A stretch of 64,000 nucleotides of DNA from an uncultured Gemmatimonadota bacterium (lineage in GTDB: Bacteria; Gemmatimonadota; Gemmatimonadetes; Gemmatimonadales; Gemmatimonadaceae), in NCBI GenBank assembly GCA_902826615.1, contig CADEFN010000005.1, positions 124,001-188,000 of the forward strand, written 5' to 3'. A program made the translations under genes and the position numbers. Below, one piece after another: positions 1 through 64,000 of this stretch (positions are counted from its first letter, which is position 1; each line of letters begins with the position of its first letter). The notes under the pieces are model-generated. The model was given only the letters and a program-made list of their open reading frames with translations. It did no database searches and was not told the origin of the DNA.

Positions 1-702
1 TCAGGCGGCGGCGTAGCGCGTGGGGTCGGGCACCCCGGCCTGCAGAAACCCCGCGCGTCGAAGCTGGCAGGAGTCGCAATGTCCGCACGCTGCGCCGTTC
101 GCGTCCGGATCGTAACAGCTGGTGGTCGCGGCGTAGTCCACACCTAACGAGGCGCCGGTGCGGATGATGTCGGCCTTGCTCATCGCCATCAGGGGCGTGC
201 GCACGGTGATACGACCCGTGTCTTCCACACCAGCTCGCGTCGCGAGGTTGGCCATCTGCTCGTAGGCGGCGATGTACTCGGGCCGGCAGTCGGGGTACCC
301 ACTGTAGTCGAGTGCATTCACCCCGATAAAGATCTGCCGCGCCTGCAGCACCTCGGCCCAGGCAAGGGCAAACGAGAGAAAGATGGTGTTGCGGGCGGGA
401 ACATAGGTGACCGGGATCTCCTCCGAGCGCGTGTCGATGGGCCGGTCCTTGGGCACCTCCAGGGCGGAGGTGAGGGCCGACCCGCCAAACATGCGGAGGT
501 CGATATCGGCCACGATGTGCCGGGCGACACCCCAGGCCTCGGCGGCACGACGCGCGGCGTCAATCTCGTGGCTGTGCCGCTGTCCGTACCGGAACGAGAG
601 GGCATACACGTCATGTCCCTCGCCCTTGGCAATGGCGAGCAGCGTCGTCGAATCGAGTCCTCCACTCAGGAGGAGCACAACAGGTGAGGTTGGTGCGGTC
701 AT
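1..702 (-). CDS. queC: 7-cyano-7-deazaguanine synthase QueC
   Basis: QueC converts 7-carboxy-7-deazaguanine to preQ0 using ATP and ammonia, in the cytoplasmic queuosine pathway. The PP-loop motif SGGLDS is at residues 13-18. The C-terminal zinc site has Cys196 and the CGHC-DSC cluster (Cys206, 209, 212). The length of 233 residues matches the family. The frame stays open 31 codons upstream, but homology starts at MTAPTSP, so the ATG at 702 was chosen. The gene is complete, with its TGA stop on the window edge. It is divergent from the lipoprotein gene at 794, with about 90 bp between them for both promoters. No other queuosine gene is in the window. Confidence 0.95.
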
Positions 703-793
703 CGTGTGTCTGCGGGTCCTCCGAAGCGAGTCATCGCGCCCGGCCTTTCCAAAACTAATTGCGCCGGGCTCGGGCCGAGGACATCGTAACCCC

Positions 794-1585
794 ATGTTGC
801 CACGCCCAACTCACGCCCTCCTCGTCACGCTCGCCCTCGTCGGGTGCGCGCCACCGCCCTCCGTCTCCACACCGCCCACCCCAGCTCCACCCCGGGTGAC
901 GGACGCCCGAGGGGTCGTCACCGCGATGCACACGCGCTACGCGGGCAAGTTCTTTTCTACGCTGCGCTTCAAGCAGAACACCACGACCACCAGCAGCACT
1001 GGTCGTGAGACCAAGGGCATCTGGAACGAGTACATCGTTCTCCCTGGCAAACTGCGCATCGACTATCAGCCGCTCACTACGCGCAGCGGCGTGCTGTACA
1101 CCGACGGACGCATTCACAGTTTTGTCGATGGCAAGGCTCAGCCGGTCCAGCGAGGGTGGAACGCGGCGCTCACGCTTATCGGGGATGTGTACGCGCAGCC
1201 GGTGGACACGACGTTGTTCCAGCTCGATTCCACAGGATTCGATCTGTCCGTGTTCCGCGAGGACGTCTGGGACGGTGCGAAGGTGTGGGTGATTGGCGCC
1301 CGAGCCGGCGACAGCACCAGTTCGCAGTTCTGGATTGATCGCGATTCGCTGCTGCTGCGGCGTATCGTCATGCGTGACACGCGGGGCACACGGCCCACCT
1401 CGACGGATATCCGGATGTACCGCTATCAGGACGTGGGTGGCTACCCGGTGGCCTTTGACGTGCACTTCCATCGCGATGGCCGTCGCTACTTCCGCGAGGA
1501 GTACTTCGACGTGCAGGTGAACACGCCGATTCCCGCCGGGACCTTTGATCCGGCACGGTGGGCGGCGTCGCAGATCAAGTGGTGA
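794..1585 (+). CDS. LolA-like exported lipoprotein
   Basis: A 263-residue protein with a lipoprotein signal (hydrophobic stretch, then LVGC with the lipidated Cys at 18) and a Pro-rich linker at about 20-35. The remainder is rich in beta-strand patterns resembling the LolA/outer-membrane lipoprotein-sorting fold, with recurrent polar and aromatic strands such as LRIDYQPL and [10 protein letters not shown]. In that family the fold binds acyl chains. That function is inferred from overall pattern only, and the family assignment is tentative. The start is the ATG at 794, which gives a well-formed signal; the open frame upstream overlaps queC antisense. The 3' end overlaps the convergent chemoreceptor gene by 11 bp. 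Confidence 0.6.
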
Positions 1586-3308
1586 CGGCGGGCTCCTGGC
1601 CCTGGCCGCCGAGCCCACCCACCAACTCACGAAGCTGAACGGAGCCCTGCAGCAGCTGCGTCGAGGCAGAGCTCATCTGCTCGCACGCTGCACTCTGCTC
1701 CTGGGTGGAAGCGCTCACCTGCTGCGCCGCGGCCGCATACCCTTCGGCGGTGCGCGAGACCGACTCCACACTCCGCGCCGCACTGGCCACAAACTGGGCA
1801 TTGCCGCGCGCGGTGTCGGCGGCGCTGGCGGCGGCACGCCGGGTGCGGGCCGCCGCGAGGGTGATGGTGTTCAGCGCCGAGTCGAGCTCACGTGATACCC
1901 CTTCGATTTCACCCACCTGGCCCACGCTGGCCTCCATGGCGCGGGTGGTGGACTCCACCCGAGACGTCACCAGCCGCGTGAGTTGCGAGACGTCATCCGC
2001 GGCGGCCTGCGCCTGCTCGGCGAGTTTGCGCACTTCGTCCGCAACGACACCAAAGCCACGTCCGGCGGCTCCGGCGCGCGCAGCCTCGATGGCCGCATTG
2101 AGGGCGAGCAGGTCGGTTTGTTCGGCAATACGTCCGACGGCGGCCACCAGACGATGAATCCGTTCTGCCGTGCCCTGCAGGGCCATCACTTCGGCGGCGG
2201 CTTCGCCCACCGTGCTGCGCACCGTGCCGAGAATGCCTAACGATCGTTCGATTTCGGTGCGCTTTTCGCGCGCCGATGTTTCGATCTCACCGGCCAGGCT
2301 TCCGAGTTCGTCGGTCCCACGCAACACCTGGTCGGCGTTGGACTGGATCGAGCGCAGCGCGTCGTCGACCGCGCGCAGCTGGCGGACCTGACTGTCGGCG
2401 CCTGACGAGATGTCACTCATGGAGGCCGCCATCTGGCTGGCGGACGCCGAGATCTGCTCGGAGACATTGGCCAGCTCGCGGGCCGAGTTGGAGACGTCGT
2501 CGGCGGTCATGGAGCTGACGCTGACCACACGCGACAACGACGACGCGGCGCCATTGAGGGCATCGGCCAGATCCTGGAATTCCAGCGGCAGGTCGTCGTG
2601 AGTCTGGGCGGTAAAGTCTCCACCGCTCAGCGCACGGGCCTGCAGGGTGAGACGCCGCATCGGGCGTGCAATCCAGCGCGCGGTGGTGATGACAACCACC
2701 AGCCCGAGTGCGGCGGCCGCACTCATGATGATGAGGACCCAGAGTGTCCGTCGCTCGGCATCACGGCGCAGTTTGCGTGACGCACCCTCCACGCCCTTTG
2801 CCTTGAGCACGTCGAGGGCCTGCACGTCCTGGAGCAGAGCGGCGGCCGCTGTGCGCGCCGTGGAGGCATCGCTGGCGGCCTCCCCCATACGGCCCAGATC
2901 GGCGAGCCGGTGCGCGCGTGAATAGGTGACCTCGATGTCCGACAACCGCTGGTCGATGGCGGCGATAAGCGCCATTTCCTGTGTAGACTGGCCCGGATGC
3001 AGTGTCATTGCGCGCTGCGCCCGGTGCGCGGCAGAGCCGGCTCGGCGGAACTCTGCCCCCGACGCCGAGTCACGGGCGACCAGGTAGCGATCGGCGGCTG
3101 CGAGTTCCTGCGACACCGCGGCCCCGAGCCGCGCTGAGAGCTGCGCATCCTGCTGGACCGAGGCGAGGGTTTCGCCAATAACATTCGAGAGTTTGCCCAC
3201 GGCCCCGCGGGCCGCAATACCGGCGATACCAAAGAGGAGCGCGAGTACGCCAAAGCCCGCCAGCAGGCGGTGACGCACACTGCGCAGCTTGAGGAGCCCG
3301 GTCGGCAT
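1575..3308 (-). CDS. Methyl-accepting chemotaxis protein
   Basis: A 577-residue transmembrane chemoreceptor. TM1 is at about 14-34, followed by a roughly 150-residue helical extracytoplasmic domain of four-helix-bundle type, TM2 at about 188-211, a HAMP domain to about 265, then the coiled-coil signalling domain. The conserved hairpin tip [17 protein letters not shown] lies near residue 415. It would control CheA through CheW, but no che genes are in the window. Its ATG shares one base with the stop of the upstream binding-protein gene (TGATG), so the two are almost certainly translationally coupled. This suggests the lipoprotein delivers a ligand to the receptor. Confidence 0.93.
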
Positions 3309-4423
3309 CAGCTGCCCCGAGTTGGTGTCATGACCGTCAGGATACCGCCACGCACCCGTGTCATCACAAAGCCGCGTCCCTCAACATCGCCAGACTCGTT
3401 GAAGGCAATGGCACCGGTGACACCACTGAATGGTGTGGCCGAGATACGCGTGGCGAGCCAGTCACGCACCGCCTGTCGCGAGGGACGCCCCTGTGAGAGC
3501 GCTTCGGCCACCAGCCGGGTTGCATCGTAGGCCAGGGCGGCATTGCCATCGGGCACCACGCCGTAACGCGCACGAAAGGCGCTCACAAACCGGGAGACAT
3601 CTTCACGCGGATCACTTGGGGCAAAGGGCACCGCGACCACGGCGCCTTCAGCCAGCGCGCCGCTTGCCACCACCCCGCTCCATCCGTCGCCACCAAGAAA
3701 GGTCGCCTCGAGCCCCTGCCGCCGTGCTTCACGCAACACCGCAATCCCCGACGACGCGGAGCCAGCGACAAAGACAGCATCGGGCTGGCGAGTGCGCAGC
3801 CAGGCGATGTGTGGTTCGACATTGGTGACCGAGTCAGCGGCAATCGGATCACGCGCCACGATCTCACCACGGAAGCTGCGCGCAAAGGCGTCGGCCAACC
3901 CGCGGCCATAAGCATTGTTTTCGTACAGGATTGCTGCGCGTCGAAGACCCGATGCGCTGGCATGGGTCGCGAGGTCGCGTCCGTTGACCGAATCGCTGGA
4001 GATCACGCGAAAGACCCACGGCGACACGCCCGACATCGAAGGTGTGGTGGCAGTGGTCGCGATCGCAGGGAGCCCCTGATCGTAGATCGGCGCGGCCGCC
4101 ATCATCGGCCCCGATTCGATGTGCCCGATCACCGCCATCATCGCGGGGTCGGCCACAAACTCCGACGCGATCTCGACTGCCCGTGACCCTGACGACGAAT
4201 CGTCGCGCAGTACCAGGTCGAGGCGGCGGCCATTCACGCCACCGGCGGCATTGATTTCGGACACCGCGAGCTCGATGCCGCGCCGGTTCATCTGCCCGTA
4301 GAATTCACGCCAGTTGCCGGCGGCGCCAATGCGCACCGACTCGCCGCCTTGGGTACAGGCGCCAGCCAGCGCGCAGGCCGCGAAGGCACGCCAACTGAGA
4401 GCCGCCAGACGAGGGAGTTTCAC
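3308..4423 (-). CDS. LivJ-type ligand-binding lipoprotein
   Basis: A periplasmic binding protein of the branched-chain amino acid/amide type (type I fold), with characteristic stretches [36 protein letters not shown] and [13 protein letters not shown]. The signal peptide ends in a lipobox LAGAC, so it is probably lipid-anchored. The frame is open to a TTG at 4456, but the GTG at 4423 gives a compact signal peptide and was preferred; neither has a clear Shine-Dalgarno. No ABC permease or ATPase gene is adjacent. The only partner is the chemoreceptor immediately downstream, which overlaps by one base. A role as a chemosensory ligand carrier is therefore more likely than a role in uptake (inference). 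Confidence 0.85.
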
Positions 4424-4461
4424 GCGATATAGACGTCGCGCAGGGAGGGGAGGCAACCGCC

Positions 4462-4477
4462 TGTGACGATCGTCACG
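4462..4477. promoter_or_regulatory. CRP/FNR-like palindromic operator
   Basis: A 14-bp perfect palindrome GTGACGATCGTCAC (4463-4476), flanked as TGTGA-N6-TCACg. This matches the half-site geometry of CRP/FNR-family operators. It lies about 40 bp upstream of the chosen start of the binding protein/chemoreceptor operon and 20 bp after the aguA stop. The match to the consensus is seen directly; occupancy by a regulator is inference. Confidence 0.45.
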
Positions 4478-4495
4478 CTCCTCTACCAGACTCGG

Positions 4496-5533
4496 CTATC
4501 GCGCGGGTGCGGGCTCCTGCTGCGAGAGGCAGTGCAGGGTACCAAGCCCCCACACGAGGTCCACGGCATGGATGCCCACGATCTCGCGTCCCGGAAAACA
4601 CTCGGCGAGCAGATTGAGCGCGTCGCGGTCGCGTTTGTCGTTGAAGGTGGGCACGATCACGATGTCGTTGGCGACGTAGAAGTTGGCGTACGACGCCGGG
4701 AGGCGTTGTCCGTCCATCATCACGGGCCGCGGGTAGGGCAGCGTGAGCACACGGAGTTCGGCACCCGAGAGCGCGATTCGACGAAGGTTGTCCGCCGAAC
4801 GCCTGTGATTTTCGTCGGCGGGGTCTTCCTCATGCGCCAGCACAACGGTCCATGGATCGATGAAGCGCGCGATGTCGTCGATATGCCCATGCGTGTCGTC
4901 GCCCACACACCCCTCGCCAAGCCAGATGGTGCGCTCGACGCCGAGGTAGTCGCGGAAGACCTGTTCGTAGCCTTCGCGGGTGAGGCCCGGGTTGCGCTCC
5001 TGCACGTTGGAGAGGAGACACTCTTCGGTGACCATGAAGAGTCCGGCACCGTTGGTTTCGATGGCGCCACCCTCGAGCACGACGCGGCCGCCTCCATCGG
5101 GCCGCATGGGTTCCATCAGCGGATGCCCCGTGATGCGGGCCATCGCCTTGCCGGCGTCGGCGTCGAGCGAATAGTTGTCGTACTTGGCCCAGGCGTTGAA
5201 TCGCCAGCTGGCCAGTGTTGGTTTGCCGCTGGCGTCGTGCACGACGGTGGGGAGGGAATCGCGCAGCCAACCCCGGTCGTATGGCACCACATGGAGGTTG
5301 TAGCCTTCAGGGTTGCAGTGATGTGCTTCGAGTTTTGCCCGTGCGTCCTCAGCCACCGATTGGGTGTGACAGAGGATTTCCACGCGTTCGTGCACATGGA
5401 GTGCCCGCACGATCTCCGCGTACACCCAGGGGATCGGCTCGAGTTTACCCGGCCAGTCTGGCTCGTGATGCGGCCAGGCGATCCATGTGGCGGCGTGCGG
5501 CTCCCACTCCGCCGGCATTCGGTACTTTGTCAC
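4496..5533 (-). CDS. aguA: Agmatine deiminase AguA
   Basis: Hydrolyses agmatine to N-carbamoylputrescine and ammonia, in the cytoplasm. It has the pentein-fold hallmarks: PAEWEPHAATWIAWPH at the N-terminus, GDDTHGHIDD near residue 213, and the catalytic Cys335 in GLGTLHCLSQQ close to the C-terminus. The length of 345 residues fits the family. The annotated start is a GTG at 5533; an ATG five codons later is an alternative. It follows aguB with a 3-bp gap, in the same operon order as the pathway partner, so together they convert agmatine to putrescine. Confidence 0.95.
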   Translation of the reverse strand: MTKYRMPAEWEPHAATWIAWPHHEPDWPGKLEPIPWVYAEIVRALHVHERVEILCHTQSVAEDARAKLEAHHCNPEGYNLHVVPYDRGWLRDSLPTVVHDASGKPTLASWRFNAWAKYDNYSLDADAGKAMARITGHPLMEPMRPDGGGRVVLEGGAIETNGAGLFMVTEECLLSNVQERNPGLTREGYEQVFRDYLGVERTIWLGEGCVGDDTHGHIDDIARFIDPWTVVLAHEEDPADENHRRSADNLRRIALSGAELRVLTLPYPRPVMMDGQRLPASYANFYVANDIVIVPTFNDKRDRDALNLLAECFPGREIVGIHAVDLVWGLGTLHCLSQQEPAPAR

Positions 5534-5536
5534 TTG

Positions 5537-6463
5537 TCAGCCCAGGTATCGCGAGGTGAGTCCGCCGTAGGCGTCGATCCGCCGGTCGCGCAGGAAGGGC
5601 CAGTTGCGGCGGGTATCTTCGATGAGGGCCGTGTTGCACGTGGCCACGAGCACAGCGGGTTCGGTGCCGGCCTCGGCCAGGATGCGCCCGAAGGGGTCGT
5701 AGATGGTGGAATTGCCGAAGAACTCCAGGCCATTGGTCCCCGGTTGCGCCTCGAACCCCACGCGATTCGGTGAGGCGACAAACACCCCATTGGCGATGGC
5801 GTGTGCGCGCTGAATCGTGCGCCACGCCGTAACCTGGGCCTCTCCGAACTCGGCCTTTTCGGCGGGGTGCCACCCGATGGCGGTAGGATAGAACAACACG
5901 TCGGCCCCCAGCATGGCGGTGATGCGGGCCCCTTCGGGATACCACTGATCCCAGCAGATCAGTACGCCGACATTGGCGTAGCGTGTTTTGAAAACGCGAA
6001 AGCCATTTGACTCTTTCACGGCGCCGGGCGCGGCGAGGGCGCGCCCATCGGTGTCGCCGGGGGCGAAGTAGTACTTCTCCTCGAAGAGTGGGTCGTGCGG
6101 GATGTGCATCTTGCGATAGACCCCGAGCAACGAGCCATCGGCGTCGATGACGGCGGCCGAGTTGCGGTAGAGCCCGGCCGCCTCGCGTTCGTAGAGGGGC
6201 ACGATGAGCACCACGGCCAGCTCCCTCGCCAGCGCTTGCAGCTGTTGTGTTGTAGGTCCGGGGATCGGCTCGGCGAGATCAAACCAGGTGATGTCGAGCG
6301 TCTTGCAGAAGTAGGGCGCGTTGAACAGCTCCTGCAGGCAGATGATCTGCGCCCCTTTGGCGTGGGCGGCGCGCACGCCGGCGATCGCGCGCTCGACGTT
6401 GGAGGCGATGTCCCGCGAGCCCGCGGTTTCCTGCACCAGGCCGACGGAGAAGGTGTTGGGCAT
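5537..6463 (-). CDS. aguB: N-carbamoylputrescine amidohydrolase AguB
   Basis: A nitrilase-superfamily amidase that hydrolyses N-carbamoylputrescine to putrescine, CO2 and ammonia. The Glu-Lys-Cys triad is visible: Glu45 in CLQELF, Lys118 in YRKMHIPHDP and Cys170 in LICWDQWYPEG. The length of 308 residues is slightly longer than typical (about 290). The ATG at 6463 fits the start of homology. It lies between glycerate kinase (9-bp gap) and aguA (3-bp gap), so the three are probably one transcript. Confidence 0.95.
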   Translation of the reverse strand: MPNTFSVGLVQETAGSRDIASNVERAIAGVRAAHAKGAQIICLQELFNAPYFCKTLDITWFDLAEPIPGPTTQQLQALARELAVVLIVPLYEREAAGLYRNSAAVIDADGSLLGVYRKMHIPHDPLFEEKYYFAPGDTDGRALAAPGAVKESNGFRVFKTRYANVGVLICWDQWYPEGARITAMLGADVLFYPTAIGWHPAEKAEFGEAQVTAWRTIQRAHAIANGVFVASPNRVGFEAQPGTNGLEFFGNSTIYDPFGRILAEAGTEPAVLVATCNTALIEDTRRNWPFLRDRRIDAYGGLTSRYLG

Positions 6464-6472
6464 GGCGGAATT

Positions 6473-7705
6473 CTATCGTGTTTGCGGCAAGGATGAGGCG
6501 CTCGGACTGATCGCGACGAGAAGGTCGCAAACGTTGGTGCCCGTCGGGCCTGTGCGAAACAGCGCCTGTGCCGTATCGAGTGCGGCGTAGGCTCGGTGCG
6601 CCGCGAGGTCGGCGTCGGGGTCGCGTCCCAGCAATTCGATGGTACTCCACGTCGTGCCGTCGACGATCGCGCCGGCGGCGTCCGTGGGGCCATCGCGGCC
6701 ATCAGTGCCCGCTATCAGCACTGTCCAATCGGTGCCCGCGATCTCACGGGCCAGCGCCAGCGCCAACTCCTGGCAGCGGCCACCAGGTGGTGCGTCGCGC
6801 GGGAGTGTTACCGTGGTCTCACCTGACGCGACGAAGCTCCCGGACACGATATCGTTCAGGGTTCGAGCCAGCTCGGCCGCCGCGAGCGTGGCTTCGCCCA
6901 GCATCGAGCGCGGCATGACTGGCGGGACGCCCAGATCGCGCAAGGCATTCACGGCGGCCCACATCGCGTCGTCACAGCCGGCGACAATTCGGTCCGTCGC
7001 CAGTGGCGCAATCAATGGAGCGCTGCGGTCGAGGTACGGCCGGACGGCGGCAGGAAGTCTGCTGGCCAGCTCACGCAGGATTGGCTGCGGATGTTCTTCT
7101 GGGTGACAGGGTCCCGAACCCACCGTCGAGGCAAGACTGCTGACGACGTCGGAGACGATCAAGCAGTGAACACGTGCGGGGGCGAGCGCCATCGCAAGGC
7201 GACCGTCGGCCCATCGCAGGAGACGACGCCGCACCCCGTTGATCGCGTCGATGTCCGCACCACTTGCAAGCAGGTGTGCAAAGGTCGAGCGCAGGTCGTC
7301 GTCGTCGAGGGGTTCGATTGGTGCGGCGATGAGGCTAGTGGTGCCGCCGGAAACCAGCACCAGCACGTCGGTGACACCGGCGTGTGTGGCGATGAGGTCG
7401 CCGATGGCCTCGGCGGCACGCCGGGAGTTGTCGCCCGGCACCGGGTGATCGCCCCTGAGGTGTGGCAAGCCGCCAACCGAAACAGGTTCTCCCGTGTGGG
7501 AGACGACGAGTCCGCCTGCCGCACCATTCGGCAGCGCCGAGAGCGCCCCCTCGGCCATGGCCACGGCGGCTTTTCCTACGGCGAGAACAAGGGGTGGGGC
7601 AAGCAGCGACAACTCGCCCGTTGCCGCTGCGGTGACATCGCGCGGATTGCAGGCACGGACAGCGGCGAAGTACGCCGCCTGCACCAACGCATGGGGTGAC
7701 GACAC
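6473..7705 (-). CDS. Glycerate kinase, MOFRL family
   Basis: A 410-residue glycerate kinase of the GckA/TtuD type (two-domain DUF4147 plus MOFRL), predicted to make 2-phosphoglycerate from D-glycerate and ATP. Seen in the sequence: AVGKAAVAMAEGAL near the N-terminus, LVSGGTTSLIAAP, and a C-terminal MOFRL-like region ending GTDGRDGPTDAAGAIVDG. The start is a GTG at 7705. It sits just downstream of a terminator for the peroxiredoxin gene and leads the aguB-aguA genes. No metabolic link between glycerate and agmatine is obvious, so co-transcription may reflect simple adjacency. Confidence 0.9.
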   Translation of the reverse strand: MSSPHALVQAAYFAAVRACNPRDVTAAATGELSLLAPPLVLAVGKAAVAMAEGALSALPNGAAGGLVVSHTGEPVSVGGLPHLRGDHPVPGDNSRRAAEAIGDLIATHAGVTDVLVLVSGGTTSLIAAPIEPLDDDDLRSTFAHLLASGADIDAINGVRRRLLRWADGRLAMALAPARVHCLIVSDVVSSLASTVGSGPCHPEEHPQPILRELASRLPAAVRPYLDRSAPLIAPLATDRIVAGCDDAMWAAVNALRDLGVPPVMPRSMLGEATLAAAELARTLNDIVSGSFVASGETTVTLPRDAPPGGRCQELALALAREIAGTDWTVLIAGTDGRDGPTDAAGAIVDGTTWSTIELLGRDPDADLAAHRAYAALDTAQALFRTGPTGTNVCDLLVAISPSASSLPQTR

Positions 7706-7725
7706 GAGGCTCAGGTGAAATACAA

Positions 7726-7752
7726 AGCGACCCGGCTTTGCGCCGGGTCGCT
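7726..7752 (-). terminator. Rho-independent terminator after the peroxiredoxin gene
   Basis: A perfect 11-bp stem AGCGACCCGGC/GCCGGGTCGCT with a 5-nt loop. On the minus strand it is followed by TTGTATTT. It begins 10 bp after the stop of the selenoperoxiredoxin gene and ends 20 bp before the glycerate kinase start. Confidence 0.85.
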
Positions 7753-7762
7753 GTTGTGGCTG

Positions 7763-8344
7763 CTACTTGTTGCCGGGCGGTGGCGAGATCTTGTCGATCA
7801 CTGCCCCCAGCTCGGTGTAGGCGTCCTCCGCCATTTGCCGGAAGGGTTGTGCCTTGTACACGATCTTGCCGTCGGGACCGATCACATAGAGCGATCGGTT
7901 GTCCATCTGGGTCTGCGCATTGTAGGCGCCATACGCGGTGCCCACCTTGCCGCCGGGATCCGTAGCAAACACGACGGGGAAGTCCGCGTCGCGTGCCCAC
8001 GAAGCCAGGGCCGTATCAGGATCAACGCTGATCCCGATCACCGTCACCTTGCGGCCGTTGTTGAAGAGCGTGGCGTACTGATCACGGTACGCCTCCATTT
8101 GGACTGTTCAACCCTTGGTCCGCGCCTTGAAAAAGAAGGCGAGCACCACCGTGTTGCCGCGATAGCTGGAAAGCTTCACCTGGTCGCGGAGGATGCCGTA
8201 GCGCGTGGCACCACCAAGTGAAAAGTCGGGCGCCGCGTCACCAATTTTCGGCCCGGCTTCGGCCGCTTGTGCGCGGAGCGCAGTCGGGGCCGTCAGTGCG
8301 AGTAATGCCGCACCCAACACCCCAACCGTCCTGGAACGACGCAT
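7763..8344 (-). CDS. Exported peroxiredoxin with in-frame TGA (Sec79)
   Basis: A 193-residue AhpC/TSA-type peroxiredoxin read through a TGA at codon 79 (8108-8110). Residues 1-26 are a signal peptide ending ALRAQ. IGDAAPDFSL opens the thioredoxin fold, followed by VVLAFFFKARTKG-U-TVQMEAYRDQ. The U falls exactly where peroxiredoxins carry the peroxidatic Cys (family pattern F.PKA.T.GCT). The halves on either side of the TGA are in the same frame with no gap. The rest contains no cysteine at all, so this would be a 1-Sec enzyme reducing peroxides outside the cytoplasm. A perfect hairpin follows the TGA (see the SECIS entry). Alternatives are a nonsense mutation or a sequencing error. The conserved sequence on both sides and the intact terminator argue against decay. 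Confidence 0.85.
8072..8110 (-). promoter_or_regulatory. Candidate bacterial SECIS element (peroxiredoxin)
   Basis: Reading the minus strand from the TGA at 8110-8108: 14 nt of spacer, then a perfect 7-bp stem GGCGUAC/GUACGCC (8093-8087 with 8078-8072) closing an 8-nt loop CGUGAUCA. The loop starts 21 nt after the UGA and has G as its second base, matching what is known of SelB-bound hairpins in bacteria. It is entirely within the coding sequence, as expected for bacterial SECIS elements. Confidence 0.75.
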
Positions 8345-8561
8345 TCGTGCTGCTCCCGAGGAAGTTGCGGTTGAAGATGGTCACGGTGCTGCCTGAAGGG
8401 GAGGGTGCGGTTGTCAAACGAAAGCGTCGCGACGTCCGCCGACATAGACACCGGCTTGACCCATCTCGGTGACACCCGCGCCCGTAACTCCATATGCTGC
8501 AACGCAGGACACTCGGGCACGTCGGGTGCACAGGGGAGGGCATCCCGCAAAGGAGCTCTCT

Positions 8562-9047
8562 GTGTCACTCGCTCGTGTGTTCGTGATCCTGCCCGCCCTG
8601 GCCGTCGTCGCCGCGTGCAGCGAGAAGCCGAATCCCATGGACGAGGCCCTCAGGCAGGACCTCTCGTTGGCCAGCCAGGCTTACATGCCACAGCAGTTCG
8701 TATCGCCGCTCGAAGCCGGGTATCAGCCAAATCCCTATGCACCGCAGGGTTACGCTCCTCAGGGCTACGCCCCCTACCCCTATCCACAGCCCGCCGCGCG
8801 CACCCCGGCTCGCACGGTTCGCCGCAGTTCAGCAGGTGCGTCGAGCGCCGGACGGAGTGGTGGTCAGCGTGTGGTGAAGAACACCAAACGTGATGCCGCC
8901 ATCGGCGCGGTAGCGGGCGCCGCGATCGGCGCCGTCACTTCCGGCAGGAAGGACCGCATGAAGGGCGCGGTGCTGGGTGCAGCGGTTGGTGCCGTGCTGG
9001 GAGGGGTGGTGGGCAACAACGTCGACATCAAGCGACTGCCGCAGTAA
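8562..9047 (+). CDS. Glycine-zipper lipoprotein
   Basis: A 161-residue lipoprotein. The GTG start at 8562 has a strong AGGAG six bases upstream. The signal ends VVAAC with the lipidated Cys near 20. Residues about 55-85 hold short Tyr/Pro/Gln repeats (PYAPQGYAPQGYAPYPYP). The C-terminal 55 residues are a glycine-zipper membrane domain (AAIGAVAGAAIGAV...GAVLGAAVGAVLGGVVG), like the 17-kDa surface antigen and OsmB-type outer-membrane proteins. The role is probably envelope structure; no partner is apparent. Likely monocistronic, with a terminator about 130 bp downstream. Confidence 0.8.
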   Translation: MSLARVFVILPALAVVAACSEKPNPMDEALRQDLSLASQAYMPQQFVSPLEAGYQPNPYAPQGYAPQGYAPYPYPQPAARTPARTVRRSSAGASSAGRSGGQRVVKNTKRDAAIGAVAGAAIGAVTSGRKDRMKGAVLGAAVGAVLGGVVGNNVDIKRLPQ

Positions 9048-9176
9048 ACAGCTGGCTGTTTGGGTTATCGCAGGGCGAACCGGATGTGGTTGGCGGTGCA
9101 GGGTGCAGGTGACCGACCTACTTTCCACCCCAGTCGCATTCGAGTTCGCTCTGCACAACTCTGGTGGTCTCCCCCG

Positions 9177-9198
9177 GGCCCCCGCGTGAGCGGGGGCC
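9177..9198 (+). terminator. Rho-independent terminator
   Basis: A 9-bp stem GGCCCCCGC/GCGGGGGCC with a GTGA loop, followed on the plus strand by TCTTTTCTTC. It serves the glycine-zipper lipoprotein gene and abuts the 3' end of the converging binding-protein gene. Confidence 0.8.
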
Positions 9199-9213
9199 TC
9201 TTTTCTTCAGGCG

Positions 9214-10887
9214 CTACTTTTGCCCCACGTTGTCCCGTTCGATGCGCTCAGCCGCCGGGATTCGCCAGGTACGGATGCCCAGCCACCATCCTTCGGCGCG
9301 AAGGTCATCGAACTTGATGCGTTTGTGCGCGAGCCCGATGGTGCGCGGTTCCCAGATAAAAACCGCCGGAGCGTCTTGCACGATCGTTTCGTAAATCTCG
9401 CGATAGATGGGTCTGGCGCGGTCGACGCTCGTCTCCACACTGGCCGCCCGGACGAGAGAGTCGACTTTCGGATTGGTGTACCAGCCGTAGTTGGTAGAGC
9501 GCTCCAGGTCGTCACCCGCCCACACCTGGCTGATTCCTGCCGGGCTCAAGTCGGTCACCTGCACGTGAATGTAGGCGTCGAATTTCCCCGCCGAGATTTT
9601 CGGGAGCAGCGCTGCCACCTCCAGCGACTCGATGGTCAACTCGGCGCCGACCTGCTTGAGCTGTTCCTGGATGACCACCGCCATCTGACGCCGCGTGGCG
9701 CTGGTAGTGGGGACCAGCAGCCCGAACCGCAGCGGGATGCCGCCCTTTTCCCGCACACCGTCGCCATTGGCATCCCGCCAGCCTAACGAATCGAGCCGTG
9801 CGTTGGCGGCCGACACACTGAAGGGGATCTGCGCAATGGTGGTGTCGGCCGACCAGTGCGCACGCTGGAAGGGTCCATACGACAGCCGATAGAGGGTGTC
9901 GAGTGCGTTCCGCGCCACCGCTTCGCGATCCACCGCCATGGCAAGGGCGCGGCGCAGCTCGCGGTCTCCAAAAATGGGATGCGGCTGCGTGCGATTGGCA
10001 CTGGATCGCGTGTTGAACAGCATGTATCCGTGGTTCAGCGCGGCATACTCAGACGAACGCGCTGGTCCATCGGGCTTTATCATGGCAATGCCTTCGGGTC
10101 GCAGGGCCTCGAGGAAGTCACTCTCGCCCGTGACCACGGCGCGAGCCGCCGCATTGAGGTCGGGGCTGTACTGCCAAATCAGCCGATTGATGTACGGTTT
10201 CTCGCGCAGACGCGTACTGTCAGCTTCGAGGAAAATCGACGAGCCACGCTCCCAACGCAGGAAGCGGAAAGGGCCACTCCCGACGGGCGCAGAAGCAAAT
10301 GGTGATTCCGCCAGCTTGGCGCGCTCGATCCCCTCCACCAGGTGCTTGGGGACAACCGTCAGATTGGTCGTCAGCTGGAAGAACCGCTCGGGATTGCGAT
10401 CGGCGAAGTGAAACCGCGCCCGCGCCGAGTCGAGCACGACAACCGAGTCGATCTTCGGGAATGAGCTGATGTGGGGGGACGCGACCACCGGATCGGCGTA
10501 CAACTCATAGCTGAACTTGAGGTCCGCGGCAGTGACCGGCCGGCCATCGTGGAAGCGTGCGTTCCCGCGAACCGTGAAGGTGATCGCGCTGCTGTCAGGG
10601 GACCACTCCCAGCGCTCCGCGACGATCGGTACGAAGTCCTTGTCTCCGAGCGTGTTACGGGAAGGTCCAAGCTCGGCCAGCTGCTCGAACACCATGTCAA
10701 CGACTTGTTTGGCGGTGCTCGTTATGATCACGGGGGGCATGAAGTGCTCGGGCTCGCCCACCCCGGACACCACGACGGTTCCACCGCGTTCTCCATCGCT
10801 GCTGACTGTGCCCTCCTTGCCACCGCAGGCTGCGCCCAGTGTGAGCGCGGAGAGGGCAAGCAGGAATCGGGTCCGATAGGTGATCAT
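9214..10887 (-). CDS. Peptide-type ABC binding lipoprotein (SBP_bac_5)
   Basis: A 557-residue solute-binding protein of the DppA/OppA/NikA family. The signal peptide MITYRTRFLLALSALTLGAAC carries a lipobox. Family segments are FTVRGNARFHDGRPVTAADLKFSYELY, GSGPFRFLRWERGSSI and the C-terminal IYREIYETIVQDAPAVFIWEP. It would bind oligopeptides or similar solutes at the outer face of the inner membrane. The frame remains open 110 codons upstream, but the ATG at 10887 gives the lipoprotein signal. No permease or ATPase genes are adjacent, so it relies on a transporter encoded elsewhere. It is divergent from the large regulator at 11076. Confidence 0.88.
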   Translation of the reverse strand: MITYRTRFLLALSALTLGAACGGKEGTVSSDGERGGTVVVSGVGEPEHFMPPVIITSTAKQVVDMVFEQLAELGPSRNTLGDKDFVPIVAERWEWSPDSSAITFTVRGNARFHDGRPVTAADLKFSYELYADPVVASPHISSFPKIDSVVVLDSARARFHFADRNPERFFQLTTNLTVVPKHLVEGIERAKLAESPFASAPVGSGPFRFLRWERGSSIFLEADSTRLREKPYINRLIWQYSPDLNAAARAVVTGESDFLEALRPEGIAMIKPDGPARSSEYAALNHGYMLFNTRSSANRTQPHPIFGDRELRRALAMAVDREAVARNALDTLYRLSYGPFQRAHWSADTTIAQIPFSVSAANARLDSLGWRDANGDGVREKGGIPLRFGLLVPTTSATRRQMAVVIQEQLKQVGAELTIESLEVAALLPKISAGKFDAYIHVQVTDLSPAGISQVWAGDDLERSTNYGWYTNPKVDSLVRAASVETSVDRARPIYREIYETIVQDAPAVFIWEPRTIGLAHKRIKFDDLRAEGWWLGIRTWRIPAAERIERDNVGQK

Positions 10888-11075
10888 GTGTACGCGCAAA
10901 GAGGGCGAGGTGGGCAGCAAGAACAGTATAAGAGGCAACCCGCATATGACGCCTTTGCCCCCCGTGAGGACACGCGTGTCCTTGGGCCCCCGGTACGCGT
11001 CAGAGGTATGGAAGATCCCGCGCCGCCTGCCTCTGCGTTCGGTGCGGACCTCTCGCATTCCTTCGACAGCTGTCC

Positions 11076-14000
11076 GTGCCCGCCGGAATACCGATTCTAA
11101 CCTCCCAGGCTCCTGAACCAGGCGATCGCTACGCGACCGCTCTGGAATCGCGGGCGTTCCGGGAGTTGTGCGAGGAGGGGCAGCGTCTCGAACGGGACGG
11201 GCGCTACAGCGAGGCACGGGCTGAGTATGAGAGCGCGCTCAGGTGTCTTGACCCGGGTGAAGGGGGAGCAAGTCCGTCGACGATCCTGCGATGGATCGCT
11301 CGTTCCTGGCAGGCTGATGCCAGGTACGACGAAGCGCTGGCCGTACTGGAGGCGGCCTACGCGTCGGCCGAGGCCGATGGTGACGAGAAGGCCGTCGGGC
11401 ACGCGCAAAACCTGCATGCGATCATTTGGTGGCGGCAGGGCGGACTGGACGAGGCCCGCGAGCTGTATCTGGCCGCCCGCGAACGGGCTCAGCGGCATAA
11501 CGACGCCCTCCTGTCGGCGATGACGGCGCAGAACCTGGGCGTGATCGCCTCGATTCGGGGGGAGCCGGACGAGGCGCTCGCCTACTATGACAGCGCACTG
11601 CGCGAGTACCGGCAGCTGGCGATGTACCGGGACGAGTGCATCGCGCTCAACAATCGTGGATTGCTGCAGACCCGTCTTGGCCGATGGGTGGAGGCGCAGG
11701 CCTCATACGAAGCGGCCCTGGCACTGGCGCAGCGTCACGGCTACGAGGACATCCGGACGCAGCTCGAGGTGAACCTCGCGTCGTTGACGGTCGAGCGGGG
11801 AGATTACGACAAGGCACAACGTGAGGTGATGCAGGCGCTCGCGCGTGCACGCGCACGCGACGACCACTCCGCGATTTCCGAGGCCCTCAAGCTGGCAGGA
11901 ATCATCGCGCGCGTCGCGCGGAATTTTGATGCGGCCGAGGTACACTTTCGCGATGCCGCCCGGATTGCGGAGTCGCGTCAGAATGTGCTGCTCCTGGCCG
12001 AGTTGCACAGAGAGACGGCGCTGCTGTATCGCGCGGCCGGGCGCAATCGCGAGTTGCTTCGCAGCCTCAACCAGGCGCACAAACTCTTCGGTCAGCTCAA
12101 GGCGCGTCACGACCTCGCCGATATCGAACGCCGCACACGCGAGCTCGAGGGGGACTTCATCGATGTAGCCCGGCGCTGGGGTGAGTCGACGGAGAGCAAG
12201 GACCGCTATACGCAGGGTCACTGCGAGCGAGTCGCCGATGTGGCCTGTGCGGTCGCGCGCCGGATGGGGTTTGACGAGACGTCGATGTTCTGGTTCCGCA
12301 TCGGCACGTTGCTGCACGACGTCGGCAAACTCGTGATTCCTGAAGACGTCCTCAACAAACCCGGGCGCCTGACCGCCGACGAGTGGGAGACGGTCAAGCA
12401 GCACCCGGTCGCCGGAGTGCAGCTGCTGTCGGACATCGAATTTCCCTGGGACATCATCCCGATCGTGCGATCGCATCACGAGTACTGGGACGGGTCGGGG
12501 TATCCGGATGGTCTGCAGGGCGATGAAATCCCGATGGTGGCGCGCATCGTGTGTCTGGCCGATGTCTACGACGCGCTGACGTCGGAGCGCAGCTACAAGA
12601 AGGCTTTGCCGCACGCGCAGGCCATCGAGCTGATGCAGAAGGACATCGGTCGCCAGTTCGACCCCGATCTCTTCCGGGTTTTCGAGGAGGTCATGCGGAC
12701 ACAGGACGGCACCGAGCTGCCGGTGCCGGGCCCGGCAACTCCCGCACAGCCTAATGCCGGAGTGCGCGACGAGCTGACCGGCATGTTCCTGCGTCGCCCC
12801 TTTGTCGAGGCGGCGTCGGCCAGCCTGGGTGAGGTGACCGCGCGTGAAGTGCCGCTGACCCTCGCGGTCATCGATGTCGACTCCTTCAAGTCGGTCAACG
12901 ACACCTTCGGACACTTGCAGGGCGACGATGTGCTCCGCGCGGTGGCTGAGGTGTTGCAGGCTGGCATTCGCGAGTTTGACCTTGGCGGTCGGTATGCCGG
13001 CGACGAGTTTGTCCTGCTCCTCCGGGCCGACATGCGCGAGGCGGTGCAGGTGGCCGAACGGTTGCGCGAAACGGTGGCCCGGACGCGAGTCCCGGTGCGT
13101 GGGTCGGAGGAGTCGGCGGTCACGGTGTCGTTGTCGATCGGCCTCAGCACCTCGCCCGACCATGGCACCACATTCGAATCACTCTTCGCGGCGGCCGACC
13201 GGGCGCTGTACGATGCCAAACGCCGGGGCCGGAACATGGTGGCCTGCGCGGGCGGCGAGAGTGGCGGCAAGCCGCGGCTCGACATGGAGCGTTTTGTCGG
13301 GCGTACCGATGAAGTCACTCGCCTGGTCAGCCACTTCGAGGCCGCGGTCATGGGTGACCCGCGCATCCTCGCGCTGGTTGGTGAAGCCGGGGTCGGCAAG
13401 ACGACCCTCGTCAGGCGCATCGCGTCCGACGTGCGGCTTCGCACCGGCATCATGGTGTTTGGCCGGTCGCAGGAGCCCGATGTCCGTCCTCCCTATGGCC
13501 CCTGGGCCGACGTGGTCGCCGGCCTGCACGGGCTCGGCATCATGCCGCAGAAGCGCTGGCCGGAGCTGGAGCGGCTGGTGCCCCGTCTGCGGGTGGACGC
13601 AGACCCGGCGCCACACGTGCCGGCCAGCAAGTACGCACTGCTCGATGAACTGGTCGACTACCTGCGGACAGCCGCCTCGCAACGCCCGCTGGTGCTGGTC
13701 CTCGATGACATGCAGTGGGGCGACACCGCCTCGTGGGATGCGGTGGAGCACGTGGTGGGCCAGCTGGAGCGAGAGCGCATTCTCGTCTGCCTGACGATTC
13801 GTCGCGAAGATGCCGACCGCATCGAAGCGAGCCGCCAGCGGCTGAGCCGCAGTGAGCGATACCACGAACTGCACGTCGGACGCCTCCTGCCCAGCGAAGT
13901 CCGCACCTGGGTCACTGGCGCGCTGCAACAGTCGGCCGTGGACGACGATCTGCCGGATGCGCTCTATCGCTTCACCGAGGGCAATCCGCTGTTCGTCAAG

Positions 14001-15836
14001 CAGGTCATGCAGTCGCTCTTTGACGACGGCCTCCTCTGGCACAACGGAGCGCACTGGGAATGGAAGGACATCGACCGCCTGACGCTGCCGACAGCCGTCG
14101 ACGATCTCATCGGGCGCCGTCTGGCGCGGCTCTCGCCCGCGTCCTCCCGGATTCTCGCCGTTGCCGCGGTGCTCGGCCGCAACTTTGACGCCGACGATGT
14201 GCTGGTGGCATCGCAGGTCGCGGAGGACGACCTCATCGACGCGCTGGATGAAGCGATCGCCGCTGGTGTCGTCGAAACGGTGAGTGTCGCCGACCCGAAC
14301 CAGTATCTCTTCGTCCATGGATTGCTGGCCGACGCACTCAAGCGGTCGGTCAATCCGCGGCGACTGCAGCAGATGCAGCGCCGTGTGGCCGAGACACTGG
14401 TCCAGCGCCGACCGCACGCCCTGTCCGAAATCGCCACCCTCTTCGATCATGCTGGCGACGCCACCTCGGCCTATCGTTATGCACTGGAGGCGGGGGAGCG
14501 CGCGTCGGCCGTGTACGCACTCGACGATGCGGCGCGCGCCTTTCGCATTGCCGTCCGGCGCGGCAGTAGCGACTCGGAGCGGCTCGACGCCAAACGCCGC
14601 CTGCTCCGCGTCGCCCAGCTGGCAGGGCACTACGCCGAGGCCGAGTTGCTGGCAGATGAATTGTCTGCGGACGCCGGCCGCGCTGGGGATGAGGAACTGC
14701 GTATCGCTTCGCAGCGCGCACGACTCGAAGTGCGCGCGCTGCGCGGTGAACCGGCATCCGCCACGTTGGAAGGACTCGAAGAACTTCTTCCCCAGGCTGT
14801 TGCGGCAAAGTCGCCTCGTGAGCATGTCCTCCTGCTCACGCTGATCTCGGACCTGCATGCCCGCCAGGGTGCGTGGATCGACGCGCAACGCCTTGTGCGT
14901 GAGGCACGCGATGCCGCGCTGCAACTCGATGACGTCGAACTGCGCGCCGACACCACCATTCGTCTGGGGACTGCGCTGCTCGACACGGTGCCGCGTGATG
15001 CGCTCAGCCACTTCCGTGAGGCCATCGCGCTCTACGACTCCGTGGGCAATCGCTATGGCCAAACGCGCTGTCTGGTGAACAGCGGCATCGCGTATCAGCG
15101 ACTCGGTCAGGCCGCCGACGCCGAGTTGTCGTACCGCGAAGCGCTGGCCATGGCCGATGCGGCGAATGTGCTGGACCTCACGGGCCTTGCCGCCCTCAAC
15201 CTTGGTGTGTTGCTCACCCGGGCAGGGCGGTACGACGCCGCCGACGATCAGTATCAGCGCGCGATGAAGGTATTCAAGAAGGTGAAGAACGAACCTCGTC
15301 GCGTGGCCACGTTGTACAATCTGGCGCACCTGGCCTATGAGCAGGGTGATGCCGCCAAGGCGCACAACCTCGCTCAGGCAGCGGCAGACCTCGCCGAGGA
15401 ACTGGGGATGCAGCATCTGCACTTTGGTGCATTGGCGCGTGTCGGGCTCGCCGCCCTCGCTCTGGGTTCGCGCGACCGTGTGGAGCAGGTGGCTGCAACG
15501 CTGCAGCGCGATGCCATGACCCACGCGTGGTATGTCGGGCGCGAGTGCGTCGAGGCCTTCATGTCCCGGTATGCGCTGCAACGCGGCGACCTTGCGGCCG
15601 CCCGACAATCATTCATCAGAGCGGCCGAGGCGCTGCATGGCGACCCGTATGACCTGGGCTGGCTGGTGGCCGAGTGTGCGGCGCTCTTCCGGTCGGTCAA
15701 GGACCATACGCTGCAGGAAATCGCGCAGCGCGCGTTACGCGAATCGGAGCGGCGGGGGTACTCGCAGCTGGCGCGTCGGCTCGCCCTTGTTGTGGTGCCC
15801 CCGGTTCGCATGACCAGCGTTCCGCCGACGCTCTAG
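11076..15836 (+). CDS. TPR/HD-GYP/GGDEF/ATPase mosaic regulator
   Basis: A 1586-residue cytoplasmic protein. Domains in order: N-terminal TPR repeats (about 25-340); an HD-GYP phosphodiesterase domain (about 370-545) with LLHDVGK at 411-417 and GSGYPDGLQGDEIP near 474; a GGDEF domain (about 565-725) whose signature reads RYAGDEF near 638; a STAND/MalT-like ATPase (about 735-1060) with Walker A GEAGVGKTT near 768 and Walker B LVLVLDDMQWGD near 873; and a long C-terminal TPR region. No DNA-binding domain or membrane segment is visible. It could both make and break cyclic di-GMP, gated by protein binding and ATP (inference). The GTG start at 11076 is uncertain; no clear ribosome-binding site was seen. 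Transcribed divergently from the binding-protein gene. Confidence 0.9.
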   Translation: MPAGIPILTSQAPEPGDRYATALESRAFRELCEEGQRLERDGRYSEARAEYESALRCLDPGEGGASPSTILRWIARSWQADARYDEALAVLEAAYASAEADGDEKAVGHAQNLHAIIWWRQGGLDEARELYLAARERAQRHNDALLSAMTAQNLGVIASIRGEPDEALAYYDSALREYRQLAMYRDECIALNNRGLLQTRLGRWVEAQASYEAALALAQRHGYEDIRTQLEVNLASLTVERGDYDKAQREVMQALARARARDDHSAISEALKLAGIIARVARNFDAAEVHFRDAARIAESRQNVLLLAELHRETALLYRAAGRNRELLRSLNQAHKLFGQLKARHDLADIERRTRELEGDFIDVARRWGESTESKDRYTQGHCERVADVACAVARRMGFDETSMFWFRIGTLLHDVGKLVIPEDVLNKPGRLTADEWETVKQHPVAGVQLLSDIEFPWDIIPIVRSHHEYWDGSGYPDGLQGDEIPMVARIVCLADVYDALTSERSYKKALPHAQAIELMQKDIGRQFDPDLFRVFEEVMRTQDGTELPVPGPATPAQPNAGVRDELTGMFLRRPFVEAASASLGEVTAREVPLTLAVIDVDSFKSVNDTFGHLQGDDVLRAVAEVLQAGIREFDLGGRYAGDEFVLLLRADMREAVQVAERLRETVARTRVPVRGSEESAVTVSLSIGLSTSPDHGTTFESLFAAADRALYDAKRRGRNMVACAGGESGGKPRLDMERFVGRTDEVTRLVSHFEAAVMGDPRILALVGEAGVGKTTLVRRIASDVRLRTGIMVFGRSQEPDVRPPYGPWADVVAGLHGLGIMPQKRWPELERLVPRLRVDADPAPHVPASKYALLDELVDYLRTAASQRPLVLVLDDMQWGDTASWDAVEHVVGQLERERILVCLTIRREDADRIEASRQRLSRSERYHELHVGRLLPSEVRTWVTGALQQSAVDDDLPDALYRFTEGNPLFVKQVMQSLFDDGLLWHNGAHWEWKDIDRLTLPTAVDDLIGRRLARLSPASSRILAVAAVLGRNFDADDVLVASQVAEDDLIDALDEAIAAGVVETVSVADPNQYLFVHGLLADALKRSVNPRRLQQMQRRVAETLVQRRPHALSEIATLFDHAGDATSAYRYALEAGERASAVYALDDAARAFRIAVRRGSSDSERLDAKRRLLRVAQLAGHYAEAELLADELSADAGRAGDEELRIASQRARLEVRALRGEPASATLEGLEELLPQAVAAKSPREHVLLLTLISDLHARQGAWIDAQRLVREARDAALQLDDVELRADTTIRLGTALLDTVPRDALSHFREAIALYDSVGNRYGQTRCLVNSGIAYQRLGQAADAELSYREALAMADAANVLDLTGLAALNLGVLLTRAGRYDAADDQYQRAMKVFKKVKNEPRRVATLYNLAHLAYEQGDAAKAHNLAQAAADLAEELGMQHLHFGALARVGLAALALGSRDRVEQVAATLQRDAMTHAWYVGRECVEAFMSRYALQRGDLAAARQSFIRAAEALHGDPYDLGWLVAECAALFRSVKDHTLQEIAQRALRESERRGYSQLARRLALVVVPPVRMTSVPPTL

Positions 15837-15857
15837 GCTCGTACCGCGGGCGCGAAC

Positions 15858-18599
15858 CTAACGCGCCGAAAGCTGCCGCAGGACGTACGGCAGGATCCCG
15901 CCGTTGCGGTAGTAGTTGAGTTCCTCGGGGGTGTCGATGCGCGAGAGTGTGGCAAAACGTTTCTCGCTCCCGTCCGCCGCACGCGCCATCACCATCAGCC
16001 GGGCACGCGGGGACATGCCTTCGGCGAGGCCTTCGACGGAATATGACTCGAACCCGGTCAGCCCTAACGACTGGCGGGTGGCGCCATCCGCGAACTCGAG
16101 GGGGAGCACGCCCATGCCGACCAGGTTGGAGCGATGGATCCGCTCGAACGATTCGGCGATCACCGCGCGCACACCCAGCAGCATGGTGCCTTTTGCCGCC
16201 CAGTCCCGCGACGACCCGGTGCCGTATTCCTTGCCGGCGATGATCACCAGTGGGGTCCCAGCCGACTTGTACGTCTCACTGGCGGCAAAAAATGAGGTCG
16301 GTTCCGCGCCGTCGGCGGTGCGGGTCCACCAGCCTTCCATGCCTGGCGTGAGTTCGTTCTTGAGGCGGATGTTGGCAAAGGTGCCACGCATCATCACCTC
16401 GTGATTCCCCCGCCGTGCGCCGTAGGAGTTGAAGTCCTTCTTCGGCACACCTAACGAGAGGAGCCACTGGCCCGCGGGCGACTTTTCGGCAATCGACCCG
16501 GCCGGCGAGATGTGGTCGGTGGTAATGGAATCGGCAAACATGCCCAGCACCCGGGCATTGGCGATCGGCTGGATGCCCGGCGGTGTCATGGTCATCCCCT
16601 CGAAGTACGGGGGATGTTTTACATAGGTGGACTTGGTGTCCCACGAATACCGGTCCCCGGTGGGGATGCTGATCCCTTGCCAGTCCTTGTCGCCGGCGAA
16701 GACGTCGCCGTATTCGCGCTGGAACTGCTCGCGCTTGACCGAACCCAGCACCACATCCTCCACTTCCTGCGAGGTGGGCCAGATCTCGCGCAGAAAGACG
16801 GGGCCAGCGGGGCCCACGCCAATCGGCTCACGATCGAAGTCGATGTCCATGCGGCCGGCCAGTGCGTACGCCACCACGAGGGGGGGCGAGGCCAGGTAGT
16901 TGAAGCGGGTCTGCGGGTTCACCCGTCCTTCGAAGTTGCGATTGCCGGACAAGACAGCGGCTACCGTCAGTTTGCCATCGTCAATGGCCTTGCTCACGGG
17001 CTCGGGAAGGGGGCCCGAGTTGCCGATGCAGGTGGTGCAGCCATACCCGACGATCTGGAAGCCTAACGCGTCGAGGGCGGGTTGCACGCCGGCCTTGTTG
17101 AAGTATTCGCGCACCACCTTGGAACCGGGGGCCAGCGAGGTTTTTACCCAGGGCTTGCTGGTCAGACCCTTGGCCACGGCCTTCTGCGCGAGCAGCCCCG
17201 CCGCCAGCATCACACTGGGGTTGGAGGTGTTCGTGCAGCTGGTGATGGCGGCGATGACCACGTGACCATCGGTGAGGTTGAACTTCTGCCCTCGCCACTC
17301 GCACGGCACACTCGCCGCCTGGAATCCGCCTTCACCCTCCAGGGTCGCGATCGCTGTCTGGTCCTTTTTGGCGCTGGCCGCCACCTGCTCCCGATGCGCC
17401 GCGAGCGACGCGCCGTAGTTGGCCTTCACGTCGGTGAGGGCAATGCGATCCTGTGGACGCTTGGGCCCGGCCAGTGAGGGCACCACCGTCGACAGATCGA
17501 GCTCGAGCGTGTCGGTGAACACCGGATCGGGCGTTCCATTTTCGCGAAAGAGACCCTGCGCCTTGCAGTAGGCCTCCACCAGGGCCACATGTTCTTCGCT
17601 GCGGCCACTCAGCAGCAGGTACTTGAGTGTTTCGGCGTCCACGGGGAAGAACCCCATCGTCGCGCCATATTCTGGAGCCATATTGGCAATCGTGGCGCGG
17701 TCCGCCAGCGACAACGTCGACAACCCGTCGCCGTAGTACTCGACGAACTTGCCCACCACCTTCTTCTTGCGCAGCATCTCGGTGCAGGTGAGCACCAGGT
17801 CAGTGGCCGTGGCGCCTAACGGGAGACGACCCTTCAGCTTGAAGCCGATCACCTCCGGCACCAGCATCGACACCGGCTGGCCCAGCATCGCCGCCTCGGC
17901 TTCAATGCCTCCCACGCCCCAGCCAAGCACACCCAGACCATTGATCATCGTGGTGTGTGAGTCCGTCCCGACGAGCGAGTCGCAGTAGGCGATGGTCTCG
18001 GCGCCCTCTTCACGGGTGAAGACCACACGGCCCAGGTACTCCAGGTTCACCTGGTGGCAAATGCCGGTGCCGGGTGGCACGACGCGGAAGTTGTCGAAGG
18101 CCGTCTGCCCCCAGCGGAGGAACTGATAACGCTCCAGGTTGCGCTCGTACTCCAGATTCACATTCAGGAGGAAGGCGGCGTCGGTGCCGTACTCATCCAC
18201 CTGTACCGAATGGTCGATCACCAGGTCGACGGGCTGCAGCGGGTTGATCTGCGACGGCTTGCCGCCCAGTGACGCGATGGCGTCACGCATCGCCGCCAGA
18301 TCGACGACGCATGGCACCCCGGTGAAGTCCTGCAGCAACACCCGGGCAGTCCGGAAGGCGATTTCCTTGTCCACCGGCTGCTTCACATCCCACTTGGCCA
18401 GCGTCTCCACGTCACCCTTCTTGACGAAGGCGCCGTCTTCTCCGCGCAGCAGGTTCTCCAGGAGCACCTTGAGGGAGAAGGGGAGCCGGTCGACGTTGCC
18501 GCCGGAGAGGCCGCGGAGGGCGTCGAGGCGGAAGATGGTGTACGCCTTGCCACCGACCGTGAGGGTGGAGCGGCTGCCGAAGGAGTTGGGGTGAGACAT
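15858..18599 (-). CDS. acnA: Aconitate hydratase A
   Basis: Interconverts citrate and isocitrate in the TCA cycle, using a 4Fe-4S cluster. At 913 residues it matches bacterial AcnA/IRP1 length. Seen: [24 protein letters not shown]-like substrate residues, [14 protein letters not shown] and [14 protein letters not shown] carrying the cluster cysteines, and [16 protein letters not shown] in the swivel domain. The ATG at 18599 was chosen as the family start, although the frame is open further upstream. The stop is a TAG inside a CGTTAGG heptamer, and the gene contains four more copies of that heptamer. Apparently monocistronic and convergent with the regulator gene. Confidence 0.97.
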
Positions 18600-18799
18600 G
18601 TCGACGCGGTGGTGGTGAGATGGCAGACGGCAGACGCAAGCTGACGTCGCTGACAGCCTCCAAATGTAGTGCGGGCGGCTTTCGGCCTCACCTGGGAGTC
18701 TCGGCGCCGACCCGTGGGAGGGAGAGGCACCACTTGCGCCTCTCGTCCCGATCAGCCACCCTCGCCATACTCGCCCCATTGTCCTCACTCGCCTGACCC

Positions 18800-19804
18800 T
18801 TGCTCCCTTCCATCGCGCAGCGCCTCATGTCCCTCGATTCCACCACCGGCCGCGAGCCTGCCGTGGTGGACGAAGCCGACGCCATCCTCCGGGAGCGCGG
18901 CTGGCATACGACACGCATCCCCGTCACCCCCGACGGGCGGAGCTGTGTGCTGGCCACGGCCGGCGACGACTTCGATGTGACCCTCTCCACGCACCTGGAT
19001 ACGGTGCCCCCCTACATCCCGCCACGCCTCGAGGGCGACACCCTGTGGGGACGCGGTGCCTGCGATGCCAAGGGCATTGCCGCGTCGATGATGGTGGCGG
19101 GAGAGCGATTGCGCGACGCCGGCGTGCGGGTGGCGCTGCTTTTTGTGGTTGGCGAGGAGGCCACACACGATGGGGCTCACGCCGCCAACGCCTGGATTGC
19201 GCAACACATGCCCCGTCGCGCGCGGGTCATCGTCAACGGAGAGCCCACCGAGTCCACCCTCGCACTCGGCACCAAAGGGGCACAGCGCGTGGTCATCCGG
19301 ACACGTGGTAAGGCCGCACATTCCGCCTATCCGGCCATGGGCCACTCCGCCACGCGCGACCTGGTGCACCTGATGGCAGAGCTCGATGGCGTGGAGTGGC
19401 CGAGCGATGAGTTGCTGGGGAAGACGACGCTCAACATCGGCTTTCTCTCGGGAGGAGTGGCAGACAATGTCTTTGCGCCAAGTGCGGAGGCGCGGCTGAT
19501 GTTCCGGCTGGTGACGGCGCCTGAGGTAATCCGTGCACAGGTAGACGCCTGGGCGCGCGGTCGCGCGGAGGTGGAGTGGGGCATCGTGGTGCCTCCGGTG
19601 CGGCTTGGTGTGGTCGAGGGGTTTCCCACCAGTGTGGCGGCCTTTGCCACGGATATCCCGGCACTGACTAACTGGGGTACGCCGTACCTCTTCGGCCCGG
19701 GCTCCATCCACGTGGCGCATACGGATGAAGAGCATGTGAGTATTGCGGAGCTGGAGCGGGCGGCGTCTGCCTACGAGCGGCTTGGCCGCGCTCTTGCGCC
19801 ATGA
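18800..19804 (+). CDS. M20 family metallohydrolase (ArgE/DapE-like)
   Basis: A 334-residue zinc hydrolase of the ArgE/DapE/ACY1 group. Metal-ligand motifs are STHLDTVPP (His, Asp), GRGACDAKG (bridging Asp) and GEEATHDG (general-base Glu and ligand Glu), with a C-terminal HVAHTDEEHVS. Such enzymes remove acyl groups from amino acids; the substrate cannot be fixed from sequence. The start is either the TTG at 18800, which retains the first helix IAQRLMSLDSTTGRE, or the ATG at 18827. The former fits the family better. Its stop overlaps the next gene as ATGA, so the pair is co-translated. The gene contains no arginine-pathway neighbours. Confidence 0.85.
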   Translation: MLPSIAQRLMSLDSTTGREPAVVDEADAILRERGWHTTRIPVTPDGRSCVLATAGDDFDVTLSTHLDTVPPYIPPRLEGDTLWGRGACDAKGIAASMMVAGERLRDAGVRVALLFVVGEEATHDGAHAANAWIAQHMPRRARVIVNGEPTESTLALGTKGAQRVVIRTRGKAAHSAYPAMGHSATRDLVHLMAELDGVEWPSDELLGKTTLNIGFLSGGVADNVFAPSAEARLMFRLVTAPEVIRAQVDAWARGRAEVEWGIVVPPVRLGVVEGFPTSVAAFATDIPALTNWGTPYLFGPGSIHVAHTDEEHVSIAELERAASAYERLGRALAP

Positions 19805-20490
19805 AGCCCTTTGAGCGGTTAGGCGAGGCGCATACGCCGCAAGGTACACGGATCAACTTGTATCGGCATGACGGGTCGTACGTGCTGCACGCCGATGGCA
19901 TCGAGCTCATGTCGTCGCGCCGGCATCTCTCGGAGGACAAGCTGGCGGAGGTGGCCTGTGCGCCGCTGCGCGAGGTGAAGGGTGCGCGGGTGCTGATCGG
20001 CGGGCTCGGCCTCGGGTTCACACTGCGGGAGGCACTCCGTCATTTGGCTGACGACGCCGAGGTGGTGGTGGCGGAGTTGATGGCCGAGGTGATTGCGTGG
20101 AACGCCAATCCCGAGTGGGACTTGTCGGCGGCAGCGATGCAGGACCCGCGGGTGCGGGTGGTCCATGATGATGTGGTGAATGTGCTGCAGGCCAATCCGG
20201 GCGGGTTCAACGCGATCATGCTGGACACCGACAATGGTCCCGACGGGATGTTGATGTCGGAGAACGCGCGGTTGTACGCGGCGCGCGGGAGCGCGACGGT
20301 GGTGGCCGCGCTGCGTGAGGGGGGGATGATTGTGTATTGGTCGGTGGGTGACGATCCGAAGTTTGTTGGTGTGTTGCAGCGGGCGGGGCTGAAGGTGGAG
20401 ACGATGCGGGTGCGTGCGCATGGGACGACGGGGCCTATGCACACGCTGTATGTGGCGACAAGGCGTGCTGTCTCACTCAGCGGCCGTTAG
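19801..20490 (+). CDS. Spermidine-synthase-like methyltransferase-fold protein
   Basis: A 229-residue Rossmann protein resembling the SpeE family: VLIGGLGLGFTLREAL is the nucleotide-binding glycine loop, VVVAELMAEVIAWN the acidic loop, and AIMLDTDNGP the active-site Asp region. It lacks the N-terminal beta domain of true spermidine synthases, so decarboxylated-SAM use is uncertain. Coupled by ATGA overlap to the M20 gene. The stop is a TAG within CGTTAGG. The last 30 bp recur at 23611-23640 as an apparent duplication remnant. Confidence 0.75.
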   Translation: MKPFERLGEAHTPQGTRINLYRHDGSYVLHADGIELMSSRRHLSEDKLAEVACAPLREVKGARVLIGGLGLGFTLREALRHLADDAEVVVAELMAEVIAWNANPEWDLSAAAMQDPRVRVVHDDVVNVLQANPGGFNAIMLDTDNGPDGMLMSENARLYAARGSATVVAALREGGMIVYWSVGDDPKFVGVLQRAGLKVETMRVRAHGTTGPMHTLYVATRRAVSLSGR

Positions 20491-20528
20491 GGATTCGCTC
20501 AATCACGGACGCTCTTGCATCGCATTCG

Positions 20529-23279
20529 TTAGGGCGAGCGGTGAGGAAGGAACCGCGCTGCGCTACCCCCGCCACGTTCCCCGGCGATAGGGTCGAGTGC
20601 GCAGGCATGCGGGGCTAAAGCGGAATCTATGACCACGGCGGGTGCGGTCACCTTGCGCCACGTCACCTTGCAAGAGGGGATTGCGACAAGTGGTCGGCCA
20701 AAACCCGAGTATGCCTGTGTGACTGCGGCGACGATTTCACTGCCATCTTCGGAATAACCCGTCCACAGGACTCCCCGGCCAGTTTCGGTCCAAAGGGTCG
20801 TGACCTGCTTCGTGGCGAGGTCGAGGGAGTAGACTGTACCCGACGACAGCGCTGCGGCCGGAGGAACGGGAATTTGGACCTGTGGTCCCTTCGCGACAGA
20901 AACGAGCGCTCGGTTCCCCACGGTTGGATGGGCCACGAACGCCAGGACAGGCTCGTTAAGGCCCGAAAATCCCGAGGTTGCCGTGGTGCTCGAGAGGAGT
21001 GTCGAGCCCGCATAGTGGTCGACTGTGACAAAGTAGGCCCCGCCGCCGGACGGGGCCGGCGCTATAGAAGTGAATACCGTTGAATCGCCCTCATGCGAGG
21101 TGCCGATAGAGGAGCGCCAGGCGCCGGAGGGAACAAGTGCGCTTGGGAGAGTTTGTGCAAGTTGCCACGAGCCGTTGGGCTGCCACACGAAGGGCTTGAC
21201 GTCATGGGCGACGACTCGACCGCCATGGTACGTGCCCATTGTGGTGGCGACGGGCGTCTGCGTTGCAATGACTTCTACTCCGGTTCCTCTTCGGACGGAG
21301 AGGTTCGCCCCGTCTGTCCATACTCTGTTGCCGCACAGCGGTGCTCCTGGGCGCTCGGCGGCTTTCTTCAAGGACTCGTAGGCGTTGAGAACTGGGAATT
21401 GGCCCGCAGTTCGCGTACCCAGCGCAGCTCCTTGAATCAAGAGATCCTTGACCTCGCGCGCCCTCAGGCGAGCGTCGAACGCCAACAGGAGTACCGCCGA
21501 ACCTGATACCAACGGAGCAGCGAAGGAGGTGCCTGATAGGGTCGCGTAGCTGGTAGGCCCAGTCATCGTCCCCACGGCCTCGCCAGGAGCAGCAAGGTCA
21601 GGAACAACTGTCGACTGCGCGGGCGGTGAGTAAAGCACGGTACCGGGTACGCGAGCTGCCGCCGCCACAACGAGTGCGTGAGAAGGGACTGAGTCCTTCA
21701 AAACAGGGAAGTACGAGAATGCCGGATCCGCTCCGGAATTGTTTCCAGCTGAAATCACGAAGAGGGGCGTGTCGACGGGGGCCCTCATCGCAAGCAGGTT
21801 CTTCACAAAGTGCCCGAATTGCGCACCAAATTTGTAGTCCGCAGCGCCCGCCACACCTGTTCGCAAGGTATCGATACCAAGCGAGATGTTTATGACCCGT
21901 TCTCCGTCGACTATTGCCGAATCGATGTGACTGGCGACACTGAGGTTTGACGACGACAACTTCCCGTTGTTCACCACAGGAATCCCGTTGTTCAACAACG
22001 TGGCGTCTCGCAACGACAGCGCAGCTCTCCGGGCGACGCCGCTCATCTGCAGCGTGTCATTCCCGCGCGCAGCAAGCACCATCGCCACCGACGTCCCGTG
22101 ACGATCGCTGACGTTGGGTAGGTTGATGCCGCTCGAATACCTGAGATTCTTCGTCAAGTCCGTCATCCCGGTCGTGTTCAGTCCGGCGTCGATGACGCTC
22201 ACGCGGATTGTTGAATCGCCAACGGAACACCCCCATACAAACGGGGCCGCAATTGCCGTCAGGGCCGATGTCGAGCGGAGTGCGGCCGGCGAAAACCCGC
22301 TGTCAGGACTGAGCAGGTAGTCGCTTCTCGTCCAGCCCTGACTATCCTGCGAGCGGTCATGCGCGGTTATGCCATCGAACACGAACTCAATGAGGGCCCC
22401 TCCCACCAGCGGATTAGCGTTCAGGGCATCAACCGCAGAGAAAATAGTCTGGTGGCTGGTGTCGCGCGGCAACCGGACCACATAGGCCCCATCCGGACCA
22501 GATCTGTATCCGCCGACCACGATGCCGCCCAACCCGCCAACTACGGCTGCTCTTTGCGCATTTGATGTCGTCGGTTTGAACGCAATGATGACTACGTCCT
22601 TAACAAACCTATAAGGCGCAAGCGCCGGACGGCTCACAACATTTGTGTCATGGTAGAAGTTGGTCGGCAATGTGTCTGGCGGTACGGCCGGCACCGTCCC
22701 CACCTCCTGCCCCGCCACCACCAGCTTCAGCCGCACATGCGGCGACCAGGTCGTCCCCCGGAACTCGACCCATCGCCGCTGGCTCGTTGCGCCCGGCGGC
22801 AACACCTGCGGCTGACCGGCTGGCGCCATGTAGGTGTCATAAAACCAGAACGCAATCCGCCCGGCCAAACTCGTCGAATCCGGCTGATAGCCCAGTATGT
22901 CGCTCACCCCACCTAACGGCTGCCCGTTGGCGTTGAACCGCTGCGCGCTGTCCGCATGAAAGCGCAACCGCAACCGCGGAATCACCGTCGTGGTCCCTTC
23001 ATTCTTCACGCGAATCGCAATGCGCAGCGCCCCAGTAGCTGCATCAAACGTCGCCGCGGTGTCACTGAACAGTTTCAGTTCCTGCGCCGGGCATCCGCTG
23101 GAGTTGTAGGTCTCTTCGATCACCGGCGTGTTCCCCTGCTGGAAGCGCACCTGAAAGCGCGCACACCCCTCGGCGCCCAGCTCGATCGTTGGCGCAGGCA
23201 CGCCCAAACGCGGCCCGGTGGATTGGGCCGGTTCGTCACAACTCAGGCAGAGCGTAGCAAGGGCAAGGGGCAGCAACAT
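20529..23279 (-). CDS. S8 (subtilisin-like) protease lipoprotein, copy 1
   Basis: A 916-residue exported serine protease. The chosen ATG at 23279 is preceded by GGAGGG and starts a short lipoprotein-type signal (MLLPLALATLCLSC). Residues to about 215 form an Ig-like N-terminal domain, then a propeptide-like segment. The catalytic Asp is in VSVIDAGLN, His in DRHGTSVAMVLAARG, the oxyanion Asn in ISAGNNSGAD and Ser in LSGTSFAAPLVSG. The C-terminal 230 residues are beta-rich and unlike those of copy 2. It probably degrades protein at the cell surface. It is a tandem paralogue of the gene at 23802-26657 with a nearly identical N-terminal domain. The stop TAA is inside a CCTAACG heptamer on the coding strand. 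Confidence 0.88.
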   Translation of the reverse strand: MLLPLALATLCLSCDEPAQSTGPRLGVPAPTIELGAEGCARFQVRFQQGNTPVIEETYNSSGCPAQELKLFSDTAATFDAATGALRIAIRVKNEGTTTVIPRLRLRFHADSAQRFNANGQPLGGVSDILGYQPDSTSLAGRIAFWFYDTYMAPAGQPQVLPPGATSQRRWVEFRGTTWSPHVRLKLVVAGQEVGTVPAVPPDTLPTNFYHDTNVVSRPALAPYRFVKDVVIIAFKPTTSNAQRAAVVGGLGGIVVGGYRSGPDGAYVVRLPRDTSHQTIFSAVDALNANPLVGGALIEFVFDGITAHDRSQDSQGWTRSDYLLSPDSGFSPAALRSTSALTAIAAPFVWGCSVGDSTIRVSVIDAGLNTTGMTDLTKNLRYSSGINLPNVSDRHGTSVAMVLAARGNDTLQMSGVARRAALSLRDATLLNNGIPVVNNGKLSSSNLSVASHIDSAIVDGERVINISLGIDTLRTGVAGAADYKFGAQFGHFVKNLLAMRAPVDTPLFVISAGNNSGADPAFSYFPVLKDSVPSHALVVAAAARVPGTVLYSPPAQSTVVPDLAAPGEAVGTMTGPTSYATLSGTSFAAPLVSGSAVLLLAFDARLRAREVKDLLIQGAALGTRTAGQFPVLNAYESLKKAAERPGAPLCGNRVWTDGANLSVRRGTGVEVIATQTPVATTMGTYHGGRVVAHDVKPFVWQPNGSWQLAQTLPSALVPSGAWRSSIGTSHEGDSTVFTSIAPAPSGGGAYFVTVDHYAGSTLLSSTTATSGFSGLNEPVLAFVAHPTVGNRALVSVAKGPQVQIPVPPAAALSSGTVYSLDLATKQVTTLWTETGRGVLWTGYSEDGSEIVAAVTQAYSGFGRPLVAIPSCKVTWRKVTAPAVVIDSALAPHACALDPIAGERGGGSAARFLPHRSP

Positions 23280-23430
23280 ACGCGGGGTCCCTCCAGTCGC
23301 GGGGAGCATGTAGTACACGCCTCATTCCGGAAAGGGTTACGCCCGGGCGGCGTCCCTCGCCGGCCCGGTCACTCTGTCCGATAGACTAGCACCCTAACTC
23401 CAAAAAAAAAAAGCGACTCGGGTCACAAAC
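23280..23430 (-). repeat. Duplicated protease promoter region, copy 1
   Basis: The leader of S8 copy 1, closely matching 26658-26807. Shared landmarks are the GGAGGG ribosome-binding site, GGAAAGGGTTACGCC (plus-strand reading), CCGGTCACTCTGTCCG, CACCCTAACTCC, an 11-nt A tract (T tract on the coding strand, 23402-23412) and GCGACTC-GGTCACAAAC. No confident -35/-10 pair was identified. Confidence 0.7.
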
Positions 23431-23441
23431 GAGGTACAGAT

Positions 23442-23473
23442 GCACGGGAGGCACGAGAGGTACGGGAAGCACG
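23442..23473. repeat. GGCACGGGA-type 9-mer repeat block A
   Basis: About 3.5 degenerate units of a 9-mer (GCACGGGAG, GCACGAGAG, GTACGGGAA, GCACG). The same family occurs at 26811-26846 and as a long inverted pair at 42611-42699. All three blocks are intergenic. Confidence 0.65.
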
Positions 23474-23498
23474 CACCGGCGGACCCGGCACCACGCGC

Positions 23499-23602
23499 GA
23501 GGTCGACGTCTCGCTCACCGCGCTTCCATCCGTCACGCCCATATCGTCCCGCACCGAAGCCTCTCTCAGCGGCATCACTTCGCTCCCATCCTTCACCAGC
23601 TG
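23499..23602 (-). pseudogene. Remnant of a VOC/glyoxalase-family gene
   Basis: About 102 bp that align without gaps to the middle of the intact VOC gene (28223-28324), with roughly 12 differences (about 88% identity by eye). Both ends of the gene are missing. It marks the edge of a tandem duplication that also produced the two S8 proteases. Confidence 0.7.
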
Positions 23603-23610
23603 GGCGCGCG

Positions 23611-23640
23611 GTCGCGGTGTCTCGCTCAGCGGCCGTTAGG
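23611..23640 (+). other. Remnant of the 3' end of the spermidine-synthase-like gene
   Basis: Thirty bases match 20462-20491, the stop-codon region of the spermidine-synthase-like gene, at 25 of 30 positions, with the last 16 identical (through CGGCCGTTAGG). It lies immediately after the VOC remnant and is read as the other side of the duplication junction. The remaining intergenic DNA to 23801 holds no recognisable feature. Confidence 0.5.
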
Positions 23641-23801
23641 CGCGCGCTCGAGGCGCTGCCATCCGTTCCCGGACCAGCGAGCAACGCGATCGCCGATCCG
23701 GGGTCCAGAGTGGTCTGGAGCACTATACGCGCGTCAATTGACTTCCGGGCCTCGGACCTGCGAGGAACGCGTGTGTCGCTCCACCGCGCCCCACGAAATC
23801 G

Positions 23802-26657
23802 TTAGCGCGTACCGATCGGCACCCATGATGCTGCTCTGGCGGACCCAACTGGCACCGTGAAGCAGGTGCTGCCAGAGAACGATGTGACGGAGATCATCGC
23901 CTGCAGCTTGAGCGAGTACCGCTTCAATGCGCAACCGGCAGAATAGTCACCCCAGGAAGCAGTGGGTACAAAGTACCAGAACTCGGTTCCATCCTCGCTG
24001 ATGCCTGGAGAGAAGGCGGACTGCAAGGGACCAGTGGACGGGCAAATTCCCCGGCAAGTGTTGAGGGTCGGTGCGAACGTCGGGTCGCTGAAGAGTGTCG
24101 TTGTTGCCCCAGTGGCCGTCGATACCTTGTGAAAGGTCAGAGTGCCGAACGCCGAACCGACATACGTCTGAATGATCGCGAAATCACCACTGGGGGAGAG
24201 CGCGCCGAAGGCGCCGGCAGCGCCGCCCGGATGAGTTACACCTGTCAGCGGGTCGTTGTACCCGCCGGCGAGACCACTAAACGTCTTGAACACCGGGAGA
24301 TGTGTGCCCGTTCGAAGCATCAGATTCAGCGATACGGTAACAGCTCCGGTAGTGAAGTTCTCGGTGGAGCCAAAGCTTAGTAGCGTGTCGGCATCATGCG
24401 ACCACCCGTGCCACGAGTTGGAGGAGCCGGTGATGCTTGGGTTGGGTATGGTGGTCCACGGCGCGGGCAGGACCTGCCAGCTCGTACCATTGTGTTGCGC
24501 CACGGTTTCCCAGCGACGTGGAAAGTCACCTGTCTCCCGAATCAGCTGCTTGCCGCCGTGAACGACGTCGATGTGGATGACCGTGTCTGGGTGTGTCGGG
24601 ATGGTGGCGATAGTTTCCATGGGCCCTGACCCGCGCGTGACTCGCACTGTGGTCGTACCACCCGTAGCGGAAGCGGGCGAGGCGACGACGACATTGCCGC
24701 ATAGCGGTGCTCCGGGCCGCTCGGCCGCCAGCTTCAACGACTCGTAAGCATTGAGAATCGGGTACTGCCCGGCGACTCGGCTGCCCCTCACCGCACCCTG
24801 GACCAGAAGCTGGCGCACCTCTCGTGCCGTGAGTCGGGGGTCAAACGCGAAGAGGAGCAAAGCTGAACCGGAGACCAGCGGCGCCGAGAAAGAGGTGCCG
24901 CTCGCTAAGACCACGCTGTTTGGTCCGTCCATCGAGTACACTTGCTCACCTGGGGCAGCGATATCTGGAACGATCCGAGATGCGGTGGGAGGGTTGTAGA
25001 AGGCGACACCGGGCGTGCGCCCGGCTGCCGTCACCACCAGCGTGTGGTTAGGAAGTGAGTCTTTGATGTATGGGTAGTAGGAGTACGCAGGGTCTGCGCC
25101 CGCGTTGTTGCCAGCAGCTACTACAAACAATGGTGTGTCGGCAGGCGCGTAGGATACCGAGTGCTTGACGGCCGCTGCCCATTTCGCCCCCCTATTGCGG
25201 AGCGCGCTGTCAGCAAGAACACCTGTCACCGCCGTGTCTGTACCCAGGGAGAGGTTCACTATCCTGGCTGAATCGTAGAAGACGGCGGAGTCAATGTGCG
25301 CTTTTGCGTCCAAGTTGCTTGATTTGGATTTGCCGTTGGGGAGCAGCTGCGGGACCCCGCCTGCGAGCATGGTGACGTCGCGCAGGCTGAGCTTGGCGCG
25401 CCAAGCCACGCCGGTCATAGAGGTGCTATCGTTGCCTCGCGCGGCGAGCAGCATCGACACAGCCGTGCCGTGCCGATCGGGGTTGTTCGCCCGGTTGAGA
25501 CCAGACCCGCGATAGAGATTCCTATTCAGGTCACTTAACCCGGTTGTGTGCAGACCCACATCGATGACGGCGACCGTGGCTGTGGTGTCGCCGACTGAGC
25601 AACCCCATGCCAGCGGCGCACTGATGGCGGCCAGGGCGCTGGTTTCGCGATTTGGTGCGGGGGCAAACCCGGAATCGGGCGACAACTTGAAGTCTGCCTT
25701 TGCCCATCCGTTTCCATCGTTCGCGCGCAAGAATGCCCCTACTCCGTCAAACACGCGTACAATATCAACGAGGGCAACCGCTGGGTTGTTGCGGAGCAGA
25801 ACGTCGGCAGCAAAGATTGCCCGATGGGATGAATCACGAGGGAGACGGACGACATATGATCCACCGGAGCTCCCGATTCGGTAACCGCCAACCACGATAC
25901 CTCCGACGCTGGCTATTGCCGCTGTACGTGCAGACGATGAGGCGTTCGCCTTAAAGACAACCCAAATAACATCGCGAACGAAGCGCCCAGGCGTGAGAGC
26001 GGGCGCGCTCACGATGTTTGAGTCGGCGTAGAAGTTTGCGGGCATGGTGTCCGGAGGTACCGCCGGCACCGCCCCCACTTCCTGCCCCGCCACCACCAGC
26101 TTCAGCCGCACATGCGGCGACCAGGTCGTCCCACGGAACTCGATCCACCGCCGCTCCGTCGTCGCGCCCGGCGGCAACACCTGCGGCTGACCGGCTGGCG
26201 CCATGTAGGTGTTATAAAACCAGAACGCAATCCGCCCGGCCAAACTCGTCGAGTCGGGCTGATACCCCAGAATGTCGCTCACCCCGCCTAACGGCTGCCC
26301 ATTGGCATTGAACCGCTGGGCGCTGTCGGCGTGAAAACGCAACCGCAACCGCGGTATCACGGTCGTGGTCCCCTCGTTCTTCACACGAATCGCAATCCGT
26401 AGCGCCCCCGTCGCGGCATCAAACGTCGCCGTGGTGTCGCTGAACAACTTCAGCTCTTGGGCGGGGCATCCGCTGGAGTTGTAGGTTTCCTCGATCACCG
26501 CGGTGTTCCCCTGCTGGAAGCGCACCTGAAAGCGCGCGCACCCCTCGGCGCCCAGCTCGATATTTGGCGCGGGCACCCCCAAACGCGGCCCTGTCGGCTG
26601 GGCCGGTTCGTCACAACTCAGGCAGAGCGTGGCCAGGGCCAGGGGAATCAGGAGCAT
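23802..26657 (-). CDS. S8 (subtilisin-like) protease lipoprotein, copy 2
   Basis: A 951-residue paralogue of the preceding protease. The ATG at 26657 follows GGAGGG and begins MLLIPLALATLCLSC. Residues to about 215 are almost identical to copy 1. The catalytic domain keeps Asp (VAVIDVGLH), His (DRHGTAVSMLLAARG), Asn (VAAGNNAGAD) and Ser (ASGTSFSAPLVSG) but has diverged substantially. The roughly 270-residue C-terminal domain is beta-rich, unrelated by eye to that of copy 1, and carries late cysteines (LNTCRGICPS, GSTCF) absent there. Probably a cell-surface protease with a different target or attachment. Confidence 0.88.
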   Translation of the reverse strand: MLLIPLALATLCLSCDEPAQPTGPRLGVPAPNIELGAEGCARFQVRFQQGNTAVIEETYNSSGCPAQELKLFSDTTATFDAATGALRIAIRVKNEGTTTVIPRLRLRFHADSAQRFNANGQPLGGVSDILGYQPDSTSLAGRIAFWFYNTYMAPAGQPQVLPPGATTERRWIEFRGTTWSPHVRLKLVVAGQEVGAVPAVPPDTMPANFYADSNIVSAPALTPGRFVRDVIWVVFKANASSSARTAAIASVGGIVVGGYRIGSSGGSYVVRLPRDSSHRAIFAADVLLRNNPAVALVDIVRVFDGVGAFLRANDGNGWAKADFKLSPDSGFAPAPNRETSALAAISAPLAWGCSVGDTTATVAVIDVGLHTTGLSDLNRNLYRGSGLNRANNPDRHGTAVSMLLAARGNDSTSMTGVAWRAKLSLRDVTMLAGGVPQLLPNGKSKSSNLDAKAHIDSAVFYDSARIVNLSLGTDTAVTGVLADSALRNRGAKWAAAVKHSVSYAPADTPLFVVAAGNNAGADPAYSYYPYIKDSLPNHTLVVTAAGRTPGVAFYNPPTASRIVPDIAAPGEQVYSMDGPNSVVLASGTSFSAPLVSGSALLLFAFDPRLTAREVRQLLVQGAVRGSRVAGQYPILNAYESLKLAAERPGAPLCGNVVVASPASATGGTTTVRVTRGSGPMETIATIPTHPDTVIHIDVVHGGKQLIRETGDFPRRWETVAQHNGTSWQVLPAPWTTIPNPSITGSSNSWHGWSHDADTLLSFGSTENFTTGAVTVSLNLMLRTGTHLPVFKTFSGLAGGYNDPLTGVTHPGGAAGAFGALSPSGDFAIIQTYVGSAFGTLTFHKVSTATGATTTLFSDPTFAPTLNTCRGICPSTGPLQSAFSPGISEDGTEFWYFVPTASWGDYSAGCALKRYSLKLQAMISVTSFSGSTCFTVPVGSARAASWVPIGTR

Positions 26658-26807
26658 GCGCGGGGACCCTCCAGTCACGTTGAGCATGTACTACACGCCT
26701 CATCCCGGAAAGGGTTACGCCGGGAAGGCGCCTGTCACCGCCCCGGTCACTCTGTCCGGGAGTGTAGCACCCTAACTCCAAAAAAAAAAAGCGACTCTGG
26801 TCACAAA
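26658..26807 (-). repeat. Duplicated protease promoter region, copy 2
   Basis: The counterpart of 23280-23430, upstream of S8 copy 2. It has the same GGAGGG site, the same 11-nt homopolymer (26780-26790) and the same flanking blocks, with scattered substitutions concentrated in the 26720-26765 stretch. Confidence 0.7.
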
Positions 26808-26810
26808 CAA

Positions 26811-26846
26811 CGGAGGCACGAGAAGTACGGGAGGCACGAGAACCAC
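26811..26846. repeat. GGCACGGGA-type 9-mer repeat block B
   Basis: About four degenerate 9-mer units (GGCACGAGA, AGTACGGGA, GGCACGAGA, ACCACG) between the copy 2 promoter and the 3' end of the ATPase gene. Its position relative to the S8 promoter is the same as block A, so it was part of the duplicated unit. Confidence 0.65.
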
Positions 26847-26853
26847 GCGGTGC

Positions 26854-28008
26854 TCAGCTCCCCAGCACCTCACCGGTTGTGAGCGCTCGCAGGAAGTCAC
26901 GCACCGGATACACCTGGATGCCTCGGTCCTTGAGCCGCTCCTGCCCGGTGTACACTGCCACGGCTGAGCTGATGGCTCCCTCTTCCCGAAGTGTAGCCAG
27001 GGACGTCCCGTGTTCGCGCCGCCACACCCCGGATGCCTTGACTTCGATACCTACACGCCGCTTGCCCCGTTCCCACACGAAGTCCACTTCAGTCCCCGAC
27101 GGCGTGCGCCAGTAGGACAGTGCTCCGCCAAGCCCTTGCTCGTTCATGGCGGCACGCAGCTCGTGAAAGATGAGTGTCTCGAGCAGGTGGCCGCGCTCCG
27201 CGCCTTCGAGAGGCTCACGGGTCCGACCGGCAAGCGCACGCGTGACCCCGGTATCAAAGAGGTAGAACTTGGGATGTTGCACCTCCTTGATACGCGCACG
27301 CGGCGTCCAGGCAGGCAGCCAGGTCCCGATCAGTGTGTCCACGAGCACCTCGAAAAACCGTGCGACCGTTGGGCGCGCCACACCCGCGTCTCGCGCCACG
27401 CCCGCAACGTTCACCACCTGACCGTTGCACAACGCGGCCACGGCCAGAAAGCGTGCAAAGACCCCCATGTCGCGTGCCAGCGCCTCCTGCTGAATTTCCT
27501 CGCGCAGGTAGGTACCGACGTAGGCATCGAGCAGGTCGTGCGCCGCCGCGGGCTCGCTCCGTATTTGAGGGAGACACCCATTGCCGAGCAGGTCGTCCAG
27601 GTCGAACGCATATCCCAGCTCTGCCCCGGTAAGCGGAAAGAAGTGGCGAGTCACCGCGCGTCCCGCGAGCAGGTTCGTGTCGAGCCGGCGCAGCTTGCGT
27701 GCGCTCGATCCGCTCAGCGCGAAGCGGTATCGCGATCCGTACTCGGCGATCATCGCGTGTACCTCGTCCAGGAGCGCGGGCATTCGCTGCACTTCGTCGA
27801 CCACCACCCATGACCCTTTGGGTAGGGCCTCTACCCGCGCGCGAAAGAGCTCAGGGTTCCGGGAGAGATCGAGAACGGTCTGAAGCCGCAGCAGGTCGAA
27901 CCAGGTGGCGCCGGGGAGCTGCTGGCGAAGCCAGGTGCTTTTTCCGGTGCCACGCGGGCCAAAGAGGAAGAATGTCCTTTCGGGGAGGGGGAGACGGCGT
28001 GTATACAT
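26854..28008 (-). CDS. AAA ATPase with DUF4143 domain
   Basis: A 384-residue protein with an N-terminal AAA_14 domain (Walker A FGPRGTGKS near residue 20, Walker B WVVVDEVQRMP) and a C-terminal DUF4143 nuclease-like domain (TPSGTEVDFVWERGKRRVGIEVKAS, resembling a PD-(D/E)XK core with D-x(n)-E-x-K). Family members are scattered and mobile among genomes; their function is poorly defined. The start is taken at the ATG at 28008; an ATG at 28017 and a GTG at 28038 are in frame. All of these lie inside a perfect interrupted palindrome (27999-28049). The gene sits where copy 1 of the duplication has none, so it may be an insertion. Confidence 0.88.
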   Translation of the reverse strand: MYTRRLPLPERTFFLFGPRGTGKSTWLRQQLPGATWFDLLRLQTVLDLSRNPELFRARVEALPKGSWVVVDEVQRMPALLDEVHAMIAEYGSRYRFALSGSSARKLRRLDTNLLAGRAVTRHFFPLTGAELGYAFDLDDLLGNGCLPQIRSEPAAAHDLLDAYVGTYLREEIQQEALARDMGVFARFLAVAALCNGQVVNVAGVARDAGVARPTVARFFEVLVDTLIGTWLPAWTPRARIKEVQHPKFYLFDTGVTRALAGRTREPLEGAERGHLLETLIFHELRAAMNEQGLGGALSYWRTPSGTEVDFVWERGKRRVGIEVKASGVWRREHGTSLATLREEGAISSAVAVYTGQERLKDRGIQVYPVRDFLRALTTGEVLGS

Positions 28009-28049
28009 AGTGAGCATAATAACGGTAAAAATGCTCACGGGGTATACAC
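27999..28049 (-). promoter_or_regulatory. Perfect two-part inverted repeat over the ATPase start
   Basis: The arms are GTGTATAC-(3 nt)-GTGAGCAT and ATGCTCAC-(3 nt)-GTATACAC, separated by 13 nt. Both 8-bp halves pair perfectly. In the mRNA the hairpin would contain all three candidate start codons (28038, 28017, 28008). In DNA it could be an operator or a target site. It lies between the VOC stop (28063) and the ATPase. Confidence 0.7.
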
Positions 28050-28062
28050 CTGCTTGGGGCGC

Positions 28063-28461
28063 CTACCCGTCCGCCTTCTGTGCGAAGACCACAAGATGCC
28101 CGCCCGGCTCCCTCACCCCAAACTCGTGCATCCCATAGAACGTCGTCCGGCGCGGCAGGGCCAATGGGTAGTCACCCAGCGCCCGCTCGACTTCACCCAG
28201 ATCGCTCACGTCCATGAACAACGCGGTCGACGTCCCACTCACCGCGCTTCCATCCGTCACGCCCAGGTCCTCCCGCACCGAAGCCTCGCTCTGCAGCATC
28301 ACCTCGGTCCCGTCCTTCACCAGCATCGCGAAGCCTAACGCGTCGCCATGGGGCACCTCGGCCACCTTGGTGAATCCGAGGGTCTGCTCCCAGAAGGCCA
28401 GGCTGGGTTCCACCGCCTTGACCACCAGCACCGCTGTGATCCTGTTTGCCTGAAACGTCAT
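28063..28461 (-). CDS. VOC/glyoxalase-fold protein
   Basis: A 132-residue vicinal-oxygen-chelate protein, one domain made of two beta-alpha-beta-beta-beta halves: AVLVVKAVEPSLAFWEQTLGF opens the first and FMDVSDLGEVERAL the second, with FGVREPGGHLVVFAQ at the end. This group includes glyoxalases and bleomycin-resistance-type binding proteins; substrate unknown. It lies 54 bp downstream of an AraC regulator in the same direction and is probably its target. A fragment of a second copy survives at 23499-23602. Confidence 0.85.
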   Translation of the reverse strand: MTFQANRITAVLVVKAVEPSLAFWEQTLGFTKVAEVPHGDALGFAMLVKDGTEVMLQSEASVREDLGVTDGSAVSGTSTALFMDVSDLGEVERALGDYPLALPRRTTFYGMHEFGVREPGGHLVVFAQKADG

Positions 28462-28515
28462 TGTTCGTGTGCGTTGAATGTGTCGATGAATAACCTCAGC
28501 TGAATCTGCCGGGTC

Positions 28516-29280
28516 TCACCCCTCGTGTCTTGCAGAAATGGAAACAGGCGCCGAGTCACCCGGCGTGCTGCCCGTGATTGCGCGGACGTCGTTGATGAGA
28601 TGGCTCTGGTCGGCATAACCGAGCGCGAATGCAACCTGAGACCAGCGCGCTCCGCTCCGGCCAGCGCGAAGGGCCTCTTCCACCCTCGCGACGCGCGCGA
28701 AGGTCTTGGGGCTAACGCCGACCTCTGCCGAAAAGCGGCGTGCCAGCCACTGACGCGAGGCCCCGAGCTGTGCGCTCAATCGCTCAACCCTGAATGAACC
28801 GTGTGTCCGTTGCAATACATCCACGGCTTCACGCACCAGCGGCGACGGACCCTGCCATGTGCTCGCGATGCGCGCGAGGGAGTTGACACACTCGGCCGCA
28901 GAGCCCTTGCCTAACGATGTGGCCAGCGTCGTCGACATGGTGGCGAGGGCCACCCGCCGGTCGCGCAGTTCCCCACCATCAACGCGCAGGGCAGGGGCGA
29001 GACAGCCCGGTTTGAACCTGAGCCCAACGAGAGCGTGCGGGCCGCCTGCCGCAGCCAACGGACGTGTCATCGCGCCGACGACAGACACACTCGCCACCGA
29101 GCCATCCGGGTACACTTCCAGCAGGATGTCGGCGCAGTTGTCGGGCGGAACCAGGCGCCCCTCGTCGTCGCCGTCGTCGCCTCCGCCGTGGGTCCAGAGG
29201 CACTCCACGGCCGCGGCGAGCGCGGCAGGGGGCGCCCACTCGCGATAGGTCGCACCGGGGCTCAACGCGGAGGCAAACAT
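28516..29280 (-). CDS. AraC-family transcriptional regulator
   Basis: A 254-residue regulator with an N-terminal DUF6597-like sensing domain (YREWAPPAALAAAVECLWTH, LVPPDNCADILLEV, LVGLRFKPG) and a C-terminal double helix-turn-helix (VERLSAQLGASRQWLARRFSAEVGVSPKTFAR, VAFALGYADQSHLINDVRAITG). Regulators of this design often sit beside small VOC genes, as here. It is divergent from the kynureninase-like gene with an 87-bp intergenic region that could hold operators for both. Confidence 0.88.
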   Translation of the reverse strand: MFASALSPGATYREWAPPAALAAAVECLWTHGGGDDGDDEGRLVPPDNCADILLEVYPDGSVASVSVVGAMTRPLAAAGGPHALVGLRFKPGCLAPALRVDGGELRDRRVALATMSTTLATSLGKGSAAECVNSLARIASTWQGPSPLVREAVDVLQRTHGSFRVERLSAQLGASRQWLARRFSAEVGVSPKTFARVARVEEALRAGRSGARWSQVAFALGYADQSHLINDVRAITGSTPGDSAPVSISARHEG

Positions 29281-29367
29281 GATGCGAAGCTACCGGGCCC
29301 GGCGAAAACCGGGAAGCATGACAGACACCCTGACGTATCTTTCCCTGTCCCTCATCACCTCTTCTGA

Positions 29368-30546
29368 ATGACCGACCCACTCCTCGCCTATCGCAGCGAG
29401 TTCCCGATCCTCGAGACCACCACCTACCTGGCGTCCAACACACTCGGCGCCATGCCACGCGCGGTGCCCGACAGGCTCGCCGAGTACGTGGATATGTGGG
29501 CAGAACGTGGTGTGCGCGCCTGGCAGGAAGGGTGGGGCGATCTGGGCAGTCGCGTGGGTGACGAAATCGCACCGCTAATTGGGGCAGCGTCTGGCGAAAT
29601 CGTGATGGTCCCTAATGACACACTGGCGCAGAACATTGTTCTCAGCGCGTTGCGATACACGGCGCCCCGCAATCGCATTGTGATGACGGAGCTGGATTTT
29701 CCTTCGGTGCGTTATGCACATGACCAGCTGGCCACGCGACTCGGCGCGGAGATCGTCGTGGTGCCGTCGCACGATGGAATCACTATTGACCAGAGCGAGC
29801 TCCTGTCGGCGATTGACGAGCGAACGGCTCTGGTGGCGATTTCCGAAGTGAGCTTCCGCTCGGCGTTTGTGCAGGATATCGCGGCCGTCGTGGCCCACGC
29901 GCATCGCGTGGGGGCGCTGGTCTGTGCCGATTCATTTCATGCGGTCGGCGTGATCCCGGTGGATGTGAAGGCGAGTGGCGTGGACTTTCTCACGGGTGGA
30001 GTGCTCAAGTGGCTGTGCGGCGGGCCTGGCGGGTGCTTTCTCTATGTGGCCTCAGGTGTGCGTGACACACTCGAGCCCGCGCTGACTGGTTGGCTGGCGC
30101 ACTCGCGTCCCTTTGCGTTCGAGTCCGCGATGGAGTACGCGCCCGGCATCTCGCGGTGGTTAGGGGGAACTCCCGACATTCCCGCGTTGTATGCCGCCCT
30201 CGAGGGGCCGCGCATCGTTCGTCGTGCCGGCATCGGCGCCATCCGCGCCAAGAGTGAACGACAAACCGCCCGTCTGGTGGCGCTGGCAACCGAGCGTGGT
30301 TTCCCGCTTTTCACTCCGCTCGATCCCGCACGGCGTGGAGGAACGGTTGCATTTGCCGTTCCTCATGCCTTTGAAGTGGCCCAGTACCTGGTCGCCCGCA
30401 ACTTCATTGTGGACTTCCGTCCGAAGGCTGGCATTCGCGTGGCGCCACACTTCTATACACACGACGACGAACTCACCGCGTGTGTGGATGCAATCGACCG
30501 CGCACTGGCCACCGGCGAATGGCAGCAATACTCCGCAAGCGCATAG
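29368..30546 (+). CDS. Kynureninase-like PLP enzyme (aminotransferase class V)
   Basis: A 392-residue fold-type I PLP protein. The cofactor lysine is predicted at Lys214 in GGVLKWLCGGPGG. VCADSFHAVGVIPVDV carries the PLP-binding Asp, and SNTLGAMP near residue 23 resembles kynureninase N-termini. Kynureninase or a cysteine-desulfurase-like enzyme are both possible; no other tryptophan catabolism gene is nearby. The ATG at 29368 opens homology directly. Confidence 0.75.
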   Translation: MTDPLLAYRSEFPILETTTYLASNTLGAMPRAVPDRLAEYVDMWAERGVRAWQEGWGDLGSRVGDEIAPLIGAASGEIVMVPNDTLAQNIVLSALRYTAPRNRIVMTELDFPSVRYAHDQLATRLGAEIVVVPSHDGITIDQSELLSAIDERTALVAISEVSFRSAFVQDIAAVVAHAHRVGALVCADSFHAVGVIPVDVKASGVDFLTGGVLKWLCGGPGGCFLYVASGVRDTLEPALTGWLAHSRPFAFESAMEYAPGISRWLGGTPDIPALYAALEGPRIVRRAGIGAIRAKSERQTARLVALATERGFPLFTPLDPARRGGTVAFAVPHAFEVAQYLVARNFIVDFRPKAGIRVAPHFYTHDDELTACVDAIDRALATGEWQQYSASA

Positions 30547-30617
30547 CGCCGGAAACTCCGGACTCGTGCTCGGACGCTGCCGAGCCTAGCTTACGGTGAC
30601 CCCAAACCGCCCGCCCA

Positions 30618-30851
30618 ATGCCCCAGCCGCCAGAGAAGCTCCGCAAGCAGTACGAAAACACCGAATTCCCCACTGTGATCCTTCGCTTCGAAGACGGGCA
30701 CGAGATCGAACTTCCCAAGGGGTCGCGCAAGGGATTCGATGTCTGGGCTGGGGAACGCGTGAAGATCCTCGCCGTGTGGGATGCCACCGCCGGGGAACGC
30801 GAGAAAGTTGACACCTGGCGCGCCGAGCAATTCCAGGACGAAGTGGTGTGA
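30618..30851 (+). CDS. Small conserved-looking hypothetical protein
   Basis: A 77-residue, charged, soluble protein with no recognised domain. FPTVILRFEDGHEIELPKGSRKGFDVWAGERVKILAVWD reads like a small beta-barrel. It overlaps psuG by 4 bp (GTGA), so translation is coupled. The tight overlap and consistent codon use support it as real. Confidence 0.65.
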   Translation: MPQPPEKLRKQYENTEFPTVILRFEDGHEIELPKGSRKGFDVWAGERVKILAVWDATAGEREKVDTWRAEQFQDEVV

Positions 30852-31762
30852 GTGGGGCGGGTCCCAGCCTGACCCTGCGCCTAACGCCTGAGGTGTGGCA
30901 GGCAATCGAGCAGGCACGGCCGGTAGTCGTTCTCGAAACATCCGTGCTGGCGCAGGGCCTTCCGGTCCCACACAACCGCAGCGCGGCCGAGGGGATGGCG
31001 GGCGAGGTCGAGGCGAATGGCGCGACGCCGGCCTTTGCTGCTGTTGTCGACGGTCAGCCGACCCTTGGGCTCACCAGCACGGAGCTGGAGCGCTTCCTCG
31101 CGCGTGAGGGTGTGGTCAAAATGTCCGCACGCGATCTGGCATGGGTGGTGGCCCAGAAGCGAACGGGGGCTACCACCGTCGCGGCCACACTCGCGCTGAT
31201 GCACCGATCCGCACCAAGGGTATTTGCGACGGGCGGCATCGGGGGAGTCCATCGTAACGCCCCGTTCGACGAGTCCGCCGATCTGATCGAACTGGCGCGC
31301 ACACCGGCAGTTGTGGTGTGCGCCGGGGCCAAGTCGATTCTGGATCTCCCAGCGACATTGGAGCGTCTCGAGACACTCGGCGTGCCGGTGATCGGGTACG
31401 GAACCGAGGAGTTTCCCGCCTTCTTTTGCCGATCGAGTGGGCTCCGCGTTCCCGCCTCGGTGACCACGGCGGAACAGGTGGCCGACATCGCCCGGGCGCA
31501 TTGGGCCCTCGGGCGTCGTGAAGCGATTGTCGTGGCGCAGCCAGTGCCGGAGGCGGACGCATTGCCTCGCGCGCTGGTGGATGACGCGGTGCGCGCGGCG
31601 TTACACGGCGCGGCGGAGGCGGGGATCACGGGTGCGGCCACAACGCCATGGCTCCTGGCCGCGGTTGAGCGAGCGACAAACGGCCAAACCCTTGCCGCCA
31701 ACCTGTCACTCCTTCGCGCCAACGCTGGGCTCGCTGCCCGGATCGCCTGCGCCCTCGCCTGA
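30848..31762 (+). CDS. psuG: Pseudouridine-5'-phosphate glycosidase PsuG
   Basis: Splits pseudouridine 5'-phosphate into uracil and ribose 5-phosphate. The 304-residue protein has VVLETSVLAQGLPVPHN at the N-terminus, MSARDLAWVVAQKRTGATTVAATLALMHRS with the expected active-site Lys region, FATGGIGGVHR, and CAGAKSILDLPATLERLETLGVPVIGY, all typical of the family. The start is a GTG overlapping the upstream small gene. The usual partner kinase PsuK is not adjacent. Confidence 0.92.
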   Translation: MSGAGPSLTLRLTPEVWQAIEQARPVVVLETSVLAQGLPVPHNRSAAEGMAGEVEANGATPAFAAVVDGQPTLGLTSTELERFLAREGVVKMSARDLAWVVAQKRTGATTVAATLALMHRSAPRVFATGGIGGVHRNAPFDESADLIELARTPAVVVCAGAKSILDLPATLERLETLGVPVIGYGTEEFPAFFCRSSGLRVPASVTTAEQVADIARAHWALGRREAIVVAQPVPEADALPRALVDDAVRAALHGAAEAGITGAATTPWLLAAVERATNGQTLAANLSLLRANAGLAARIACALA

Positions 31763-31826
31763 CGAGTGATGGCGCGCACAGGATGTGGAAAATCCCGTCG
31801 CTCGCTAGGCATCGCGGAGACTGCTA

Positions 31827-31854
31827 TTGAATGACGCGGCTCTGGTGTTACAAT
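31827..31854 (+). promoter_or_regulatory. Sigma-70-type promoter of the TPR operon
   Basis: TTGAAT (31827-31832), a 16-bp spacer, then TACAAT (31849-31854), about 35 bp upstream of the ATG at 31890. It is AT-rich against a GC-rich background and is the clearest housekeeping-type promoter noticed in the window. Confidence 0.7.
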
Positions 31855-31889
31855 ATCGAAGGCAGGACTAGCCGGAGGTCTGCTGCGCA

Positions 31890-32999
31890 ATGGCCAACCC
31901 GTTTCTGAGCTCTGAGGAATACGACGAACGCGCCCATCAGCTCTACAACGAGGGGCGGTACGACGATGCGCTCCAGGTCCTTCACGAAGGCCTGACGATC
32001 TATCCGGCGGCCGTTGGCCTGCACGTGGGTGTTGGCTACGCACGCCTGGCCCGCGAGGAAATTGCGTGGGCACGCCGCAGCTTCGACCTCGCCCTGGCGC
32101 TCGACGCAGAACACGAAGATGCAATGGCAGGTTTGGGCGAAGTGCTCATCAAGCTGGGCCAGATGGACGCGGCCCGCGAGCTCTTCTTCCGCACCCTCGA
32201 GCTGGGATACGAGGACGACGTCGAACTCATGCTCCAGATTGGCCGGGCCCTCTTTCGTGAGGGGCTCGCCGAAGATGCGCGCCAGTTTTTCGAAGCGGCG
32301 GTGCGTCATGCCCCGGAGAGTGCCGAAGCCGTCTCACTGGTTGGATACACGCAGCACCGTCTGAACAAGGACGACCTGGCCATCGCCACCCTGCGTCGTG
32401 CCCTTCGTCTCGACCCCGAATACGCCGAGGCCCGCATCTATCTCGCCAACGTGTTGTATGACCGCGGCGAACACGAAGCCGCCTTGTACCACCTGGGGCG
32501 CACCACCCCCGAGGATCACTGGGACGAGCTGGGGATCTGGCGGATCGTGGAGCTCAAGCGCTCCATCCACAAACTTGCCGAGGACGACCCCGAGCTCGAG
32601 CCGTGGGAAATTCGTCTCGCCGAACTGGCGGGCCAGCCCGACGCGATCGACGATCTGCTTGCCGAGGTCGAAGCCACGGTGCTGGAGAAGGAAGAAGAAG
32701 CGGCGCGTACCCAGCTGGAACTCTTTGGCGCGATGCTGGTAGAGTTGCAGGAGAAGCGCGACCCGGTGCAGCATCGGGTCATGACGCGCGACGGGCGGGC
32801 GTTTTTCGGCACGTGGGACGAGATCGTGCAGCAGATGAAGGAAGTGAATCGCACCTTCACCGCCCGCACGCTGCAGGACTACATGGCCAACGAGGCTCGC
32901 CGCGGCTTCTCCCTCACCGGAGTCGTGATTCCAATTGCCGATGCTGAGAGCTTCATCAAGGGGAGTGCGGACGCCGGGCTGCTGCGCATCATTGGCTAG
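31890..32999 (+). CDS. TPR-repeat protein
   Basis: A 369-residue soluble protein. Residues about 10-215 form five to six TPR units (YNEGRYDDALQVLHEGL, ARRSFDLALALD, AIATLRRALRLDPEYAEARIYLANVLYDRGEHEAALYHL). The C-terminal 150 residues are acidic helices ending in a small alpha-beta segment (FSLTGVVIPIADAESFIKG). GGAGG lies about 11 bp before the ATG. A clear promoter precedes it. It probably acts as a scaffold; partner unknown. Followed 15 bp later by a second TPR gene. Confidence 0.85.
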   Translation: MANPFLSSEEYDERAHQLYNEGRYDDALQVLHEGLTIYPAAVGLHVGVGYARLAREEIAWARRSFDLALALDAEHEDAMAGLGEVLIKLGQMDAARELFFRTLELGYEDDVELMLQIGRALFREGLAEDARQFFEAAVRHAPESAEAVSLVGYTQHRLNKDDLAIATLRRALRLDPEYAEARIYLANVLYDRGEHEAALYHLGRTTPEDHWDELGIWRIVELKRSIHKLAEDDPELEPWEIRLAELAGQPDAIDDLLAEVEATVLEKEEEAARTQLELFGAMLVELQEKRDPVQHRVMTRDGRAFFGTWDEIVQQMKEVNRTFTARTLQDYMANEARRGFSLTGVVIPIADAESFIKGSADAGLLRIIG

Positions 33000-33014
33000 C
33001 AGGCAAGGGCGCTG

Positions 33015-33995
33015 ATGGGCGCCGTGGACCACCAGGTACGGGCCGCGCTCGACGACGCACGCGCGGCCGCTGATCGCCTCGAGCAGACGGCCAACCCAAC
33101 CGAGATGGCGCAGTCTGTCGCCGACGCCAGCCGGTTTGCTACCGCCGCGTTGCAGCGCCTCGCGGGCACCTCGGCGCTCTCCGGTCAGGACCTGCTTCGC
33201 GAGTTGCGGCAGCGCAACCTGCTCTCACTCGCCCAGGCGCACGCCATGGTCAACCTCGGCTCACTCGCTGAGCGTGTTGGTGCCGGTGACTATGTGGTCA
33301 CTCCGCGTGACGTGGAGAGTGTGAGACAGGCAGTCGGCGAGTTGCAGCAGATTGCGGGAGATGGTCCTGTGTATACGCCGCGCAGCACACCAGCCGCCGA
33401 GCCTCCTCAGGCGACGATGAGCCCGGAGCCCGGTGCAGCGGCCACGCCAGCGCGAGCCAATCTCCTCGGGCGTGTGGTACTCGCGGTGGCTGTGCTGGCG
33501 GTGATCGGCGGTGGCGCTTGGGGTGTGTGGGCATGGCAGCGCGAGCCCGGCGAGTTGCGCCGGGGCAGGGCGGCGTACGCGGCGGGTGACCGCCTAACGG
33601 CACGCAATGCCTTCTCGGCCCTTTCCGGGCGTGAGCCCACGCTGGCCGAGCCGTTCATCTATCTTGGCCGCATGGCACGTGAGGATGGCGATCTGGCGTC
33701 GGCACGCGAGTATCTGCGCAAGGCGGTGTCACTCGAGCCCGGCAACTATCTCACCCATCGCGAGCTCGCGTCGGTGATGCTTGCGAGCGGACGTGCCGAC
33801 CTCGCGCGCAGTTTTTATGAGCGCGCGATCCGGCTCAATCCCACGGACGTGACCTCACTCGGTTACATGGGTTGTACCATGGCCAGGCTCGGCAGACCCG
33901 ATGTGGCGCAGCGATTCCTGGCGCGCGCAGGGTCGGGTCCCTGGGTGCGGTGCGCGCACGTGGTGCCGGTGGCCCCGGTGCCGCCGCCGCAATAA
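33015..33995 (+). CDS. Single-pass membrane TPR protein
   Basis: A 326-residue protein. An N-terminal helical cytoplasmic segment (about 1-120) is followed by a Pro/Ala linker, one transmembrane helix at about 153-175 (VVLAVAVLAVIGGGAWGVWAW) and C-terminal TPR repeats (about 185-300: GRAAYAAGDRLTARNAFSAL, ASAREYLRKAVSLEPGN, ARSFYERAIRLNPTD). The C-terminus is Pro-rich. The topology puts the repeats outside the cytoplasm. In an operon with the preceding TPR gene and, 29 bp later, the M16 protease. Confidence 0.8.
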   Translation: MGAVDHQVRAALDDARAAADRLEQTANPTEMAQSVADASRFATAALQRLAGTSALSGQDLLRELRQRNLLSLAQAHAMVNLGSLAERVGAGDYVVTPRDVESVRQAVGELQQIAGDGPVYTPRSTPAAEPPQATMSPEPGAAATPARANLLGRVVLAVAVLAVIGGGAWGVWAWQREPGELRRGRAAYAAGDRLTARNAFSALSGREPTLAEPFIYLGRMAREDGDLASAREYLRKAVSLEPGNYLTHRELASVMLASGRADLARSFYERAIRLNPTDVTSLGYMGCTMARLGRPDVAQRFLARAGSGPWVRCAHVVPVAPVPPPQ

Positions 33996-34024
33996 GCTTC
34001 GGCAGTCCCCCTCACATTCGGTTC

Positions 34025-36643
34025 ATGTTTCCAGACCACGACGTGGTGCGCCATGTCCTGCCCAACGGCCTCACCGTCCTCGTGCGGCCCGATCGCTCTG
34101 CACCCGTTGCCGCGGTGGTCACCTGGGTGCGCGCCGGCTACTTCGACGAAACCGACGACGTGTCCGGAATCGCCCACGTGCTGGAGCACATGTACTTCAA
34201 GGGCACACCAACCCGTGGTGTGGGCGAGATAGCCAAACAGACAAAAGCGAGTGGGGGTTATCTGAATGCCTCCACGATCTACGATCACACGCGATACTAT
34301 GCCGTGTTGCCGTCGAGTGGTTTTGCCGCGGGGCTGGCCATCCAGGCCGACGCCTACGCCAACTCGCTGATCGACGCGGACGAACTGCGGCGAGAGCTCG
34401 AAGTCATCATCGAAGAGGCGCGTCGCAAGTCCGACACTCCCGAGGCGGTTACAACGGAGACGCTCTTCGAACTGATGCACGACCGACATCGCATCCGCCG
34501 CTGGCGCATTGGTCGCGAGGCAGAGCTGCGGGCGCTGCGGCAGGAGCACCTGCATCGCTTCTACCGCAATTTCTATGTCCCGCAGAACACCATTCTGGGG
34601 GTGGTTGGTGACGTGGATGCCGATGTGACCCTTCGCCTCGTCGAGCAGCACTATGGCTCGTTAGGTGGTGCCGCGCCGACTCGTGTGCCGGGGGAAAACG
34701 AAGTGGGTGCTACGGGCCGTCGATACCGGGAACTCTCCGGCGGGATTGCACACGCGCACGCGGCCATCGGGTGGCGCACGCCGGGAGCCACACACCCCGA
34801 CACGCCGCTGCTCGATCTGGCTTCGGCGGTGTTGTCTTCGGGGCGTGCCTCACGCCTCTATCGTGCGGTGCGCGAGGCGGGACTGGCCACCGGTGCGTCG
34901 TCGTGGAACTACACTCCGCGTGAGCTGGGCGTGTTCGTGACACAGTGGTCCGGTGCGCCCGACAAACTCGAAGGGGCGGCGCGCGCGGTCTGGCGCGAGA
35001 TCGCCACATTGCCGGAGACCCTGAGTGCCACCGAGCTGGCCCGCGCCCAGCGGTTGTCGGCCGCGCGAACATTGCGCCGGCTCGAGTCCATGGATGGACA
35101 GGCCAACTACCTGGTGGACTGGGAGTCGTTAGGGAGCGTGGCGATGGGCAATGAGTACGCCGAGCGTCTGCAGTCGGCCACGGTGGACGAGGTCCGTGAC
35201 GCCGTCAGACGACACCTCGATGCGGGGCAGGCGAGTGTGCTGGTCTATCAGCCAGACGGAGTGGCGCCCTTCGCGTCATCGACCGACGAGGCCTTTGCAC
35301 GAATCACGGCGGGATCGGCGAGTGGGGTGGCCGCGATACCGCCCCTTGTAGAGGTGGCGGCGCCTCAGGCGGACGCCGTGCGCAAAGAAGGCGTGGTCGA
35401 GGGTGTTCACGTCTTCCGGACCAGTGCGGGCATTCCCATCCTCGTGAAACCGCGACTCGGCGCGCCTATCGTCCATCTCGCAGCCTTTGCCAACGGGGGG
35501 TCGTCACGCGAGCCCGATGGGCGCGAGGGGATCAGCACGCTCATGGTTCGTGCGACGGTAAAGGGCACCACCACGCGATCGGCTGAAGCAATTGCCCTGG
35601 AGAGCGAACTTCTTGGCGGTGGCATTTCCCCGTCGGCGTCGAGCGACGGCCTTGGCTGGGGCTTCTCGGTGCCAACGGAGTCCTTTGCGCAGGCCGCGGC
35701 CTTGCTGGGTGACGTGGTGTGCAATCCCGTGTTTGGCCAGGAGGCGCTGGAAACCGAGCGCACGGCCGCGCAGCTGCAGCTCGTGCAGCTGCAGGACGAC
35801 ATGTATCGCTATCCCTCACGCCTGGCGAGCGCGGCCGCATTTGCGGGGCACCCATATGCGCGCAGCACGCTCGGGACCGACGAGGGGCTCAAGGCAGCGA
35901 CGGTCGATTCGGTACGCGAATGGCACGCGGAGCAGGTGCTGCGGGGTGATGTGGTGCTTGGCGTGGTGGGTGATGTCGACCCGGAACTGGCCGCAGCACA
36001 GATGGCCGGTGTGTTTTCCGTCCTCCGTCACCGTCCGGTTGCGCCACTCGAGGTTCCGGCCTGGACACACGGGGGAGCCCAGGTTGTCGAGGAGCGGCCC
36101 AAGGCACAAACGGCGATGGTGCTCGCCTGGCCGGGTCCCTCTCGCACCGACAGCGCGCGGCATGCGGCCCATCTCCTGTCGGTGATTGTGAGCGGCTTGG
36201 GCGGCCGATTCTTCGAGGAGCTGCGTGACAAACAATCGCTGGCGTATACCGTACACGCGTCCCTGACAGCGCGCGTGGCGGCGGGTCTGTACGCCGCCTA
36301 CATCGCCACCTCGCCGGAGAAGGAGGCACAGGCGCGCGAGGGGTTGTTGCGTGAATTTGCCCGCCTGCGCGATGAACCGGTGACCGATGAAGAACTGGAG
36401 CGCGCCCGCACCTATGCGTTAGGCACGCAGGCCATTGCCCAACAGAGCGCCGGCCACGTCCTCAACGAAATCATCGACGCCTGGGTCCACGGCTCCGGGC
36501 TCGCCGAACTCGGAACGCTGGAGTCCGCGCTGCGCGCGGTCACAGCGGCCGACATCCAGCAGCTCGCCCAGCGTTATTTCAGCGAGGGGTCGCGAGTCGA
36601 GGGCATCGTACGCGGGGTCGCCGGGAAGGGGAGCGGGCGTTAA
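34025..36643 (+). CDS. M16 zinc protease, fused two-domain form
   Basis: An 872-residue pitrilysin-family protease. The N-terminal half carries the inverted zinc motif HVLEH at residues 51-55 (His51, Glu54, His55) and the distal Glu in ELEVIIEEARRKS. The C-terminal half (from about residue 460) repeats the fold without HxxEH, as in fused processing-peptidase-like proteins. No signal peptide is visible at the chosen ATG (34025). The frame is open further upstream over the end of the TPR gene, but homology starts at MFPDHDVVRHVLPNGLTVLV. It overlaps the convergent DUF2461 gene by 4 bp. Confidence 0.92.
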   Translation: MFPDHDVVRHVLPNGLTVLVRPDRSAPVAAVVTWVRAGYFDETDDVSGIAHVLEHMYFKGTPTRGVGEIAKQTKASGGYLNASTIYDHTRYYAVLPSSGFAAGLAIQADAYANSLIDADELRRELEVIIEEARRKSDTPEAVTTETLFELMHDRHRIRRWRIGREAELRALRQEHLHRFYRNFYVPQNTILGVVGDVDADVTLRLVEQHYGSLGGAAPTRVPGENEVGATGRRYRELSGGIAHAHAAIGWRTPGATHPDTPLLDLASAVLSSGRASRLYRAVREAGLATGASSWNYTPRELGVFVTQWSGAPDKLEGAARAVWREIATLPETLSATELARAQRLSAARTLRRLESMDGQANYLVDWESLGSVAMGNEYAERLQSATVDEVRDAVRRHLDAGQASVLVYQPDGVAPFASSTDEAFARITAGSASGVAAIPPLVEVAAPQADAVRKEGVVEGVHVFRTSAGIPILVKPRLGAPIVHLAAFANGGSSREPDGREGISTLMVRATVKGTTTRSAEAIALESELLGGGISPSASSDGLGWGFSVPTESFAQAAALLGDVVCNPVFGQEALETERTAAQLQLVQLQDDMYRYPSRLASAAAFAGHPYARSTLGTDEGLKAATVDSVREWHAEQVLRGDVVLGVVGDVDPELAAAQMAGVFSVLRHRPVAPLEVPAWTHGGAQVVEERPKAQTAMVLAWPGPSRTDSARHAAHLLSVIVSGLGGRFFEELRDKQSLAYTVHASLTARVAAGLYAAYIATSPEKEAQAREGLLREFARLRDEPVTDEELERARTYALGTQAIAQQSAGHVLNEIIDAWVHGSGLAELGTLESALRAVTAADIQQLAQRYFSEGSRVEGIVRGVAGKGSGR

Positions 36644-37347
36644 CGCCGCCGCTCCCACTCGGCAAAGCCGAGGGCCTGGTTGATCCACCGGATGAGCGGG
36701 AGCATGGTGAGGAAGTCCTTCTCCACCTTGTCCGCCAGTTTGCGGCCCGTCACCTCGGCGTCGGTGAGTTCGGCCGAGGTGGTGAAGGAGGCGTACCGCA
36801 GCAACGCCCCCGCCGGGTGATCAGCTGTCCATGGTTTGGGCACACGGGTCAGCACCTTTTCCTGGCTCAGTCCCTTGAACCGTCTGCGGAACGCGGGAGC
36901 GGCGAGCACCTTCTCGAGTGTGGTGTGTCGTGCGGCAATGGCTTCGCGCACGGCGTTGAGCGAAGGGCGTGGTGGCATCCAGAGCCCACCGGCCGTGAGG
37001 CTCGCACCCGGTTCGATGTGGAAGTAGAAGCCTGCGCCGGCTCCATGGGTTTCCGACCCGACACCATGGGAGGCGTTGAGGTGCGAGAACCAGCAAGCGA
37101 TATGGGTTTTGTATGGCGACTTGTCCTTCGAGAAGCGGACGTCGCGGTAGATCCGGAACACCGATCGTTTGGGCGATCCCCCGATCTCCGGGGCAATACG
37201 CGCGAGCCGCACATCCATCTCCTCGACAAACTCACGCATCGGCTCCAGCAGGACCTCTTCATACACGGCCTTCCGTTCGGTAAACCATTCCCGGCGATTG
37301 TTGCGCTTGAGCTGCTTGAGAAAGGTCAGGGCGGCTGGAGTGAACAT
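36640..37347 (-). CDS. DUF2461-family protein
   Basis: A 235-residue protein recognised by FLKQLKRNNRREWFTERKAVYEE at the N-terminus, FRIYRDVRFSKDKSPYKTH in the middle and GFYFHIEPG later, the hallmarks of DUF2461 (TIGR02453). The function of this family is unknown. The ATG at 37347 is the family start; the longer open frame upstream overlaps the next gene. Likely soluble. Confidence 0.85.
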   Translation of the reverse strand: MFTPAALTFLKQLKRNNRREWFTERKAVYEEVLLEPMREFVEEMDVRLARIAPEIGGSPKRSVFRIYRDVRFSKDKSPYKTHIACWFSHLNASHGVGSETHGAGAGFYFHIEPGASLTAGGLWMPPRPSLNAVREAIAARHTTLEKVLAAPAFRRRFKGLSQEKVLTRVPKPWTADHPAGALLRYASFTTSAELTDAEVTGRKLADKVEKDFLTMLPLIRWINQALGFAEWERRR

Positions 37348-37360
37348 GTCGGTGTTGTGA

Positions 37361-38884
37361 TCAGCGCAGGGCCACGGCGGCTTCCTGCAGCGCAAGGTTG
37401 GAGGCGGCAAGCGCCGCCACGGCCGGTCGCAAACGCCCATCAGCGCGCTGCAGCCCGGTGAGCACATCGTAGTCGCCGGCGCCATCGATCACGACGGCAC
37501 GAATGCGAGGTTGGCCACTCGCCCAGGCGAAGACCCCTGTCAGCGATTGTTCCTGCGCGCGCTCGCCAAAGACGTAGGGGAAACTGCGCACCGAGACCAC
37601 CCAGTGGGGTTTGGACTCACGGGCGCTCCACCGGTCTGCCGCGCCCATGCGCGCGAGCAGTGAGCCACCACCGCCAAAGGTCGGCGCGAAGGAAAAGCCG
37701 AGGAGGTCGACATCACGCGACTGCGACGCCCACGCGTACAACACGGAGTCGCGTGCGTTCCAGGCCGATGCCGCCACCGCGACCTGGGTGCGTGGCCGCA
37801 GATTATGCGCCAGCCGAGCGGCACGTGTGATGTAGTCCGTCCACCAGCCTTGTGGGACCGGGCCGAGTGCGGCTGTTCCCGCCGCAATCGGATCGAGTGC
37901 GGGGAGGATCACATCAGGGCGGAGGCGCCGCACCGTGCGATCGATGATGGCGAGTCGGCGTTCGCGATACGCGGCGGGATCGCGCGCGAACTGCTCCCGA
38001 TCTCGTGTGTCATAGCCAAGGGTGACGGCGATGAGCACCGAGTCGCGGCGCCAGCCAGCAAGCGACGCGGCGATGGAGTCCAGTGCCAGCGCGGTCGCTC
38101 CCGCGGGACGCAGTGTGATGGCGAGGACTCGTGCGCCGAGTGAGTCTGCGACGGCGAGGTCGCGCTCCAGTGCCAGCTCGCCCGGTGGTCCATCCAGCAT
38201 CGGAAAAAGCCGCACACCTAACGCCAGATCGCCGCGGGGCCGCGCCCGCAGGGGTTCGGTGGTCAGTCCGCCGAAACTCGCCAGCGCCCGTGCCGACGTC
38301 GGGTAGTCGATCATGACCGCGAGCGCGGTCGCTGCCGCCCCAGCTGCCAGGGTGGCGCGAATGGCCTTGCTCAAACGCCACTGTGCTGGATACGCGGGCA
38401 CCAGCAGCGGCAATTGCAGCGCGAGGGGCGACGACAGTGCGGCCGGACCCCACACCACACCCAGCGCGCCGGTGTGCGCCACGCTGAAGGCCATCCACGG
38501 GCCGGGAATGTCGGGCCACAGGGTCGAGGCATAACGGGCCGACGCCGCAAGGAGGAGCAGCACGTTGCACGCAAAAATCGGCACGCTGATCAGCGACGTC
38601 ACGAGCCGACGCCACACCGCGATGCCGCTCTGAGCAACAAAGAGAAAAAGCGTGAGCGGCCACAGCCAGGTGACCCACGCCACGGTGCGGCCCGTGAGCA
38701 CCGTCGTCGCTGCGAGCGCAATCATCACCGCAGGGGCGATCAGGAGACCACAGAGGGCGGTCACCGCCAGCACGTCACGGGATTGCCGCCGAGCCTGCGC
38801 GATCTGGCCCGCGAGTGCCACGTTCCACAGCAGCAGGAACGCCGCCGCGCCCAGATAGCTCAGTGTGGGAGTGTCGGTGGGCAT
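37361..38884 (-). CDS. Hypothetical membrane protein with large C-terminal domain
   Basis: A 507-residue protein, not recognised. The N-terminal 210 residues have about six transmembrane helices. The C-terminal 300 residues look like an alpha/beta barrel: strands LARVLAITLRP, SVLIAVTLGYDT, DVILPALDP, TQVAVAASAW, VDLLGFSFAP, WVVSVRSFP, IRAVVIDGAGDYD recur at even spacing. A glycosidase-like fold is possible, but no catalytic motif was identified. GGGAG lies 8 bases before the ATG at 38884, which decided the start. Gap of 13 bp to the DUF2461 gene. Confidence 0.65.
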   Translation of the reverse strand: MPTDTPTLSYLGAAAFLLLWNVALAGQIAQARRQSRDVLAVTALCGLLIAPAVMIALAATTVLTGRTVAWVTWLWPLTLFLFVAQSGIAVWRRLVTSLISVPIFACNVLLLLAASARYASTLWPDIPGPWMAFSVAHTGALGVVWGPAALSSPLALQLPLLVPAYPAQWRLSKAIRATLAAGAAATALAVMIDYPTSARALASFGGLTTEPLRARPRGDLALGVRLFPMLDGPPGELALERDLAVADSLGARVLAITLRPAGATALALDSIAASLAGWRRDSVLIAVTLGYDTRDREQFARDPAAYRERRLAIIDRTVRRLRPDVILPALDPIAAGTAALGPVPQGWWTDYITRAARLAHNLRPRTQVAVAASAWNARDSVLYAWASQSRDVDLLGFSFAPTFGGGGSLLARMGAADRWSARESKPHWVVSVRSFPYVFGERAQEQSLTGVFAWASGQPRIRAVVIDGAGDYDVLTGLQRADGRLRPAVAALAASNLALQEAAVALR

Positions 38885-38964
38885 GGCACAATCTCCCATG
38901 CGCCCGGTATTCGGCACAAGCGGTGCTACGGCCGGAATGACAGGGTCGATATGTTTGAAGGGTC

Positions 38965-39495
38965 ATGCCGCTGAGTCTTGCTCAGATCCCCAACGCGCTC
39001 TCGTGGTCGCGAATTGCACTCGCGGCGGCCTTTGTGGTGTTTCCCGAGCCGACCTCGAGATTGGCGCTGCTGCTCGTCGCCGCGTTCAGTGACTGGCTCG
39101 ACGGTTTCCTCGCGCGCCGCGCCAAGCTCACCTCGCGCTGGGGAGCACTGCTCGATCCGATCACCGACCGGATATTTGTCTTCACGGCGGTGTGTGTCTT
39201 TCTGGTCGAACGTCAGCTCACTCCCCTGCAGTACTTCGTCCTGATCTTCCGCGACCTGATGACGGCGATCGGGTTCCTGGTCGCTCGCAGCGTTTCGTGG
39301 TTGCGGCCCATCACCTTCCGGGCTCGCCTGGCGGGAAAGATCGTCACCGCGCTGCAGCTGCTCGTACTCGTCAGTGTGCTGGTAAGGCCCGAACTGGTTC
39401 CGCGCCTGATTCCCGTTGTTGGTGTGATTGCCGTGATCGCCGTCGTCGACTACACCCTGCTCCTGTGGCGCGAACGGGTGCGAACACCGGCGTGA
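38965..39495 (+). CDS. pgsA: CDP-alcohol phosphatidyltransferase (PgsA-like)
   Basis: A 176-residue integral membrane enzyme. The CDP-OH-P signature D-x2-D-G-x2-A-R-x8-G-x3-D-x3-D is intact (SDWLDGFLARR...RWGALLDPITD, about residues 42-68). Most likely phosphatidylglycerophosphate synthase for phospholipid synthesis. Other alcohol acceptors such as inositol are possible. It ends in TGATG, sharing a base with the start of the next gene. Confidence 0.82.
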   Translation: MPLSLAQIPNALSWSRIALAAAFVVFPEPTSRLALLLVAAFSDWLDGFLARRAKLTSRWGALLDPITDRIFVFTAVCVFLVERQLTPLQYFVLIFRDLMTAIGFLVARSVSWLRPITFRARLAGKIVTALQLLVLVSVLVRPELVPRLIPVVGVIAVIAVVDYTLLLWRERVRTPA

Positions 39496-39965
39496 TGCGT
39501 CTCGTCGCCACCGTCGCGCTGCTCGTCGCCGTCACACAATCGGCAGATGCACAGTCGGGAGGTCGTCCTCGTCCCGAAGTCAGGATCGATTTCATCGCGG
39601 CACGCGACCCTACCGCGCAGGTGGGTGTCGGCTTCAATGCGATGGCGGGTACCTACGTTCGGTGGGGGGCGGTTGTGGGCGCCGGTTTGGCGAGCCGCAA
39701 CGATGAGCGCGTCACCACCGCTCGTGTGGAGGGTGTTGTCCGCTTCCTGCTCGATCCGCTGCGTGAATCGCCGACCGGTCTCTACGGACTGGCGGGCGTG
39801 AGCCTGATGGACGACGGCTCCGGTGTGTGGGAGCCACGCGCGCTGCTCGGCGTTGGCGTTGAAGGGCGCGCCCGCGGCGGCGCCATCCCGTCGCTGGAAG
39901 TAGCTCTCGGTGGTGGAGCACGCCTCGCCGTCGTGATACGGCGAGCACGCCCCAACCGTCGATAG
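39495..39965 (+). CDS. Secreted hypothetical protein
   Basis: A 156-residue protein with a signal peptide (MRLVATVALLVAVTQSADA-Q). The mature part alternates polar and hydrophobic residues with glycines (AQVGVGFNAMAGTYVRWGAVVGAGLAS, ALLGVGVEGRARGG, EVALGGGARLAVV), suggesting a small beta-barrel or outer-membrane protein. Translationally coupled to pgsA. No family recognised. Confidence 0.65.
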   Translation: MRLVATVALLVAVTQSADAQSGGRPRPEVRIDFIAARDPTAQVGVGFNAMAGTYVRWGAVVGAGLASRNDERVTTARVEGVVRFLLDPLRESPTGLYGLAGVSLMDDGSGVWEPRALLGVGVEGRARGGAIPSLEVALGGGARLAVVIRRARPNRR

Positions 39966-39976
39966 CAGAAACACAA

Positions 39977-39998
39977 AGCCCCCTCGTGGGAGGGGGCT
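39977..39998 (-). terminator. Terminator between convergent genes
   Basis: A perfect 9-bp stem AGCCCCCTC/GAGGGGGCT with a 4-nt loop. On the minus strand it is followed by TTGTGTTTCT. It probably ends the 40005-40283 transcript, and may also act on the plus-strand pgsA operon, whose last stop is 12 bp away. Confidence 0.75.
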
Positions 39999-40004
39999 GA
40001 TGTC

Positions 40005-40283
40005 TTACGCCGCGGTGACGGCTTCTTCGCTTGCCTTGCTCTTGGGAGGCTGCACAAAGCGGTCGCCAAGAACGCGCAGTTGCTTCAGGTCCTGCGGCGA
40101 GAGTTCATGGTAGCGATCGGAGAGGTACCGCATCGTATCCTCGAACCACTCGGACTGATCTTCGGCGGCCGCGCCGATGACCCCGCACTGCATGATCTGC
40201 TGGAACAACTCATCGCGCGCCTGGTCGAACGGTGTGGCGACTGAGGGCGCAGGGGTGGGACGTCTGACTGGTTTTTTTGCCAT
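40005..40283 (-). CDS. Small hypothetical protein
   Basis: A 92-residue soluble protein with a basic, Pro-rich N-terminus (MAKKPVRRPTPAPS) and a helical body (FDQARDELFQQIMQCGVIGAAAEDQSEWFEDTMRYLSDRYHELSPQDLKQLRVLGDRF). No family recognised. Supported by its own terminator and an ATG at a plausible distance from upstream DNA. Confidence 0.6.
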   Translation of the reverse strand: MAKKPVRRPTPAPSVATPFDQARDELFQQIMQCGVIGAAAEDQSEWFEDTMRYLSDRYHELSPQDLKQLRVLGDRFVQPPKSKASEEAVTAA

Positions 40284-40384
40284 GCTACGGGAAAAGGGTG
40301 GGTTCTACAGCACTGAAACCTAATGCCGTCGGTCCTTCTTCCCAAGCATACGTTCAGCCTGCCCCGGTCGCTGACGTCGGCCGC

Positions 40385-41242
40385 TTAGTGCCCCTCTTTT
40401 GTGCGTAGCAGGGCCGAAACCAGGCGCGCGAGTGATCCGGGGTCCTCTTCCGGGACAAGGTGACCGACCTCATCCACAGCCTGATAGATCCCCTTGGGTA
40501 TCGCGCTCGAGTACGCCTCGGCGATGGCTTTGGCGCACCAACGGTCGCGCGTGCCGCGGATGACAAGCGTTCGCTGCTTGATCCGTGTCAGGTCGAGGTC
40601 CGCGAACTCCTCCTCCCGCAGGGCGCCGGCGAGGGCGAGCAGATGGTTGGCTCCATGGTCTCCCAGATATGGGGCCAAGTAGCGCCCCAGGAGCTTCCAG
40701 GGCATATGGGCGGGGTTGGAGACCCCATCGAGCAGGAAGGGGCGGAGCAGGCTGTCCGCGCCAAAGAGGCCCCGGGAAAACCGCAGCGCATAACGCGCGG
40801 TGTCTCGCTGCAACTCCCTGATCTCCGGACCCGCGATGTCGTTGAGCGGAGGCGGCCCCACCATAACCAGCCGGTCGACGCGTTCGGGTCGGTCGTACGC
40901 GAGGCGCAGGCCGACCAGGGCCCCCAGATTCTGACCGACAACGGTCGCTTTCGGGAGCTGCAGCGCCGTCATGGCAACATCGAGATACCCCGATTGGGCA
41001 TCGAGCCCGTAATCGCCATCAAAGGGGCGGTCGGATTCCCCGTAGCCAAAGAGATCGACCGCGTACACCCGGAAGCCCTGCACGGCGAGCATGGGACCGA
41101 CGTGCCGCCAGAGAAACGACGACGTACCGAAGCCGTGCAGTAGCACGATCGGTTCGTCCCCGTAGCCATATCTGGCGACGTGCAGGCTGGCGCCAATTCC
41201 GAGGGGGACACGAAAGAGATCGGCGTCGGCGGTCAAGGGCAT
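40385..41242 (-). CDS. Alpha/beta hydrolase with Asn in the nucleophile position
   Basis: A 285-residue alpha/beta-hydrolase-fold protein: IVLLHGFGTSSFLWRHV gives the oxyanion hole region, VYAVDLFGYGESDRP follows, then the nucleophile elbow, which reads VVGQNLGAL instead of G-x-S-x-G. The codon is AAT (complement of 40928-40930). The acid (GTRDRW) and His (VGHLVPEED) regions look normal. It may be inactive, or use different chemistry. The ATG at 41242 was preferred over a TTG at 41287. Confidence 0.8.
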   Translation of the reverse strand: MPLTADADLFRVPLGIGASLHVARYGYGDEPIVLLHGFGTSSFLWRHVGPMLAVQGFRVYAVDLFGYGESDRPFDGDYGLDAQSGYLDVAMTALQLPKATVVGQNLGALVGLRLAYDRPERVDRLVMVGPPPLNDIAGPEIRELQRDTARYALRFSRGLFGADSLLRPFLLDGVSNPAHMPWKLLGRYLAPYLGDHGANHLLALAGALREEEFADLDLTRIKQRTLVIRGTRDRWCAKAIAEAYSSAIPKGIYQAVDEVGHLVPEEDPGSLARLVSALLRTKEGH

Positions 41243-41378
41243 GCCCCAATTTACGCTAGCCGAGGGGTCGGCACCTCCCTCGTTCAAATGGCGGCCGGGC
41301 GAGTGACACGCCTCTGGCGCGCCCTTACTTTCCCCCCATCGGCGCAGCGCGCCTCGTACCTCGTCCAGCTAAACCACC

Positions 41379-42170
41379 ATGTCTCAGCAGAAACGCACGA
41401 CCGGCAGCCAGAAGGCCTCACCGGCTCGCAGCCAGAAAGGCTTCTACACCGTCCTGGGGCTCGTCGCAGCGGCGTTTGTCTTCTTCGGAGTCTACCAGTA
41501 CTCCAAGCCAAAGGGCGCCGAGTCCGTCAAGATCGATCCCTCAACGCCCCTTCCCACGGCCAGCGGCTATTCCATCGGCAAAGAAGACGCACCGGTGAAG
41601 GTCGTGGAGTTCGCCGACTTCGAGTGCCCGGCCTGCGCGCAGTTCTACACACTCACGGAGCCTGATGTGCGCACCCGGCTCGTCGAGACGGGTTTGGTTC
41701 GCTACACGTTCATGGACTTCCCGCTCCCGATTCACAAGAACACCTGGCCGGCATCCAACGCCGCCGCCTGCGCCAACGAGCAGGGGAAGTTCTGGGAGAT
41801 GCACGATCAACTCTTCCAGACCCAGGATCAGTGGAACGGCTTTGCCACATCACGTCCAGGCGGAAAGTTCAAGGAGATCGCCCAGCAGATCGGGCTTGAT
41901 GTGGGCAAGTGGGAGACCTGCTTCGATGAGAGCAAGTACGAACTGAACATCAAGGCGCACGAGCAGGAAGCGGTGCGTCAGGGCGCGGGGCAGACCCCGA
42001 CCTTCATCATCGGATCGCGCCGGGTGCCCGGCAGTATTTCGTTTGACAAATTCAAGGCGTACGTGGACACGGCACTCGCCGAGGCCAAACTGGCGCCCCC
42101 CACCGTGGGCGCCGACAGCGCGGCCAAACAGCAAGTGCAGGTGGTGGATTCGGCGAAGAAAACGCCCTGA
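41379..42170 (+). CDS. Membrane-anchored DsbA-like thiol oxidoreductase
   Basis: A 263-residue protein with a basic cytoplasmic tail, one TM helix (about 24-41: TVLGLVAAAFVFFGVYQY) and a periplasmic thioredoxin domain with the CPAC motif (Cys83, Cys86) followed by the inserted helical region of DsbA. The cis-Pro loop is GQTPTFIIGSRRVPG. It would form or isomerise disulfides in exported proteins. An additional Cys pair (AAACANEQG, WETCFDES) may be structural. It ends in a strong terminator shared with the convergent gene. Confidence 0.9.
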   Translation: MSQQKRTTGSQKASPARSQKGFYTVLGLVAAAFVFFGVYQYSKPKGAESVKIDPSTPLPTASGYSIGKEDAPVKVVEFADFECPACAQFYTLTEPDVRTRLVETGLVRYTFMDFPLPIHKNTWPASNAAACANEQGKFWEMHDQLFQTQDQWNGFATSRPGGKFKEIAQQIGLDVGKWETCFDESKYELNIKAHEQEAVRQGAGQTPTFIIGSRRVPGSISFDKFKAYVDTALAEAKLAPPTVGADSAAKQQVQVVDSAKKTP

Positions 42171-42194
42171 CCGGTTCGGCAGGACTGGAAAACG

Positions 42195-42223
42195 AACGGC
42201 CGGCGATCAGCCGGCCGTTTTTT
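42195..42223 (+). terminator. Rho-independent terminator shared by convergent genes
   Basis: A perfect 10-bp stem AACGGCCGGC/GCCGGCCGTT, 5-nt loop GATCA, then six T. It ends the DsbA-like gene. The stop codon of the opposing 42207-42596 gene (42207-42209) lies inside the loop. Confidence 0.88.
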
Positions 42224-42596
42224 CCATGTGTACGGTGGGTCGTTCCACGTCGGACGGTGGCAGCTCTTCGTCGAACGTCTCGCGCTGTGTTTCGGGGCGA
42301 GGTCGCATCACACGTTGTGGAATGAGCTCATCGCCCAGCTCGACCAGCACGCGTGTGGCCACGACACTGGCGAGTGGCTCGGGAACCCCCAGCACACGCA
42401 CGTAGGTGTCGATGGCGCGGTCGAAAGCCATGTCTTCGGCCAGCGTGTCGATGAACATGAGGGCATTACGCACATGGGCCTCGATGATCATCTCTTCAGC
42501 GCGGGCCTGCGCGAGACGCATGCGTCGCTCGGCCCCTTCCTCGAGCCCGCGGGGAAAGAGCGATTCCGGAAAAACGCGTCGCCAGATGGAAGGCAC
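42207..42596 (-). CDS. Hypothetical protein
   Basis: A 129-residue soluble, mainly helical protein (RMRLAQARAEEMIIEAHVRNALMFIDTLAEDMAFDRAIDTYVRVLGVP). No family recognised. It lies between the acs gene and the DsbA-like gene. It is separated from acs by the long intergenic palindrome, so it probably has its own promoter there. Confidence 0.6.
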   Translation of the reverse strand: MPSIWRRVFPESLFPRGLEEGAERRMRLAQARAEEMIIEAHVRNALMFIDTLAEDMAFDRAIDTYVRVLGVPEPLASVVATRVLVELGDELIPQRVMRPRPETQRETFDEELPPSDVERPTVHMEKTAG

Positions 42597-42610
42597 AGTC
42601 TAAGATACAG

Positions 42611-42699
42611 AAGCACGAGAGGCACGGGAAGCACGGGAGGCACGGGAGGCATCATTGGAAGGCCGTGCTTCCCGTGCCTCCCATGCCTCCCGTGCCTCT
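42611..42699. repeat. Long imperfect palindrome built of GGCACGGGA 9-mers (block C)
   Basis: Two 34-nt arms (42618-42651 and 42666-42699) pair at 31-32 positions around a 14-nt loop. Each arm is made of about four GGCACGGGA-type units, the same family as blocks A and B. It starts 5 bp after the acs stop and could act as a terminator hairpin, but has no T tract. Confidence 0.75.
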
Positions 42700-42703
42700 G
42701 CAG

Positions 42704-44665
42704 TTACTCCTGACTCTCGTACTGCTCCTTGAGGCCGGCGACCACGTTGGGGTCGGCCAGGGTGGTGGTGTCACCTAACGCCCGTCCCTCGGCGATGTCG
42801 CGGAGGAGGCGTCGCATGATTTTCCCCGATCGTGTTTTGGGGAGGTCGGCGGAGAACAGGATGTCATCGGGGCGTGCGATTGCTCCGATCTTGTCGGCCA
42901 CAAAGGCCTTCAGCTCGTCGCGCAGTTCGGACGAATGGTGGAATCCCGTGCGCAATGTCACAAAGGCGGCCAGCGCCTGTCCCTTCAGTTCGTGCACCTT
43001 GCCAACCACGGCGGCCTCGGCAACGGCGGGGTGTTCGACGAGCGCACTTTCCACTTCCATGGTGCCGATGCGGTGCCCGGCGACATTGAGCACGTCATCG
43101 ACCCGGCCGAGGATCCAGAAGAACCCGTCATCATCGCGTTTCGCGCCATCGCCCGGGAAATACAGGTCGGGGCGGCCTGGCCATTTGGAGAAGTAGGTTT
43201 CGACGTACCGGTTGTCGTCACCCCAAATAGTCCGCAGCATAGATGGCCAGGGTCGGGTGAGCGCGAGCAGTCCGCCTCCGGTCGGGATCACGGTCGCGTT
43301 GGCGTCGAGCAGCTCTGCGGTGTAACCCGGCAGGGCCTTGGTAGCAGACCCCGGTTTGGTGGTCGTGATACCGGGCAGGGGTGAGATCACGATGGCGCCA
43401 GTCTCGGTCTGCCACCAGGTATCGACAATGGGGCACCGGCCATGCCCGATGTGCTCGTGATACCAGACCCAGGCTTCGGGGTTGATGGGTTCACCCACGC
43501 TGCCTAACAAGCGGAGACGCGACAGGTCGTGACGGGTGGGCCAGTGGTCTCCCCACTTCATGAATGCGCGAATGGCGGTCGGTGCGGTGTAGAAGACTGT
43601 CACGCCATGCCGCGCGCAGATCTCCCAGAACCGGTCCTTGTCTGGCCAGTCGGGAGCCCCCTCGTACATCACGATTGTCGCCCCGTTGGCCAGGGGTCCG
43701 TACACGAGATAGGAGTGCCCCGTGATCCATCCGACATCCGCCGTGCACCAGAAGACGTCGTCATCCTTGAGGTCGAACACGTCGCGCGTGGTGGCCGCCA
43801 CACCGGTGAGATAGCCCGCGGTGGTGTGGACGATCCCCTTGGGTTTGCCAGTGGTTCCCGAGGTGTAGAGGATGAAGAGCACATCCTCGCTGTCCATCGG
43901 CTCCGCCGGGCAATCGGTGGAGGCGTGCGCCATGAGGCGGTGCCACCAATGGTCTCGTCCTTCGCGCATATCGGCAAATGATTCGTCGCCGAGTCCACCA
44001 GGACGTCGCTGCACCACAATGACATGCTGCACCGATGGGGCGTCTTCGAGCGCTTTGTCCGTGTTGCGCTTGAGTGGCACCACCTGGCCACGGCGATATC
44101 CACCGTCGGCCGTGATCACCACTTTGGCCTGGGCGTCGTTCATCCGGTCGCGAAGTGATTCCGGTGAAAACCCGCCAAACACCACCGAGTGAATCGCGCC
44201 AATCCGCGCACAGGCGAGCATGGCGATGGCCGCTTCGGGAATCAGCGGGAGGTAGATGCCCACCCGGTCCCCTTTCTGCACGCCTAACGACTTGAGCATG
44301 CTGGCGCACTTGCGCACTTCCACGTAGAGGTCCCAGTACGTGAGTGTGCGCCGGTCGCCGGGTTCGCCCTCGAAGATGATGGCCGCCTTGTTGCGCCGTG
44401 CGGTGCTGATGTGCCGGTCGACGCAGTTGTACGCGACATTCAGGGTGCCGCCGGTGAACCACTTCGCGCGCGGCGGCGTCCACTCCAGCACGCTGGTAAA
44501 GGGGGTGAACCAGTCGAGTTCTCGCGCCCGGCTTGCCCAGTACCCCTCCATATCGGCCGCCGCCGACTGGTGGAGCGCCCACGAGTTCACATGTGCCTGC
44601 TCGCTGAAGTGCCCCGGCGGGGCGAAGCGGCGGTTTTCCTGCAACAGCACATCGATATCAGACAT
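42704..44665 (-). CDS. acsA: Acetyl-CoA synthetase
   Basis: Activates acetate to acetyl-CoA via acetyl-AMP. The 653-residue length equals classical AMP-forming Acs. Motifs: [18 protein letters not shown] (phosphate loop), [33 protein letters not shown] (hinge), and the C-terminal [18 protein letters not shown] with the lysine that is acetylated in regulated homologues. The ATG at 44665 matches the family start; the open frame runs 53 codons further upstream. A 34-nt-arm palindrome follows the stop. The gene contains two CGTTAGG heptamers. Confidence 0.96.
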
Positions 44666-44903
44666 GTCAGGCGGGGAGGGTTTGATCGTCGCGCGGATAG
44701 TGCGTGGCGGGGCCCCTTGTCGCAACGCCAGCGGCTCCCGGGTGATGCGACGACTTGCCGCGATTCGCCCCGGCCGGTGGCCAAATAGCGCCCCGTCGAT
44801 ATCGCCAAACGCCTTGTGATTCAACGATTTACGTCACCGGGTCGTCCATGGCACGCCATTCGCTTTCCACCGTACCAAGAACCACCATCGGGCACGACGT
44901 CCG

Positions 44904-45227
44904 ATGGAGGACTCCGATCCGCACATGGCCGACCTTCTTGAGCGAATAGCGATAGGCGCCCCACCGCATCTGGTCGCGGAAACGCGCGTGGAGTTCAGGG
45001 CAGCCGCCCTCGATTGCCTTGATCGGATGGCTGATCAGGGAAGTGAGATGCTGGAGATCGACATGTCGGGCACCGAAATCGTCGACGCGAGCGGGCTTGG
45101 CACACTCGTGGTGCTGCAAAAGCGCGCACGAGATCGCGGGCTCGCGACACGTCTGAGCGGAACTCGGCAGCCGGTGCGATCCCTCCTGGCCGCGACTCGA
45201 CTCGAGGGACTGTTCCAGTTCTCCTGA
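44904..45227 (+). CDS. STAS-domain anti-anti-sigma-like protein
   Basis: A 107-residue single STAS domain: EMLEIDMSGTEIVDASGLGTLVVLQKRARDRG, where DASGLG holds the Ser normally phosphorylated by an anti-sigma kinase. It would act in a partner-switching pathway; no kinase or phosphatase gene is adjacent. The start could also be the ATG at 44925, which has GGAGG 13 bases upstream. Divergent from acs with 240 bp between. Confidence 0.82.
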   Translation: MEDSDPHMADLLERIAIGAPPHLVAETRVEFRAAALDCLDRMADQGSEMLEIDMSGTEIVDASGLGTLVVLQKRARDRGLATRLSGTRQPVRSLLAATRLEGLFQFS

Positions 45228-45243
45228 TCGCCCAGCCTAACAA

Positions 45244-45316
45244 AACGCAGGACGTGCCCCCGCACGGTGGATCCGGTACTGGGAGACCGACCCACTGTAG
45301 CGGGGGCGCTTGCGTT
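45244..45316 (+). other. Structured intergenic element (candidate RNA)
   Basis: Nested pairing over 73 nt: AACGCA/TGCGTT (6 bp), then GCCCCCGC/GCGGGGGC (8 bp), then GTGG/CCAC, then CGGT/ACCG closing an 8-nt loop. It lies between the STAS gene and the small membrane-protein/ppa operon. There is no T tract, so a simple terminator is not favoured. Could be a 5' leader structure. Confidence 0.45.
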
Positions 45317-45404
45317 CCCCGCCGACTGCAGGCCAGCGTTCTCGGGGCGTGCGACACTTGCACAGCCCCACTCCCGTAGGAAAGGGACCCCCTGACGAGA
45401 ACCC

Positions 45405-45683
45405 ATGGACAGACTCGAAGCCATCATCGCGTTTACCGGGATCATCTTCGGCACCGGTTCCATGGTGGCGGTGGTCTACGTCATTGGGCAGACTATCCTG
45501 CGTCTGAAAAAGGTCCAGGCGGAGCCGCCCGAAGGCATGGCGAGGATTGAGCAGCGGCTGGAGCGAATGGAGCAGGCCATCGACGCCATGGCCGTCGAGA
45601 TGGAACGAGTGTCCGAGGGACAGCGCTTTACTACAAAGCTGTTGTCAGAGCGTCCGGGCGAGCGACTGGAGAACCGGGGATGA
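45405..45683 (+). CDS. Small membrane protein with coiled coil, first copy
   Basis: A 92-residue protein with one TM helix (about 7-28: IIAFTGIIFGTGSMVAVVYVIG) followed by a heptad-rich helix (RIEQRLERMEQAIDAMAVEMERVSEGQRF). It resembles the next gene product in layout and in the M-E-x-A-I-D-A-M core. The stop overlaps the next start (ATGA). No family recognised. Confidence 0.7.
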   Translation: MDRLEAIIAFTGIIFGTGSMVAVVYVIGQTILRLKKVQAEPPEGMARIEQRLERMEQAIDAMAVEMERVSEGQRFTTKLLSERPGERLENRG

Positions 45684-45970
45684 TCGGATTCGCTGCATTC
45701 CTTGCCGTTGTCGTCGCCACGATTGCTGTGCCGGTGGCGATCTACACCGCCGTGCGTGCCGTCAATCGCGTACTCACGGCGACTCCGAACACCCTCCCCC
45801 CTCAAAGTCCGGAACTCGAGATGCGGTTGTTGCGAATGGAGGAGGCGATCGACGCCATGTCGCAGCAGGTTGAACGACTCCGGGAGGCGTCAGAGCGTCG
45901 TTATGTTACCGAGGGGGACGAACAAACCCCGCGCCTGTCGCGCTCACTCGATTCACCACCAGCACCATGA
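45680..45970 (+). CDS. Small membrane protein with coiled coil, second copy
   Basis: A 96-residue protein: TM helix at about 3-25 (GFAAFLAVVVATIAVPVAIYTAV), then a coiled coil (EMRLLRMEEAIDAMSQQVERLREASERR) and a disordered Pro/Ser tail. A probable paralogue and partner of the preceding protein. Overlaps it and ppa by ATGA on both sides, so the three are translated together. Confidence 0.7.
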   Translation: MIGFAAFLAVVVATIAVPVAIYTAVRAVNRVLTATPNTLPPQSPELEMRLLRMEEAIDAMSQQVERLREASERRYVTEGDEQTPRLSRSLDSPPAP

Positions 45971-46509
45971 TTCATCCCTGGCGCGACCTTCCCCCTGGCC
46001 CGCACCCGCCCGACGAAGTCACCGCGGTCATCGAAATCCCGCGCGGCAGCCGCAACAAGTACGAACTCGACAAGGAATCCGGCCTCTTTGCGCTGGATCG
46101 CGTTCTGTATTCGGCCGTTCACTACCCCGGTGACTACGGCTTCATCCCGCGTACGTTGCACGAGGATGGCGATCCGCTGGATATCATCGTCCGCATCGAC
46201 GAAGCCACGTTCACGGGCTGTCAGATCCGTGCGCGCCCCATCGGTGTGCTCAAGATGCTCGACCGTGGCGAACCCGACGACAAGGTGCTGGCGGTCCCGT
46301 CAGCGGACCCGCTCCACGAGGAGTTCTTCGACATCGCGGATCTCCCGCAGCACTACCTCAACGAAGTCGAGCACTTCTTCCAGATCTACAAGGATCTGGA
46401 AGGCAAGCGCATGCAGATTCTGGGCTGGGAAAAGAGCGACGTGGCGATGCAGGTGATCATGGAGTCGATCGATCGATACGCCGCAGAGTACCTGCGGGTG
46501 GGGCCGTGA
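45967..46509 (+). CDS. ppa: Inorganic pyrophosphatase
   Basis: A family I soluble pyrophosphatase of 180 residues. Signature residues: VIEIPRGSRNKYELDKESG, YPGDYGFIPRT, EDGDPLDIIV (metal-binding acidic cluster), and KVLAVPSADP. It hydrolyses PPi released by biosynthesis. Third gene of an overlapping operon with two small membrane proteins, an unusual pairing. The convergent MOSC gene ends 17 bp later. Confidence 0.96.
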   Translation: MIHPWRDLPPGPHPPDEVTAVIEIPRGSRNKYELDKESGLFALDRVLYSAVHYPGDYGFIPRTLHEDGDPLDIIVRIDEATFTGCQIRARPIGVLKMLDRGEPDDKVLAVPSADPLHEEFFDIADLPQHYLNEVEHFFQIYKDLEGKRMQILGWEKSDVAMQVIMESIDRYAAEYLRVGP

Positions 46510-46526
46510 CACTCGATCGCGCGGGG

Positions 46527-47165
46527 TCAGTCGAGTAGCGCTACCTCGTCTCCCTCGCGAATGGTCGCGGCCACTTCGACCTCGGTGTTGAGGCAAAAGG
46601 TGCCGTCGAAGCGCTGACCGATGTCGCGGAGCACCCCGCGGTCCTGTGCCAGGGTCACCGGGTCCCACGTCGTCATCGGGCAGCGCCCACGCAGGTCCAC
46701 GGCGTGGATGATGGCACTACCCACGCGCAGCCGGCGACCCTCCCACAACCGTTCGGCCAGCCCTTCGACCCCGCCGATCACCAGGTTGGGACGCAGGCGT
46801 CGCGGGTCATGCCCGAAGGCCTTCAACGCGCCGTCGCTGGTGATGAGGAGCGGCAGAATATCGAATCGTTCCGGCCCGTCGTACTGCATCAGCTCGGCGT
46901 CGGGCACCGATGCCTCGCGCAGGCGCTGACGGACGACGGGATCATCCCACGGCAGGCCATCGACGAGGACATCACCGCGGTCACTAGTGGTGGCGTGCAT
47001 CCCGAGCATGCGTCCGTGACGTCGTGCGTTCACGGAGCGGCCGCGGGAGTCCACGGCGATGATGTTGCGATCGCCGACAATGCCTCCAGCGGCCAGATCT
47101 GCGACAGCAATACGCTCCCCCGCCATCGACTTCACGGGGAACCTCCAGATCTGGTCGAGCCACAT
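46527..47165 (-). CDS. MOSC-domain protein
   Basis: A 212-residue protein with a MOSC N-terminal beta-barrel start (LDQIWRFPVKSMAGERIAVADL) and a C-terminal MOSC core (RPNLVIGGVEGLAERLW, HAVDLRGRCPMTTWDP carrying the conserved Cys). MOSC proteins act in molybdenum-cofactor-dependent N-hydroxylate reduction or sulfur transfer. The ATG at 47165 has GGAGG five bases upstream and was chosen over the GTG two codons earlier. Downstream of the aquaporin gene in the same direction. Confidence 0.88.
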   Translation of the reverse strand: MWLDQIWRFPVKSMAGERIAVADLAAGGIVGDRNIIAVDSRGRSVNARRHGRMLGMHATTSDRGDVLVDGLPWDDPVVRQRLREASVPDAELMQYDGPERFDILPLLITSDGALKAFGHDPRRLRPNLVIGGVEGLAERLWEGRRLRVGSAIIHAVDLRGRCPMTTWDPVTLAQDRGVLRDIGQRFDGTFCLNTEVEVAATIREGDEVALLD

Positions 47166-47255
47166 ACCCACCTCCCCTCATCCATGATGATGCCAGTGCG
47201 CACCAATCACTGGTGGGAGTGGATTAGTTCCCACTGCCCACGGGGAGGGGCCCGC

Positions 47256-47927
47256 TCAGCTCTGTTCCTTGAGCCCGAAGTCCCAGATCAAAGCCCCCGC
47301 CACGGCCCCGACCACCGGCCCGATCCAGTAGACCGCGTGTGCCTCCCAGATGCCGGAGACAAGCGCCGGGCCTAACGAGCGCGCCGGATTGAAGGACGCG
47401 CCGGTCAGGGGCCCGATGGCGATGATGAGCGCCCCGACCACAAACCCGATGATGATGCCGGCCGGGGCAGGCCTCGCGTCGGTGGCCCCCACGCCGAGAC
47501 AGGTGATCGCGAGGAGAGCCGTGGTGACCGCCTCCAGCACAACGGCATGCATGAAGGTGACGTCGGAAGCGAGGATCGTCCCACCAATCCGTGTGTCACG
47601 GAGCAGGTCCGGCGGAAAGGTCTTGCTCAGCAACCAGGCCCCGACAATACCCCCGAAGATCTGAGCCACAATCTTGAGCGCACCGTCAACCAGCGGTGTT
47701 CGCCTAGTGAGCATCCAGGCGATCGAGATGGCGGGGTTGAAGTGGCCTGACACCTTTGAAAGCCCGCCGACAAGTGCGGCGATGGTGAACGCGTAGGTGA
47801 TTGCGTTGGCGGCGAGTCCGGCCTGGCTACCCGTGCGCGCGTTCATCATGATGGCGCCACTGCCGACAAAGACAATGGTAAAGACGCCGAGGAATTCGGC
47901 GATCAGGGGGCGAATGGTGCGATGCAT
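47256..47927 (-). CDS. Aquaporin/MIP-family channel
   Basis: A 223-residue membrane channel with six TM helices and two half-helices. First NPA motif GHFNPAIS, second GASFNPARSLGPAL with the selectivity-filter Arg. The narrow-type second loop (NPARSLGPA) is more like water channels than glycerol facilitators. The start ATG at 47927 gives MHRTIRPLIAEFLGVF. It follows the ketosynthase operon by 84 bp and may be a separate unit. Confidence 0.93.
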   Translation of the reverse strand: MHRTIRPLIAEFLGVFTIVFVGSGAIMMNARTGSQAGLAANAITYAFTIAALVGGLSKVSGHFNPAISIAWMLTRRTPLVDGALKIVAQIFGGIVGAWLLSKTFPPDLLRDTRIGGTILASDVTFMHAVVLEAVTTALLAITCLGVGATDARPAPAGIIIGFVVGALIIAIGPLTGASFNPARSLGPALVSGIWEAHAVYWIGPVVGAVAGALIWDFGLKEQS

Positions 47928-48011
47928 TGGGGGGGCGTGGGAGTTTTCGCGCCCGAAGCTATCGGTCAGCGGCGGGCTGGGGAAGCACGCCCGGGTGATG
48001 CCAGGACGATC

Positions 48012-49250
48012 CTACGCGCGACGCATGACCACCGCGGCGTTGATCCCGCCGAAACCGAACGAGTTGGAGATCAGGTGCTCCACCCGCTGCTGGCGCCCGG
48101 TCCCTGGGATGTAGTCGAGGTCACACGCCGGGTCGGCCGTTTGGAGATTGACGGTTGGCGGGAGCCACTCCCGGCTCAGGGCGAGGGCGCAAATGGCGAG
48201 TTCGATGGCTCCCGAGGCGCCTAACGCGTGGCCGTAGTATCCCTTGGTGCCCGACACCGGAATTTTCGTGGCACGTTCCCCGAGCACCTGCTTGATGGCA
48301 ATGGTCTCGGTAGGGTCGTTGAGTGGCGTCGACGAGCCATGCGCATTCACGTACTCGAGCTCACCGGCGGCCAGATGCGCGTCGTCGAGGGCGAGCTGCA
48401 TGGCGCGGGCGGCCTGACGGCCGTCGGGGCGCGGCGCGGTCATGTGATGTGCATCGTTGGTCATGCCGAAGCCAAGGATCTCGGCATACACGCGCGCGCC
48501 ACGGGCAATGGCGCGCTCACGCTCCTCGAGAATGAGCACCGCCGCGCCCTCGCCCATCACAAAGCCATCACGATCCTTGTCGAACGGGCGCGAGGCGCGA
48601 GCGGGATCGTCGTTCCGGGTCGACATGGCCCGGATCAAGGCAAAGGAGCCAAAGCAGAGCGGCGCCAGTGGCGCTTCGGCCCCCCCACACACCATCACGT
48701 CGGCGTATCCGTCGCGCACCTGGCGGAATCCCTCGCCAATGGCAATGGTGCCCGAGGCGCAACTCATCGCGTTGGTGGAATTGGGCCCGTGTGCGCCGAG
48801 TTCAATGGCAATGTTGCAGCTGGCTGCGCCGCCAAACACCGCGAGCGCGAGGGTGGCATCCACGGCCCGCAACCCTTCCTGCAGGAACACCCCCAGCTGT
48901 TCCTCGGCGTACCCGATGCCGCCTAACGCGGTGCCCATCATGGTGCCGACCCGGTCACGGTCTTCCCCCGCCAGGTCGAGCCGCGCGTCTTCCAGCGCCA
49001 TGCGAGAGGCAACCACGGAGAACTGGCCGAAGCGATCGAGTCGCTTGGCGCGTTTGGCTTCCAGAAAGTCGGTGGAGCGGTAGGCGTTGACCTCCGCGGC
49101 GTTGTGCGACCGGAAGATTGACGGATCGAACCGCGTGACCGGCCCCACCGCACTCCGTTCGGCACGCAGCCCGTCCCAGAGCCCGTCCACTGTCAGCCCG
49201 ATCGGGGTGAGCGCCCCGATGCCGGTAACTACTACCCGTCGTTTGTTCAT
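48012..49250 (-). CDS. Beta-ketoacyl-ACP synthase II-like ketosynthase
   Basis: A 412-residue FabF/KAS II-type condensing enzyme with a complete Cys-His-His triad: Cys164 (MSCASGT), His304 (NAHGSSTPLND) and His341 (YYGHALGASG). The ATG at 49250 follows GGAGGA. It could be the housekeeping FabF, but it is the last gene of an overlapping operon with a cyclase-like protein, methyltransferase, flavin reductase, flavoprotein and DUF92 rather than with acpP/fabD/fabG. A dedicated biosynthetic role is therefore plausible. No ACP or chain-length factor is adjacent. Confidence 0.93.
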   Translation of the reverse strand: MNKRRVVVTGIGALTPIGLTVDGLWDGLRAERSAVGPVTRFDPSIFRSHNAAEVNAYRSTDFLEAKRAKRLDRFGQFSVVASRMALEDARLDLAGEDRDRVGTMMGTALGGIGYAEEQLGVFLQEGLRAVDATLALAVFGGAASCNIAIELGAHGPNSTNAMSCASGTIAIGEGFRQVRDGYADVMVCGGAEAPLAPLCFGSFALIRAMSTRNDDPARASRPFDKDRDGFVMGEGAAVLILEERERAIARGARVYAEILGFGMTNDAHHMTAPRPDGRQAARAMQLALDDAHLAAGELEYVNAHGSSTPLNDPTETIAIKQVLGERATKIPVSGTKGYYGHALGASGAIELAICALALSREWLPPTVNLQTADPACDLDYIPGTGRQQRVEHLISNSFGFGGINAAVVMRRA

Positions 49251-49774
49251 CCATTCCTCCGCGCGGCGGTTCGTTCGGCAGCGGCGCCGAGGCCGGCGAG
49301 GGTGCGGCTCGCGATCCCGTGAATGAACACCGGTCCGATCACCTGCCGGGCGGCAAACCCGCCGATCAGCGGCCACCGCGGACCATCCCAGTAGTGCAGC
49401 AAGCGGACGAAGGTTCCGCCATCCCGTGGATGGAATCCCCACTCCACGTCCATGCGGGTGGTTACCCCGGCGATGTGCCGAAAACGAACCGCGGGGCGTT
49501 CATGATCCACAGACATTTCGGAAAGCCACCAGGTGGGCCAATTGAGCGGGCCAAAGGGGCGGTTGGCGCTCATTTCCACCACACCACCGCCGTCGCGGGT
49601 GTGTTCACGCATGCGCACGAAGCGATAGTGCCCCAACCAGGTGGGCCACTGCTCAACGTCGCGCGCGATGTCGAACATCGTGCGCACGTCGGCGCGCACC
49701 CAGCGCTCGTCGACCGTCTCCATCCGGCGTCCTGCGGGCATTGGGCCTAACGCGTACGGATCTCGCACTACCAC
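49247..49774 (-). CDS. SRPBCC/polyketide-cyclase-like protein
   Basis: A 175-residue START-like protein: VDERWVRADVRTMFDIARDVEQWPTWLGHYRFVRM is the typical N-terminal segment and the C-terminal long helix is present. It would bind a hydrophobic or aromatic ligand; some relatives cyclise polyketides. The GTG at 49774 has GGAG five bases upstream, and an in-frame CGTTAGG codon context lies between it and the first ATG, supporting this start. Overlaps the ketosynthase by ATGA. Confidence 0.78.
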   Translation of the reverse strand: MVVRDPYALGPMPAGRRMETVDERWVRADVRTMFDIARDVEQWPTWLGHYRFVRMREHTRDGGGVVEMSANRPFGPLNWPTWWLSEMSVDHERPAVRFRHIAGVTTRMDVEWGFHPRDGGTFVRLLHYWDGPRWPLIGGFAARQVIGPVFIHGIASRTLAGLGAAAERTAARRNG

Positions 49775-49810
49775 TCCACGACAGAACGTGAACGGGCACC
49801 TGATTCGAAG

Positions 49811-50560
49811 CTACACACTCGGTGCGGTCTCGTGCAGGGCGAGACATCGCGGGCGCCAGGACGCCAGGAGCCGAAAAGCCCAGTGACGCGCTACAGACAC
49901 CTCGGCGCCAGTGACGCCGTGAATGAGGCTCTCGAGGTCACCGGGCGTGAACCCGCGGAGGATGGACAACATGCCGTCGTGGCGGCTGATGGGGTGGAAA
50001 GCGAGCGCAAACGAAGCGCTCCAGAGCCCGGCGACGGCGAGCCATGACCGGCGCAAATCGTGAATCACCACACGATGCCGAGCCACGCGGTCGAGTTCGC
50101 GGATGACAGCTGGAAGTTCGTCCGTATCGAAATGATGCAGCAGGAGCGAGCAGGTCACCACATCGACCGACTTGCTGCGCAGGGGAAGGGCGAGGACCGA
50201 GCCGCAGATGCCAAAGCCACCGGGGCCGGCGGCGCCTGCGAGCTGCGCGTTGATGTCGAGCGCTACCGTGAGAATGGGACGTGGGAGTTCGTCAGCAATC
50301 CGTCGCACGAGGGTAAGCGTCGCCCCTGCGCCCGCCCCGACGTCGAGGACAATGGGTGGTGAGCCCGGGGCCTCGGCCAGGGCATCGCGCACCCCGGTCT
50401 CGAGCGTTCGAAGGCCGCCTAACCATTGATTCGACAACTCGATGTCGCGGTGGGAGCGGCGGCGCAGCGACCAGTCGAGTGAGGGATCGTCGAGTATCTC
50501 CGCTCCGCGCCGGCGTGCGGGAGTGACAAGCCGGTCGAGCCTATGGCTCCAATCGGCCAT
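49811..50560 (-). CDS. SAM-dependent methyltransferase
   Basis: A 249-residue class I methyltransferase: motif I VLDVGAGAGATL, then VALDINAQLA, and VVTCSLLLHHFDTDELPAVIRELDRVAR (motif IV/post-motif region). The C-terminus has a hydrophobic helix of the sort found in small-molecule methyltransferases acting on lipids or polyketides. The ATG at 50560 is preceded by GGGAG and overlaps the flavin reductase gene by 20 bp. Confidence 0.85.
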   Translation of the reverse strand: MADWSHRLDRLVTPARRRGAEILDDPSLDWSLRRRSHRDIELSNQWLGGLRTLETGVRDALAEAPGSPPIVLDVGAGAGATLTLVRRIADELPRPILTVALDINAQLAGAAGPGGFGICGSVLALPLRSKSVDVVTCSLLLHHFDTDELPAVIRELDRVARHRVVIHDLRRSWLAVAGLWSASFALAFHPISRHDGMLSILRGFTPGDLESLIHGVTGAEVSVARHWAFRLLASWRPRCLALHETAPSV

Positions 50561-51044
50561 AACTCCCGCGATGATAAAGCAACGGCTGGGTCTCGTCGCC
50601 GAGGGAGCCACCGGTCACTTCGCCGATGAGAATGTGATGATCGCCCGCGACGTGGAGGGCCACACGTCGGCACTCGACCACCGCGTGGGCCCCTTCGATG
50701 AGTGGGGCACCGCCTGCACCATGGCGTGTGGCGACCCCTTCGAAGCGGAGTTCCATCGCCGTGTCGGAAAAACGACGAGAGAGTTCTTCCTGCGACTGGG
50801 CCAGGATGCTGACGGCAAAGTGGGAGGTCTGCGCGAGCAGTGCACTCATGGTGGCCGCAGCGTCGATACAGACCAGCACCATCGGCGGCTCCATGGACAA
50901 GGAGGCGAAGGCGCTCACGGTCATGCCGTGCGGGCGTCCCTCCCCATCGCGGGTGCTGACGATGGTGACGCCGCTGGGGAAGCGCGACATGAGTGCGCGA
51001 AAATCTGCTGCCGCGATGTGCGGTTCCGCGGGGGATTGTGTCAT
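50541..51044 (-). CDS. Flavin reductase (HpaC/FMN-binding split barrel)
   Basis: A 167-residue flavin-reductase-like protein: MSRFPSGVTIVSTRDGEGRPHGMTVSAFASLSMEPPMVLVCI, FAVSILAQSQEELSRRF and CRRVALHVAGDHHILIGEV are typical. It supplies reduced flavin to a partner monooxygenase. Overlaps the flavoprotein gene upstream by ATGA. Confidence 0.9.
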   Translation of the reverse strand: MTQSPAEPHIAAADFRALMSRFPSGVTIVSTRDGEGRPHGMTVSAFASLSMEPPMVLVCIDAAATMSALLAQTSHFAVSILAQSQEELSRRFSDTAMELRFEGVATRHGAGGAPLIEGAHAVVECRRVALHVAGDHHILIGEVTGGSLGDETQPLLYHRGSYGRLEP

Positions 51045-52339
51045 GGCGAAGTTGAAACGAACGCTGGCGCCACCGGACGTGGCGCCAGGAGTCTCCAGAG
51101 GAGGCGCATGAAGAAACGGGGCCGAAGCACTTGTGCCGGCGGCACAAAATCTCCGGCCACTCCCACCAGCAGGTCAGCCATGTCTCGCTCGGCAGCCAGT
51201 GCGGCCGCCACCCGGTTGAACAACGCGGGAAAGGCCACCGCAGTGCCCACGAGTCGCTCGACCCGCCATTTGCCGGCAAAGGTGTCGCGTCGGGCGCGCT
51301 CCCAGGCCTGCAGGGCGACCGTGGCACGAGCGGTCCCGGGATGCCGAGCTGCTTCCCATGCGTAGGGAATCAGCAATTCCGCGCCGCGCAGTGCCGCATA
51401 GATCCCTTCGCCGGTGAAGGGATCGAAGAAATCGGCGGCATCACCGACGAGGGCGGCACCGGGGGCCCACGCGCGACGGGTGGAGACGTTGAATGGCCCC
51501 GTGGTCATGACGGACCCCAACCGCACGGCGTGCGCAAATCGGGCGGCCATGCCGGGATGCGCATCGAGCCACTCCGTCATGAAGCGCTCCGGATCACCCT
51601 GCATGGTCGTGCCGGCCTGCGCGGGAACGACAATCGCCACGTTGGTGATGCCGCCGCCGACGTCGGCAAGCCCCAGGTAGCCGCCATGCCCGACATGCAT
51701 TTCGCCATGGGCCCCCACACCTGCTACATCGGTGTAGTGTGCCACGAGGGCAATCCGGCGCGGCCATCGTCCCGCGCGTGTGAGTCCCAGGCGGCGTCCC
51801 ACCACACTGCGCAGACCGTCGGCACCAATGACGAGTCCGGCGTCAATGGAACGGGGGCCTTCCGGCAGGTCCGCCACCACTCCTGACACGCGTCCGTCCT
51901 GCTGCACGAGGTCGCGCACGCGGACACCTTCGAGTACGGTCACACCCGCCTCGCGAGCGCGCGCCAGCAGGAGGGGGTCCAGAATGGTCCGCTGCAGGGC
52001 AATGCCTCCATCGCGGAATCCGCGGAAGCCGTGCGAGGCGACAAACTCTCCGAGGAAGCTGGCGCCGTTCGGCGCGGTAATGCGCATGCCGCGCAGCATC
52101 GCCCCACCGGCACCTTCCACCGCACTCAGGACGCCAAGGTCGTTGAGGAGTCTCGAGGCCTGCGGGCTCAAATATTCGGCGCAGGCCTTGTGGCGCGGAA
52201 AGGTGGCGCGGTCGAGCAGCATGACGTCGAGCCCGGCGCGTGCCAGAAAGGTGGCACTCGCCGCACCAGCTGGTCCCCCGCCCACAATGAGTACCTGGGC
52301 GCTCTTCGCGATTAGTCCGCGTGAGGCGGTACCGGTCAT
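51041..52339 (-). CDS. FAD-dependent oxidoreductase, geranylgeranyl-reductase family
   Basis: A 432-residue flavoprotein. The dinucleotide-binding motif VLIVGGGPAGAASATFLARAG is near residue 16. PRHKACAEYLSPQASRLL matches the geranylgeranyl reductase/halogenase group, and GDAADFFDPFTGEGIYAALR is the second FAD motif. It could saturate an isoprenoid chain or hydroxylate an aromatic. The ATG at 52339 overlaps the DUF92 stop as ATGA. Confidence 0.88.
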   Translation of the reverse strand: MTGTASRGLIAKSAQVLIVGGGPAGAASATFLARAGLDVMLLDRATFPRHKACAEYLSPQASRLLNDLGVLSAVEGAGGAMLRGMRITAPNGASFLGEFVASHGFRGFRDGGIALQRTILDPLLLARAREAGVTVLEGVRVRDLVQQDGRVSGVVADLPEGPRSIDAGLVIGADGLRSVVGRRLGLTRAGRWPRRIALVAHYTDVAGVGAHGEMHVGHGGYLGLADVGGGITNVAIVVPAQAGTTMQGDPERFMTEWLDAHPGMAARFAHAVRLGSVMTTGPFNVSTRRAWAPGAALVGDAADFFDPFTGEGIYAALRGAELLIPYAWEAARHPGTARATVALQAWERARRDTFAGKWRVERLVGTAVAFPALFNRVAAALAAERDMADLLVGVAGDFVPPAQVLRPRFFMRLLWRLLAPRPVAPAFVSTSP

Positions 52340-53160
52340 GAGAACCACCGCCACACAACCACCGCCGCGAGGGCGCCACTGGCGGTGCACGCCAGGTTCA
52401 CGAGGTCGTTGGTCATGCCGGGCCAGCCATCGCGCACGGTGGTCGAAGTGCCGCAGGCATGGGTTGCCTGCTCGGTCAGCAGCTGGCAGGTGGTGCACCA
52501 GCGCCGCTCCTGAATGGTGGCACCGAGGAGCGTGTCCACAAAGGCCCCGCACACTCCACCGATAGCGGCCGCGACCAGTGCCATGCGGTCCAGCCCTGTC
52601 CAGACGCCCGCCAGGGTGGTGACCGCCGCACCGACAAAGAAGCCCGCGGTCCCCATCGTGGTAATGGCGCCAGACGTGCCCGCTACGACCCGTTGCCTCG
52701 TTCGAAGGCTCCACGGGTCGCGGCCGAGCGCCGTGCCGATCTCGGTTGCCCAGGTGTCTGCCGTGGCAGCAGCCATGGCACCAAGGGCGGCGATACCCCA
52801 AGCCGGGCGCGGCCACGCGAGGTTCAGGGCGAGCATGGCGACAAACACGCCGCCGTTGGCTGCCACCTGCCAGGCGTCACGCGCACCCATCTTGGTCACG
52901 ACATTCGCCGTGCGACGTGCCTTGAGCTGCCGGCGCCACCGCGAGAGCGCGGCCGAGGAGCAAAAGAAGGTGAGCAGCACGACGCACCACGCCCAGCCGG
53001 CAACGGCGGTCACAGCGCCCGTGGCCCAGGCGGCAACCGCTCCAGTCATGGAAAGCATCTGGAGGCGCCATGCCACCACGGCCACGATTGCCGCCAGCAC
53101 GATGCCGGCAGCAATCCGGTCCCCGTCCAGCACAAAGCGCGCAGCGTCAGCAGCTATCAC
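52336..53160 (-). CDS. DUF92-family membrane protein
   Basis: A 274-residue integral membrane protein with about six TM helices. Family features: MTGAVAAWATGAVTAVAGWAWCVVLLTFFCSSAALSRW near the N-terminus, ATADTWATEIGTALG and AFVDTLLGATIQERRWC. Plant VTE6, a DUF92 member, is a phytyl-phosphate kinase. A related prenyl-phosphate role would fit the adjacent geranylgeranyl-reductase-like gene (inference). First gene of the six-gene operon. Confidence 0.85.
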   Translation of the reverse strand: MIAADAARFVLDGDRIAAGIVLAAIVAVVAWRLQMLSMTGAVAAWATGAVTAVAGWAWCVVLLTFFCSSAALSRWRRQLKARRTANVVTKMGARDAWQVAANGGVFVAMLALNLAWPRPAWGIAALGAMAAATADTWATEIGTALGRDPWSLRTRQRVVAGTSGAITTMGTAGFFVGAAVTTLAGVWTGLDRMALVAAAIGGVCGAFVDTLLGATIQERRWCTTCQLLTEQATHACGTSTTVRDGWPGMTNDLVNLACTASGALAAVVVWRWFS

Positions 53161-53237
53161 GCAGGGAAGGATGTGTGTGTGATGGGGGCAGAATCAACTT
53201 GAAGCTGGTATGCGGGAGAGTTACCTTCGCATGCTCT

Positions 53238-53846
53238 ATGTCCGCCACGGTCGACGCCCTCCTCCCCCTGTCGTTTCTCGAAGCGGTCCGGAATGTGGAC
53301 ACTCCGGTTGAGGACTTCGAGGCCGAGCTGGTGGGCGAACTGCGCAACAAGCGCCTCGGGCTCAGCGACACGGTCTACATGCAAATCAAGCGCTTCACGG
53401 ATGCCGTGAAGCGTGGCCAGCGCACGTCGTTTGACGAGGCGGTGGGTCTGGCGCGGCTTCTGGGCCGGCGCCCGGACGCCGAAGCAGTGTTTCGAGCCGC
53501 GGGTCGGCATCTGGCCGCCGAAGCGTATCGCACGCTGACAGGGCTCACCCGGCGCCTCATGCTCATCCTCCCCGGCCTGATGGCCCGGCCCATCGCCCTC
53601 CGCCGACTGCGCAAACTGAGTGTCCGGTACCTTGACGGTCGCATTTCCCGTGTAGGTGCCAACGTCTACCTCGAAACACGGCAGTCGGTCACGCTGGAGG
53701 CCGCGTCGCGTTCCGTGGGGTGCACCTATTACGAAGCCGCCTTCAAGGAACTGCTCCGCCTCACCATCAACAGCGGAGCGAGTGTGGAGCACGTCCGATG
53801 TGCCGGTCGTGGCGAAGGCGCGTGTCAGTGGCGCGCCGAGTGGTAA
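53238..53846 (+). CDS. Hypothetical protein with V4R-like C-terminus
   Basis: A 202-residue soluble protein. The N-terminal 110 residues are helical and resemble DUF2378-type sequences. The C-terminal part (YYEAAFKELLRLTINSGASVEHVRCAGRGEGACQWRAEW) has the pattern of V4R/heme-NO-like small-molecule domains that end in a Cys-containing strand. Function unknown. Divergent from the DUF92 operon; the M24 peptidase gene follows 24 bp later. Confidence 0.62.
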   Translation: MSATVDALLPLSFLEAVRNVDTPVEDFEAELVGELRNKRLGLSDTVYMQIKRFTDAVKRGQRTSFDEAVGLARLLGRRPDAEAVFRAAGRHLAAEAYRTLTGLTRRLMLILPGLMARPIALRRLRKLSVRYLDGRISRVGANVYLETRQSVTLEAASRSVGCTYYEAAFKELLRLTINSGASVEHVRCAGRGEGACQWRAEW

Positions 53847-53870
53847 CCCGAATCCCGAGGACGTAACGCA

Positions 53871-55055
53871 ATGCCGGTGCTGACTCCCGACTCCCTCCCC
53901 GAGATCCAGGCGGCACTGGCAGAACAGGGGCTCGATGGGTGGTTGCTCTACGACTTTCGTGCGTGCAATCCCATCGCGCGGCAGGTCATCGGGATCGAGA
54001 CCAGCTTGTCGCGCCGCATCTGTGTGTATGTCCCGCAGAGTGGGCTCCCCCAGGCGCTATCGCATAACATCGAGCAGGGAGCCTGGCGCGACTGGCCCGA
54101 AAACTGGCCGCGTGAACGCTACAGTGCCTGGCCAGCACTCGAGTCGTGGGTGCAGCGAACGGTTGGGGGACGTCGGATCGCCATGGAATATTCTCCAGGC
54201 GACGCGGTGCCCTATGTGGACCGGGTCCCGGCCGGGGTGCTGGACATGGTGCGGCAGACAGGTGCCACCGTCGAGACGTCCGGCGAACTGGTATCACGGT
54301 TTTACTCGGTCTGGACGCCCGCTCACCTGGCGGCTCACCATCGGGCCGCCGAAGCGATTGCCGCCGTCGGGCAGGATGCGCTGCGATGGGTCGGTGCCGA
54401 AGTACACCGCGGGAGCCGGGTCCACGAACACGATGTGCAAGCGCGCATCCTCGAGGCCTTTGCTCGCGCCGGGCTTGAAACCTATGCCCCGCCTAACGTC
54501 TCTGTGGGCGCCAACGCGGCCGACCCGCATTACGAGCCCTCGGCGGATCACCCGCAGCTTATCACTGCCGGCAATGTGCTCCTGATCGACCTCTGGGCCA
54601 AGGAGCCCGGCGCCGTGTACGCCGATCAGACCTGGATGGCGGTGCTCGGCGCTCCGTCGGCGCGCGCCCTTGATATCTGGACCGCCATTCGCGATGCGCG
54701 CGATGCCGCGATTACGCACATACGCGAGCGCGTTCGGGCCGGTGAGGTGGTGCGCGGGGCCGACGCCGACGATGTCACGCGCGCGGTCATTGTCGCACGT
54801 GGGTATGGCGACGCGTTCATTCATCGCACTGGGCATTCCATTGATGCCGGGGGCATCCATGGATCGGGGCCAAACCTCGACAACCTCGAAACCCGGGATG
54901 TGCGGACGCTGCAGCGTGGACTCGGCTTCTCCATCGAGCCCGGCATCTACCTCAGAGGCGACATCGGGATGCGCACCGAGGTGAATGGCTACATCGCCGA
55001 TCGCGAGCTGGTGATCACGCCCGCGAAGTATCAGCACGAGCTGCTCGTGGTGTAG
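53871..55055 (+). CDS. M24 (Xaa-Pro peptidase-like) metalloprotease
   Basis: A 394-residue pita-bread-fold peptidase. Five metal ligands are visible: Asp (LLIDLWA), Asp (VYADQTW), His (HRTGHSID), Glu (FSIEPGIY) and Glu (RTEVNGY). The N-terminal 150 residues form the creatinase-like domain. Probably an aminopeptidase cleaving Xaa-Pro; cytoplasmic (no signal). An APC permease gene follows 45 bp later, suggesting peptide and amino-acid use. Confidence 0.9.
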   Translation: MPVLTPDSLPEIQAALAEQGLDGWLLYDFRACNPIARQVIGIETSLSRRICVYVPQSGLPQALSHNIEQGAWRDWPENWPRERYSAWPALESWVQRTVGGRRIAMEYSPGDAVPYVDRVPAGVLDMVRQTGATVETSGELVSRFYSVWTPAHLAAHHRAAEAIAAVGQDALRWVGAEVHRGSRVHEHDVQARILEAFARAGLETYAPPNVSVGANAADPHYEPSADHPQLITAGNVLLIDLWAKEPGAVYADQTWMAVLGAPSARALDIWTAIRDARDAAITHIRERVRAGEVVRGADADDVTRAVIVARGYGDAFIHRTGHSIDAGGIHGSGPNLDNLETRDVRTLQRGLGFSIEPGIYLRGDIGMRTEVNGYIADRELVITPAKYQHELLVV

Positions 55056-55100
55056 CGACCATGACTGCCGCGCGCGGCTGCGCCACCGCGAGAATCTGAT

Positions 55101-56453
55101 ATGACCTCACCCGGTCGTGAGAGCGAGGGACTGCGCCGGGAACTGGGAGTCTTTTCAGCGGCACTGCTGGTGGTGGGTGGCATTATCGGCAGCGGGATTT
55201 TCTTCACACCCGCCGAGGTGGCGCGGGCCCTGCCGAGTTCAGGGTGGATCTTCGGTGTGTGGGCGTTAGGCGGATTCCTGGCGCTGGCAGGCGCGCTGAC
55301 GTACGCCGAACTCGGCGCCATGCTGCCGGATGCCGGTGGGCCCTACGTCTACATCCGGCAGGCGTTCGGTCCGCTGCCCGCCTTTCTGTATTGCTGGATG
55401 ACGATCCTGAGTATTGCGTCGGGCGCGATCGCCGCGGTCTCCCTTGGGTTTGCCGGGTACCTCGCGCGCTGGGTGGATCTGGCCCCGTTGGGTGGGCGGC
55501 TTCCGGTGGCCGCGGTGACGATCGTGGTGCTGACATGCACCAACGTCGTGGGACTCAAACCCGGAATTGCGCTCCAGAACGTCCTGACGATGGCCAAGAT
55601 TGTGGCCCTGACCGTTTTGATCATGGGCGGGCTGGTGGCGTGGGTGGCCTTTGCCGACCCACCAATGGTGCCGAGCGCGCCCGCCGCGCCGGCGTCGTTG
55701 CTCTCCGGTTTTGCGGCCGCCTTTGTGGCCGTGCTGTTCACGATCGGCGGATGGCAGCAGCTCAATATGGTAGCGGGGGAAATTGTGGAGCCGCAGAAAA
55801 CCATTCCGCGTGCCCTGCTGCTGGGCATCGTTATGGTGGTGGTGATCTACCTCGGTGCCAACGCCGTGTATTTGCGCACGCTCGGGCGCGACGGTTTGGC
55901 GGCGAGTAGCGCGGTGGCGGCCGACGCCATGCAACGGATGGCGGGAACGCCGGGATCCACCTTCATCACCGTTTCGGCGATGTTGTCGATCCTCGGCTTC
56001 TTGAATGTGGCGCTGATTACAAACTCTCGTCTGCCGTATGCGTTGGCACGCGACGGTCTGTTCTGGCGTGCCGCGGCGCGTGTTCACCCCAGGTTCGGCA
56101 CACCACACGTGGCGATTGCGCTCCTTGGGGGGTGGTCGCTGACGCTCCTGGTCCTGACCGGCGGCCGCATCGGCGACCTGCTCAGTGGGGTGGTCTTTGC
56201 CGACTGGATTTTCTTCGGCCTCGGCGCAGCGTCGGTGTTTGTGCTGCGCCGGACCATGCCCGATGCCGTGCGTCCCTATCGGGTGGTGGGGTACCCGTGG
56301 GTGCCGGCCGCTTTTGTAGTGGCGGCAGTGGCCGGCGTCGCCAGCGCATTCATCGCCGCTCCCGGCATGTCGGCGCTGGGCTGCGTCTCTCTCGTCGTCG
56401 GGACCTTGCTGTTCAAGGTCCTGTCGCGCGCCAAGGGGCGCGATACCGCCTGA
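55101..56453 (+). CDS. APC-family amino acid permease
   Basis: A 450-residue transporter with 12 predicted TM helices. The first helix carries the substrate-binding GSGIFFTPAEV (unwound G-S-G), followed by ALAGALTYAELGAMLPDAGGPYVYIRQAFGP. It probably imports amino acids by proton or exchange coupling. It resembles the second permease at 58084 but is not adjacent in operon. Contains one CGTTAGG (WALGG). Confidence 0.93.
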   Translation: MTSPGRESEGLRRELGVFSAALLVVGGIIGSGIFFTPAEVARALPSSGWIFGVWALGGFLALAGALTYAELGAMLPDAGGPYVYIRQAFGPLPAFLYCWMTILSIASGAIAAVSLGFAGYLARWVDLAPLGGRLPVAAVTIVVLTCTNVVGLKPGIALQNVLTMAKIVALTVLIMGGLVAWVAFADPPMVPSAPAAPASLLSGFAAAFVAVLFTIGGWQQLNMVAGEIVEPQKTIPRALLLGIVMVVVIYLGANAVYLRTLGRDGLAASSAVAADAMQRMAGTPGSTFITVSAMLSILGFLNVALITNSRLPYALARDGLFWRAAARVHPRFGTPHVAIALLGGWSLTLLVLTGGRIGDLLSGVVFADWIFFGLGAASVFVLRRTMPDAVRPYRVVGYPWVPAAFVVAAVAGVASAFIAAPGMSALGCVSLVVGTLLFKVLSRAKGRDTA

Positions 56454-56511
56454 CGTCTCGTACCCGACTCGCGCGAAGCGGACCACATGATCGCGCGTGG
56501 TGACCTGGAGG

Positions 56512-56775
56512 TCAGCCGCCCCCGGTAAGCCAGGTGCGGACCCGGAACATCTCTTCGCTCACCGGACGGCGGGCGTCGTATGCGGTCTCGATCTCCTGCA
56601 ACAGCGTACGCGGGTCGGCATCGTACTGCTCGCCCTCGGTGTTCCATGAGTTGGAGGTCCATTCACGAACAGGCGCCAGGCCGTTGCGTGGACGGCCGAT
56701 GAGCAGCAGCCGCTCGGGGACCTTCGGGCTTCCGCCAATGCGAAGGGTGAGGAAGTCGTCGTCGGAGAAAGACAT
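56512..56775 (-). CDS. Small hypothetical protein downstream of ctaB
   Basis: An 87-residue soluble protein (LTLRIGGSPKVPERLLLIGRPRNGLAPVREWTSNSWNTEGEQYDADPRTLLQEIETAYDARRPVSEEMFRVRTWL). Its ATG lies 3 bp after the ctaB stop, so it is co-transcribed. No family recognised. Confidence 0.65.
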   Translation of the reverse strand: MSFSDDDFLTLRIGGSPKVPERLLLIGRPRNGLAPVREWTSNSWNTEGEQYDADPRTLLQEIETAYDARRPVSEEMFRVRTWLTGGG

Positions 56776-56778
56776 CGC

Positions 56779-57669
56779 CTAACGAATGGCCCGGTCGGCG
56801 ACCATGGCCACAAAGAGGAGTGCGAGGTAGAGGAGGGAGTACTTGTACACCCACCAGGCCGGCTTGGCCCAAGGGGTCTCGCGGCGAATTCTGATGACGC
56901 CGTGCAGCAGCAGACCACCCAGCACTACGGCACTTGCCAGGTAGATCATCCCAAAGGCGCCGAACGTGACGGGAAGCAGCGTGAGGCCGAGCAGGATCAG
57001 CGTGTACCAGAGCATCTGGTCCATCGTTTTCCGCTCACCCCACACCAGTGGCGCCATGGGCACGCCGGCTCGGCTGTAGTCCACCTGCTTGAGCAACGCG
57101 AGGGCCCAGAAGTGCGGTGGCGTCCAGAAGAAGACGATCAGAAAGAGATAGACCGCGGCGAGATCGATGCGTCCGGTGACGGCTGCCCATCCCACCAGGG
57201 GAGGGAAGGCGCCGGCGGCTCCGCCGATCACGATGTTCTGCGGTGTGGTGCGCTTGAGCCAGCGGGTGTACACCAGCACATAGAAGTAGAAACCACCTAA
57301 CGCGAGCGCCGCCGTCAGCGGGTTGATGAAGCGGCCGAGGAGCCAGGTGGCTGCTGCGGCGAGCGCGACGCCAAAGGCAAGCACCGCGCGCGCGCCCATG
57401 CGTCCGCTGGGGATGGGGCGCAAACGGGTTCGGGCCATGACATCGTCGATATCACGGTCGAGATACATGTTGACCGCATTCGCGCCGCCGGCCATCAGGT
57501 AGCCTCCCACCGTGACCAGCAGGACCTGAAGCCAGGTGGGGTCCCCGGCCACAAACATGGGTGCCACGGTGGTCACCAGCAGCAGGGAGATGATCCGCGG
57601 CTTGGTGAGGGTGACGAAATCCCTGAATGCCGATGGTTCGGGGCGTGTGGCGGCGGCTGGGTGCGCCAT
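56779..57669 (-). CDS. ctaB: Protoheme IX farnesyltransferase (heme o synthase)
   Basis: A UbiA-superfamily enzyme of 296 residues that adds a farnesyl group to heme b for cytochrome oxidases. The first prenyl-diphosphate motif NMYLDRDIDDVMARTRLRPIPSG is intact, the second region is SRAGVPMAPLVWGERKT, and seven to nine TM helices are visible. The stop TAG lies in a CGTTAGG heptamer. Preceded, with a 2-bp gap, by a COX2-like hairpin gene. This gene indicates an aerobic chain with heme o or heme a. Confidence 0.95.
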   Translation of the reverse strand: MAHPAAATRPEPSAFRDFVTLTKPRIISLLLVTTVAPMFVAGDPTWLQVLLVTVGGYLMAGGANAVNMYLDRDIDDVMARTRLRPIPSGRMGARAVLAFGVALAAAATWLLGRFINPLTAALALGGFYFYVLVYTRWLKRTTPQNIVIGGAAGAFPPLVGWAAVTGRIDLAAVYLFLIVFFWTPPHFWALALLKQVDYSRAGVPMAPLVWGERKTMDQMLWYTLILLGLTLLPVTFGAFGMIYLASAVVLGGLLLHGVIRIRRETPWAKPAWWVYKYSLLYLALLFVAMVADRAIR

Positions 57670-57671
57670 GG

Positions 57672-57926
57672 TCAGTCTCCCGCCGTCGCAGCCACGGGCG
57701 TCATTGAAGCAGTTCCGGCGGGCAGGGCGCGGTAGGTCGCGATGAGTAGCACGACGAGGGCGATAGCCGGAATCACGATCCAGAGCGTCTCGCGGGCACG
57801 GCTGGCCAGGCTGGTGTTGGCCGCCGGTGTTTGTCCGGCAAAGAGGTCTCGCAAGACCAGGAGCTGCCCGATGAGGGCCATCCCGCCGGCGAGGGCAAAG
57901 ATCAGGAGGGCGAGCTGGCGCGACAT
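57672..57926 (-). CDS. Two-helix membrane protein resembling the COX2 N-terminus
   Basis: An 84-residue protein with TM helices at about 5-27 and 45-68. The sequence between and into the second helix (SLASRARETLWIVIPAIALVVLLIATYRALP) resembles the region before TM2 of cytochrome oxidase subunit II, where E-x2-W-x2-I-P precedes the helix. The CuA domain is absent. It is first in an operon with ctaB, which supports an oxidase-related role. The ATG at 57926 was chosen; the frame is open further upstream. Confidence 0.6.
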   Translation of the reverse strand: MSRQLALLIFALAGGMALIGQLLVLRDLFAGQTPAANTSLASRARETLWIVIPAIALVVLLIATYRALPAGTASMTPVAATAGD

Positions 57927-58083
57927 GGGAGAAATGTCGCCGGTCAGGGAGGGCGTTGGAAGCGCTTGGCGAAGATGGGCGGGTTCACGAGCCGGGTGTA
58001 AACGACACTGAGACCACCTTCCGAAGGATGCTTTCCCGGGACCCCTCGCCCTTCCGCTCGCGTCCCGGTACCATTGCCAGCCC

Positions 58084-59430
58084 ATGACGACACCTCCCCA
58101 AACATCCGGCGGACTCCCGCGACGACTTGGCCTCTGGAGCGCCATCGCCGTGGTGGTCGGGTCGGCCATCGGCTCCGGCATCTTCCGGTCGCCGGCCGGT
58201 ATCGCCGACCGTATTCCCGGGCCGGCGCCCCTCCTCACCATGTGGGTGATCGGCGGCCTGATCTCACTGTGCGGTGCCCTGACGCTCGCCGAAGTGGCGA
58301 GTGAAGTACCGAAAACGGGTGGGATCTATGCCTTCCTCAAGGAAGCGTGGGGCCGCCTGCCGGCCTTCCTGTTCGGGTGGGCGCAGCTCACGGTGGTGCG
58401 CGCCGCGGCGTTAGGCGCCATTTCCATCACCTTTGCCGAATACTTCCTGCGGTTCCTGGGCTACGATCCGACCATCGAGCCCTACAAGGATTATGCGCAT
58501 TACATCGCGGCGCTGGCCATCGCGATCACGGCGACGTTCAATGTCGTTGGGGTGCGGATGGGGTCGGCAGTGGTGAATGTCACCACCGTGCTCAAGACGG
58601 GTGGTCTGGCCGTGATCATTGCGCTGGCCCTCACCCTTGGCCTGGGCCGCACCGGCGGGAACTTCACGCCGATGATGCCGCAGGAGGTGGTGCCGGTGAC
58701 GGCGTATGGGGCCGCGCTGGTGTCGCTGCTGTGGGCCTACGACGGGTGGATGGATCTGTCGTATGTGGCGGGTGAGGTGAAGGACCCCGAGCGCAACATG
58801 CCGAGGGCTCTCATCTATGGGACGCTGGCCATCATCGCCGTGTTCTGCCTGGCGAACGTGGCCTACCTCAGTGTGCTGTCGATCGGCGAGATGCGCGCCT
58901 CCAAACTTGTCGCAGCAGATGTGGCGCAGCGGCTCATGGGCGATGGCGGGGTGAAGTTTGTGGCGTTCACGGTGATGGCGTCCACATTCGGGACCCTCAA
59001 TGCGGTCCTGCTGACGAGTCCGCGAATTCTCTTTGCTGCCTCGGACGACGGGATGCTCCCGAAGTTCATCTCAAAGGTGCATCCCAAATTCCAGACCCCG
59101 TACGCCGCCATCTCGCTCGTGGCAACGCTGGGCATGGTGTTCGTGCTGTTCCTGAACTTCGAGAAGCTGGCCGATGCCTTTGTCTACGCCATGCTGCCCT
59201 TCTACGCGGGGGGTGTCGGGGCGGTGTACGTACTGCGCCGCCGGCCGGGCTACAGGCCGAAGTTCTCCACCCCGGGTTATCCGGTTGTGCCCGCCATTTT
59301 CATTGCAGCGGTCCTGTATCTGCTGGTCAATGGTCTCCTCGACCCGGGGACCCGCCTGTGGACGGTCGGCATTTTCGGGGTCCTGCTGCTCGGCATCCCG
59401 GTCTACAAGGTCTTCGTGGAGAAGAAATAG
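58084..59430 (+). CDS. APC-family amino acid permease, second copy
   Basis: A 448-residue transporter with 12 TM helices. GSAIGSGIFRSPAGI in TM1 and LTLAEVASEVPKTGGIYAFLKEAWG afterward are typical of the LAT/AAT branch. YDGWMDLSYVAGEVKDPERNMPRAL is the well-conserved loop after TM6. It probably carries neutral amino acids. The start ATG at 58084 leaves 157 bp from the divergent COX2-like gene for promoters. No clear terminator follows. Confidence 0.93.
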   Translation: MTTPPQTSGGLPRRLGLWSAIAVVVGSAIGSGIFRSPAGIADRIPGPAPLLTMWVIGGLISLCGALTLAEVASEVPKTGGIYAFLKEAWGRLPAFLFGWAQLTVVRAAALGAISITFAEYFLRFLGYDPTIEPYKDYAHYIAALAIAITATFNVVGVRMGSAVVNVTTVLKTGGLAVIIALALTLGLGRTGGNFTPMMPQEVVPVTAYGAALVSLLWAYDGWMDLSYVAGEVKDPERNMPRALIYGTLAIIAVFCLANVAYLSVLSIGEMRASKLVAADVAQRLMGDGGVKFVAFTVMASTFGTLNAVLLTSPRILFAASDDGMLPKFISKVHPKFQTPYAAISLVATLGMVFVLFLNFEKLADAFVYAMLPFYAGGVGAVYVLRRRPGYRPKFSTPGYPVVPAIFIAAVLYLLVNGLLDPGTRLWTVGIFGVLLLGIPVYKVFVEKK

Positions 59431-59602
59431 GGGTTTTTTCTGGCGGGTGAGCGGGCATTCCGCCGCCTGCCAACCCTTCTTGTCACCGCTCCGTCACACA
59501 ACTTGACCCGTCTGTCACGACGGGGCAGGTTTCACGCGGCTCTCAGACTGCTCCACCCCGATGTCGAGCGCGAGCTGCCAACCTCCCCATTCCCGTCAAC
59601 AG

Positions 59603-62600
59603 ATGACCAAACTTCGTCGATTCCTGACGCTTGCCGCCGCGCTGGTAGCGGTCGCTGGCGCCAAGGTTCCGGCCGCCATGGCACAGGGTGTCACCACCGG
59701 TGCGCTGCGCGGAACGGTAACCGACTCCGTGGGCAACCCCGTCGAGGGTGTCCAGATTCGCGCCACCAACAAGTCCACGGGCTACGGCGCTGGCGCGGTG
59801 ACCCGCGCAAACGGCAGCTACTACATGCAGGGGCTCGAAGTGGGCACCTACACGGTGGTGGCTCGTCGCATCGGGTTTGAGCCGCGCACCCAGGACAATG
59901 TGGTGGTGGCCCTCAGCCAGACGGCCTACGCGGATTTCAAGCTGACGCAGACTGTGGCACAGCTGGCTGGGGTCCGGGTGACGGCCACGGCTACTGCGGC
60001 CGAAACCTTCGCCCCGTCGAACACGGGTACCAAGGCAGTGGTGTCTGATACCACCATCCAGCGCCTGCCGACTCTGACGCGCAATTTGGTGGACTTCATC
60101 AAGATCGCTCCTCAGGTCTCGGCGTCGGGCCCCGGATTCTCGGCGGGCGGTATGTCGAACCGCATGAACAACGTGCAGATCGACGGTGCCACCGAGCGCG
60201 ACGTCTTCGGACTCGGTGCCACCGGTCAGCCCGGCGCGCAGGTGAGCGCCAAGAGTGTTGGTCTCGAAGCGGTGAAGGAGTTCCAGATCGTGCTCGCGCC
60301 GTTCGACGTGCGGCAGGGCAACTTCGGTGGTCTTCTGCTCAATGCCGTCACCAAGAGCGGAACCAACGATTTTCAGGGCTCTGCCTTCTGGTTCTACCGC
60401 GATGAGAAGTTCAGCGCTGACACCTCGGTGACGCGCGCCACGCCGTTTGACCGCACGCAGTACGGCTTCTCCCTCGGTGGACCGATCATCAAGGACAAGC
60501 TGCACTTCTTCATTACGCCGGAGTTCCAGACCGAGAATTCGCCGTTGTCGGGCCCCTTCTTCGGGCAGCCTGCCGACCAGACGCCGGTGTTCGGTATCAG
60601 CGACGCCAATCGTCAGCGTTTCGAGCAGATCATGGGGCAGCTGGGTGAGTCGCAGCTGGGCAATGCCGGTTTCGCGAATGTGCCGAACCCGCTCGCCAAC
60701 TTCTTCGGCCGCCTCGACTGGCGCGTGAATGACACCCATCGCGCGGTGTTCCGGCTCAACTATTCCGACGCCGAGTCGCCGCGCACGCAGCAGAGTCGTG
60801 CGGCCAACCGCGTGGTGTATTCCGGTCAGTTCCACGACTTCACGTCGCAGAAGATTGCGCCGGTCTTCCAGCTGTACTCCAACTTCAGCAACGGCACGTT
60901 CAACGAGTTTTTTGCCGGCTACAACCGGGTGCGTGATCGCCGGACGCCTCGCTCCAACTTCCCGCAGATCCAGGTGACGGTGCCGCTGGTAACGGGTGGT
61001 AACGCGACGGTCTTTGCGGGCGCCGACCAGTTCTCGCAGGGGAACGAAGTCGACATGGACACCTACGAGATCACCAACAACTTCACGATCCCGAAGGGGA
61101 GCCACAACTTCACGTTCGGCACGCGCAATGAGTTCGTGAAGGTGCGCAACCAGTTCACGCAGTCGTCGTTTGGTGTGTGGCAGTTCCGCGATCTCGACTC
61201 GCTGGCGGCGGGCAATGCCAACGGTTTCCGCAAGGCGATCATCCTGAGCCAGGGCGGCAACACGTTGTTTGACCAGTTCCAGAGTGCCTGGTACGCGCAG
61301 GATCAGTGGACGGTGACCCCGCGCTTCACGCTGACCTACGGGTTGCGCGCCGACATCGTGAACTTCCCCAAGGACATCACGGAGAACCCGCAGATCCTTG
61401 CCGCGTACGGCCGCAGCACCTCGGACTTCCCCAAGACACGTGTGCAGTGGTCGCCACGTGCCGGCTTCAACTGGGATGTCACCGGCGACCAGAAGAATCA
61501 GGTTCGCGGTGGCGCCGGTCTCTTCGTGGGGCCGCCTGCCGGTGTGTGGCTCGCCAACTCGTACGCCAACAGCGGCAACATCATCACCTTCCTCAACTGC
61601 GGCGCCGGTTTCGGCAACGCTGGTGGTCAGGCCCCGGCCTTCAACAAGGATCCCGCGGCGATCAACGCCTGCCGTACCGGAGCGGCCACCCGCCCGATCG
61701 GCGACGTGAACCTGATCCAGAACGACCTCAACTTCCCGCAGCCCTTCCGCGGCACGCTGGCCTACGACCGCCAGCTCCCGTGGGATCTCGTCGCGACCGT
61801 GGAAGGACTCTACAGCCGCACGATGAATCAGTTGTTCTTCACGAACATCAACATCGACCAGGCCCGTGGCACCGACAAGTTCGGCCGGGTGATTTTTGCT
61901 GACACCATTCGGGCGGCAACCGGTGTGGCCGTGCCGTTCATTCCGGCTGGGGTGCGTGCCAATGGCGGAACAGGTGTGTTTGCCACGGCTATCGACATGG
62001 GCAACCAGAACATGGACTACGCCTGGAACGTCACCACCCAGCTGCGCAAGCGGTACAGCAACAACTGGGAGGGTCTGCTGGCCTACACGTATGGCCGCGC
62101 ACAGGACGTGGCGTCGTTCACCTCGTCCACGCACATCTCCAACTGGCAGTTCGGGCGGACCCTGTCCACCGATCAGTTTGACCCGCTGCTGGGCACCTCG
62201 CTCTTCGATCAGCGCCACAAGTTCCTCGCCAATCTCACCTATACGCTCAACTGGCTGAAGAAGGCGTCGACGGACTTCACGCTCTTCTATCAGGGCTCCA
62301 GCGGTGCGCCGCACGACTACATCTACGCTGCGGGTCCGTCCGGTGGATCGGGTGACCTCAACGGCGACGGACGGCAGGGGAATGACCTGCTGTATGTGCC
62401 GACGCGCGCGACCGATGCCACGCAGCTCCAGTTCCGCGACATCACGCAGACAGTGAGCGGGGTTACGACTGTCCGTGTGTCAGCGGCGCAGCAGGCGGCC
62501 AACTTCGACAACTTCATCAGTCAGTCGCCCTGCCTGAACAACGCCCGCGGCAGCATCATCCAGCGCAACGTCTGCCGGTTGCCATTTCTCAACCGTGTCG

Positions 62601-62896
62601 ACCTGAGCGTGCGTCAGAACCTCAGCTACTTCGGCACGCAGCGCGCGTCGATCCAGTTCGACGTCTTCAACTTCGGCAACATGCTGAACAGCGAGTGGGG
62701 CAAGGAGCGCATCTCGCCTCGCTCGGGTAACAGCAACATCCCGCTACTCACGCATGTCGGCCAGTCGAGCAACGACACGCGTACGGCGATCCCGATTGTA
62801 CAGTTCGACAACATCAGCAATGGCGCCGAGTACATCGACGGCGTGTTTGCGGCCAACTTCTGGCGCACGCAGCTGTCGTTCCGTATCTCGTTCTAA
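59603..62896 (+). CDS. TonB-dependent receptor with N-terminal regulatory-like domain
   Basis: A 1097-residue outer-membrane receptor. The signal peptide ends AMAQ. Residues about 28-115 are a carboxypeptidase-regulatory-like beta-sandwich (GALRGTVTDSVGNPVEGVQIRATNKSTG). The plug is at about 125-260 (NNVQIDGATERDVFG, LEAVKEFQIVLAPFDVRQGNFGGLLLNAVTKSGTNDFQGSAF) and the remainder is the barrel, ending in the outer-membrane signal Phe (LSFRISF). No classical TonB box was identified. It resembles OmpA-related/Oar-type receptors that take up large substrates such as peptides or glycans. The ATG at 59603 gives the signal peptide. Confidence 0.93.
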   Translation: MTKLRRFLTLAAALVAVAGAKVPAAMAQGVTTGALRGTVTDSVGNPVEGVQIRATNKSTGYGAGAVTRANGSYYMQGLEVGTYTVVARRIGFEPRTQDNVVVALSQTAYADFKLTQTVAQLAGVRVTATATAAETFAPSNTGTKAVVSDTTIQRLPTLTRNLVDFIKIAPQVSASGPGFSAGGMSNRMNNVQIDGATERDVFGLGATGQPGAQVSAKSVGLEAVKEFQIVLAPFDVRQGNFGGLLLNAVTKSGTNDFQGSAFWFYRDEKFSADTSVTRATPFDRTQYGFSLGGPIIKDKLHFFITPEFQTENSPLSGPFFGQPADQTPVFGISDANRQRFEQIMGQLGESQLGNAGFANVPNPLANFFGRLDWRVNDTHRAVFRLNYSDAESPRTQQSRAANRVVYSGQFHDFTSQKIAPVFQLYSNFSNGTFNEFFAGYNRVRDRRTPRSNFPQIQVTVPLVTGGNATVFAGADQFSQGNEVDMDTYEITNNFTIPKGSHNFTFGTRNEFVKVRNQFTQSSFGVWQFRDLDSLAAGNANGFRKAIILSQGGNTLFDQFQSAWYAQDQWTVTPRFTLTYGLRADIVNFPKDITENPQILAAYGRSTSDFPKTRVQWSPRAGFNWDVTGDQKNQVRGGAGLFVGPPAGVWLANSYANSGNIITFLNCGAGFGNAGGQAPAFNKDPAAINACRTGAATRPIGDVNLIQNDLNFPQPFRGTLAYDRQLPWDLVATVEGLYSRTMNQLFFTNINIDQARGTDKFGRVIFADTIRAATGVAVPFIPAGVRANGGTGVFATAIDMGNQNMDYAWNVTTQLRKRYSNNWEGLLAYTYGRAQDVASFTSSTHISNWQFGRTLSTDQFDPLLGTSLFDQRHKFLANLTYTLNWLKKASTDFTLFYQGSSGAPHDYIYAAGPSGGSGDLNGDGRQGNDLLYVPTRATDATQLQFRDITQTVSGVTTVRVSAAQQAANFDNFISQSPCLNNARGSIIQRNVCRLPFLNRVDLSVRQNLSYFGTQRASIQFDVFNFGNMLNSEWGKERISPRSGNSNIPLLTHVGQSSNDTRTAIPIVQFDNISNGAEYIDGVFAANFWRTQLSFRISF

Positions 62897-62909
62897 CTTG
62901 CGAGGTTCG

Positions 62910-62952
62910 ACACAAGGGGCGGGCGCCAATCGGCGCTCGCCCTTTGTGTTTT
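62910..62952 (+). terminator. Strong rho-independent terminator of the TonB receptor gene
   Basis: An 18-bp stem (62910-62927 with 62932-62949, two G-T pairs) with an AATC loop, followed by TTTCC. It starts 14 bp after the receptor stop. Confidence 0.9.
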
Positions 62953-62979
62953 CCTCCGGTTACGCTGGAGCATTGCATC

Positions 62980-63720
62980 ATGGCTGAACTCTCGGAGCTT
63001 CCGCTCAAGACCCGCCTCTTCCTGGCGGCCTATCGATGGCGTCGCATCGATCCCGTGCCCTGGTCGCCGCTGCGCAAGCCGTTGCGGGAGTGCCGGGTGG
63101 CTGTTGTCAGCAGCGCAGGGCTCACACGTCCCGACCAGGCACCCTTCGACGATGACGTGCGGGGTGGCGATCCCACGTACCGAATTTTGCCGGCCGACAC
63201 CGAACTCGGTGAGTTGCTCGAGAGTCATCGCAGCGAATCGTTTGACCACTCTGGGCTGCGTGAGGATCCAAACCTGGCGTTGCCGCTTGACCGGCTGAAG
63301 GAGCTGGCGGGTGCAGGCACCATCGGCGACGTGGCGCCGCGGCATCTCTCATTCATGGGTTCCATCACTGCCACGGGGCGTCTGGTCAAGGAGACCGCGC
63401 CCGGGGCGGTGAACACCCTCGTCGCTGATCAGGTGGATCTGGCGTTGTTTGTCCCGGTGTGACCCATGTGTACCCAGACCGTGAGTCTGGTGGCGGCCGA
63501 AGCAGAACGACAGGGCATCACAACGGTGTGCCTGCAATTGCTGCGGGTGATTGCCGAGTCGGTGCGACCTCCACGAGGCCTCCTGGTTCCGTTTCCGCAT
63601 GGCTACCCGCTTGGTCGCCCGCATGACGCAACCCTGCAGCACCGCGTGTTGCGCGCGATGCTAGCCCTGACGAATGAGCCTGGCCCCGGGCCCATCCTTC
63701 GAGAGTTGGGGTCTGCATGA
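62980..63720 (+). CDS. GrdB-like redox protein with in-frame TGA (UxxC)
   Basis: A 246-residue protein read through a TGA at codon 161 (63460-63462). It belongs to the group annotated as glycine/sarcosine/betaine reductase selenoprotein B family: CRVAVVSSAGLTRPDQAPFD and YRILPADTELGEL in the first half, then VDLALFVPV-U-PMCTQTVSLVAAEAERQGITTVCL. The U is followed by PMC, giving the redox motif UxxC (Sec161, Cys164). The halves are in frame with no gap. The ATG at 62980 has GGAG nine bases upstream. The true GrdB substrate chemistry needs other subunits that are absent; this short, aerobic version more likely acts as a thiol oxidoreductase. A hairpin follows the TGA (next entry). Confidence 0.85.
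63460..63490 (+). promoter_or_regulatory. Candidate bacterial SECIS element (GrdB-like gene)
   Basis: After the TGA (63460-63462) there are 11 nt of spacer, then a perfect 6-bp stem CCAGAC/GUCUGG (63474-63479 with 63485-63490) closing the loop CGUGA. The loop begins 17 nt after the UGA. Its sequence is the same as the first five bases of the loop in the peroxiredoxin element. Confidence 0.72.
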
Positions 63721-63916
63721 CGGGATGCGAGGCAGAACGCCGACCTTGCGGGGAAGCGCTGTCCAGGAGCTGATGGAAGGGTCGACGGCGTGTGCTGTTT
63801 CGCCTCAGGCGGCAATCGGGCCTGCCGCCGGGGAGCGGTGTGAGCAGGAAAGCGCTTGCGGCGCCTGAGGTCGCTCGCCAACATCACGCAGCGCAATTCC
63901 CCGTGAGGCTCGGCCC

Positions 63917-64000
63917 ATGCGATCTCTTCTGCTCCTCCTCGTACCCGTCGTGCTCTCTGCACAGCCAGCCAACGCCACGAAATTTGTGCGCTATGCGCAC
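63917..64000 (+). CDS. Partial exported FAH-like protein (runs off the window)
   Basis: Only the first 28 codons are present. The N-terminus is a signal peptide (MRSLLLLLVPVVLSAQPANA). The next residues TKFVRYAH match the start of fumarylacetoacetate-hydrolase-family proteins, which usually begin with MKFVRY and have no signal. If so, this is an exported member. The assignment rests on eight residues. The 196 bp between this gene and the previous stop show no other feature. Confidence 0.45.
   Translation, partial: MRSLLLLLVPVVLSAQPANATKFVRYAH

Follow-up and report, generated by a model that had tools for sequence, protein, structure and literature searches.

The window, i.e. the whole stretch of 64,000 nucleotides analysed here (G000:C5:124001-188000), contains a reading frame that resembles a peroxiredoxin and carries a TGA codon exactly where the peroxidatic cysteine would be expected. 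The locus therefore raises the question whether it is a broken gene or a gene for a selenoprotein, and in the latter case what its product does and how it is recycled. We consider it very probable that it is a selenoprotein gene encoding an exported, AhpE/PrxQ-like peroxidase with a single selenocysteine (Sec), which depends on an outside thiol reductant and has a Cys-containing counterpart in genomes without Sec decoding.

The reading frame and its product

The initial annotation had described a frame broken by TGA alone at codon 79, without naming the strand. Translation confirmed this for the minus strand (8344-7763, a single 193-codon frame with this TGA as its sole break), while nothing is encoded in the plus-strand reading suggested by the bare coordinates. 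With TGA read as Sec (U), the product (MRRSRTVGV...FFFKARTKGUTVQMEAYRDQ...PPPGNK) comprises 193 residues with Sec at position 79 and contains no Cys at all, again as claimed. A plain ORF list reports at this gene just a 111-aa tail starting from Met83 (7763-8098), in agreement with the earlier warning that annotation would truncate it; since no NCBIfam equivalog covers the gene, public annotations probably do so. The features of the locus are collected in Table 1. A homologue of the glycerate-kinase-type neighbour is found next after the peroxiredoxin in 29 of 123 loci, and this neighbour is probably outside the peroxiredoxin's function.

Table 1. Features of the peroxiredoxin locus (window coordinates) and the evidence for each.
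Feature	Position	Strand	Evidence
Probable exported selenocysteine peroxiredoxin CDS, 193 codons + stop, TGA79 read as Sec	7763..8344	-	Translation; Pfam AhpC-TSA 95.3 bits, E 3.4e-27; orthologues
In-frame TGA, predicted Sec79, peroxidatic Cys position	8108..8110	-	101 TGA and 24 TGC/TGT orthologues; aligns with M. tuberculosis AhpE Cys45
SECIS hairpin: 7-bp stem (8093-8087 with 8078-8072), loop CGUGAUCA (8086-8079)	8072..8093	-	Near-invariance in Sec genes, loss in Cys genes, compensatory changes, bSECIS model (PMC13188914)
Probable Sec-type signal peptide MRRSRTVGVLGAALLALTAPTALRA^QA	8270..8344	-	Sequence; orthologue N-termini; low-confidence N-terminus in model
Shine-Dalgarno-like GGGAG, 8 nt before ATG	8353..8357	-	Sequence
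R150 codon, catalytic-arginine equivalent, invariant	7895..7897	-	Invariant alignment column; aligned on AhpE R116
Terminator-like inverted repeat GCGACCCGGC-loop-GCCGGGTCGC then TTTGTATTT, directly past the stop codon	7727..7751	-	Sequence, by eye
Downstream neighbour, glycerate-2-kinase (MOFRL) type	6473..7705	-	ORF list; family assigned from sequence by eye

The profile search places the protein well above the Pfam AhpC-TSA cut-off of 26 (95.3 bits, E 3.4e-27). An alignment of 75 sequences shows no variation at C/U79 and R150 and hardly any at T76, i.e. both the T/S-x-x-C/U motif and the catalytic Arg of AhpC/TSA peroxiredoxins are present. The structure nearest to the AlphaFold model (mean pLDDT 90.9, with a low-confidence N-terminus) is AhpE of Mycobacterium tuberculosis (Z 24.0, rmsd 1.5 over 148 residues), and in the sequence alignment U79 falls on C45 of AhpE and R150 on its R116 (numbering by hand). 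The one departure from the PxxxTxxC pattern is a Phe in place of the Pro (codon 72, 8131-8129); nonetheless, the protein still belongs to the superfamily on account of its domain score and the rest of its active-site residues. This Pro is found in 42 of 42 Cys orthologues versus 27 of 113 Sec orthologues, and it is possible that selenium relaxes the need for it. Every independent contrast in which proline and Sec/Cys differ goes the expected way; as there are just 3-4 of them (p 0.25), we do not take it as shown that Sec leads to the loss of the proline.

A hydrophobic N-terminal stretch occurs in all 125 of 125 orthologues, and 120 of the 125 have an AxA/Q-like cleavage site (identified by a heuristic, not by SignalP). 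A probable signal peptide, in keeping with the original claim of an exported protein, is thus found in this sequence and likewise across the orthologues. The window protein has no resolving Cys and corresponds to the 1-Cys (here 1-Sec) type. The mature domain is free of Cys in 82 of 101 Sec orthologues, most of the others having one Cys near the C-terminus. A lone Sec as the redox residue, also proposed at the outset, fits the closest fold, which is that of a 1-Cys peroxiredoxin.

Decoding of the TGA codon and the SECIS hairpin

The search for Sec machinery that had been suggested as a check retrieved all components from the same genome, each above its curated cut-off: selA (523.8 bits, cut-off 268), selB (343 bits, cut-off 242), selD (379.8 bits), which has an in-frame TGA of its own, and the tRNA-Sec (C3:14732; 66.3 bits, cut-off 47), with a UCA anticodon loop and located ~0.1 kb from selD.

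An orthologue of the peroxiredoxin was found in 55 of 60 relatives; the phylum is Gemmatimonadota. The 28 best-scoring orthologues outside the genome under study contain exactly one TGA each. The comparison with Cys homologues, likewise called for in the initial annotation, gave after de-duplication 101 orthologues with TGA and 24 with TGC/TGT in the column of codon 79 (first round), and 113 with TGA and 42 with Cys after the set was enlarged; Longimicrobiales records are among the orthologues. The in-frame UGA therefore takes the place of a Cys in homologues and recurs in other organisms, as is characteristic of selenoprotein genes.

Co-occurrence with selA was analysed in 141 Gemmatimonadota genomes that are >=90% complete and whose matches were among those listed from 249 genomes. 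Among these matches, 115 genomes combine the TGA form with selA, 5 have the TGA form without selA, 2 have only the Cys form together with selA, and 19 have only the Cys form and no selA; that is, the TGA form goes with selA in 115 of 120 cases and the Cys-only state goes without it in 19 of 21 (odds ratio 218, Fisher p 5e-17, with shared ancestry left in). The Sec form swaps for the Cys form in genomes where the selenium machinery was not found. The five TGA genomes without a selA match are G136, G153, G164, G195 and G216. The missing selA is perhaps due to incompleteness, and these cases may represent missing contigs or decaying genes. In G195 the gene (G195:C89:23860-24405, L171) has TGA and an intact hairpin, and the genome has a Cys copy too.

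The hairpin GGCGUAC-CGUGAUCA-GUACGCC (8093-8072) consists of a 7-bp stem without mismatch and a loop of 8 nt, and its first paired base is the 15th nucleotide after the UGA, exactly as originally described. Its MFE alone is -10.3 kcal/mol, and the 51-nt context has a z of -2.2 relative to shuffles. The bSECIS model (PMC13188914) specifies a loop of 3-9 nt, a stem of 4-16 bp, a G at loop position 1 or 2, a UGA-to-loop distance of 16-37 nt and an MFE of at most -7.5; with a loop of 8 beginning CGU, a stem of 7, a distance of 21 nt and -10.3 kcal/mol, the proposed SECIS agrees with the model on every count.

Comparison of the orthologues provides further evidence for the SECIS. The loop CGTGATCA, which 109 of 113 Sec genes carry, is absent from the loops that are most common in Cys genes. 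Across the Sec genes the codons GCG-TAC-CGT-GAT-CAG-TAC hardly vary (100, 101, 100, 99, 101 and 99 of 101, respectively), while elsewhere in the same genes CGT accounts for 10% of the Arg codons and GAT for 32% of the Asp codons; the 20-nt core of the SECIS is almost frozen against the codon usage of the rest of the gene. At the corresponding codons the Cys orthologues use CGC (20/24) and GAC (19/24). Of the 101 Sec genes, 83 can form all seven stem pairs and 18 form six; in the Cys genes, where the SECIS is decayed, all seven can form in 2 of 24. The outermost pair of the Sec genes is G-C in 67 cases, C-G in 10 and U-A in 5, with 14 A-A mismatches in addition, and its mutual information is 0.69 versus a shuffle maximum of 0.15 (in a test that ignores shared ancestry). 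In L109 pair four is changed from G-C to A-U in a compensatory manner, and in L182 pair two shows the same change at the cost of two amino-acid substitutions, so that the stem is supported by compensatory changes at three pairs. The Gln codon at +3 after the TGA is CAA in 86 of 101 Sec genes versus CAG in 22 of 24 Cys genes; the constraint therefore extends upstream of the hairpin.

These data bear on two alternatives. A pseudogene or a sequencing error, with a Cys codon lost or misread and a protein that stops at codon 78, would agree with the stop codon that breaks the frame of this one genome, but the TGA is common to about 110 distinct orthologues, the protein is conserved on both sides of it and the hairpin that follows shows constraint at synonymous sites, a degree of conservation by which we consider this explanation already refuted. 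In particular, a sequencing error, which the initial annotation had named as a potential pitfall, is excluded because about 110 distinct orthologues share the identical codon; errors of MAG assembly are conceivable at single loci and cannot create the overall pattern. A point against Sec insertion is that UGA79 is followed by A, which makes a good termination context. That TGA specifies some other residue, through a TGA=Trp code or a suppressor, has a negligible probability: no support for it was found, the column holds Cys in homologues and never Trp, the distribution of the TGA form follows that of selA, the gene has a SECIS, and the tRNA match at C3:14732 is a tRNA-Sec adjoining selD.

Predicted mechanism and candidate reductant

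Because of the machinery, the SECIS and the pattern among the orthologues, we infer that Sec is inserted into the product. SelB bound to the hairpin just past UGA79 would deliver Sec-tRNA-Sec, and the ribosome would insert Sec instead of terminating. The signal peptide would direct the export of the product, predicted from sequence to be periplasmic and to adopt an AhpE/PrxQ-like fold. The predicted activity is that of a peroxidase: the selenol of Sec79, held by T76 and R150, would attack the peroxide and be converted to a selenenic acid. As the protein has neither a second Cys nor a second Sec, the selenenic acid would have to be reduced by an outside thiol, i.e. by a one-Sec mechanism. In genomes without Sec decoding the enzyme would operate with Cys, its SECIS being decayed.

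A selenoprotein of this fold could also be a periplasmic thiol:disulfide exchanger and not a peroxide scavenger. AhpC-TSA domains include oxidoreductases of the ResA/TlpA type, a weak NCBIfam match to ResA was found, and the thioredoxin and CcdA genes that adjoin the peroxiredoxin in some genomes (see below) would suit general thiol chemistry. However, two redox residues are usually required for thiol exchange, and the protein has TxxU without a CxxC or UxxC pair; moreover, the catalytic Arg is invariant and the closest fold is that of a 1-Cys peroxiredoxin. We therefore find a thiol exchanger improbable and favor the peroxidase.

The genomic neighborhood provides a clue as to the electron donor of the predicted peroxidase. 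Two family groups of the order and one Longimicrobiales record together contribute 14 loci in which the peroxiredoxin is convergent with a gene for a CcdA/DsbD-type membrane protein, which is followed by a gene for an exported WCxxC thioredoxin. A homologous thioredoxin-CcdA pair, with a signal peptide and a WCENC motif, is encoded elsewhere in the genome under study (G000:C1:937340). On account of this 14-locus pairing and the homologous pair, the thioredoxin-CcdA relay is the first candidate for the reductant: electrons would most likely come from the exported thioredoxin, fed by the CcdA/DsbD-type protein. We considered and rejected a Sec residue in the neighboring CcdA/DsbD gene, the stop codon of which is TGA, TAA or TAG depending on the locus with nothing homologous following it; the thioredoxin is encoded by a separate WCxxC gene.

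The link to the relay is suggested by synteny in a minority of the loci, and the thioredoxin-CcdA pair is possibly the reductant. A serious competitor, which we rate at somewhat below an even chance, is that a small-molecule thiol regenerates the enzyme, or that the enzyme is sacrificial. The pair is not adjacent in most loci, the window included, and AhpE, the nearest fold, meets outside thiols (mycothiol, according to the title of the structure entry). Against this stand the homologous pair with its signal peptide and WCENC motif in this very genome, and the adjacency of the pair to the gene in lineages as distant as the two family groups and the Longimicrobiales record. On a larger scale we speculate, with considerable doubt, that the peroxiredoxin serves throughout the phylum as an extracytoplasmic one-Sec peroxidase supplied with electrons by CcdA and thioredoxin, that the SECIS loop has been fixed as a recognition sequence for the SelB of Gemmatimonadota and that Sec has removed the need for the active-site proline, which is universal otherwise.

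Evolution and comparison with known systems

Quick trees of the family require 5-7 changes between Sec and Cys; the root, and hence the direction of change, is unsure, as the outgroup branches are long. One lineage has tandem Cys and Sec copies of the exported peroxiredoxin, whose matched stretches are separated by 12-45 nt (G023:C19:42098-43194, L057; also in G083, G089, G106, G115, G183 and G247), and six of the tandem Cys copies constitute a supported clade of their own. If our reading is correct, a cell with such a pair would have both a selenium-dependent and a selenium-independent form of the enzyme, and the interchange of the two forms with the presence of the Sec machinery would be a natural experiment on the benefit of selenium to a peroxidase.

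Most cultured Gemmatimonadota are aerobes from soil. Among selenoproteins, Sec peroxiredoxins of the TxxU type are well established as a family ("Peroxiredoxin TxxU"; PMC9312934, PMC13188914). The reviews consulted make no mention of Gemmatimonadota. An earlier survey (PMC1794560) tied the Sec peroxiredoxins mainly to anaerobes and reported 12 proteins, with 5 Cys-to-Sec changes and no Sec-to-Cys change; the set of Sec peroxiredoxins described here is about ten times larger. In the open-access literature we found no relevant paper on selenoproteins of Gemmatimonadota, and neither an exported Sec subfamily free of a resolving Cys nor its spread through the phylum. What is new is this exported subfamily, spread in Gemmatimonadota, together with its frozen SECIS and the tandem Sec/Cys pairs.

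With PrxU of Eubacterium acidaminophilum (NCBIfam NF040737) the window protein shares the AhpC/TSA fold, the Sec in a T-x-x-U motif and a bacterial SECIS just downstream, but it differs by its signal peptide and by the lack of a second Cys. It scores 58.7 bits against the PrxU equivalog, far below the cut-off of 270, and is thus not a member of the PrxU subfamily. AhpE, a cytosolic 1-Cys enzyme, is the best structural match, with C45 and R116 aligned to U79 and R150; however, the identity is 26-27%, AhpE uses Cys, and the window protein has Phe for the Pro of PxxxTxxC.

BCP/PrxQ peroxiredoxins are similar in the active-site segment and in the position of the TGA, as seen in a second Sec peroxiredoxin gene of the same genome, outside the window (G000:C5:434732-435121; L003 1489-1950). 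This is a leaderless BCP/PrxQ-type protein (YPRADTPG-U-TVEAC) with TGA at the peroxidatic position and a strong hairpin of its own after it, encoded between argF-like and gcvT-like genes. BCP proteins differ in having the resolving Cys five residues on (TVEAC), where the exported enzyme has TVQME. Outside Gemmatimonadota the exported Sec type exists too, in an Acidobacteria MAG (L150; MWZA01000008, TGA at 5127): its protein, at 36% identity, has a signal peptide and the motif FTGG-U-TKEL and lacks a resolving Cys beside the active site, and the TGA is followed by a hairpin which, unlike that of the window gene, contains a bulged U.
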